Shown here: piece by piece, positions 1-28,835 of the stretch
How positions within the stretch are numbered: the stretch's first letter is position 1
Layout of the letters: each line of letters starts with the position of its first letter
Virus record (IMG/VR): IMGVR_UViG_3300013772_000011
Location: 20,722-49,556 of that record
Length of the DNA stretch: 28,835 nucleotides
Reading direction: 5' to 3' (one strand)
Origin: a virus
Notes under the pieces: model-generated
The model's input: the letters and a program-made list of their open reading frames with translations, nothing else
Database searches by the model: none
Told to the model about the DNA's origin: nothing
Translations under genes and position numbers: made by a program

Positions 1-64
1 AGAATATGGCGCGTCGATTGAATCGACCAATACGGACAATACGGAAGACGTGGTGAACTCATGA
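1..64 (+). CDS. 3' end of an upstream gene (partial)
   Basis: The frame beginning at base 2 is open from the window edge and ends in TGA at 62-64. It encodes about 20 polar residues ending in DVVNS. The stop overlaps the ATG of the next gene in an ATGA arrangement, as at several other junctions here, which is the reason to believe it is coding. In phages with this gene order the upstream gene could be a terminase, but nothing in these residues shows that. Confidence 0.5.
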   Translation, partial: EYGASIESTNTDNTEDVVNS

Positions 65-849
65 CCTGCTCTGAATGCGGCGGCACTGGAAGCATAACGC
101 TCCTGACTTCAACGAAGCCGTGCAGCAAGTGCGCGAACGTGCTGACGGAGAATAAGACGGAGTTTGGCGGGATAGACTTTGGGCAGTTTGAGTTCTCTAC
201 CGCCAAGTTGGAGTCGGTTCGGGAAGAGACACTGAATTTGGTCGGGCTAAGCGATCTTGAGCCGATTCGGATTCACGAGTCTGGGAAGCCGTTCGATCTG
301 CCGGAAACAATGACTGCGGAGATTGCTCGCCAGCAAATTCAATCGAATAGTTCGCTGGCAATGGCGGAACTTGCGGCGGTGGCAACTGTGGAGCAAGCCG
401 AAGCGTTCCGAGTTAAGTGGCTGGGAGTCAACGGCGAATACCGAAAGATGCTCAAGCTGTTTGGGAATACCGTCAATGAAGAGAGGGCGCGGATAAGCGG
501 GCTGCTGCTGGGGTTCAGCGATCATATTGAACATGAATGGCATAAGGTCAAAGAGCGAGTGTTACGACATGAGGCCGCAACTCCATTCATAACACCGCGA
601 ACCATGACCGCCGATGAAGTAAAGGCATTCACCAAAGCGATGGAATCCTGTCGTGGGAAATTGGTCGTACTCCCCGATGCAGACAACCGGCATGGGCCGG
701 ATCGCAATAAGGTCATGTCGGCGTTTGTGGCGTGGAGTCGGTCAATCAATCATGACGTTCTCTCTCGTTTCATGACGGATAAGATCGGTGAGTTGGGGGA
801 AATGCTGTACGACGCGACTTCAAGCACCACTCCCACGGAGTCAAAATGA
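61..849 (+). CDS. CxxC zinc-binding-like hypothetical protein
   Basis: A 262-residue protein of unrecognised family. Residues 3-24 contain CSECGGTG followed about 12 residues later by CSKC, a paired-cysteine arrangement like a small zinc ribbon or half of a DnaJ-type CxxCxGxG finger. The remainder is mixed helical and charged, with no transmembrane segment. The ATG overlaps the stop of the upstream gene, and the stop overlaps the ATG of the Tat-leader gene at 846, so the three genes are probably translationally coupled. It lies just before the MuF-like protein and ahead of the portal, where packaging or head-assembly proteins are usual. No function can be assigned from sequence alone. Confidence 0.7.
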   Translation: MTCSECGGTGSITLLTSTKPCSKCANVLTENKTEFGGIDFGQFEFSTAKLESVREETLNLVGLSDLEPIRIHESGKPFDLPETMTAEIARQQIQSNSSLAMAELAAVATVEQAEAFRVKWLGVNGEYRKMLKLFGNTVNEERARISGLLLGFSDHIEHEWHKVKERVLRHEAATPFITPRTMTADEVKAFTKAMESCRGKLVVLPDADNRHGPDRNKVMSAFVAWSRSINHDVLSRFMTDKIGELGEMLYDATSSTTPTESK

Positions 850-1427
850 ACCGTCGCAACTTCCTCCAAGCCACCGGCGCGATGATCGTGGGCATAGCCC
901 TTGCGCCATTCGCGCCGAAGCCGAAGGTGATCGGCAAGGTTTACGGCGGCGTCTACTTCCGCTCCGATGGCGTGAAGGTCTACACCGGGGCGCACTACGA
1001 CCGGATCGACGTGATGCCGGGGGACCGGGTGGTACTTGCTTCGACAGTGGAGACGGTTGGAGAACTGAATGTACTCGGCGGATGGCTGATGGCGACCGAG
1101 AATGATCGCCCTACCCAATGCAAGATTGGCACCGTCAACATTGTCTCGGGACGGGTGGGGTTCGTGCCTTCCGAAACGAGATTCTGTGTCGATTTCACCC
1201 AAGACGGATGTATCAGAACGCACAAGGTTGAAGGGAGCGTCAGGGGGTATATCGGCAGTCTCAATCTCATGCCCGAAAGTGCGTGCTATCAGTCGATGCC
1301 GATAAAGATCGATCTAGGAAGTTCACGGGAATCCGTGACCGTTTACAACCCCACCGTGTTTGGGCGCAACATCAGTCGCCGAACCGCTAAGATGCTTCAC
1401 AACGCCTCCCTCGATGCTCTTTCTTGA
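846..1427 (+). CDS. Tat-leader protein of unknown function
   Basis: A 193-residue protein starting MNRRNFLQATG, a twin-arginine type signal (RR-x-F-L) followed by a hydrophobic stretch to about residue 22 and then APFAPKPK. A Tat leader would send a folded protein across the host inner membrane, which is unusual for a gene among head genes. The mature part is mostly beta-like, with a KVYTGAHYDRIDVMPGDRVVL segment, and resembles no family I recognise. It overlaps both neighbours by 4 bases. A second, truncated gene with a similar leader starts at 13436, so this may be a small family in the phage. The Tat call rests on the visible signal only. Confidence 0.7.
   Translation: MNRRNFLQATGAMIVGIALAPFAPKPKVIGKVYGGVYFRSDGVKVYTGAHYDRIDVMPGDRVVLASTVETVGELNVLGGWLMATENDRPTQCKIGTVNIVSGRVGFVPSETRFCVDFTQDGCIRTHKVEGSVRGYIGSLNLMPESACYQSMPIKIDLGSSRESVTVYNPTVFGRNISRRTAKMLHNASLDALS
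1402..1413 (+). promoter_or_regulatory. C/T-rich pre-start motif copy
   Basis: ACGCCTCCCTCG, 10 nt before the TTG at 1424. It lies inside the end of the preceding coding sequence. It is a copy of the recurrent 12-mer found before many structural genes here; its function is unknown. Confidence 0.4.
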
Positions 1428-2461
1428 CCGACACCGCCGACCAAGAAAAATCCGACCGCGATAAGTGGCTGCTCCTGCTGTTGCTGATTTCAGCGGCAGA
1501 CATTGAAGCCGCCAAGCAACTATGGCTCGACCATGCGCCACGGGGTTTTCGTGGACTGTTGACCGGGGAAGGGTTCACCTACGACTCGCAAAGGCTCGTC
1601 TATGTCACGGATACTGGCCGTGACGTATCGGACAGGGACATCAAGCGAATATCGATCCTGCTGGCCGTCGCGATCGCGCACGAGCTTCAACGGCAGGCGG
1701 CATACGTCGCGGACGGTTCGATCCCGATTGCCGATTGGCAGCAACAGGCGGCGGAGACGATCAAAGACCTGTTCATCGTTCAAGGGGCGTTGGCCGCGGG
1801 TGGTTTCGATCAACTGACGCCGGAAGTTCTGGCGGTCATTATGGGCAACGCCGATGCTGGAACGGGGCTGGCCTTTTCGCTGGACAGGCTTCGGTTGTTC
1901 GGGTTGGCAATAGCGGATAAGGCACCGCGGGCCGACACGCCGGATGCGATCACGCTCAGGGCATCTCTTTACGCCGAAACGTCCAATGCCATCTATGAAG
2001 CGACCCGCCGATTCGTTGCCATGAACGCGAAGGACGATCAGGGACGCCCGCTATTTTTATTCGAGCAAAATGTACTGGGAGACCCGCCAACCGCGCATTG
2101 CCAGGAGTGTCCGGATCTTACGGCGCTGGGATGGGTTCCCATCGGCACACTTCCACCGCCGGGCAGTCGCCAGTGTGCGATGAACTGTTACTGCTCGATC
2201 GAATACTCGCTGACCGGCGATCTGTCAGAAGGAACGGCGGTTTCGACGCTGGCCTACGACCATCGGGACGCGATCATCGCGCAGTTACAGAAGTTGCTAC
2301 ATCACTCGATGGATGTCACGAAATCGGTTGGCCATCACGCGACCCACGTAGCGCCTGTCACCAATGTTCACGTTGAACCATCGAAGCCGGTGACGCGCAC
2401 GGTTTCGGGCCGGGATGAGAAGGGCCGCATCACCGAAGTCCGCGAAACAGTTCAGGAATAA
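1424..2461 (+). CDS. MuF-like minor head / head morphogenesis protein
   Basis: A 345-residue protein with a TTG start overlapping the upstream TGA. The C-terminal third contains a Cys-rich block with HCQECPDL, GW, PPPGS and CxxNCYC followed by an aromatic residue. That spacing is typical of the C-terminal domain of Mu gpF / SPP1 gp7-like head morphogenesis proteins. Earlier residues are helical (LAVAIAHELQRQAAY and similar), as in that family. These minor head proteins bind portal or capsid inside the procapsid and sometimes carry fused toxins. Here the gene is upstream of the portal, separated from it by appendage-like genes. The family call rests on the Cys/Pro pattern and position and is moderately secure. 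Confidence 0.55.
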   Translation: MTDTADQEKSDRDKWLLLLLLISAADIEAAKQLWLDHAPRGFRGLLTGEGFTYDSQRLVYVTDTGRDVSDRDIKRISILLAVAIAHELQRQAAYVADGSIPIADWQQQAAETIKDLFIVQGALAAGGFDQLTPEVLAVIMGNADAGTGLAFSLDRLRLFGLAIADKAPRADTPDAITLRASLYAETSNAIYEATRRFVAMNAKDDQGRPLFLFEQNVLGDPPTAHCQECPDLTALGWVPIGTLPPPGSRQCAMNCYCSIEYSLTGDLSEGTAVSTLAYDHRDAIIAQLQKLLHHSMDVTKSVGHHATHVAPVTNVHVEPSKPVTRTVSGRDEKGRITEVRETVQE

Positions 2462-2464
2462 TCT

Positions 2465-2872
2465 ATGGCACTCAACCCACAACTTTCCGACGCCGCCGCT
2501 AACGCCGCTGGCGATGCCGTCTGTGTACTTCTCAACACTGGTTTTTTACGCCTATACGACGGCACCCAAGCCGCGAACGCCAACACGGCCATCGGCGCAC
2601 AGAACCTTCTCTCGACGCTCAGGTTTGGAGCTACGGCTTTCGGCGCGTCCGTCGCTGGTGTGGCGACTGCCAACGCGATTACTTCCGACAACGCCGCGGC
2701 ACTGACCGGAACGGCTTCATGGTTCCGGGCGCTCAAGAGCGACGGGACTTCGGTGGTGTTTGATGGATCGGTAGGAACGTCTGGGGCAAATCTCAACCTG
2801 AACTCGGTCGCGATTCAGGCTAACGCGCAGGTGTCTGTGACGAGCTTCACCCTGACATTGCCAGAGGCATAG
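2465..2872 (+). CDS. Small phage structural protein, unknown role
   Basis: A 135-residue protein, Ala/Thr/Ser/Asn-rich, with alternating beta-like segments. It has the pattern LYDGTQ, LLSTLRFG, FGASVAGVATANAITSD, ASWFRALKSDGT, VFDGSVG, LNLNS and VSVTSFTLTLP. I recognise this layout from small uncharacterised phage proteins found near head or appendage genes, but no function is established. Low charge, no cysteine-rich motif and no signal peptide fit a virion component. It starts 4 nt after the upstream stop and is followed after 4 nt by the 418-residue gene. Confidence 0.7.
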   Translation: MALNPQLSDAAANAAGDAVCVLLNTGFLRLYDGTQAANANTAIGAQNLLSTLRFGATAFGASVAGVATANAITSDNAAALTGTASWFRALKSDGTSVVFDGSVGTSGANLNLNSVAIQANAQVSVTSFTLTLPEA

Positions 2873-2876
2873 CCCA

Positions 2877-4133
2877 ATGCTCATCCTCAACAGCACGACC
2901 GACTTGCTCCAGATCGTCACGTCGGCTGCGACGGCGGTGGACGTGCATTCCTCATGGGTGGATTACACCGCGCCCTCAACGCAAGCTCCCGACAGAAAAA
3001 ACACGGCAATCACCACCGCCACGACGACTACGATCGTCGGATCGCCGACTATCGGCGTGCAGCGAAACGTCAAGACGGTCAACGTCCGCAACAAGAGCGC
3101 GACCACGAGCAATACCGTGACGGTGACGGACGTTGACGCGACTAACACGGTCACGGCAGAACTCTTCTCCGCCACGCTCTATGCCGGCGAAGAACTCGTG
3201 TACGTCGAGGGCCAGGGCTTTCGGATCTACGATGCGGCCGGCAACGCCAAGCAGGGCGCCGTCTCGATCAACCCGCGGGTGAACGATTTCCGCCTCACCG
3301 GCGTTACGGCCACGCCGGTGATGATTGCCAATTCGACCACCCTTTCCACACTATATCTCACACCATTTCATGGCAATAACATCTCTCTATATGATGGCAC
3401 CAATTGGCAGTTAGTATCGTCAGTTGAAGTATCGATCGCGGTGACAGGTCGCACTACCGACCTTCCATTCGATATTTTTGCGTACAGCAATGCCGGTGTG
3501 GTCACCTTGGAATTGCTCGACTGGACTTCCTCCACAGCCCGCGCAACCGATTTAACACGGGTCAATGGCGTGTGGACCAAGAGCAGTGATTCCAGTCGTC
3601 GCTATGTCGGCTCCGTACGTGCGCGGTCTGCAACAACGTTCCATTGGGTAATGACGGGCACTGACCTTCCATGTAAATTCGATCTGTTCAATGCAGACAA
3701 CCGGGTAGAATTCAACTTTGCATTGAATGCTGTCAGCCCTGCCACATGGGCTTACACTGTCGCCACAATCCGACAAGCACAGGCATCCGCCAATTATCAG
3801 GTGGATATCATGGTTGGGCTACAGGAAGAGTGCTTCGGGGCCATTCTCACCGTCAATTCCGCCAACAGCACGATCTCGATCGGCCGTGCCGTGGGCATCG
3901 GCTTCGACAGCACCAGTACCTTTTCCAGCGACAGCAATACCAGCGCGATCAACACCGTCGCCTCGATCATGTCCCGGCAGGATGCGTCGATCTCGGACCA
4001 GCCAGCGATCGGCAGGCACATTTATTCCTGGAATGAATCCAGTGTGGCGACCGGCACCTGCACCTTTACGGGCACGAGCGCCATCGCCGGGTTTCACCTC
4101 CAATCGGGGATGACCGGGGACTGGACGTGTTAG
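2877..4133 (+). CDS. Beta-rich virion/appendage-like protein
   Basis: A 418-residue protein dominated by short beta-strand-like Thr/Val/Ser/Asn segments, with no enzyme motif I can identify. The first 125 residues (DLLQIVTSAATAVDVHSSWVDYT to VYVEGQGFRIYDAAGN) look like a compact beta domain with a GxGFRIYDAAG turn. The rest resembles an elongated or jelly-roll-like appendage. No membrane segments or signal peptide are seen. It ends 1 nt before the next ATG, so it is co-transcribed with the repeat protein. A head or tail fibre or decoration protein is the most likely class, by inference from composition and context. Confidence 0.65.
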   Translation: MLILNSTTDLLQIVTSAATAVDVHSSWVDYTAPSTQAPDRKNTAITTATTTTIVGSPTIGVQRNVKTVNVRNKSATTSNTVTVTDVDATNTVTAELFSATLYAGEELVYVEGQGFRIYDAAGNAKQGAVSINPRVNDFRLTGVTATPVMIANSTTLSTLYLTPFHGNNISLYDGTNWQLVSSVEVSIAVTGRTTDLPFDIFAYSNAGVVTLELLDWTSSTARATDLTRVNGVWTKSSDSSRRYVGSVRARSATTFHWVMTGTDLPCKFDLFNADNRVEFNFALNAVSPATWAYTVATIRQAQASANYQVDIMVGLQEECFGAILTVNSANSTISIGRAVGIGFDSTSTFSSDSNTSAINTVASIMSRQDASISDQPAIGRHIYSWNESSVATGTCTFTGTSAIAGFHLQSGMTGDWTC

Positions 4134-4134
4134 C

Positions 4135-5073
4135 ATGTCCAAATCCTTGTTCGATTCCGATCTGAGCCAGTTCGGGCTTTTCGACCCCGATCTCTCTCCG
4201 CTCGGGCTATTCGACCGGGATTTCGCGGGTGATGCCCCCGCCGTATCGGCAATCACCGGCACGGCGACGATGGCTCTGGCGGCGGTCCAGCAGAGCGCAA
4301 GCGGGAAACTGATCTTCACCGGCACGGCGTCCGCGTCGTTTCAGGTACCGGCTGTTTCCGCGGCCGGCACGCTGGTCTTCACCGGATCGGCGGCGCAGGG
4401 TTTCAAAGTAGCAGCCCAATCGGCGGCGGGGTCGCTGGTTTTCACCGGGACCGGAACCGAGGCGTTCAAGGTCGCCGGACTCAGCGCAAACGGCAAGCTT
4501 GTTTTCACGGGGACCGCAACGGAATCGTTCCACGTTGCGGGGCTATCTGGATCTGGCAGTATCGTATTTACGGGGACGGCTACAGAAGCGTTCCATGTCG
4601 CTGCATTCTCTGGAAGCGGAAAACTCACCTTCTCGGGATCGGGCACAGAAGCATTTCGGGTTGCCGCCACTTCCGCTTCCGGCACAACGGGTCCGGCGGG
4701 GTCAGTTTCGGGGAGTGGAAGCCAATCGTTCGCAGTCGCTTCCCTGGCGGCAACAGGAACGGTGGTCCCCGGCCGTCGTACACCGCCTGCTGCTGGATCA
4801 TCCGGCGGCGGTGGCGGCGGTGGTCGAGGCGGTGGCGGATCGGTCACATTCCGATACCTTCCGCAACCGCGAATTCAAAGGGTCGATGGGGTTGGGCGAG
4901 TACGAGCACGAGCGCCATCCATTTCGGGTCGTGCGTCCGTACGACCGGGTGACATTGCCGGGCCTGTCATTATAAGGGTTGGCATACCGTCACTGTCTGG
5001 TATCGGTGAAGCCGAGGATGTGGCAGCTATAATTGAAGAAGAGGAAGAAGAGTTGATGATGGCGATGATGTGA
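4135..5073 (+). CDS. Six-repeat fibre-like protein with glycine hinge
   Basis: A 312-residue protein in three parts. Residues 1-30 repeat the theme LFDxDLSxxGLFD. Residues 57-182 are six consecutive 21-residue repeats (G-x-L-x-F-T-G-T-x-T-E-x-F-x-V-A-x-x-S-x-x), which would suit a beta-solenoid or shaft. Residues 220-236 are a glycine-rich hinge, followed by a basic beta region and an unusual end with seven acidic residues then LMMAMM. The regular repeat length is seen directly; a shaft-like fibre or decoration protein is inferred. It is preceded by the 418-residue appendage-like gene. The matching 63-bp DNA repeats could recombine and change the shaft length. Confidence 0.7.
   Translation: MSKSLFDSDLSQFGLFDPDLSPLGLFDRDFAGDAPAVSAITGTATMALAAVQQSASGKLIFTGTASASFQVPAVSAAGTLVFTGSAAQGFKVAAQSAAGSLVFTGTGTEAFKVAGLSANGKLVFTGTATESFHVAGLSGSGSIVFTGTATEAFHVAAFSGSGKLTFSGSGTEAFRVAATSASGTTGPAGSVSGSGSQSFAVASLAATGTVVPGRRTPPAAGSSGGGGGGGRGGGGSVTFRYLPQPRIQRVDGVGRVRARAPSISGRASVRPGDIAGPVIIRVGIPSLSGIGEAEDVAAIIEEEEEELMMAMM
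4303..4680 (+). repeat. Six tandem 63-bp coding repeats
   Basis: Six in-frame units of 63 bp encode 21-residue repeats with core LVFTGTxTEAFxVA. Units are diverged at DNA level but share TTCACCGG and related words. They lie inside the 312-residue gene. Confidence 0.75.
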
Positions 5074-5104
5074 TGGTAATAATCATTTGTAACCGAGGAC
5101 CACG

Positions 5105-5467
5105 ATGACCGAATCAGATAAACGACGCTGCAAGATACTTCACATCCAAGCTGACTCGATCATCACGTTGCTTGGCGCGTGGGCTCATTGCGATTTCATG
5201 CAACTGCCCGTCCTGTCAGGAATCCCAAAAGGATACGAAGTCATGCGGGTGCAATATGACTTCGGAAGGGACGCAATAGCGGTTCTGATTCGCCACCCGA
5301 GTTTCGAGGCGACTGAACCCGGATGTATATTCCCGATCATCGACGGTGGCCCGATCAAGCTCGTGAACATGCGAGAGATGACCGTGGATGAGAAAGCTAA
5401 GGCGGCGGCAATCCCGATCGAGGAGCGACGTAAGAAGTCGTGGGAGTTCCTGGGCGCGCCACTCTAA
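5105..5467 (+). CDS. Hypothetical protein
   Basis: A 120-residue protein of unrecognised family. The middle alternates beta-like and charged segments (GYEVMRVQYDFGRDAIAVLIRHPSF), with a helical, Lys/Arg-rich end (IPIEERRKKSWEFLGAPL). No metal-binding, membrane or nucleotide-binding motif is evident. It has an ATG start with GAGGA at 5093-5097 as a possible ribosome-binding site. It is followed after 6 nt by a 75-residue gene and then the portal. Small genes between appendage and portal genes vary between phages, so a function cannot be inferred from position. Confidence 0.65.
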   Translation: MTESDKRRCKILHIQADSIITLLGAWAHCDFMQLPVLSGIPKGYEVMRVQYDFGRDAIAVLIRHPSFEATEPGCIFPIIDGGPIKLVNMREMTVDEKAKAAAIPIEERRKKSWEFLGAPL

Positions 5468-5473
5468 ACCGCA

Positions 5474-5701
5474 ATGGCAATCTCAAAAGAAGCATTGCAA
5501 GCCATCCTTAAAGAACTTCCCGAGCCGCAACGCGTCGGAGCGATGAAGCGGATTCTGTTGGCAGACAGTGTTGGATGGACGCATATCGGTGTGTGGACGT
5601 GGTTCATCACAAGGCGCGATGAGGCCGATATCTGCGGTATCAATCCGAAAGGCCGCTTCGATTTTGTATACTGGCAGGAAGTCGCACGCGAGCGCATCTA
5701 A
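5474..5701 (+). CDS. Small hypothetical protein
   Basis: A 75-residue protein, helical at the N-terminus (SKEALQAILKELPEPQRVGAMKRIL), then Trp-rich (VGWTHIGVWTWFITRRDEADI) with a C-terminal FDFVYWQEVARERI. No known family is recognised. The ATG lies 6 nt after the upstream stop without a clear Shine-Dalgarno. Its size, codon use and close packing suggest it is real, but it is the least certain gene before the portal. Confidence 0.55.
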   Translation: MAISKEALQAILKELPEPQRVGAMKRILLADSVGWTHIGVWTWFITRRDEADICGINPKGRFDFVYWQEVARERI

Positions 5702-5724
5702 ACGCCGCTCTTGAGTAAGAACAC

Positions 5725-7572
5725 TTGAACCCAATTTACGGTCTATCATTAATCGCTGACGGAGAAGGCGGATTCGTCGGGCAAAAAGGCTATGGCGGCA
5801 GCACCTTCAACATGCCGATGGGCGGTGTGTTCACCGATTCCTTCCAGAGAAATCGCGCCCCCAATTCACGACAACTCATCGCCGAACTGGTTGGAATCGC
5901 GTTCTCCTGCGCCTGCTTGAATGCCAATCTCATCGCCAGCCTGACGCCGCGGCTGTACATGAAGACGCGGCGGGGACAAGCCAAAACCCGGTACGTTCAG
6001 GCTTATGAGCGGAACAAGGGATACTCCCCGACGACCCCAGTTTCCGCCAAGCAACTGACCTACCTGTCACAGCATTCACGCGGAGTCCGAAACAAAGGGG
6101 TTGCGACGATCCCCGGCTACGCGCTGGCCAGCGACACGATGGTGGAAGAGGTGGTCGATCATCCGCTGTTGGACCTGCTGAACGAACCTGAAACTACGAC
6201 CGATGACCTGGGCCTTTCCGGCTTCGATCATCGCTGGGCAACACAGCTCTACATGGAAGGGATCGGACGGTCCTACTGGCTGATCGAGCGACAGAACCTT
6301 TCTGATGGGAGCAGCGTTCCAAAGCACCTGTGGTTGTTGCAAGGCCAGTACATCAGCGAAGTGAAAGATGAAAAGGGGATCAAGTTCCTGTCCCACTATG
6401 AATACGCTGGGAAGAAGTACGGTCCTGAAGACATCATCAAGCTTCACATTCCTGATCTGGCCCACCTCCGCACCGGCGGGTTCTCGCCCACGATGGCGGC
6501 GTATGAGAAGTTGCAACTCGTGCGCAAGGGTGATGCTCAGATCGGGTCCATCCTCGACAACATGGGATTCCCCGGCCTGATCGCCACTGCCAAGCAATCG
6601 GAAATGGGCGCATCATTCGGTCCTGCTGAAGCCAAGCGGATGCAGTCGGCGCTCAACGGCTTGCTCAAACAAGGTGGCTACGGTGGGACGGTGGTGTTGC
6701 CGGAAGCCCTCGAACTGATCTTCCCGCACTGGAAGCCGAATGAGACTTTGACGCTGGAAAGGTATCAGCAATATAAGACGGACATTTTAAACAATTATGA
6801 CATTCCGTCATCGGTTCTTGAACGGAATGACGCGAATCTGGCCAGCGCCAAAACCGGCGACTACGCACACGCCAAGTATGCCGGTGTTCCCCGCGCCACC
6901 CGGTATGAGTGGGCGATCAACTCTCGATTGGTTCCGCTGTACGACAATGACAAGCGGTTTTTTGTAGCCTTCGACAACGTCATTCCCGACGATGAACTGT
7001 TCGCGTTTGAGCAGGTGAAAACGGCTGGCCAGATGGGCGCGTTCGAAGTCAATGAGATTCGCCAAGCCGCTGGCTTCCCTGATCTCGAAGGTGATCTTGG
7101 CAAGAGCCGGTACATCAACGGAAATCTCATCGGAGATGATGGCGTGCCGATCATGGCGGTGCAGCAGGGACCGTCGCCGGGAACCACCAACAACCCGCCG
7201 CCCGGCGATGCCGAGAAGAAGTATTTCATCCTCAACGCCGAACTTGATGCGCGGCTCCGTCGTCTCGAATCCCAATCCGCCGTCTCCCCGGTCTCCGTGT
7301 CGATTCCATCAGCCCCCGAAAGCGTTGAAGGTGAAGTGGTTGGGCACCTGTCCAAGACGGTTCTGGAACTGGTGCGGACGGTGGAGAAGATTGCCAAGAA
7401 GCCGCGAGCGGCATTGCCTGCGCCTGAGCCAGTGATTGAAGTGCCGCCAGAGCCTGAAGTAGTTGTGACTGCCGTTGGCCGGGCCAAGGCGGCATTGATA
7501 CAGGCTGGTTACTCCGAAGATGAAATCGCGGCGAAGACGGTTGTGAATAGACGTGAGCACTGCGAACTTTAA
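5725..7572 (+). CDS. Portal protein (HK97 family)
   Basis: A 615-residue protein with hallmarks of HK97-type portals, the dodecameric ring at one capsid vertex through which DNA is packaged. Residues 52-75 (AFSCACLNANLIASLTPRLY) match the N-terminal helix that reads V..C....A..IA..P. Later come MEGIGRSYWLIER, the HIPDLAHLRTGGFSPTMAAYE segment, YDIPSSVLERND with the TGDYAHAKY loop, and NEIRQAAGFPDLEGDLGKSRY near the crown. The last 120 residues are a Pro/Val/Glu-rich tail longer than a minimal portal. The TTG start at 5725 lies 11 nt after a copy of the C/T-rich motif and no Shine-Dalgarno is visible. The protease and capsid genes follow in canonical order. Confidence 0.93.
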   Translation: MNPIYGLSLIADGEGGFVGQKGYGGSTFNMPMGGVFTDSFQRNRAPNSRQLIAELVGIAFSCACLNANLIASLTPRLYMKTRRGQAKTRYVQAYERNKGYSPTTPVSAKQLTYLSQHSRGVRNKGVATIPGYALASDTMVEEVVDHPLLDLLNEPETTTDDLGLSGFDHRWATQLYMEGIGRSYWLIERQNLSDGSSVPKHLWLLQGQYISEVKDEKGIKFLSHYEYAGKKYGPEDIIKLHIPDLAHLRTGGFSPTMAAYEKLQLVRKGDAQIGSILDNMGFPGLIATAKQSEMGASFGPAEAKRMQSALNGLLKQGGYGGTVVLPEALELIFPHWKPNETLTLERYQQYKTDILNNYDIPSSVLERNDANLASAKTGDYAHAKYAGVPRATRYEWAINSRLVPLYDNDKRFFVAFDNVIPDDELFAFEQVKTAGQMGAFEVNEIRQAAGFPDLEGDLGKSRYINGNLIGDDGVPIMAVQQGPSPGTTNNPPPGDAEKKYFILNAELDARLRRLESQSAVSPVSVSIPSAPESVEGEVVGHLSKTVLELVRTVEKIAKKPRAALPAPEPVIEVPPEPEVVVTAVGRAKAALIQAGYSEDEIAAKTVVNRREHCEL

Positions 7573-7594
7573 CCCCTCCCTCCTGAAGTAGATT

Positions 7595-9040
7595 ATGAGT
7601 CTAAGCATGAATCTCAAGCGATTCGCAAACGTGGTGGAGCACGCCGGTAGTGGACTGAAAATGCCGGAAGACGCAGCGCGGACCATTGAAGGTCTGTCCA
7701 AGAACCTTCCTGCCGAATGCAGTTACCGCCGCCGCAGCATGACACCCGACGAATTCTCGCTTTCCGCCGGGGAGCGGTCGGACCTGAGCATCATCTCTAC
7801 ATGGTCTCCCGATCGCGACAGGGAAGTGGTTCTCTCAAAAGGACTCGACCGCAATGGGTACAACGGAGTGGTGCCATTCGCGCATCGCTACAACGAATTG
7901 CCGGTTGGCAAATGCGTCCGCATGGACCCGGTGCGCGATGGTGCTGCGATGCTGGCAAAGACGTTCTATCCTGAGAAGCCTGCCGATTGGGGGAATGCAA
8001 CGTGGATGCCCAGCGCCGTGCTGCACCTGATGCAAAATGGTGTCTGTACTGGAAAGAGTGTTGGATTCCTCCCGCTGGAAATCCGCGCCGCCACTCCGCA
8101 GGAAAAGTCGGCACATCCCGATTGGGAAGATTGTCCGATCATCGCGCGGGCGGCACTCATTGAATACAGTGTCGTGCCCGTCCCGTGTCAAGCCGAGGCC
8201 GAGATGATGGCCGTGTCCAAGGCGTTCACCGCTGGCGTTATCGACAAGAGCGTGGCCGACTTCCTAACCGAGTCACTCGCCCCTAAAGCGATCATCGAAC
8301 CACCGCCGACCTGCTACAAGTGCAAGGGCGCAATGGCCTCCACAAAACCAGAGTGCTTCCGCTGCGAGAAGTGCGGCATCGAATACTCCACCAAATCAGA
8401 AACTCCCATCGTGGTTGACGATAAAACCATGACCGACACCAACACCGCCCTCCAAACCGATGAAGACGATATGCCGAACTGCCCCACCTGCAATAGCTCC
8501 GCCAACGTCAGCAAGAAGGGTGACGGCGGAATCTACACCTGCTCGACGTGCGGGAACGATTTCACGCCCGAGACCGACCCTGATATGACCAAATCGGTTA
8601 AGGCGATGAAGCTCAACGGGCCGTGCATCTCGACCGCCAAGCGGCTGATCGCCGAGGGCAACGTCGATCACGGAGAATGGGTCGCGCCGGTCGGAAGCGA
8701 GCGTAAGCCGGAAGAATGCCTTCTGGTCGATCTCGACGCCCCTGCCGCCGCCCAATGCAAGTATCCCATCATCAAGGGTGGCCAACTGTATTCCCGCGCC
8801 GTGAGTAACGCCGCCGCCCGTGCCGAGCAAAACGGTGAAGCCGATGTCGCCGCCACGGCAAAGAACCTGTCTGACCTAATCGAGAAGCACGCCGGAAAGA
8901 GCCTGCTGAATGAGCCGTTCCGAAGCCCCGAATCCATCGTGAAATCCATCGAACTGCATCGCGCCGCCAATGAGAAACAGGCCCGCGAAGATGCCGAGCA
9001 GGCGATGGCAGATGTATTAACGCTTGCAAGGGGATCGTAA
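7595..9040 (+). CDS. Prohead protease with fused zinc-ribbon C-terminus
   Basis: A 481-residue protein, about twice the usual length for an HK97 prohead protease. Residues 64-205 carry the protease domain: STWSPDRDREVV, FAHRY with His97 as probable nucleophile-activating residue, CTGKSVGFLP with Ser155 as probable nucleophile, and the conserved ALIEYSVVPVP strand. The enzyme cleaves the capsid delta domain during maturation. After residue 235 come two paired-cysteine clusters (C240, C243, C257, C260 and C296, C299, C316, C319), each like a zinc ribbon. Then follows a 150-residue domain with KYPIIKGGQLYSRAVSNAAARAEQ. That extension may scaffold the prohead or come from a second gene. It lies between portal and capsid genes as expected. 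Confidence 0.88.
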   Translation: MSLSMNLKRFANVVEHAGSGLKMPEDAARTIEGLSKNLPAECSYRRRSMTPDEFSLSAGERSDLSIISTWSPDRDREVVLSKGLDRNGYNGVVPFAHRYNELPVGKCVRMDPVRDGAAMLAKTFYPEKPADWGNATWMPSAVLHLMQNGVCTGKSVGFLPLEIRAATPQEKSAHPDWEDCPIIARAALIEYSVVPVPCQAEAEMMAVSKAFTAGVIDKSVADFLTESLAPKAIIEPPPTCYKCKGAMASTKPECFRCEKCGIEYSTKSETPIVVDDKTMTDTNTALQTDEDDMPNCPTCNSSANVSKKGDGGIYTCSTCGNDFTPETDPDMTKSVKAMKLNGPCISTAKRLIAEGNVDHGEWVAPVGSERKPEECLLVDLDAPAAAQCKYPIIKGGQLYSRAVSNAAARAEQNGEADVAATAKNLSDLIEKHAGKSLLNEPFRSPESIVKSIELHRAANEKQAREDAEQAMADVLTLARGS

Positions 9041-9115
9041 CCAGTCTATACTTACGTCAAGCACTTATCGCGCTGCCAAGCGTGCTAGGGCGTACCTCCT
9101 GGAGATATTAGCTGT

Positions 9116-9131
9116 TTCAAGCTTGCTTGAA
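9116..9131. promoter_or_regulatory. Dyad symmetry in the protease-capsid gap
   Basis: TTCAAGC-TT-GCTTGAA, a perfect 7-bp inverted repeat with a 2-nt centre. It lies in the 195-nt gap between protease and capsid genes. The tiny loop suits a protein-binding operator better than an RNA hairpin. The rest of the gap holds no convincing gene or promoter. Confidence 0.3.
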
Positions 9132-9212
9132 CGGTGGAGATATCAGGGAACCGGGCGTCTGGAAGCCGACAACAGCCACAACATACCGGCACCACAAATC
9201 ACGCCGGATGAA

Positions 9213-9224
9213 ACGCCTCCCCCA
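9213..9224 (+). promoter_or_regulatory. C/T-rich pre-start motif copy (capsid)
   Basis: ACGCCTCCCCCA ends 11 nt before the capsid ATG at 9236; the linker is A/T-rich (AGAAGAAATTA). It is one of the best copies of the recurrent 12-mer. Confidence 0.45.
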
Positions 9225-9235
9225 AGAAGAAATTA

Positions 9236-10705
9236 ATGTTTGTCGAATTCCTCGTGGCCGCTAAAGGCCACAAAATCGGCGACACCGTCGAATACGAAGA
9301 CGTTGTTGCCAAGGGTCTGATTGAATTGGACCTGGTGAAAGAGGGCAAGAAGCCCGCTGTAGTCGAAAGCGCCGCCGCCGCCGCCGCGACAGGGCTTCAA
9401 ACCGCGATGGTCAAGGCCGTCTCTGATGGCTTTGCCGAAATGGCCAAGAAGTTCGTCGCTCAGCCCGCCGTTAATCGCGGTGGGTTGGAGATCGCGGACA
9501 ACGCGGACATTCAGGTGGAGAACCTGGTCGTTCACGGACGGCTCAAGAACTTCCCGAATGATGCGGCCGGACTCCGTGAGGCTTATCGATTCGGCATTTA
9601 CTGCCTGGGCGTTTATCACAACGACCCGCGATCGGGCGTCGATTCGAAAGAGAGGTCCAGCTTTGCCGTTCAGCGGTGCAAGCAATACGGAATCCCCCTT
9701 ACGTGGAAAGAGTGGGAGGACACCAAGCGCGTCGTCAAGACGCTGACTGATACCAACAACACGTCTGCGGGATTCTTGGTTCCCGAGGAATTCCAGAACA
9801 GCATGATCCTGCTCCGCGAGAAGTACGGAGTATTTCGCCAGAACGCCCAGGTCGTTCCGATGGCCGGCGATCAAAAACTGATCCCTCGCCAGCGCGGCGC
9901 GGCACAAGCCTACTTCGTCGGCGAAGGTGCTGCTGGCACCGCCACAGATCCCACTTTTGACCTCGTGAAGCTCGGCACGAAAAAGCTGATGACGCTGACT
10001 TATTTCAGCACCGAGATCGGCGAGGATGCGGTCATTAGTATTGGCGACAAGCTGGCTGGAGACATCGCCTACGCCTTCGCCAATAGGGAAGACCAATGCG
10101 GCTTCCTTGGCGACGCCACGAGCACCTACGGCGGTATTCTCGGACTTAGCCAATCCCTCAAAAACATCTCCGCCACTCCGACCTCGACCATCGCGGACGT
10201 GCTGGGAATCTACCAGACTTCGCACAACTCCTACGCGACGATCACACTGGCCGACTTCAACCAGGTTGTCGGTCTGCTCCCTGAGTTCGCGGATACGCCC
10301 AACGCGAAATGGTACATGCACCGGACGGTATGGGGTTCCGTCGCGCAACGATTGGCTACTGCCGCCGGCGGGAACCCGGTCTCGGCCATCCAAGATGGCG
10401 CACGCGAGAAGATGTTCCTCGGTTACCCCGTCATCATCTCGCAGGTGATGCCGAAGACCTATGCCGCGAATCAAATTGTCGCCTACCTAGGAGATCTTTC
10501 CGAGGCTGCGATGATCGGCGACCGTCGCCACACGACGATTGCGCTGAGCGATCAGTACCTGTTCAATCAGGATGTAATCGCTGTTCGCGGAACTGAGCGA
10601 TTTGACATCAATGTGCATGACGTTGGCGAGATGACAACCGGCACCCCCAAAGATGCAGCGATGGGATTGACGGCAGGGCCGATGGTTGCCCTCATGCTCA
10701 CCTAA
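9236..10705 (+). CDS. Major capsid protein (HK97 fold)
   Basis: A 489-residue protein, the main shell subunit. Residues 1-150 would be the delta or scaffold domain, with an Ala-rich helical stretch (ESAAAAAATGLQTAMVKAV). The HK97 core begins near residue 174 with TSAGFLVPEEFQNSMILLREKYGVFR, followed by IPRQRGAAQAYFVGEGAA, LTYFSTEIGEDA, AFANREDQCGFLGD and YGGILGL. The P-loop/A-domain segment contains KWYMHRTVWGS and the E-loop-like VISQVMPKTYAANQIVAYLGDLSEAAMIGDRR. These are the usual landmarks of phage capsid family HK97. It directly follows the protease, which probably removes the N-terminal domain. A copy of the C/T-rich motif precedes the ATG. Confidence 0.93.
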   Translation: MFVEFLVAAKGHKIGDTVEYEDVVAKGLIELDLVKEGKKPAVVESAAAAAATGLQTAMVKAVSDGFAEMAKKFVAQPAVNRGGLEIADNADIQVENLVVHGRLKNFPNDAAGLREAYRFGIYCLGVYHNDPRSGVDSKERSSFAVQRCKQYGIPLTWKEWEDTKRVVKTLTDTNNTSAGFLVPEEFQNSMILLREKYGVFRQNAQVVPMAGDQKLIPRQRGAAQAYFVGEGAAGTATDPTFDLVKLGTKKLMTLTYFSTEIGEDAVISIGDKLAGDIAYAFANREDQCGFLGDATSTYGGILGLSQSLKNISATPTSTIADVLGIYQTSHNSYATITLADFNQVVGLLPEFADTPNAKWYMHRTVWGSVAQRLATAAGGNPVSAIQDGAREKMFLGYPVIISQVMPKTYAANQIVAYLGDLSEAAMIGDRRHTTIALSDQYLFNQDVIAVRGTERFDINVHDVGEMTTGTPKDAAMGLTAGPMVALMLT

Positions 10706-10759
10706 TGACGGCTGGATGTGGAAAAGTGTCCCGATGTATGGGATGCGATTAAAATGAAA

Positions 10760-10771
10760 ACGCCTCTCTAA
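10760..10771 (+). promoter_or_regulatory. C/T-rich pre-start motif copy with mini hairpin
   Basis: ACGCCTCTCTAA ends 10 nt before the GTG at 10782. CTCT at 10766-10769 can pair with AGAG at 10771-10774 only with a very small loop. The linker is A-rich. Confidence 0.4.
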
Positions 10772-10781
10772 AGAGAAAAAA

Positions 10782-11222
10782 GTGATTAATGACCAATCTG
10801 TAAAAGTTTACCCCATCCTCATCACGGCGCTGACCAATGCCGCGACGGGAACGTTCGGGACTTTTGATTGTTCCGGGCACCAATATGCCCGGATTGACCT
10901 CACGCTAAGCGCGACCAACGCCGTAAGTAACGTACCCACAACGGCGAAAATTCAGGAGTGCGATACGACTGTATCCACTTCGTTCGCGGATGTTTCTGGT
11001 GGTTCGATGACCAGTGCATTCACCAATGGCCTCACCACCACCACCCTGACTGACGTTCTAACTTGGTGCGTGGACCTTCGCCCGCGCAAAAGATATTTGC
11101 GCGTCCTATGCGCGGTTTTAACGTCACAAACCGTTGCCGGAATCGTCACTCTTTCGCGCTCCGGCCAAGCGGAAATAAGCACTGCCGCCGCCAATAACGT
11201 TTCCGCGATGTTGGTTCTGTAA
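10782..11222 (+). CDS. Small head-associated candidate protein
   Basis: A 146-residue protein with a GTG start. It is beta-like and rich in Thr/Ser/Ala/Val, with GTFGTFDCSGHQYARIDLTLSATNAV, a central CDTTVSTSF and LRPRKRYLRVLCAVLTSQTVAGIVTLSRSGQAE. This pattern, a short domain with a YARIDL strand then a KRYLRV strand, is common among small proteins encoded just after the capsid gene, where decoration and head-stabilising proteins sit. No catalytic motif is seen. It is followed by a strong terminator-like hairpin, which suggests that capsid and this gene form the end of one late transcript. Decoration protein is an inference. Confidence 0.6.
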   Translation: MINDQSVKVYPILITALTNAATGTFGTFDCSGHQYARIDLTLSATNAVSNVPTTAKIQECDTTVSTSFADVSGGSMTSAFTNGLTTTTLTDVLTWCVDLRPRKRYLRVLCAVLTSQTVAGIVTLSRSGQAEISTAAANNVSAMLVL

Positions 11223-11241
11223 ACTTAAAACCTTAACCCTT

Positions 11242-11272
11242 CTCGGCCATCCTTAACGGGGTGGCTGAGATT
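11242..11272 (+). terminator. Intrinsic terminator-like hairpin
   Basis: The 11-nt arm CTCGGCCATCC (11242-11252) pairs with GGGTGGCTGAG (11259-11269), including two G.T pairs, across a 6-nt loop. It is followed by ATTTTCCC. The T run is short, so termination may be partial. It sits 20 nt after the stop at 11222. Confidence 0.6.
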
Positions 11273-11371
11273 TTCCCGTCAAAACGCAAAACAGCATGAC
11301 CGAGCTATGCGGCTCGTGTGCTTCGTTGCATCTTCGACCTTCCCACTCCAGTTCAATGCCACCCTTTATCC

Positions 11372-11377
11372 AGGAGG
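11372..11377 (+). promoter_or_regulatory. Shine-Dalgarno AGGAGG deciding a TTG start
   Basis: A perfect AGGAGG lies 5 nt before the TTG at 11383, which is in frame with the long methyltransferase-glycosyltransferase ORF. An ATG upstream at 11296 and one at 11398 have no such site, so TTG 11383 is preferred. Confidence 0.65.
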
Positions 11378-11382
11378 ATTCC

Positions 11383-13257
11383 TTGGACGGCTCAACCATG
11401 ATTTCCGACCCCGCTACCGCCTTAAAACCGATCGATTTGACCCCGAACGATCTACCCGTCCCTGACTTCGGCGGACGGTTCTTCAACGTCAAGCCCGACT
11501 CGTGGGCCGAGCACGCGCGGAACATCTACAGCCAAAACGGGGAAGATGGCATCGTTGCTGAAATCTTCCGTCGCATCGGCACCACGAATAAGTTCTGCTT
11601 TGAAGCTGGCGCTGCGGACGGTCGATGGATGAGCAACACCCGCAAACTGATTGATGAAGGGTGGTCTGCCGTGCTGGTGGAGTCGGATCCTGATCGACTT
11701 GAAGATTTGCGGAAGCTCGAAAGCGATAAAGTGACCATCGCTCACCGGCACATCACCGACGAAGGACCGGACTCGATCGACAACGTGTTGAAGGAGAGTG
11801 GCTGCCCCGACGATCCTGATCTTGGGGTCATCGACGTGGACGGGCAGGATTACTACATCTTCAACTCGCTGATTCGCGTGCGCCCGCGAGTGCTGATCGT
11901 GGAGTTCGCCCCCGAAGCGGCCCCCAATTACATCCCCGAGCGTGGTGGCCCTGGTCAAGCTGGCTGGGAGGCGATGTATGTGCTGGGTAAGTCCAAGGGA
12001 TATCACGCGGTTGCCTACACCCGGTTCAACTTCATCTTCGTGCGGTTTGAAGATTACGCCGCTGCCGTGGCCGCAACAGACATCACGCTCAAGTTGAACC
12101 TCGGTGGTGGCACTGGACCCGAACTGCCAGGGTATGAAGTGGTGGACCGCAAGAACGGCAGCGAAGTCTATCCACTGAGTTATCCCAATGGGTGCGCTGA
12201 TGAGGTTCGTGCCTCACACGTTCTCGAACACCTGCCCCACAACACGACGCTCGCCGCGGTCGAGGATTGGGTGCGCGTGCTCAAGCCGGGCGGCAAGCTC
12301 AAGATCGCGGTCCCTGATCTAAACTTCATCATCGGCCACCTTCAGGCCGGCAACCGCGAACTGCCCCTCGAAGGCTATTTGATGGGCGGGCAAACCGATG
12401 AAAATGACTTCCATCATGCCGTATTCACTGAAAACAAGCTCCGCAACATCATGTACGGGCTGGGACTCCGAAGAATCCGAAGGTGGGACAGTGAGATACA
12501 GGACTGTGCTTCTCTGCCCGTCTCCCTGAACCTCGAAGGAACCAAGCCCGCGAACGTCACCGTCAAAGGTGTCGAGGCGATGATGTCTGTTCCGCGGTAT
12601 GGTGCCACTGCCGCGTTTGAATGTATCGGACAGTCTCTACGCTCGGCTGGGAACATCCCGCTCCGCGTGGCTTATGGTGCTTATTGGGATGAAGCACTGA
12701 CAAGCGCCATTTTGCAAACGCTTGCTGAAGGCAAAGCGGAGTGGATTCTATTTATCGACTTCGATTCGGTGTTCTGCGCCGACGATGTGAAGGAACTGTA
12801 CCGGCTCGCGACAACGACTCCCGGCCTCGATGCGGTGTGCCCTGTGCAAATGGGCCGCTCATTCAACAAAGCCTTGATCGTGATGAAGCCCGACGAAAAC
12901 GGGAAGTACAGCGATAAGGTGGCGGCGGATTTGTTCGATCAGGATCTCATGGAGATCCAAAGCGGGCATTTCGGCTGTACACTGGTTCGCGCCGACGCTA
13001 TCCGCAAAATGAGTAAGCCGTGGTTCATCGCTAAGCCGAGCGATGAGGGCGCGTGGGCCGGGGAAGGTTATATATCGGCAGACGTGGCGTTTTGGCGCAA
13101 GTTTACGGCTGAGGGGTTCAAGCTTTTCAGCGCGAATCAGGTGCCAATTGGTCATTTGCAAGAGCAACTTTTGTGGGCCGATCGTAATTTGGGGTGTGTG
13201 ACGCAGGAAATTTCCGACTATCGAAAGTCCGGCGCGCCGCCCGAAACGTGGAGATAA
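11383..13257 (+). CDS. Three-domain FkbM-like methyltransferase / methyltransferase / glycosyltransferase
   Basis: A 624-residue protein. Residues about 45-220 resemble FkbM-type SAM methyltransferases: IYSQNGEDGIV, FCFEAGAADGR, VLVESDP, GVIDVDGQDYYIF and RPRVLIVEF. Residues about 236-385 form a second methyltransferase-like domain (LKLNLGGGTG, RASHVLEHL, LKPGGKLKIAVPDL). Residues about 398-600 look like a GT-A glycosyltransferase with WILFIDFDS as the metal-binding DxD, then SGHFGCTLVRADAI and an ISADVAFWRKF acidic site. Together they could build and methylate a glycan on virion proteins or the host surface. A paralogue of the last two domains is at 20857. The gene has its own strong Shine-Dalgarno after a terminator, so it may be expressed separately from head genes. 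The substrate is unknown. Confidence 0.8.
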   Translation: MDGSTMISDPATALKPIDLTPNDLPVPDFGGRFFNVKPDSWAEHARNIYSQNGEDGIVAEIFRRIGTTNKFCFEAGAADGRWMSNTRKLIDEGWSAVLVESDPDRLEDLRKLESDKVTIAHRHITDEGPDSIDNVLKESGCPDDPDLGVIDVDGQDYYIFNSLIRVRPRVLIVEFAPEAAPNYIPERGGPGQAGWEAMYVLGKSKGYHAVAYTRFNFIFVRFEDYAAAVAATDITLKLNLGGGTGPELPGYEVVDRKNGSEVYPLSYPNGCADEVRASHVLEHLPHNTTLAAVEDWVRVLKPGGKLKIAVPDLNFIIGHLQAGNRELPLEGYLMGGQTDENDFHHAVFTENKLRNIMYGLGLRRIRRWDSEIQDCASLPVSLNLEGTKPANVTVKGVEAMMSVPRYGATAAFECIGQSLRSAGNIPLRVAYGAYWDEALTSAILQTLAEGKAEWILFIDFDSVFCADDVKELYRLATTTPGLDAVCPVQMGRSFNKALIVMKPDENGKYSDKVAADLFDQDLMEIQSGHFGCTLVRADAIRKMSKPWFIAKPSDEGAWAGEGYISADVAFWRKFTAEGFKLFSANQVPIGHLQEQLLWADRNLGCVTQEISDYRKSGAPPETWR

Positions 13258-13262
13258 TTCAA

Positions 13263-13439
13263 ATGGCAGACCTTATTGATTGCGCATATGCCGCAGATGC
13301 CGAAGTGGAAGCGGCCATGATTAAAGTTGACGAAGCAAACCGGGCGTTGAAAGAAAAAAAGGAACACGCGGATTCTTTATGGAAAGAGATTCGGAAGTCG
13401 TATCCGCAAAGCGGAATCGTTGTTGGAGTCGTGGTATGA
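13263..13439 (+). CDS. Small helical protein
   Basis: A 58-residue protein with a long charged helix (EVEAAMIKVDEANRALKEKKEHADSLWKEIRKS) likely to form a coiled coil, then a hydrophobic C-terminus GIVVGVVV. The chosen ATG at 13263 follows the upstream stop by 5 nt. Its own stop overlaps the next ATG at 13436 in an ATGA junction. No family is recognised. The coupling to the Tat-leader gene supports it as real. Confidence 0.55.
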   Translation: MADLIDCAYAADAEVEAAMIKVDEANRALKEKKEHADSLWKEIRKSYPQSGIVVGVVV

Positions 13440-13543
13440 CCCGCCGCCAAGCCCTCCGCTCCCTCATCTCCGCCGTAGCCGCGTGCGTGGTCGCGCCATT
13501 CGCCAAGGCGCCGCATCTATCTCAACGATCTCAGAGCAAGTGA
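13436..13543 (+). pseudogene. Truncated Tat-leader gene at the CRISPR boundary
   Basis: The ATG overlaps the upstream TGA. The 35 codons begin MTRRQALRSLISAV and include ACVVAPFAKAP, closely similar in layout to the leader of the 193-residue gene at 846 (RRNFLQATG then IALAPFAPKP). The reading frame runs into the first CRISPR repeat at 13510 and stops there at TGA 13541-13543. The signal-like part is intact but the expected mature domain is missing. I infer that the body was lost or displaced when the adjacent module arrived. A genuine 35-residue leader peptide cannot be excluded. No continuation was found after the module. Confidence 0.5.
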
Positions 13544-13618
13544 CCCACGAGTGCGCTGCCAGATACATTGGACCGTTGGAAGCCGCATCTATCTCAACGA
13601 TCTCAGAGCAAGTGACCC
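13510..13618 (-). CRISPR. One-spacer CRISPR mini-array
   Basis: Two perfect 37-bp direct repeats at 13510-13546 and 13582-13618 (each begins GCCGCATC and ends AAGTGACCC) flank a 35-bp unique segment at 13547-13581. Period is 72 bp. Repeat identity is 37 of 37 while flanking bases differ, so the boundaries are sharp. Repeat and spacer lengths match type V arrays. Internal dyad symmetry is weak (CTC/GAG only). No third copy is found at the next period. The array lies downstream of a minus-strand operon with a Cas12/TnpB-like gene, so minus-strand transcription is the simplest reading, but orientation is not proven. No spacer match was noticed elsewhere in the window. Confidence 0.72.
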
Positions 13619-13805
13619 GCCGCCCTCGCAACCCATGTCGGCATCAACAGAAGCATAACGGTTTGCGCGAGGTGAGGCTTTCAATCGTATCACGAGTGCC
13701 TCATGAAGTAGAAAAACAGACATAATCAATTATGGGTTCAACGCTTCGCGAGGTGATCGGCGTTCATCCACCACGTCGCCGCTCGCAGTCAGGTTGTCAA
13801 AGAGC

Positions 13806-13816
13806 GATAGATTCGG
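13806..13816. ncRNA. Possible anti-repeat segment
   Basis: GATAGATTCGG can pair with CCGCATCTATC of the CRISPR repeat at 10 of 11 positions. It lies between the array and the operon, where a tracrRNA anti-repeat would be expected. The match is short enough to be chance. Confidence 0.3.
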
Positions 13817-13877
13817 GAGTCCCGTTCCGGTGTTGCCACCGATGAGCCCGAGCACTGTTTGGGACGTTCCGGCACTC

Positions 13878-13964
13878 CCTTTCGCGGCCTGCACGAAAGG
13901 TCAACTGCCGCTGGGCCTTGCGGAGGCCCTCAACCCTTGCGGGTGGTCTGACCCCTTCGGGTCA
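13878..13964. ncRNA. Cluster of four hairpins between operon and array
   Basis: The gene-free stretch 13619-13975 ends in four consecutive stem-loops: CCTTTCG/CGAAAGG (13878-13900, 9-nt loop), GGGCCT/AGGCCC (13913-13929), ACCC/GGGT (13933-13944) and TGACCC/GGGTCA (13949-13964). On the minus strand the third loop is GCAA, a GNRA tetraloop, which favours a minus-strand RNA. It follows the stop of the 222-residue gene by 11 nt on that strand. It could be a guide-associated RNA (tracr-like), a terminator cluster or both. The remaining bases of the stretch show a 10-bp direct repeat but no convincing gene. Confidence 0.4.
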
Positions 13965-13975
13965 AAGTTCGATCA

Positions 13976-14644
13976 TCATCCACGGCGCAGTTCGGATAGC
14001 AACTGCTCAAGTTCGCCAATGGAGAGGAAAAGTTTTTTCCCGGCCAGTTCGATCCAGACGCCGCCGGATCGCCGGTCGATCTTGATATTCTTCCGTTTCA
14101 TGGGTCTTGGGGCCGACGCCGGGCGACCCTCGGCCCATGCAACCTGCGGTTCGAAGGCGCGATCGCCAAGAGGCCCGAATACCTGGTCAACGTGCATGGC
14201 AGTCAGATCGGGAAGTGCAATCCATCGACTGGTAAACGAGTCGCGGTCTAAACGAACTGCAACCTCAACCATTCCCTTATCAATGATCTCGGCCTGCCTC
14301 TCCACCGGAAGAACCTTGAACTTGTTCAGTAACAATTTTCCAGTGGTGTACCCTTGGAATCGATGGAATGCCTCGGGAATGATCTTGCCGTTCGCCACCA
14401 GCATCAGGGTTCTGAATTTCTCGGGATACTTTTCGCGGACGTACTTGGGTTCTTCCCCGTGTTTGAGCATCTCCACCAAAAGAGCGGCGGAACGGCACAC
14501 AATTTCAACCGACCAGCCCATCAGCCGATCCCATTCGGCGTGTCGCTCATCGGGCGTCATGGCCGCGTACTGTTTGGCGTACCCGCTCAAATACGAAGGG
14601 CACATTGCTGGAGTCGCCTTTACTTTAATTGCCTGTGATACCAT
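13976..14644 (-). CDS. Unknown protein coupled to the Cas12-like gene
   Basis: A 222-residue protein starting at ATG 14644, inside the last 20 nt of the upstream effector gene, so the two are probably translationally coupled. A longer reading from 14737 would overlap the effector by over 100 nt and is less likely. It is mainly helical, with MTPDERHAEWDRLMGWSVE, CRSAALLVEMLKHGEE, then a block ANGKIIPEAFHRFQGY and LLLNKFKVLPVERQAEI. A basic linker (PRPMKRKNIKIDRRSGG) precedes a C-terminal beta-hairpin and helix (VWIELAGKKLFLSIGELEQLL). No known family is recognised and no Cas1, Cas2 or nuclease motif is present. Position makes it a candidate accessory factor, perhaps nucleic-acid binding given the basic linker; that is inference. 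Confidence 0.7.
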   Translation of the reverse strand: MVSQAIKVKATPAMCPSYLSGYAKQYAAMTPDERHAEWDRLMGWSVEIVCRSAALLVEMLKHGEEPKYVREKYPEKFRTLMLVANGKIIPEAFHRFQGYTTGKLLLNKFKVLPVERQAEIIDKGMVEVAVRLDRDSFTSRWIALPDLTAMHVDQVFGPLGDRAFEPQVAWAEGRPASAPRPMKRKNIKIDRRSGGVWIELAGKKLFLSIGELEQLLSELRRG

Positions 14645-16058
14645 TGCTCTGCTCCTTATTGATTTCTTCAAGGGCCGCGAACATCGCGAGCCACTGTTCG
14701 AGATTCTTGGCGGTTTCAAATTCCTTCTTTCTGGCATCGGACGTTTTCAGGCTGATCCCGCGTTCGCTCAACTTGTATTCGAGCGTAGACCAGAACTTGA
14801 ACCACGGGAAAGACGACACCCACGAACCGTCGTTATCGTCATAGACGACTTCCGAAGCGCGCAGTCGCAACGCCAGTTCGGCAACTTGAGTGCTTTTTTG
14901 GTGAATGAACGAGTCGATTCGGCGGAATTGGCGGTCGCAGATTCGCTCGCGGGCGGATGCCAGAGAAGGTTCGATGCCAACGCGACGTTCAACCTTCTGA
15001 TCGTCGGACATTCGTTGCAGTCTGCGGCGGTGAGCCGCAACCCATTTGCGAACATGATCCTCATGCGACCATCGCTCATTGGACGTTCGACCCATCATGC
15101 GGGCGCGGAGGAAGCTGGTTGGCCCGGTTCTGACAAGCAATGTGCCGGAAAGAACAAAAGCGTTATCTCGTTTCGGAAGCCAGCAGACAATCGTGGCAAC
15201 AACGCGAGTGCCGTTCTTTTGTCCACCGCCGTCCCTGCCCGTGCCAGACGGCCTATGCGTCGAACCGCACTTGGCTTCTCCAATTCGCGACTCCACCTGA
15301 AGCGCCGAACCATCAATGATCTTGTCCATCGCCGAAAGTTGCCTTGCAAAGTGGGCGCGGTTGCCAAGTGGCAGTGTCCATCTGCGTTCGCCAAGCTTGA
15401 AACTGATGGCGACTCGTCCGTCAGCCATTTTGTCGAGGCTGCAAGATTGCGAAGAGAGTGGGAAAGGCTGCTCTCGATAGGTGGGGAGAGACGTAACGCC
15501 ACGATAGATGTCGAACCGCTTGGCGTTGTAAAGTTCCTTTGTCTTCCGGTCGACTATCGACGCCGTTGTCCCCTTAAGGGTAGGAAACAGCGCTCCGATG
15601 GTGTGATAGAGCACGGTGCTGTCCGTGCATTTGCCGGGCCTGCCGAGAATCCTTGTGATGGCATCATTGATTTGCGACTGCGGCAATGGTCCAAGCCTCG
15701 CCTTGCCGTCAGTCACGACAGGAATCCGTACTGCATCGTCCGCCGCGTAAAGCTGGCATGTAACCCAATTCATCGCCTGGCCACACTGCCGCCAAGCAAT
15801 GTGAAGGGATTTCCACAAGTCGCCCCACTCCCCATCAACGATTCCGCTGACCGGGATGGTGATAGCCGCAACCTTGAAATGGGTCTTCCAGCACTGGTCG
15901 CACCAGACCTTCTCTTGGAATCGACGCCACTTTCGAGGAATTGCAACCTCGCCGGTTTTCGTCTTTCGGCCACTCCCGATGTGCGAAGAGTCGATGTCGC
16001 AAACGAACGGAATGGGTTTTGATTTGGACTTCGACTTAGGTTCTTTGGCGGCAATCAT
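14625..16058 (-). CDS. Cas12/TnpB-like effector, RuvC probably inactive
   Basis: A 477-residue protein. ATG 16058 has AGGCG about 7 nt upstream and is preferred to an in-frame TTG at 16073. The N-terminus is Lys/Ser-rich with a CDQC pair. Residues 285-435 align in order with TnpB: strand VVATIVCWLP, the RuvC-I strand LLVRTG (310 is Arg where TnpB has the catalytic Asp in GVDLG), basic helix HVRKWVAAHRRRLQRM, helix CDRQFRRIDSFIHQKS, RuvC-II strand VVYDDND (Asp407 at the usual Glu), and FPWFKFWSTLEYKLSERGI. Only about 40 residues follow; the CxxC...CxxC ribbon and RuvC-III DxNAA block are absent. Families of this fold bind a guide RNA and DNA. Cleavage by this one is doubtful. A two-repeat array lies beyond the partner gene. 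Exact subtype is not assigned. Confidence 0.78.
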   Translation of the reverse strand: MIAAKEPKSKSKSKPIPFVCDIDSSHIGSGRKTKTGEVAIPRKWRRFQEKVWCDQCWKTHFKVAAITIPVSGIVDGEWGDLWKSLHIAWRQCGQAMNWVTCQLYAADDAVRIPVVTDGKARLGPLPQSQINDAITRILGRPGKCTDSTVLYHTIGALFPTLKGTTASIVDRKTKELYNAKRFDIYRGVTSLPTYREQPFPLSSQSCSLDKMADGRVAISFKLGERRWTLPLGNRAHFARQLSAMDKIIDGSALQVESRIGEAKCGSTHRPSGTGRDGGGQKNGTRVVATIVCWLPKRDNAFVLSGTLLVRTGPTSFLRARMMGRTSNERWSHEDHVRKWVAAHRRRLQRMSDDQKVERRVGIEPSLASARERICDRQFRRIDSFIHQKSTQVAELALRLRASEVVYDDNDGSWVSSFPWFKFWSTLEYKLSERGISLKTSDARKKEFETAKNLEQWLAMFAALEEINKEQSNGITGN

Positions 16059-16162
16059 GCTATCGCCTATCAACGCCGCTCCACACGAGTGTTGCTCGCC
16101 AGAAGGCGTCTCGGTGGAACGACGATGAATTGTGAATTAGTGAACTGACGAGCAACGCCATA

Positions 16163-16190
16163 ATTATACGACTGTAGTAAAAACAATCAA
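16163..16190 (-). promoter_or_regulatory. Sigma70-like promoter of the effector operon
   Basis: On the minus strand TTGATT (16185-16190) and a perfect TATAAT (16163-16168) are separated by 16 nt. This predicts a start near 16156 and a leader of about 100 nt before ATG 16058. The whole gap 16074-16257 is AT-richer than its surroundings and also precedes the + strand gene at 16258, so it may be a divergent control region. Confidence 0.6.
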
Positions 16191-16257
16191 CACAAAAATC
16201 GTTGGCGCACCATATTGTTTATAAGTGCGCTCCCGATAAAGCATTAGGAGAAATAAC

Positions 16258-16629
16258 TTGACAACTGTAAGATTCAAATGTCCGACCGATGGCAACTATG
16301 ATGCCGGAAGTGTTCACGAATTTGACGAGAGCATCGCAATCCTTTACCTACAACGTGGAGTAGCCGAAATGCCAATGAGTGCCGCTATCCGACTGGCTTC
16401 CGAATTGAATGAAGCCGAAGTGATGAAAGACGTTCCCCGCGCCGCAGAAATCCGCGACGAACTGGCGACCCTGGCCAACGCGCACCTGAACGATGAGCAA
16501 AAGGTGCAACTGCACCGGGTGACGGCGGCGATCGGCGGGGAAACGGCACCGCAGTCGTTTGAAGAGCGGCGAACGGATAAGATGTTGCGGAACACGGATA
16601 AGAACGTGAAGACCAAAGCTGCCGTTTAA
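16258..16629 (+). CDS. Hypothetical head-tail region protein
   Basis: A 123-residue protein with a TTG start, preceded by GGAG at 16244-16247. The first 35 residues (VRFKCPTDGNYDAGSVHEFDESIAILYLQRGVAE) resemble the small N-terminal domain seen in several phage head proteins, in which a position near the end reads ..L...G.A. The remainder is an amphipathic helix (LASELNEAEVMKDVPRAAEIRDELATLANAHL) with a basic tail. No known function. It is the first gene after the minus-strand module and directly precedes the connector gene, which suggests it belongs to the structural operon. Unlike the neighbouring structural genes it lacks the C/T-rich motif. Confidence 0.65.
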   Translation: MTTVRFKCPTDGNYDAGSVHEFDESIAILYLQRGVAEMPMSAAIRLASELNEAEVMKDVPRAAEIRDELATLANAHLNDEQKVQLHRVTAAIGGETAPQSFEERRTDKMLRNTDKNVKTKAAV

Positions 16630-16640
16630 CGCCTCTCCCT
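16629..16640 (+). promoter_or_regulatory. C/T-rich pre-start motif copy
   Basis: ACGCCTCTCCCT ends 8 nt before the ATG at 16649. It overlaps the TAA of the previous gene, and no Shine-Dalgarno is seen in the 8-nt linker GAGTCTTA. Confidence 0.5.
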
Positions 16641-16648
16641 GAGTCTTA

Positions 16649-17575
16649 ATGCCGCTTGCAAATCTAGTTGACGGGGCGAGAGCCGTTTCCATCAGCGCAC
16701 TCGCCGCGCTGGACGAGCCGACGCTATCGGGATTGCTTGCCGCCGCGTCTGCGCAGGTGCGGCAGATTACAAATAGGGATTTATCCTTCCAGGCCATCAG
16801 CGAAAGATTCAACGGTGGCGATCATCGGATAAGTGACCCCATGCGATTGCGGGAATACCCCGTCCACCGAATCTCCCGGCTGGCAACCAACCCCGTCCGC
16901 GCGTTGCTTGTTCAGAACGACGGCTCAACCTGCCAACGGGCCACCGTGGAGACGTTGGAGGACGGGACGGGCGTTCAACTTCAGTACCAGATCAACGGAG
17001 CGGCACTGGCCACGCAATCGTTCCTGTACGCCACGTACGCCACCCTTGGCACCCTAGCGACGGCGATCACGGCGTTCGGGAACGGGTTCACCGCCTCGAC
17101 CCCCACGAGCATCACCAATATCGACGTGACTAAGGTGGCGTCCGCCGACCTGTGGGCAATGCAGGGTGCTGTGACGTGCATCGGCGGCGGTGCTTACATG
17201 ACCGTCTATGCTGAAGACATCTCACCGTACAACTTCGGACCCTACGGCAATGATGACGAATGCTTCGGGTATCAGGGTTACGGCTGGCGGGTGGGTGGGG
17301 ACACGGGCGAGGTTTACGGGGGGATGCCGCGGGGCAACCTGAATATCCGGGTGGATTACACGGCTGGGTATCGGCAAATCCCTGATTCGATCCAACACGC
17401 CACTTTGCTCATCGCGAAGTTTTTGAACGATTCTGGCAAGGTCAACCACGTACTGAAAGAAGTTCGGCTAGGCCGAGCGTCACAAATCATGGCAGACTCG
17501 GTGACAATCCCGCCGGCGGCTTATTCGATCCTGCGGCAGTACACCGCGCACGACAAAGTCATTAGCCGGGGGTAG
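16649..17575 (+). CDS. Head-tail connector (gp6-like)
   Basis: A 308-residue protein. The first 60 residues (LAALDEPTLSGLLAAASAQVRQITNRDL) match the helical start of phage gp6-like connectors, which fold on A..I...TGR-like helices. LREYPVHRISRLA is the typical 'PV..I..v' strand. The end (LNIRVDYTAGYRQIPDSIQHATLLIAKFLNDS) is the characteristic C-terminal 'v.Y.aGy..iP..i..a...l' region. A central insertion of about 130 residues, with Tyr/Gly-rich NFGPYGNDDECFGYQGYGWR, makes it longer than the usual 100-200 residues. Such connectors dock under the portal ring. The identification rests on these end motifs and position. Confidence 0.75.
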   Translation: MPLANLVDGARAVSISALAALDEPTLSGLLAAASAQVRQITNRDLSFQAISERFNGGDHRISDPMRLREYPVHRISRLATNPVRALLVQNDGSTCQRATVETLEDGTGVQLQYQINGAALATQSFLYATYATLGTLATAITAFGNGFTASTPTSITNIDVTKVASADLWAMQGAVTCIGGGAYMTVYAEDISPYNFGPYGNDDECFGYQGYGWRVGGDTGEVYGGMPRGNLNIRVDYTAGYRQIPDSIQHATLLIAKFLNDSGKVNHVLKEVRLGRASQIMADSVTIPPAAYSILRQYTAHDKVISRG

Positions 17576-17876
17576 GCGTCAATGAAAGAACTAAACCAGC
17601 GGCTTGTTCGGCGCGTCCAAGATTATTGCATTTCCAGCAAGCAAGGACAGTGCGAATTTCGTTCCCCGAACATGGCTCGCGTCGCTTTGAATGGAGGCGA
17701 CTTCGTAAATGGTCGATGGTCGCCGAATCGGCTTGGGGTCGCTTCCTGCTCACCTGGCCGACCAGTTGGGTTAGACGCCCGCACCAATGGCAATGTGGGT
17801 CAGCTTCCCAAAGTCGATCCAGCCGTCGATTTTTCTGAAGTCGTGCCCGAAGTCTCCGCTTTCGCCGGGATGACAT
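17562..17876 (-). CDS. HNH endonuclease
   Basis: A 104-residue protein on the minus strand with the HNH layout: Arg/Lys-rich start, C29-x-x-C32 (CHWC), D55-H56 (TIDH), and C80-x-x-C83 followed by NN (CWKCNN). The two CxxC pairs would hold a structural zinc; His56 is the probable catalytic base. It is small and overlaps the end of the connector gene by 14 nt. The surrounding genes run on the other strand, which suggests a mobile, homing-type insertion; an HNH assisting terminase is the usual alternative but is normally beside terL. An overlapping + strand frame is a shadow. The HNH assignment is good, the homing role is inferred. Confidence 0.8.
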   Translation of the reverse strand: MSSRRKRRLRARLQKNRRLDRLWEADPHCHWCGRLTQLVGQVSRKRPQADSATIDHLRSRLHSKRREPCSGNEIRTVLACWKCNNLGRAEQAAGLVLSLTPTPG

Positions 17877-17911
17877 AGGACAAGATTGTATCCGCTCAAA
17901 AAGGATTGCAA

Positions 17912-18130
17912 ATGCGCCACGCCAAACTCCGCGTATCCTTCAAGCATCTGACCGAAGTGCTCGGGCTCCCCAAGGATGCACAGATCCATACCGTCCACCC
18001 TTACGACAATTGCCCTAGTGGGTCGGTGGACTTCTACGTAAGCGGTCCTGGATTCATGGATCGACCCATCGCCGATCCTGCTATTATCGACTGGCCGATC
18101 AAGGCAGGCGACCGACCGGAGGACTGGTAA
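17912..18130 (+). CDS. Small hypothetical protein
   Basis: A 72-residue protein. ATG 17912 has AAAGGA about 6 nt upstream; a TTG two codons earlier is possible. Segments HAKLRVSFKHLTEVLGLPKDAQIHTV, NCPSGSVDFYVSGPGF and DWPIKAGDRPEDW alternate beta and loop. No family is recognised. Its stop overlaps the ATG of the head-closure gene by one base, arguing that it is expressed. Such small genes next to head-closure genes are common and usually of unknown role. Confidence 0.6.
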   Translation: MRHAKLRVSFKHLTEVLGLPKDAQIHTVHPYDNCPSGSVDFYVSGPGFMDRPIADPAIIDWPIKAGDRPEDW

Positions 18131-18492
18131 TGTGGGGAGCATTGATGGATCAATTGGTGACGATCAAGCGCAACACCGTCACGCAAGATGCGCTGGGCGG
18201 CAGGGTGTTTGTGCTGGCCGATGTGCTAACGAAGGTGCCCTGCGCCATTCAATCCGCCGGATCGACCGAAGAATATTACTGGCAGCGTCGCGGAATCGTC
18301 TGCGATGACGAAATACTGACCGAGAACGACCTCGATACGACGATTTCCGGCGGCCTCAAGGTCAATGACGTGATCGTGGATTCTTCCGGCATCCAACGCG
18401 CGGTAACGGGCAGTCGGCGGGATCTGAATCTCGCGATATCTCCCGACCCGATTTATCAGATTGCCACCGTGCGGGTTAAGCCCGCGACTTAA
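18130..18492 (+). CDS. Head closure / head-tail joining protein
   Basis: A 120-residue protein with the features of the phage head-tail joining family (SPP1 gp16-like). It has MDQLVTIKRNTVTQDALGG with the 'R....D..GG' start, a central PCAIQSAGSTEEYYWQRRGIVCDDEI strand pair, ISGGLKVNDVIVDSSGIQRAVTGS ending in the 'Y.V.g' strand, and RDLNLAISPDPIYQIATVRV. Proteins of this type close the capsid below the connector and provide the site for the tail. It follows the connector gene apart from the HNH insertion and a small gene. Length is normal for the family. The start overlaps the upstream stop. Confidence 0.7.
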   Translation: MWGALMDQLVTIKRNTVTQDALGGRVFVLADVLTKVPCAIQSAGSTEEYYWQRRGIVCDDEILTENDLDTTISGGLKVNDVIVDSSGIQRAVTGSRRDLNLAISPDPIYQIATVRVKPAT

Positions 18493-18493
18493 A

Positions 18494-18505
18494 ACGCCTC
18501 TCTCT
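18494..18505 (+). promoter_or_regulatory. C/T-rich pre-start motif copy
   Basis: ACGCCTCTCTCT ends 9 nt before the ATG at 18515, with an A/T-rich linker GACTAATTA and no Shine-Dalgarno. It starts just after the preceding TAA. Confidence 0.5.
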
Positions 18506-18514
18506 GACTAATTA

Positions 18515-19765
18515 ATGGCTGACTATTTGTGGTCCTCAACGGTTTCAACCGATCCCACCCTTGGGGCAAATTGGACGAAGAGCGATGGCACGACCGGGAC
18601 CGCGCCAACAACGGGCGACACCGCAACCATCGCGTCCATCCCCGGCGTCACCGTCGCGAGCATCGGCGCATCGGGCGGGATGGGCAATCCTCCCACCACG
18701 CTTACCAGCTCAGGCGCGGCTTCGGTAGGCGGCAATCTCGCGCAGAGCACGAATTACTTCTACAAGGTGACGACCCTCTACGCGACCGGGGAATCGGTTC
18801 CCTCCGCCGAGCTGTCCTACGCAACCCCAGCAAGCGGTACCGCAACGAATTTGATTGTGGTGAACTGGGTTGCTCCAGTGGTTCCTGGCGGGACGATTAC
18901 CGGATACAAGATTTACCGCAGCACAACCACGGGCACAGAGCTTTACCTTGCTAGCGTTGGAGTGGTGCTGTCCTACACCGACAATAGTGCGACGGTGCCG
19001 ACGGGACCGATGCCTGGCGCGGCAACGCTTACTTCGCTCACAATTTCGCAAACCTTCTCGGGTACGATTGGCACGGCGGGACTCGGCGGCTACTGGCAAG
19101 TCAATGCAACCACCGTCAACATCGGTGCGCCGGGTGCGGGTATTCCGGGAGTCGGAAGCGCGCAGGTGAAACTCGATAATTCCAGTATCCAAACGACCTG
19201 GAACGTCTTTAATAGCGGGCAAAGCACAACGGGCTACGAACCTGTGATGCTCAAGGGTTCGCACGCATCAAACGTCCTTAACGCGATGGGCGGCACGACG
19301 GGTATTGGCACCACGCAACCGGGCGAACTCACGTCGGCTGGCGGAACAATCACGGTGGCAACCATCAACGCCACCGGCAACGGCACGACGGTCAATGCAG
19401 GGTCAAGCGTAGTGCTGACAACGTTGAACGTCGCTTCCGGCGCGTCCATTCTGACCAACAGCGCCGCGACGACCTGCACGGTGTCTTCCGGCTCGACCGC
19501 CAACCTTAAAGGCTCTGGTGCGGTCACGACCATCAACAACACCGGCACCGTCTATCACAACATCCGCAACGGCGGCACGGGTTCGACCACGATCAATAAC
19601 TTTCCAGGAGGGACGGTCGATTTTTCTGGCCAGCCAGCCGCCGTGACGATCGGGACGATGAATATTTATCCCGGCAGCACTTGCAAGAGAAACCCGGCTA
19701 ATCCATCACATTTGACCATTACCACAAGGGCGCTCGTGGAGTGCGGTTTGGAAACATTTAGCTAG
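18515..19765 (+). CDS. Fibronectin-type-III-like and beta-repeat virion protein
   Basis: A 416-residue protein. Residues about 70-150 read like a fibronectin type III domain (NYFYKVTTLYATGESVPSAELSYAT then GGTITGYKIYRSTTTGTELYLASVG). Its final part, about 250-410, has short Thr/Asn/Gly repeats (TTINNTGTVYHNI and TTINNFPGGTVDF) like a right-handed beta-helix rim, as in phage adhesins. The start, MADYLWSSTVSTDPTLGANW, resembles a small domain of some virion proteins. No signal peptide. It is likely displayed on the virion; receptor binding is inferred. It lies between head closure and gp10-like genes, an unusual place for a fibre. A decoration protein is the alternative. Confidence 0.6.
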   Translation: MADYLWSSTVSTDPTLGANWTKSDGTTGTAPTTGDTATIASIPGVTVASIGASGGMGNPPTTLTSSGAASVGGNLAQSTNYFYKVTTLYATGESVPSAELSYATPASGTATNLIVVNWVAPVVPGGTITGYKIYRSTTTGTELYLASVGVVLSYTDNSATVPTGPMPGAATLTSLTISQTFSGTIGTAGLGGYWQVNATTVNIGAPGAGIPGVGSAQVKLDNSSIQTTWNVFNSGQSTTGYEPVMLKGSHASNVLNAMGGTTGIGTTQPGELTSAGGTITVATINATGNGTTVNAGSSVVLTTLNVASGASILTNSAATTCTVSSGSTANLKGSGAVTTINNTGTVYHNIRNGGTGSTTINNFPGGTVDFSGQPAAVTIGTMNIYPGSTCKRNPANPSHLTITTRALVECGLETFS

Positions 19766-19772
19766 GAGCACA

Positions 19773-20090
19773 ATGTCGAATGATTTTGCGAAGGTTCAGA
19801 TTTTCAGCGATGGAACCGGAAAGAATTCGTCCGTAACCGACACGAGCACTGGCAAGGCGATTCCAGAAGCCTACGCCTTTGAAGTTCACGGATCGCGGAT
19901 GTCCGCCGTCACGAAGGCAACCATCTTCTGTCATATGGCGGCATTGGAAGTCACGGCGGAGGCCGAAGTGATTGAAGTGCCACACGCCCTGTTTAAGCGG
20001 TTCGAAATTATAGCGGACAAATACAACTCGCCGGTCGTCACGGATGCACTGGCAGAGCTGCTAGGGATTAAATATGGCGGGTCGGCCTGA
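19773..20090 (+). CDS. Hypothetical protein
   Basis: A 105-residue protein. The first half is beta-like (VQIFSDGTGKNSSVTDTSTGKAIPEAYAFEVHG) with an AVTKATIFCHMAALEVTAEAEVIEV strand pair, and the second half helical (ALFKRFEIIADKYNS). No family is recognised. It has AGGAG at 19764-19768 before the ATG. The next gene is preceded by a nearly identical leader (AGCTAGGAG), so the two leaders may derive from a duplication. Co-oriented with tail-assembly genes. Confidence 0.65.
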   Translation: MSNDFAKVQIFSDGTGKNSSVTDTSTGKAIPEAYAFEVHGSRMSAVTKATIFCHMAALEVTAEAEVIEVPHALFKRFEIIADKYNSPVVTDALAELLGIKYGGSA

Positions 20091-20124
20091 TGCCGACGTT
20101 GAAACAATCAGCTAGGAGCCCGAA

Positions 20125-20493
20125 ATGACTTGTACCCTACACAAGCGCGTCAAGATAAACGCGCTTCGCCTGATTGCTCGTCGGATTGGCGCATCTCCCT
20201 GGTGGCATTGGCTCGTGTGGAATCCCATTGTTCGTTACGGCGAGCGGATGGTGTATTCACACAACAATATTCAGGCGCGAATCATCCCGTCAATCAAGGG
20301 GAAGGACATCGACGCCAGCGGAATGATCTCTATTTGCGGATGGGGTGTCCTTTGGGGCACGGCAGTGTTTCGCAACGCTACCGGGCATATCAATTTTATG
20401 ATGCCGCCGAAGGGCAGTTGCCGCGCGTTCGTTCCCGATTGGAAGTTTGGTCGCATCCGAATTGCCTACCACTCACTCCCCGAAAACTATTGA
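20125..20493 (+). CDS. Hypothetical protein
   Basis: A 122-residue protein with AGGAG at 20114-20118 before the ATG. It is Trp/Arg-rich at the start (RIGASPWWHWLVWNPIVRYGERMVY) and then beta-like (GMISICGWGVLWGTAVFRNATGHINFMM). It is not a clear membrane protein, though the WWHWLVW stretch could associate with a membrane or another protein. Its TGA overlaps the ATG of the gp10-like gene (ATGA-type junction), indicating coupled expression. No family is recognised. Confidence 0.6.
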   Translation: MTCTLHKRVKINALRLIARRIGASPWWHWLVWNPIVRYGERMVYSHNNIQARIIPSIKGKDIDASGMISICGWGVLWGTAVFRNATGHINFMMPPKGSCRAFVPDWKFGRIRIAYHSLPENY

Positions 20494-20855
20494 TGAGCAG
20501 TTCTTGGCAAGGCGATGAATTCTTTGAAGAAGTCCGCGGGCAAATCCGCGCCAACATCGGGACGGCGGCGGAAGTGCTCAAGGCTGACATTCAAGAGAAC
20601 ATCGGGATTCAAGGCGTGCCTGAAGCCAGACGATCGTACCGTGGCGAGTTCCCGCGTATGGAAACTGGCGACCTTCAGCGAAGCATCCAAGTCTCAGGAC
20701 CGACCGAAAGCAACGACACAATCACGGCGAAAGTTGGGTCTAACCTCCCATACGCGCAGGTTCTTGAAGAAGAAATGGACCGCTCATTTCTCGCACGAAC
20801 GCTCCACGAGAACGAAGACAACTACGCCCAGATCATCATCGGCGGCGAAGAATAA
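20493..20855 (+). CDS. gp10-like head-tail joining/tail protein
   Basis: A 120-residue protein. ATG 20493 overlaps the upstream stop. The pattern EVLKADIQENIGIQG, the central YRGEFPRMETGDLQRSIQV, then AKVGSNLPYAQVLEEEM and FLARTLHENEDNYAQII is characteristic of HK97 gp10-like proteins: an N-terminal helix, 'tG.L..si', 'v.. pYa..le.G' and a C-terminal helix. These join the head to the tail terminator. The longer reading from 20130 overlaps the preceding gene and is rejected. Length is normal. A methyltransferase-glycosyltransferase gene follows after one nucleotide. Confidence 0.75.
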   Translation: MSSSWQGDEFFEEVRGQIRANIGTAAEVLKADIQENIGIQGVPEARRSYRGEFPRMETGDLQRSIQVSGPTESNDTITAKVGSNLPYAQVLEEEMDRSFLARTLHENEDNYAQIIIGGEE

Positions 20856-20856
20856 T

Positions 20857-22092
20857 ATGCACAAGCAGATTGTCGATATCGACGGCATCGCCACGGCTCC
20901 CCTCAAGATCAACGTCGGCTCGGGCGGTCACGATCTCCCCGGCTACGTCTCGGTGGATCGAAAGACCGGCGGGGAAGCGTACCCCTTGACGCTGCCTGAT
21001 GCGGTGCTGGATGCCGATGGGAATAAGTCGCCGGTGGCGAGTGACAGTGCCGAAGAAATCCGCGCCTCGCATGTTTTGGAACACTTCTCACACAGGCACA
21101 CATTTACCGTGCTCGAAAATTGGGTCAACTGCCTCAAACCCAACGGCATCCTCAAGATCGCCGTACCCGACCTTGACCGCTGCATCGCCGCCCGCGCCGA
21201 AGGAATCCCCATCCCCTTCGAGCAATACCTCATGGGTGGTCACATTGACGACGATGACCAGCACGGCGCGTTGTTCGATGAGCACACCACGATCGACCTG
21301 ATGCGACAGGCGGGGCTCCGCAACATCCGCCGATGGAAATCCGAAATGAAAGACTGTGCCTCATTGCCGATCAGCTTGAACCTTCAAGGTACTAAACGCG
21401 GTGCGGTGGATACGACTGGGACAATCGCCGTGATGTCAGTCCCGCGATTCGGACCCACGGAGACTTACCGATGCGTCATTGAAACGCTCCAGGCGATGAA
21501 TATGCGGTTCGTCCAGATGGGCGGCGCGTTCTGGGACAAGGGGCTGACGCTGGCGTTCGAAGAAGCGTTGAAGATGGGGGCCAATCGCATCCTGACCATC
21601 GACTACGATTCCCTGTTTACCCACCACCACGTCGAAGAATTGATCTGGCTGCTCGACAACTTCGATTACGACGCGGTGTGTCCCGTGCAGGTGCAACGCG
21701 GCAAGAGTCGGATGCTGGTGAACCTGATGGGGCCGGATGGTGAAGCGATGGACAATCCGACCGTGGGGGATTTGGAAGGGGAAGTGGTTCCGTTGATGAG
21801 CGGGCATTTTGGATTGTCAGTTCTGAGCGGCGTAGCCATGCGAAAACTTCCGCATCCATGGTTTGTCCATCGCTTGGACGCGGACGGTCGCCACTCGGAA
21901 ACATCAACCGATGCCGACATCGTTTTTTGGGAACACTTCCGAAAGAGCGGATTCAAGATCGGGATGGCGTCGCACGTCTCAATTGGACATGGTGAGTACG
22001 TCGGCGTGTTCGCAGACCAAGGATTCAGGCCGACGTTTCAGTATTTGTCGGACTGGAGAAACAGTGGTCCACCGGCAAACACGAGAAGGTAA
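20857..22092 (+). CDS. Methyltransferase-glycosyltransferase fusion
   Basis: A 411-residue protein beginning at ATG 20857; the upstream open frame overlaps the gp10-like gene and is not used. Residues 16-180 form a SAM-methyltransferase-like domain (LKINVGSGG, RASHVLEHF, LKPNGILKIAVPDLDR, DCASLPISLNLQGTK). Residues 190-400 form a GT-A-like glycosyltransferase domain with ILTIDYDSLF as the DxD (D249, D251), SGHFGLSVLSGVAM and TDADIVFWEHF. It is a clear paralogue of the last two domains of the 624-residue protein at 11383, including the RASHVLEH and DCASLP blocks, but lacks the FkbM-like domain. It sits one base after the gp10-like gene within the structural operon. A virion or cell-surface glycan substrate is inferred. 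Confidence 0.82.
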   Translation: MHKQIVDIDGIATAPLKINVGSGGHDLPGYVSVDRKTGGEAYPLTLPDAVLDADGNKSPVASDSAEEIRASHVLEHFSHRHTFTVLENWVNCLKPNGILKIAVPDLDRCIAARAEGIPIPFEQYLMGGHIDDDDQHGALFDEHTTIDLMRQAGLRNIRRWKSEMKDCASLPISLNLQGTKRGAVDTTGTIAVMSVPRFGPTETYRCVIETLQAMNMRFVQMGGAFWDKGLTLAFEEALKMGANRILTIDYDSLFTHHHVEELIWLLDNFDYDAVCPVQVQRGKSRMLVNLMGPDGEAMDNPTVGDLEGEVVPLMSGHFGLSVLSGVAMRKLPHPWFVHRLDADGRHSETSTDADIVFWEHFRKSGFKIGMASHVSIGHGEYVGVFADQGFRPTFQYLSDWRNSGPPANTRR

Positions 22093-22260
22093 TCATTTCG
22101 GTACGAAATACGGCGGCGGTCCAAGGACGTTCAATCGAACCACCCGCTTACTTCCGCATCGGCAGGTATGAATTGCACTCGTGCCAAACTTCAGAAAATG
22201 GAGATCATCGTACAAGCCGGTATAGTACGTGTTGCACCTTCGGCAGTAGTTGTTGTCCAT
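22093..22260 (-). CDS. Small zinc-ribbon protein (minus strand)
   Basis: A 55-residue protein with MDNNYCRRCNTYYTG and, 18 residues later, HTCRCGS, a small paired-cysteine ribbon. The start is taken at ATG 22260; a TATAAT hexamer occurs immediately upstream, so an unusually short leader would be needed. It is antisense to the structural operon. No neighbours on the minus strand. The cysteine pattern supports coding, otherwise evidence is thin. Confidence 0.35.
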   Translation of the reverse strand: MDNNYCRRCNTYYTGLYDDLHFLKFGTSAIHTCRCGSKRVVRLNVLGPPPYFVPK

Positions 22261-22309
22261 GCCGTCATTATAACCAGCAGGTCGCCGATGAATGCAAGAA
22301 GGTGATTTT

Positions 22310-22555
22310 ATGGAAGTATCAGTAGAGCAAGTGTCGAGGTGGATCAATCGGCCACCGATCAGGCCTTCGATAGCAGACAACCTCGCAAGAATCGTGGTGG
22401 ACGTGCGGACAGAGCAGCGAGGGAACGATGCAAGGTTATCCTTCTATTCACAGTGCAAAAACGTTATGGACTTGCAGCCATACAAAAACGACCGAGTTCT
22501 CAATCTTCTCTCAACCCTTGACCGCCTCCTTAAGCAATCTCGGGATATGCCATGA
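22310..22555 (+). CDS. Small hypothetical protein
   Basis: An 81-residue protein, MEVSVEQVSRWINRPPIRPSI then a helical DNLARIVVDVRTEQ. The ATG at 22310 has AAGAAGG about 8 nt upstream; a second ATG at 22292 is possible. No family is recognised. Charged helices with a Cys and no motif. It lies in a loose stretch between the glycosyltransferase gene and the 242-residue protein. Confidence 0.5.
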   Translation: MEVSVEQVSRWINRPPIRPSIADNLARIVVDVRTEQRGNDARLSFYSQCKNVMDLQPYKNDRVLNLLSTLDRLLKQSRDMP

Positions 22556-22660
22556 CCCAACTCGATGTCGCTATTGCCGTTGTCCGATTGGTCCCATCAA
22601 CCTAAAATTAGCGTGGCGATGTACGCCGCGCATCTTTCACCCCTCCCCACTGGAAGCTCT

Positions 22661-23389
22661 ATGAGCACCAAGAACGAAGTCCTACAGCGTCGGTACGACA
22701 AGCTTACCCCATCCAACCGGGCGGCACTGGAATATGTCCGGGACAACCCCGGCGCCACGGATTATGAAGTCCGCGAAGCCCTGCGGTTGCAAAACATCAC
22801 CGTCCATGACGATGTGGTCGAACGTGTCTCGGATGCCGTGGGTGGCATTCTGGCGAAGGACGGCAAGGGCTGGGAAGTCACCGATGACTTTGCGGCTTTC
22901 CTCGAATCACAGCCGAAGCCGGTTGTCGCGACTGTGGCTCCTGCACCTGGCTCGCTCCCAGCCGGAAGAATCCTGCACTCAGGTACGGCACGTGGTGGAA
23001 CCTTGACCACCATTACCCTCGACACCGCGGCAAGCGGCAACACGTCGGATTATGCCGGTGCCGGGCTTGAACTGATTGGCGGTGTCGGTGCCGGTCAGAA
23101 AGCTGCGATCTCGTCATACGACCCCACGACGAAGATCATGACTATCGTTGACCAGTGGTCGGCAGTGCCCAACTCGACAACCGCGTTCAATGTGGTGTCT
23201 ACCGCCCCGGCGGCCGAGTTTCCAAACCAGCCATTCCCCGCTCCGGTAACTGCGTTCCCCAACCCACCATTCCCCGGCTCGGTAACTGCGTTTCCGAATC
23301 CATCGTTTCCGGGCGAAGGAACGCCAGTGCGCCCTCTGGAACCGCCGGTTATCCTCAAGTCAGCCGACCTTCAACCGGCCAACAAGTAA
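22661..23389 (+). CDS. Hypothetical protein with Pro-Phe repeats
   Basis: A 242-residue protein. Residues 1-85 resemble a winged-helix-like fold (LTPSNRAALEYVRDNPGATDYEVREALRL, ILAKDGKGWEVTDD). Residues 100-180 are beta-like (GGTLTTITLDTAASGNTSDYAGAGLELIGG, VDQWSAVPNSTTAFNVV). Near the end the segment FPNQPFP-type unit recurs three times with PxTAF spacers, giving a flexible extension. The start is the ATG at 22661, 10 nt after a C/T-rich motif copy; a longer in-frame reading from 22565 is unsupported. It is placed just before the tail-completion gene, so a structural or adaptor role is likely but unproven. Confidence 0.65.
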   Translation: MSTKNEVLQRRYDKLTPSNRAALEYVRDNPGATDYEVREALRLQNITVHDDVVERVSDAVGGILAKDGKGWEVTDDFAAFLESQPKPVVATVAPAPGSLPAGRILHSGTARGGTLTTITLDTAASGNTSDYAGAGLELIGGVGAGQKAAISSYDPTTKIMTIVDQWSAVPNSTTAFNVVSTAPAAEFPNQPFPAPVTAFPNPPFPGSVTAFPNPSFPGEGTPVRPLEPPVILKSADLQPANK

Positions 23390-23410
23390 GCCCCCCTCTT
23401 GTGGTAGGTC

Positions 23411-23821
23411 TTGACCCCCCTCGACACCGCAATCAACACCGCCTTCACCGGCAACGCCACGTTGACGACCGCCTTCCCCGGCGGCCTGTGGCCCGATCTC
23501 GCCGACGCCGAAGCGGCGATGCCGTATCTGGTCTACACGGTGCTTTCCGGGAGGTTGAACCAGATCGTCTACGGCAATAAGAAGCACGCCAAGGTCTATA
23601 TCCGCTTCCAGGCCATTGGACCCGGGAAGGACGCCACGGCGGTACTGGCGGATACCTTCACCGGGATCTTCGATGACACGGTGCTGACGTTGAGCAATGG
23701 GCAAAACTACGCCTGCGATCGTCAGCAAGACCCCATCCCGTCGTTGTGGCAGCAGCGCACGGGGGGAGCGAAGGATATCTGGGCTTACACGGTGGAGTAC
23801 CTGTATCAGACGAGAACTTAG
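23411..23821 (+). CDS. Tail completion / terminator-like protein
   Basis: A 136-residue protein with a TTG start. It has the pattern AAMPYLVYTVLSGRLNQIVYGNKKHAKVYIRFQAIGPGKDATAVLADTFTGIFDD, close to the DUF3168-type tail completion family, where 'P.iv....' and a 'v.i.v.s...' strand lead into 'a..l...v...l'. It ends with GAKDIWAYTVEYLYQTRT, a typical last strand. These proteins sit at the head-proximal end of the tail and stop tail-tube growth. It precedes the tail tube gene, as expected. A C/T-rich motif copy ends 10 nt before the TTG. Confidence 0.65.
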   Translation: MTPLDTAINTAFTGNATLTTAFPGGLWPDLADAEAAMPYLVYTVLSGRLNQIVYGNKKHAKVYIRFQAIGPGKDATAVLADTFTGIFDDTVLTLSNGQNYACDRQQDPIPSLWQQRTGGAKDIWAYTVEYLYQTRT

Positions 23822-23856
23822 ATTTCATGCCCGGTTGTTGGTACAATCGGGTTTAC

Positions 23857-23868
23857 ACGCCTCTCCCT
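23857..23868 (+). promoter_or_regulatory. C/T-rich pre-start motif copy
   Basis: ACGCCTCTCCCT ends 12 nt before the GTG at 23881 and is identical over all 12 bases to the copy before 16649. Linker AAGTGAGTTTTT. CTC and GAG could form a weak stem. Confidence 0.5.
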
Positions 23869-23880
23869 AAGTGAGTTTTT

Positions 23881-24123
23881 GTGTCTATTTTCCATGTAAA
23901 GGTCAGAAACAAACTGACCCAAGATGAGACGACGCTCCAAGTCTCCCGTCCCGGCATGACCGAGGATGAATTGAAGGAGTACATCCCAACGCTTCCTGGT
24001 GTTGGCGGCAGTGAGTCGTGCCTCGAATACGTGTCGCATGAAGTAGTTGGCGGCCCGTGGAAGCACTCTCCCCCTGTAACCAAATCTGCGCCAGACGCCG
24101 CTCCGATTAACGCCGCTCCGTAG
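23881..24123 (+). CDS. Small hypothetical protein
   Basis: An 80-residue protein with a GTG start, MSIFHVKVRNKLTQDETTLQV then MTEDELKEYIPTLPGVGGSE and a Pro/Ala end. A compact alpha-beta fold is likely. It is followed after 7 nt by the 118-residue gene, whose start region is similar, with a matching leader GAGTTTTcGTG. No family is recognised. Confidence 0.6.
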   Translation: MSIFHVKVRNKLTQDETTLQVSRPGMTEDELKEYIPTLPGVGGSESCLEYVSHEVVGGPWKHSPPVTKSAPDAAPINAAP

Positions 24124-24130
24124 AGTTTTC

Positions 24131-24487
24131 GTGATTCCCGGCCAACTCTCCGACCACGCTTTTACCTGGTACGCGGAGGTCAAAAATAAGACTTCCGGTA
24201 AGCCTCGCACTTACTACATGTGCGGCGCTGGCGTGACTCGGGAAACGGTGGCAGCTCACATCGCGCAGCACTTCCGAAATGTCGAGGTGCTGATGATCGA
24301 CAGGTGTACCGCACAGCCAACGAAAATACTCACCGAAGTACCGTGCGACGACTACGAGTTCGGGATCAGGACGAAACTCGAAGCGTACATGGCCGAAGAG
24401 CAAGAGCGAAAAGAACGCGAGATCTGCCGCGGCATCAGGCCGATCAGACTTCGCCCCATCAGTCTAAAACCCCTCCCCGCTAGGTAA
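24131..24487 (+). CDS. Hypothetical protein
   Basis: A 118-residue protein with GTG start. It has a beta-alpha core (FTWYAEVKNKTSGKPRTYYMCGAGVTRETVAAHIAQHFRNVEVLMIDRC) and a charged helix near the end (FGIRTKLEAYMAEEQERKEREICRG) with a basic, Pro-rich tail. This core somewhat parallels the 80-residue neighbour (FHVKVRN...), so the two could be related. No function is assigned. It is followed directly by the tail tube candidate. Confidence 0.6.
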   Translation: MIPGQLSDHAFTWYAEVKNKTSGKPRTYYMCGAGVTRETVAAHIAQHFRNVEVLMIDRCTAQPTKILTEVPCDDYEFGIRTKLEAYMAEEQERKEREICRGIRPIRLRPISLKPLPAR

Positions 24488-24492
24488 TTGCA

Positions 24493-24912
24493 ATGGCCGT
24501 AGCATCAATCATTCCATCCAAAGGCTCCGTGGCGTATGGAACGCTCGTCGCCGATTACGCCTCGTTCGACATCAATGGTGGACAGGCCGTGGACAACGTG
24601 ACGCCGTACTCGGCGAGCAACGTCTGTTCTAAAAACGTTGGTTCCGGCTGTCCTTCTTTCGGATTTAACATCGGCGCGTTCGCGCTCGCCCACAGTTCCG
24701 GAACTCCGCCGAACCTTTCTAATACCAGCACGATTTTCTCGTCTGCTGGAGCTACAGCAACGCTACAGCTTGAAGGAACGGCCGTGGTCTACACTTTCAC
24801 GGGAATCGTCGGCACGTTCCGAATCGGACACGCCCGCATGAGAGGGTACGTGCCTTTTGGTATCAGTATGGCGAATGCGGGAGAAGTGACAGAAGTTTGG
24901 GCCGTAGCCTAG
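24493..24912 (+). CDS. Major tail (tube) protein candidate
   Basis: A 139-residue protein, rich in beta-like segments and Gly/Ser/Thr/Ala, with MAVASIIPSKGSVAYGTLVADYASFDINGG and the ending GISMANAGEVTEVWAVA. Its position directly before the tail-assembly chaperone pair and the tape-measure-like gene is where the major tail protein is nearly always encoded in siphoviruses. Length is short but within the range of tail tube proteins. The sequence alone is not diagnostic. The start ATG lies 12 nt after a C/T-rich motif copy at 24469-24480. Confidence 0.55.
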   Translation: MAVASIIPSKGSVAYGTLVADYASFDINGGQAVDNVTPYSASNVCSKNVGSGCPSFGFNIGAFALAHSSGTPPNLSNTSTIFSSAGATATLQLEGTAVVYTFTGIVGTFRIGHARMRGYVPFGISMANAGEVTEVWAVA

Positions 24913-24968
24913 ATTACAATACCATTAAATGCAACTGATAGTTCTTTCTTTGAAAGGCTTTTCCCTCT

Positions 24969-25508
24969 ATGTCCCACCTCTCCCTCTCCGGCGTCTCGTT
25001 CGCCAAACTCTCCGTCACCGACCGCAACAAACTCTTGCAGACGTTCAAAGAGAAGTCCCGCTCCGAGAAGGTCCGCAACGCCAAGGACGCTGGACTCGCC
25101 GCCGACCAGACCTGGGCGGAACTGGCGGTGTACGACACCCATCGGTGGGGCTACGGGCAGTTCTGCGCGATGCTCGAAACCTTCGACGGGCAGGAAGCGG
25201 TGTTACGTGCCGCCGCCGTCAAAGCCGAGCCGGGCGACGTGGACGCCCGTCTCAGTGAAATCACCGATGAGCACGAAGCCATCCTCAAGTTCTGTTGCGA
25301 ACTCACCGGCGTTGCCTACGCCCCGCCAAAGCTCGTGCCACCCAACATGAAGCAAATCGGCGTGGTGGACGGGAAGCCCGTCTACATCGCGGAAGACGGT
25401 AAAGCACCTGAATCCGCCGATGAGAAGAAGCAACTCGCTTACGGACAGGAAGGTGGTGATGAGGCCCACCCTACGGAGCCGATGCCGAGGAAGGGGTACG
25501 GGACGTAG
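24969..25508 (+). CDS. Tail assembly chaperone, 0-frame product
   Basis: A 179-residue protein, helical with a charged acidic C-terminus. Features include AKLSVTDRNKLLQTFKEKS, an AELAVYDTHRWGYGQFCAMLETFDGQEAVLRAAAV block, then SEITDEHEAILKFCCELTGVAYAPPK. In siphoviruses the gene between the major tail protein and the tape measure encodes a chaperone of the lambda gpG type, a fraction of which continues into a second frame (gpGT). The second frame here is open from 25463 to 25738. The chaperone coats the tape measure protein while the tail tube assembles. Family membership is by position and the frameshift layout. Confidence 0.7.
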   Translation: MSHLSLSGVSFAKLSVTDRNKLLQTFKEKSRSEKVRNAKDAGLAADQTWAELAVYDTHRWGYGQFCAMLETFDGQEAVLRAAAVKAEPGDVDARLSEITDEHEAILKFCCELTGVAYAPPKLVPPNMKQIGVVDGKPVYIAEDGKAPESADEKKQLAYGQEGGDEAHPTEPMPRKGYGT

Positions 25509-25738
25509 TCGATCCAGATTCTGAAGAAGCCGATCCATTCAAAAAATCCAATCGTTTCGCTCTGGAACACGAGTTTCAGATTGACGCTTACGAAATCCCT
25601 ATGGACGAGTTCTTGGATAGACTAGAATGGCTTCGTGAATTGCGTGAAGATTCGGCGGTCGTTAATTCGTCTGACCCACTGGCTTTTCACATGCATAATG
25701 TTGAGAAGATGATGCGGAAGTATGAGCGCCGTAGATAA
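25463..25738 (+). CDS. Tail assembly chaperone, -1 frame extension
   Basis: The -1 frame is open from 25463 (after TGA at 25460-25462) to TAA 25736-25738, overlapping the end of the 0-frame gene. It encodes an acidic, helical segment: DVVDPDSEEADPFKKSNRFALEHEFQ, MDEFLDRLEWLRELREDSAVV and MHNVEKMMRKYERRR. No start codon fits an independent gene well, so a programmed -1 frameshift is the simplest explanation. The likely shift lies between 25463 and 25505; GAAGGGG at 25490-25496 is a candidate, but not a classic slippery heptamer. Confidence 0.6.
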   Translation, partial: GPPYGADAEEGVRDVVDPDSEEADPFKKSNRFALEHEFQIDAYEIPMDEFLDRLEWLRELREDSAVVNSSDPLAFHMHNVEKMMRKYERRR

Positions 25739-25757
25739 ACAAATGCGAAAGCCAATC

Positions 25758-25778
25758 ACTATCCACCGAATGGGTAGT
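25758..25778. repeat. Right-end hairpin of the IS element
   Basis: ACTATCCA / TGGGTAGT with CCGAA loop, one mismatched pair, immediately 3' of tnpB on the minus strand. It may also be part of the 3' scaffold of an omega RNA. Confidence 0.4.
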
Positions 25779-25789
25779 TTGTTCCTGTA

Positions 25790-26890
25790 CTAAGCAACAG
25801 CGGAATGCCGATGCGTTTCCGAAACTTGAAGCCGATTGGCAACGGCTCGTGCCGCCAAATTGATGGCGGCGTTGTGGTCGGCATGGGCCTCATGGCCGCA
25901 CTGCCGACATTTGAAAGACGCTTGAGAAGTTCGGTTGCGTTTATCGCAGTGTCCGCAAGCGGAACAGGTCCGACTGGAATTGCGAGGGTCAACAGCTACG
26001 ACGGGAATACCGAACAATTGGCCCTTGTAGGTGATAAAGGAACGGAGTTGATAGAACGCCCAGCCATTCATCTTCGATCGTTGTCGCTTGCGAAACCGTG
26101 TCCGGTCGCGGATGCCCTTGAGGTTCTCAAGAGCGATGCCGCGTCCGGTGTCTTTAGCCAAAGCAACGATGCGTTTGCTGATGACGTGGTTAACGTCTTT
26201 CCTGAAATTGGATTCTTTTCCACCAATTCGCTTCATGGCGCGGCGAGCATTCTTGCGAGTTCTCCGCTTATGGGAACTGTGCATCTTGCGCCCAAGGCCG
26301 CGATGGATTCGATGGTACTTAATGCGGACGGATTCAACGTTGTCCCCTGCGAATCGTTGCCCATCACTGGTTGCGGCAAGGTTGCTTACGCCCAAGTCAA
26401 CGCCGATGAAATCAGTAACGGGAATCGGGGTCTTGTCGGGAACATCAATGGTGACAAGAAGGAACCATTTCCCGTCTTTTCGGAGAACCAAGTCGCTTTG
26501 GCCCTTGGCAAACCCAAAGCGATCTGCTTGATATTTACCCATCAAGAACGGAACTATGACCCGACCTTCCAGCGTCGATATGCTGACACGATCAACGCCC
26601 TTAAACCCAATATTCTTACCCATCGCAAACGGGACGGCGGCGTGCTTTCGAAAGCGAGGTCGCTTGGTTTTGTCGGGCTTGAATGCCTCGCATGCCCTCG
26701 CGATACACCTAATCGCGGTGTCGGCGGGAAGTCCAAACCGCTCGCGCAGTTCCCGGTAAACCAATTTCTGCAGCGCAAACTTATTAGGAAGTTGTCTTTC
26801 GAATGCAATGCCAGCTACCCACGAAGCCGCCGCATTAAATCTTTCCATCGTTTGCCGAAGCATCATGGATTGGTTCTTGTCGGGGAGCAA
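25790..26890 (-). CDS. tnpB: TnpB, RNA-guided nuclease of an IS605-family element
   Basis: A 366-residue protein with a canonical, apparently intact TnpB. RuvC-I FIGVDLGVSNLAATSDG has Asp165, RuvC-II GIALENL has Glu255, RuvC-III HADHNAAINLA has Asp338, and the zinc ribbon has C309, C312, C328, C331. The N-terminal helical part includes DKNQSMMLRQTMERFN and the QPVFR-like region PRFRKHAAVPF. TnpB uses an omega RNA from the element end to cut DNA beside the element's target motif, helping the element persist. The start is uncertain: TTG at 26890 is used, but the conserved strand TLQIQL continues upstream with no ATG, so a rare start or partial loss is possible. The intact triad contrasts with the effector at 14625. 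Confidence 0.92.
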   Translation of the reverse strand: MLPDKNQSMMLRQTMERFNAAASWVAGIAFERQLPNKFALQKLVYRELRERFGLPADTAIRCIARACEAFKPDKTKRPRFRKHAAVPFAMGKNIGFKGVDRVSISTLEGRVIVPFLMGKYQADRFGFAKGQSDLVLRKDGKWFLLVTIDVPDKTPIPVTDFIGVDLGVSNLAATSDGQRFAGDNVESVRIKYHRIHRGLGRKMHSSHKRRTRKNARRAMKRIGGKESNFRKDVNHVISKRIVALAKDTGRGIALENLKGIRDRTRFRKRQRSKMNGWAFYQLRSFITYKGQLFGIPVVAVDPRNSSRTCSACGHCDKRNRTSQASFKCRQCGHEAHADHNAAINLAARAVANRLQVSETHRHSAVA

Positions 26891-26960
26891 CTGGATTTGC
26901 AGGGTGAGTGTGATACAAGAATTGTATTGGCCGATTCGCCCAATGCAAGGAAAAACCGGA

Positions 26961-26989
26961 TAGGCGACGTTAAATTGATTGGTCGCCTA
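26961..26989. repeat. Left-end hairpin of the IS element
   Basis: TAGGCGAC / GTCGCCTA, perfect 8-bp stem with a 13-nt AT-rich loop, upstream of tnpB on the minus strand. It resembles the subterminal hairpins recognised by IS200/IS605 transposases. Confidence 0.5.
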
Positions 26990-27015
26990 AAACAACAGCG
27001 GCACCTCTCTCAGAG

Positions 27016-28835
27016 TTGACCTTGGCTTTTGGACCTTCAGGAAGCGCGGGCGGGGGTGGTTCGGTAATCGCCTCGGCCAGCGTGGAAATTTTGGGCGACA
27101 TTTCCGACCTTCTCGCCAAAGAGAAGGAAGCGAAGGAAATCGTCTCCCGAATTGGCCAGCTCACCGGCACCGTCAACCTTGGCGGTGGTGGTGGTTCTGT
27201 TGGCACCAACCCCAACACCGTCGCACCCAGCGGGAACCCCAACGTCGGCACGGTTGGCGGCAACCCCACTAACTCATTCAGTGGGTCTGGCGGCGCTGGT
27301 AGTTCGGGTTCCAACATGTCGGCTCCGAACAACTTTGGCGGGGGAGTTGGCGGATCCGGTGGGTTCGGTGGTGGCGGTGCAATTGAGCAAGCCGAGCAAG
27401 CTGCGGTACAGGCGAAAACCGAAGCCGCGATGGCGCGGGTGAATCAGCAAGTGGCGGCGAACGTGTCGCAAGCGACCGGCGGAGGGTTTAGTACACAACC
27501 TTTTTCCGGCTCCGTGTCCACTTTTCCGTATGATCCGAATGTATTACGCGGTGGGATTGGGCCTGGGTCGGTATATGGCCCTGAACCACATCCAGACCCG
27601 GCACACAGGGCGCAGGGAGGTCGGTATCGTAATCCAAGCCCAGCGGATTTCAGTCGGGATTTTGGTGACTATGGGCCAGTTGGCGGGATGGGGCTTTCTT
27701 CTCCTGGGTTTGGGATTGATCGGAGCGGCGACGTTCCTCCCATGTATGGTCCTGAGCCATTGTATGGTCCAGCGAATAGACCACGTTCTCGCATGAATGG
27801 GATGATGGAGGGCATGTCTGCTACGGAGATGGAGGCGTTTGCCAATAATCTTGGCGGTTTTGGAGCTGGCGACGGTGGCGAAGAGGATGGCGGTACGCGA
27901 CGCGGCGGCGGTACGCGACGCGGAGGCTTTGGCGTGTTTGGTGCTATCTCTCGTGCCACGGGAGTTCCTTACGCCGGGGTGATTGCACTCGCCTACGGCG
28001 CTCACGTCGCGGGTCAGTTTTCGCACGCCGTCGAGTCATCCGCTTACACGGCCGGACATCCCGAACTAACGCAGAATCAATTGGGCCAAATGGGGAGCGG
28101 ATTGGGGTTGATGGACAATCCCGACATCCGCGCGATCTCATCCCAATACGATCGGCTGTCTCAGGGAATTGCGATGCAAGGAGCCTTCAACTCAATCCCA
28201 TTGGTATCCATGTTTGACGTTGGACCCGGCTCGACGTTCAACATGCAGCAGCAGCAGGCTCGATTGGGAGAGCAGGCGGCTGGTGTTGCTGCAACCGCAA
28301 AAATAAATCGGGAGGCGATGGGGATGAATGTTGCCATGTCGGGAGACGCTGGAGCAGATTATCGGCAGGGGAAGGTAGGGGAGATTACAGCGGCACAGGA
28401 ACATGCTACAGCAGCACAAGGAAGGGCGGAAAGTGCCAAAGCCGCTTTGGGACCTCAGTTTGGCCAGCGTCTGTTTAGTGGCGATTACGAAAGCGATGCG
28501 GCGGCCCAGTCCGAAGCAAAGGCGACTTATATTCGATTGGCGAAAGAAGCTGGCGATGCCGCCATTGCTCTATCTGCCTTGACAAGTTCGGTTGATGCCG
28601 CTGCGCCAAGGATTCGCTCAGCCCAAGCGGCGCAAACTGGCGCTACGTTCATGGGCGCTCAAGCCACCAATATCCTTACGGGTCGTGGGTTCAACAGCAT
28701 TCAACAGTCAATGGATATCAATAACGCCGCGTCACTCTCGGTTGCCCAAAACGCTTTCGACAACACCCCTCAGACAATCAGTTATGGTCCTGGCATTGAC
28801 CTCCCCAACTTTGCTGGACTGGGCGCGGCATGGGC
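27016..28835 (+). CDS. Partial long Gly/Ala-rich protein, tape-measure position
   Basis: The frame is open from TTG 27016 to the window edge, at least 606 codons. A second in-frame TTG at 27022 is 9 nt after the C/T-rich motif (27001-27012) and may be the actual start. An N-terminal helix (EILGDISDLLAKEKEAKEIVSRIGQL) leads into a glycine/asparagine-rich linker of about 100 residues. A possible membrane-like segment follows near residues 316-335 (VPYAGVIALAYGAHVAG). Then come Ala/Gln-rich helices (MQQQQARLGEQAAGVAATAKINREAM and AAQSEAKATYIRLAKEAGDAAIALSAL). Long helical proteins after the chaperones are tape measures that set tail length. The glycine-rich start is atypical, so a minor tail or ejection protein is an alternative. 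Confidence 0.6.
   Translation, partial: MTLAFGPSGSAGGGGSVIASASVEILGDISDLLAKEKEAKEIVSRIGQLTGTVNLGGGGGSVGTNPNTVAPSGNPNVGTVGGNPTNSFSGSGGAGSSGSNMSAPNNFGGGVGGSGGFGGGGAIEQAEQAAVQAKTEAAMARVNQQVAANVSQATGGGFSTQPFSGSVSTFPYDPNVLRGGIGPGSVYGPEPHPDPAHRAQGGRYRNPSPADFSRDFGDYGPVGGMGLSSPGFGIDRSGDVPPMYGPEPLYGPANRPRSRMNGMMEGMSATEMEAFANNLGGFGAGDGGEEDGGTRRGGGTRRGGFGVFGAISRATGVPYAGVIALAYGAHVAGQFSHAVESSAYTAGHPELTQNQLGQMGSGLGLMDNPDIRAISSQYDRLSQGIAMQGAFNSIPLVSMFDVGPGSTFNMQQQQARLGEQAAGVAATAKINREAMGMNVAMSGDAGADYRQGKVGEITAAQEHATAAQGRAESAKAALGPQFGQRLFSGDYESDAAAQSEAKATYIRLAKEAGDAAIALSALTSSVDAAAPRIRSAQAAQTGATFMGAQATNILTGRGFNSIQQSMDINNAASLSVAQNAFDNTPQTISYGPGIDLPNFAGLGAAW

Follow-up and report, generated by a model that had tools for sequence, protein, structure and literature searches.

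What does an enzyme that joins two methyltransferases and a glycosyltransferase in one chain do among the head genes of a tailed phage? We addressed this question for a locus in the IMG/VR virus record IMGVR_UViG_3300013772_000011 (record length 49,556 bases), of which bases 20722-49556 were analyzed; this stretch of 28,835 nucleotides is called the window below, and all positions refer to it unless stated otherwise. A single open reading frame (ORF) at 11383-13257 on the plus strand encodes 624 amino acids comprising an FkbM-like methyltransferase, a class I methyltransferase (MT), and a GT-A glycosyltransferase (GT), and its frame is open from position 11296. The features on which the argument depends are the following.

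5725..7572, plus strand: portal protein (PF04860, E 5.9e-23)
7595..9040, plus strand: probably the head maturation protease, judged by its place and a weak match to phrog_80 (head maturation protease, E 1e-4); it also matches phrog_617 (a major head protein by its description, E 4.1e-5)
9236..10705, plus strand: major capsid protein, HK97 type (PF05065, E 3.8e-40)
10782..11222, plus strand: c2, a beta-sandwich protein, candidate decoration protein and candidate acceptor (phrog_5707; profile match to 8cjz_B)
11372..11377, plus strand: AGGAGG ribosome-binding site of the three-domain gene (read from the sequence; 5 nt ahead of the TTG at 11383)
11383..13257, plus strand: three-domain gene, FkbM-like methyltransferase, class I MT, and GT-A glycosyltransferase, 624 aa (TTG start; own HMMs)
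11464..12072, plus strand: FkbM-like methyltransferase domain, about aa 28-230 (own HMM, 5e-94; PF05050 in 9 of 11 alignment members)
12076..12555, plus strand: second class I SAM methyltransferase domain, about aa 232-391 (Methyltransf_11 above cut-off; invariant motifs; own HMM)
12556..13254, plus strand: GT-A glycosyltransferase domain, about aa 392-624, DxD at aa 459-461 (Z 17.8 to STIV A197; invariant DxD)
18515..19765, plus strand: weakly fn3-like protein with 28.8% Ser+Thr, the highest content of the window's called genes (weak fn3 and major-head-protein matches)
20857..22092, plus strand: second MT-GT gene, 411 aa, 44% identical to the first over MT-GT (own HMMs)

The first domain carries the motifs GAADG (residues 76-80) and DVDGQD (residues 151-156), which we take to be the SAM-binding glycine-rich and acidic motifs, and their G and D residues are kept in the alignment. 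On its own, this domain scored 22.1 bits against PF05050 (curated cut-off 22.7), and the family was neither listed in the Pfam scan of the whole 624-aa protein nor found by a six-frame search of the whole phage record. The assignment as FkbM-like comes from the alignment of the domain, in which 9 of 11 members, the window's domain counted in, matched PF05050 at E 0.1 or better (best E 4.2e-7). The MT domain contains LNLGGGTG (238-245), VVDR (253-256), and ASHVLEHL (277-284) and scored 22.1 bits against Methyltransf_11, over the Pfam cut-off of 21.2. The GT domain scored 14.2 bits against Glycos_transf_2, below the Pfam cut-off of 23.3, and its residues D459, D461, H529, D567, and H591 are invariant across 15 aligned relatives. 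The highest hydropathy over 19 residues in the three-domain protein is 0.95, that is, there is no membrane-like segment.

The fold of the protein was predicted with 37 aligned rows at pLDDT 84 and a pTM of 0.61, a value at which the mutual arrangement of the three domains in the model is unreliable. The SAM and DxD pockets to which the earlier note had tied its proposal are borne out in part: the GT-A site including the DxD is well modelled, as is the FkbM-like domain; the glycine-rich SAM loop of the second methyltransferase is intact in the sequence and lies in a stretch (residues 233-264) of which 31 residues have pLDDT below 50. The first PDB match of the model in Foldseek was A197 of the archaeal virus STIV. 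In a listing of structure matches that spans residues 303-596 of the protein, the GT part aligned with Mimivirus R699 (Z 17.9, rmsd 3.1, 185 aligned residues, 11% identity), STIV A197 (Z 17.8, rmsd 2.5, 165 aligned residues, 16% identity), and the human lysyl hydroxylase LH3 (Z 17.8, rmsd 3.6, 184 aligned residues, 15% identity). All 50 matches listed are, as classed by title, of glycosyltransferase type or contain such a domain (Z 13.4-17.9). By its model, the third domain has a GT-A fold. The HMMs, the motifs, and this fold together bear out the suggestion, made from the letters of the DNA, that an FkbM-like domain is fused to a second methyltransferase and a DxD glycosyltransferase.

MT-GT is a conserved family, which rules out a chance ORF: identity within its alignment is 36-42%, and MT is followed by GT within one ORF in 106 of 111 loci (L003-L113, by our own HMMs), some of them clipped by contig ends. 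The exceptions are L023, L024, and L026 (GT then MT), L025 (MT and GT apart), and L028 (MT only). A scan of IMG/VR with the three-domain protein returned 26 loci and a scan with the MT-GT alignment at least 557 relatives, partial matches among them; in the best 80 of these, the query was matched nearly full length in all 80. Two MT-GT genes occur also in L053, L084, L090, and L093. In the MT-GT tree, the two copies from the window group together in a five-member clade (support 0.956), and FkbM-bearing loci are scattered (12 of 100 tips). In the 50,697 annotated phage records, the three-domain protein was matched by its FkbM part only, in two records of Synechococcus phage S-SM2, and the second MT-GT copy had no match; a relative matched 64 of these records, none covering 80% of the query, and the 20 matches listed correspond to the MT part only. 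The view that such a chain is unusual in a phage thus holds for annotated phages but fails for uncultured ones, where its parts and fusions recur. Among 84,980 bacterial and archaeal species genomes, both MT and GT were matched in 5 of the 80 loci kept; in the remaining 75 the match ends by residue 224 of 391 and so covers MT and at most the start of GT. Four of the five full-length cases (L109-L112) show capsid or c2 upstream, and the fifth (L113) shows neither, yet has other gene clusters common to phage loci. With full-length MT-GT in so few genome loci, and with capsid or c2 ahead of four of them, a bacterial gene captured once is not favoured.

The window's own fused frame is known from a single contig. 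The same fusion, which the earlier note had proposed to look for in other phages, was found in the same domain order in L267 (43% identical across 647 columns) and L336 (37% across 623), ruling out a unique fusion or an assembly error. These two loci come from a scan with the FkbM alignment, in which the best 80 of 267 relatives were examined; its query, like that of the capsid scan described below, was built from cassette-bearing loci, and both scans therefore lean towards such loci. GT was present in 76 of the 80 loci, MT in 75, c2 in 71, and capsid in 69. FkbM and GT share one ORF in 12 loci, and ten of these unite all three activities in three domain orders: FkbM-MT-GT (L267 and L336), MT-FkbM-GT (L269, L280, L284, L321, L323, L326, and L328, with L321 and L326 the same in protein sequence), and GT-FkbM-MT (L272). 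The ORFs of L277 and L313 hold FkbM and GT only. In the other 64 loci, the frames of FkbM and GT, taken from stop to stop, either overlap or are separated by 25 bases or fewer; FkbM leads in 58 of these loci and comes last in 6. GT is absent from L287, L304, and L337, and the MT-FkbM frame of L281 runs off the contig end. Some FkbM loci lie on contigs already in the set (L273, L275, L317, L318, L319, L324, and L338) or are themselves loci already in it (L013, L022, L073, and L259). In the first set of loci, FkbM was absent or a separate neighbour of MT-GT, and L037 (5271-7331) holds a three-domain fusion with a different methyltransferase (Methyltransf_9/23) in front of MT-GT. Genes that are fused in several orders across genomes usually act in one pathway. 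From the ten fusions in three domain orders we infer that the FkbM, MT, and GT activities probably work together.

The position of the gene after the capsid genes, also claimed from the first reading, was confirmed, with one small gene, c2, in between. A terminase-like ORF, read by eye from the sequence, lies upstream of the window in the record, and the succession of portal, protease, capsid, c2, and MT-GT is repeated across loci. Of 83 testable MT-GT genes, namely those with at least 2.5 kb of upstream sequence, 79 have a capsid gene no more than 4 kb upstream; the four others are those of L011, L028, and L113 and the window's second copy. The c2 gene lies within 1.5 kb upstream in 89 of 107 MT-GT genes, and its stop is at most 10 nt from the start of the first cassette domain in 25 of 117. 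The capsids themselves are diverse (28 representatives below 60% identity among 60 aligned). In the capsid-based scan, 76 of 80 loci were examined and the 27 with less than 3 kb behind the capsid were left out; GT was present in 23 of the 49 testable loci (22 also with MT), neither MT nor GT in 26, and c2 in 47. The other four loci of the scan (L044, L049, L058, and L105) all have MT-GT, which puts the cassette share slightly above 23 of 49; seven of the 76 (L191, L201, L202, L205, L208, L209, and L253) lie on contigs already in the set. Since c2 is present in 25 of the 26 loci with neither activity, it does not need the cassette. One gene in the slot was scanned from each of five of these 26 loci; two belong to head or tail connector families, and three are without a family. 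Based on these results, we concluded that the head operon is stable and that the cassette is one of its optional parts.

A 413-aa open frame (9233-10474, minus strand) runs antisense to the capsid gene. Long minus-strand frames of this kind recur in related loci (cluster 11) and probably arise as a side effect of codon usage. Just behind the three-domain gene, two identical 37-nt repeats are separated by a 35-nt spacer (13510-13618), an arrangement of which none is expected by chance. A 482-aa ORF near the repeats (14625-16073, minus strand) matched the PADLOC models Cas12u3 (E 2.5e-7) and Cas12f (E 2.9e-6) and no Pfam family at E 0.1; exact matches in IMG/VR were found neither for 24 nt of the spacer nor for 33 nt of the repeat. 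By sequence, the repeats and the Cas12-like gene are probably a phage-borne mini type V CRISPR-Cas unit. The adjacent 253-aa ORF (13976-14737, minus strand) had no family in PHROGs, Pfam, or PADLOC.

The small protein between capsid and cassette is the main candidate for a target. In the window, c2 has 146 residues, about 25% of them Ser or Thr, and is modelled as a beta-sandwich (pLDDT 83). Among c2 relatives, 53 of 58 match phrog_5707, a PHROG annotated as of unknown function. The best PDB match of the c2 profile is a single weak one, 8cjz_B, titled 'Capsid Decoration Protein' (E 0.007); the fold search with the c2 model gave no decisive match, with widespread beta-sandwich matches and 8cjz not among the matches listed. 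Across 97 loci with near-duplicates removed, the c2 tree requires two changes in MT-GT presence and the capsid tree 10; with shuffled labels, they require at least 17 and at least 16, respectively. The distance correlation with MT-GT is 0.449 for c2, 0.238 for capsid, and 0.25 for portal (46 loci; shuffles at most 0.196). The presence of MT-GT thus follows c2 lineages, and does so better than it follows the capsid; joint recombination of neighbouring genes may underlie this tie.

The composition of c2 differs with the cassette as well. Among sequences below 60% identity, the Ser+Thr fraction of c2 is 0.223 with the cassette (n=54) and 0.186 without it (n=17). In capsid-matched pairs, the member with the cassette has the higher Ser+Thr in c2 in 21 of 22 cases and in the capsid in 14 of 22; in the same 22 pairs, Asn of c2 is up in 20 and Asp down in 21. 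Because the label changes only twice, so that there are few independent c2 lineages, and because Asn and Asp shift too, we regard the Ser+Thr difference as weak support for a possible glycosylation of c2. Its use as proof of O-glycosylation was rejected in view of shared ancestry and the Asn/Asp shift. Removal of near-duplicates took the c2 pairs from 22 to 21 of 22, the capsid pairs from 11 to 14 of 22, and the changes on the capsid tree from 9 to 10, and left the two changes on the c2 tree as they were. The loci L001 and L002 (from the window's own record), L070 (on the contig of L003), and L008 (a near copy of L003) were left out of the trees, correlations, and composition tests.

We propose, with a probability of roughly 0.55, that the cassette glycosylates a head-surface protein, probably c2, and methylates the sugar. 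The three-activity enzyme would act in the host cytoplasm on one of the structural proteins of the head, with the GT-A domain moving a sugar from a host-made nucleotide sugar onto the protein. A point against the proposal is that no nucleotide-sugar gene was recognised by eye among the ORFs of at least 150 aa in the first 20 kb of the record. The sugar would most likely be attached to Ser or Thr residues of c2, the small beta-sandwich protein, which would sit on the head surface. Both methyltransferase domains would then O-methylate the glycan, leaving it capped or diversified, and the benefit may be shielding of the virion or altered surface contacts. What the sequences and the model show directly are the domains and their motifs, the GT-A fold, a protein free of membrane-like segments, a place behind capsid and c2 that recurs, fusions in three orders, and a presence that follows c2; catalytic activity, c2 as surface protein and acceptor, the sugar as the methylated group, and the benefit go beyond this and are inferred.

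The enzymes might instead alter the host surface (LPS, capsule, or another glycan) against superinfecting phages, with the capsid-side place serving as a tolerated moron site. Enzymes of the FkbM and GT2 types are common in the gene clusters with which bacteria make surface polysaccharides, and the GT part matches phrog_34859 (E 1.3e-4), a glycosyltransferase in the category 'moron, auxiliary metabolic gene and host takeover'. However, we consider this explanation unlikely, given that the same slot behind capsid and c2 is kept across diverse capsids, that MT-GT presence is tied to c2 lineages, that the protein carries no membrane-like segment, and that full-length MT-GT occurs in just five of the 80 genome loci kept. 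Of the two roles raised by the earlier note, virion glycan synthesis and modification of the cell surface, the former fits better, given the place in the operon, the missing membrane-like segment, and, as first structure match, a viral enzyme proposed to glycosylate a coat protein (STIV A197).

Ranking behind a host-surface role, and likewise unlikely, is a cassette that glycosylates a capsid or tail protein and not c2. Capsid genes are close in the great majority of testable cases, as counted above, and the mycobacteriophages Che8 and Rita are reported to carry glycans on their capsids (cited in PMC11256854). The second MT-GT copy lies among later structural genes, 9.7 kb behind c2 and a few genes behind the Ser/Thr-rich protein at 18515-19765, which is a possible substrate of that copy. 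Against such a target, MT-GT presence follows c2 better than capsid, and capsid Ser+Thr shows no clear difference by cassette (14 of 22 pairs). Under the proposal of c2 glycosylation by the three-domain enzyme, the second copy would act on another structural protein. That FkbM and MT methylate protein side chains or another molecule, with the three activities sharing a target or pathway and not one glycan, is improbable: MT-GT does occur without FkbM and with another methyltransferase family in front (L037), but the three fusion orders favour a sugar, as do 5 of 15 relatives weakly like MftM, the mycofactocin oligosaccharide methyltransferase (window's protein, 17.8 bits; cut-off 200).

Known systems share parts of this arrangement. 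Virion glycosylation has been described in mycobacteriophages such as Che8 (Freeman et al., 2023, as cited in PMC11256854 and PMC13313380); there, phage glycosyltransferases are proposed to put covalent glycans on virion proteins, which resembles what we propose here. For Rhodococcus phages of cluster CB, genes for a glycosyltransferase and a methyltransferase were read in PMC13313380 as hinting that the virions are glycosylated. In Maravista, several glycosyltransferase genes lie near the 3' genome end (PMC11256854), in contrast to the fused cassette behind capsid and c2. STIV A197 is an essential GT-A enzyme proposed to glycosylate the virus coat protein, and the coat protein B345 is glycosylated (PMC10551542). 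The likeness lies in a viral GT-A enzyme with a proposed coat-protein target and a fold matched by the window's GT, whereas A197 is a single domain of an archaeal virus with no methyltransferase attached and shares the low identity given above. Mimivirus R699 and human LH3 have the GT-A fold in common with the window's GT but differ in their partner domains. Compared to the PF05050 family, which most alignment members match, the window's FkbM-like domain lies just under the cut-off and is fused to MT-GT. A search of titles and abstract openings, with subscription papers mostly outside it, found none that describes an MT-GT or FkbM-MT-GT cassette downstream of the capsid genes, which is a weak absence. 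Phage virion glycosylation is thus already known, and the fused cassette behind capsid and c2 would be a new variant of it.

A broader claim, which we hold more tentatively and at somewhat less than even odds, is that this is a widespread, so far undescribed system of uncultured tailed phages: an FkbM-MT-GT set, fused or as neighbouring genes, would accompany one particular capsid decoration protein, build a methyl-capped glycan on it, and shuffle its own domain order. The three fusion orders make the functional link between the activities directly testable. If the proposed role of the cassette is true, a likely acceptor has been named, and the protein would be a compact enzyme for protein glycosylation and methylation. 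To our knowledge, covalent sugars on phage virions are known from few isolates; if the cassette is tied to the capsid and c2 of many uncultured phages, virion glycosylation would be a commoner strategy.

What the first reader, a model, noticed from the sequence alone, without database searches (positions are those of the whole stretch)
13619..13975. Hairpin cluster between operon and array: possible tracr-like RNA
Within 87 bp are four stem-loops of 4-7 bp, one with a GNRA-type loop on the minus strand, in an otherwise gene-free 357-bp stretch. Such density is far above the rest of the window. The order effector, partner, structured RNA, array on one strand is what a self-contained guide-RNA locus would need.
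Basis: partly seen in the sequence, partly recalled or inferred. Interest (0 to 1): 0.6.

Follow-up and report, generated by a model that had tools for sequence, protein, structure and literature searches.

The report
Phage dead-Cas12f locus with putative tracrRNA
A temperate phage genome seems to carry its own tiny CRISPR locus (a Cas12f-like protein that has lost its DNA-cutting residues, a likely helper guide RNA and a single-spacer array), which could let the virus bind and switch off chosen DNA without cutting it.

Summary
The hairpin cluster is real. On the minus strand it lies between a two-gene operon and a mini CRISPR array: two exact 37-nt repeats around one 35-nt spacer (13510-13618). 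The first gene (16073-14625) is a remote Cas12f/Cas12u3 relative (E 2.5e-7). Aligned to solved Cas12f1 proteins it has lost all three catalytic sites: RuvC-I Asp is Arg, RuvC-II Glu is Asp, zinc ribbon and RuvC-III are missing. The candidate tracrRNA (13975 to about 13806) ends in an anti-repeat, CCGAAUCUAUC, pairing 10 of 11 bases with the repeat's 3' end (0 of 400 shuffles for that end). An upstream hairpin carries GCCGC, a possible short pseudoknot partner, as in type V-F guides. This is supportive, not proof: no homologous locus was found, so covariation could not be tested. The second gene is not Cas12-specific; its relatives in phages and plasmids sit beside small zinc-finger genes. No Cas1, Cas2 or Mu transposase was detected. 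Best reading: a phage-borne, binding-only type V-F-like system that blocks transcription or replication at a target, which was not found. New variant of a known kind. The tracr guess is plausible; the hairpin-density claim is overstated.

The parts
14625..16073 (-). Cas12f/Cas12u3-like effector, 482 aa (start probably ATG at 16058), predicted nuclease-dead; N-terminal C-x5-H...C-x2-C zinc-finger-like motif
   Evidence: PADLOC Cas12u3 E 2.5e-7 and Cas12f E 2.9e-6 over residues 79-266; colinear weak RuvC match 339-448 with catalytic D to R and E to D, TNB and RuvC-III missing
13976..14644 (-). second gene, 222 aa from ATG 14644, overlaps the effector's end by 20 nt; phage/plasmid family of unknown function
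   Evidence: relatives in phages and plasmids at 23-26% identity; homology lies after the 14644 ATG; model pLDDT 73, same fold as phiM12 protein S5MBG8
13806..13975 (-). candidate tracrRNA; true ends unknown
   Evidence: fold, anti-repeats
13806..13816 (-). anti-repeat CCGAAUCUAUC, pairs with GAUAGAUGCGG of the repeat (10 of 11; core AUCUAUC:GAUAGAU)
   Evidence: forms in the free co-fold for 3' ends at 13800 and 13790
13884..13888 (-). short anti-repeat GCCGC in a hairpin, could pair with the last five repeat bases GCGGC (pseudoknot site)
   Evidence: 5 Watson-Crick pairs, helix -8.4 kcal/mol
13619..13805 (-). stretch between tracr candidate and array; no promoter-like or terminator-like site found on this strand
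13582..13618 (-). CRISPR repeat 1 (GGGTCACTTGCTCTGAGATCGTTGAGATAGATGCGGC)
13547..13581 (-). spacer TTCCAACGGTCCAATGTATCTGGCAGCGCACTCGT, 35 nt
13510..13546 (-). CRISPR repeat 2, identical to repeat 1
16163..16190 (-). promoter-like site TTGATT-16-TATAAT upstream of the effector
   Evidence: 10 of 12 matches; 2 sites found in the scan against 1.3 expected by chance

Best explanation
A compact type V-F-like CRISPR locus carried by a temperate phage. It is read leftward from upstream of the effector gene: Cas12f-like protein, a small second protein, a tracrRNA and a one-spacer array. The tracrRNA pairs with the 3' part of the repeat (a 7- to 10-bp long duplex, and possibly a 5-bp pseudoknot), the crRNA is matured, and the effector binds the dual guide. 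Because its RuvC sites are gone it binds matching DNA without cutting and blocks transcription or replication there, as Cas12m and TldR do. Shown: the array, the gene order, the Cas12f relationship, the loss of catalytic residues. Supported but not proven: the tracrRNA and its pairing. Inferred: common transcription, maturation, DNA binding, silencing. The target is unknown.
For: Exact 37-nt repeats with a 35-nt spacer. Cas12u3/Cas12f profile matches and local matches to solved Cas12f1 chains. Losses at all three catalytic motifs. Anti-repeat of 10 of 11 pairs to the repeat's 3' end: 0 of 400 shuffles for the last 16 repeat bases (22 of 400 for the whole repeat). Long plus short anti-repeat in the expected order: 31 of 4,000 shuffles, 6 of 804 other stretches of the record. 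Published V-F guides have a long repeat/anti-repeat duplex plus a 5-7-bp short one in a pseudoknot (PMC11246509). No minus-strand terminator-like site between operon and array. No Cas1 or Cas2 in the record. Cas12m protects by binding rather than cutting (PMC11013384).
Against: Folding is only mildly better than shuffles (z about -1.4). The pairing tests were set up after seeing the matches; the free co-fold shows the long duplex for two of four 3' ends tried; the GCCGC site is partly paired inside its own hairpin and competes with the extended long duplex for the same repeat bases. No relatives, hence no covariation. No spacer target in the record, the IMG/VR seed scan, phages, plasmids or fetched loci. 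The RuvC part of the alignment is weak by sequence alone.
Confidence: 0.6

Rival explanations
1. The locus is a decayed type V-F system: the effector lost its active site by erosion, the array shrank to one spacer, and nothing functions now.
For: Missing RuvC-III and TNB, one spacer, no adaptation genes; no target found.
Against: The 482-aa frame is open, overlaps the next gene by 20 nt, has a GC3 of 0.63 in the range of a coding gene, and the two repeats are identical.
Confidence: 0.15
2. The hairpins are ordinary 3'-UTR structures between convergent genes and have nothing to do with the array; the effector uses the repeat alone or another RNA.
For: Folding z only about -1.4 on either strand; the first hairpin starts within about 10 nt of the stop of the second gene.
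Against: No T-tract terminator on either strand in 13619-13975; anti-repeats in the right order to the right end of the repeat.
Confidence: 0.12
3. The phage uses the dead Cas12 and tracrRNA to disarm a host type V system by sequestering crRNAs (biomimicry anti-CRISPR).
For: Phage-encoded RuvC-dead Cas9 with a tracrRNA is proposed to do this (PMC10910872, PMC11656645).
Against: That Cas9 has no array, whereas here an array with its own spacer is present.
Confidence: 0.07
4. The effector is an interference-defective Cas12 of a CRISPR-associated transposon (CasMu-V kind) and the cassette is, or was, moved by RNA-guided transposition.
For: CasMu-V effectors are reported to have lost RuvC-III (PMC10910872), and V-F systems in Mu transposons are mentioned (PMC11656645). 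The array abuts an apparently interrupted Tat-signal-like gene.
Against: No Mu transposase C-domain found, although that search had no positive control; the left-part ORFs scanned include a tyrosine integrase but no transposase; no terminal inverted repeats beyond 8-bp matches.
Confidence: 0.06

Closest known systems
Type V-F CRISPR (Cas12f1, PADLOC Cas12u3)
   Same: Effector sequence in the N-terminal half, gene-tracr-array order, long plus short repeat/anti-repeat pairing
   Different: All catalytic motifs lost, TNB and RuvC-III missing, extra second gene, phage-borne, one spacer
CasMu-V (V-F-linked Mu transposons, PMC10910872)
   Same: Cas12 that lost RuvC-III, with an array
   Different: No MuA/MuB or transposon ends detected here
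Cas12m (type V-M)
   Same: Binding-only silencing is the proposed outcome
   Different: This protein matches Cas12f/Cas12u3 models; Cas12m keeps a full-length RuvC domain with altered residues
TldR (TnpB-like nuclease-dead repressors, PMC13418256)
   Same: Phage-encoded, RuvC-dead, RNA-guided binding as proposed role
   Different: TldR uses a neighbouring guide RNA without a CRISPR array; here an array and a likely separate tracrRNA

Membership tests
CRISPR array | near-identical direct repeats separated by unique spacers | tested here: met
   two identical 37-nt repeats, one 35-nt spacer; with only two copies spacer regularity cannot be judged
Type V-F (Cas12f) | effector related to Cas12f | tested here: met
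   PADLOC Cas12u3 2.5e-7, Cas12f 2.9e-6; weak matches to solved Cas12f1
Type V-F (Cas12f) | RuvC D-E-D triad and TNB zinc ribbon | tested here: not met
   D to R, E to D, TNB and RuvC-III missing
Type V-F (Cas12f) | tracrRNA with long and short repeat/anti-repeat duplexes | tested here: inconclusive
   10-of-11 long and 5-bp short anti-repeats; no expression or covariation data
CasMu-V | Cas12 lacking RuvC-III | tested here: met
CasMu-V | MuA/MuB genes and transposon ends | tested here: inconclusive
   no Mu-transpos_C match, but no positive control rang; no terminal inverted repeats
Cas12m (V-M) | sequence relationship to Cas12m effectors | tested here: inconclusive
   library scans returned only Cas12u3/Cas12f
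TldR | nuclease-dead TnpB with a neighbouring guide RNA and no CRISPR array | tested here: not met
   array present; closer to Cas12f than to TnpB models

The most novel reading that the evidence does not exclude
A temperate phage uses a complete dual-guide CRISPR locus with a naturally dead Cas12f as an RNA-guided transcription regulator, with the co-encoded second protein as a cofactor: the CRISPR counterpart of TldR.
Probability: 0.3. Interest if true: 0.8.

Novelty: new variant of a known kind. Interest (0 to 1): 0.55.

Why it matters
If right, a phage has domesticated Cas12f as a programmable DNA-binding silencer and kept tracrRNA and array although cutting was lost. It would link V-F immunity, CasMu-V transposons and TldR regulators, and offer a very small natural binding-only effector.

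Tried and rejected
No relatives of the effector in IMG/VR, GenBank phages, PLSDB plasmids or GTDB genomes; the IMG/VR and GTDB scans need near-exact peptides, so distant relatives may be missed. Metagenome contigs could not be scanned. The 17 records reached through related loci hold no Cas12u3 match. Single-sequence structure prediction of the effector failed (mean pLDDT 36). Fold search of the second protein found no convincing solved relative, only the phiM12 protein. Rfam gave nothing. The TnpB at 25790-26890 was considered as a missing C-terminal half of the effector and rejected: it is a TnpB with its own N-terminus. The 742-aa plus-strand ORF over the operon has no NCBIfam match and a less coding-like composition. 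The second protein as a dedicated Cas12 partner: relatives examined in L021, L022, L023 and L028 sit after small zinc-finger genes.

Full report
Setting. The window is bases 20722-49556 of a 49,556-base virus record of unknown completeness. It carries HK97-type head, portal and connector genes; the left part of the record has a tyrosine integrase and a terminase, so a temperate tailed phage is likely. A HYExAFE-family protein is a name I associate with Planctomycetota, so that is a guess at the host, from memory.

Observation. The hairpins are present as described. Their density is high but not unique: by total stem length the stretch is among the top 11 of 2,875 windows of 87 bp (six overlap it), 47 windows have as many separate hairpins, and five of 1,438 windows of 93 nt fold more stably. 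Folding beats dinucleotide shuffles only mildly (z -1.41 and -1.47) and the other strand does as well (z -1.36).

Array. Two identical 37-nt repeats start 72 nt apart, leaving a 35-nt spacer. No further copy exists in the record (next best 23 of 37 bases). An exact 32-base stretch of the repeat was not found elsewhere in IMG/VR.

Effector. The 482-aa protein matches Cas12u3 (E 2.5e-7) and Cas12f (E 2.9e-6) over residues 79-266 and, weakly, solved Cas12f1 chains. Its C-terminal part aligns colinearly with the RuvC domains of Cas12f1 chains 9i8y, 9nzq and 8j1j and of the TnpB elsewhere in this record. At RuvC-I the MGVDLG motif reads LLVRTG (D to R), at RuvC-II IENL reads YDDN (E to D), and the protein ends where the zinc ribbon and RuvC-III should follow. 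The C-terminal similarity is weak on its own (hmmsearch E 0.005 in a one-sequence search), but order and spacing agree with the stronger N-terminal match.

Guide RNA. The best match of the whole region to the complement of the repeat is CCGAAUCUAUC at 13816-13806: 10 of 11 Watson-Crick pairs with GAUAGAUGCGG at the repeat's 3' end. Among 400 shuffles, none reaches this for the last 16 repeat bases and 22 do for the whole repeat. In the fused single-guide version, and in the free co-fold with 3' ends at 13800 or 13790, this duplex forms; with ends at 13806 or 13770 it does not. Upstream, GCCGC at 13888-13884 sits in a hairpin and is complementary to the last five repeat bases; it would give the short pseudoknot of V-F guides (long duplex plus a 5-7-bp short one: PMC11246509; pseudoknot conserved among Cas12 guides: PMC10097598). 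It competes with the extended end of the long duplex, so at most one of the two uses those bases. A joint criterion (at least 7 plus 5 pairs, right order, 20-150 nt apart) is met by 31 of 4,000 shuffles and 6 of 804 other stretches of the record. The criteria were set after seeing the matches, so these figures are optimistic. No terminator-like site lies between operon and array on the minus strand.

Second gene. Its start is most likely 14644, overlapping the effector by 20 nt. Relatives at 23-26% identity to it occur in two IMG/VR phages and an Aggregatibacter plasmid; with one of those as query, further members appear in Sinorhizobium, Rhizobium and Caulobacter phages. In the four examined most closely the gene before it encodes a small zinc-finger protein (L021, L022, L023, L028), not Cas12. 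It may help the effector, but it is not a Cas12-only family.

Mechanism. With an array, a tracr candidate and a Cas12f-like but dead effector, guide-directed binding that blocks transcription or replication is most likely, as shown for Cas12m (PMC11013384) and TldR of prophages (PMC13418256). CasMu-V, whose Cas12 lost RuvC-III (PMC10910872), is the nearest published relative in that respect; no Mu transposase or transposon ends were detected here, though the transposase search lacked a positive control. The spacer has no match in the record beyond itself, no 18-nt seed match in IMG/VR, no significant match in phages or plasmids and none in the fetched loci, so what is targeted is unknown.

Limits. 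No homologous locus was found, so neither conservation nor covariation was tested. I recall reports of naturally dead Cas12f paired with sigma factors, but did not find them in the papers searched, so novelty relative to those is not settled.

Noticed in passing
window 25790-26890 (-): A stand-alone TnpB gene with intact D-E-D motifs and zinc ribbon (guided_TnpB E 2.3e-59), its RuvC part scoring best against Cas12f; no in-frame ATG start seen and no tnpA noticed.
   Followed up: partly
window 13437-13545 (+): A short frame starting MTRRQALRSLISAVAACVVAPFAKA (Tat-signal-like) runs into the distal CRISPR repeat, as if the array had interrupted a phage gene.
   Followed up: no
window 16091-16102 and 16145-16156: A 12-nt inverted repeat (92% complementary) in the leader of the effector gene; possible operator.
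   Followed up: no
L003 2807-3340 (-): HYExAFE-family protein (E 2.6e-12), a possible hint at a Planctomycetota host.
   Followed up: no
L003 13823-15040 (+): BCS1-like AAA ATPase in a phage genome.
   Followed up: no
L021 4265-5573, L022 916-2354, L023 4265-5573, L028 2101-3552: A recurring gene pair in phages and a plasmid: a small zinc-finger, basic protein followed by a relative of the window's second protein; no Pfam family for the latter.
   Followed up: partly
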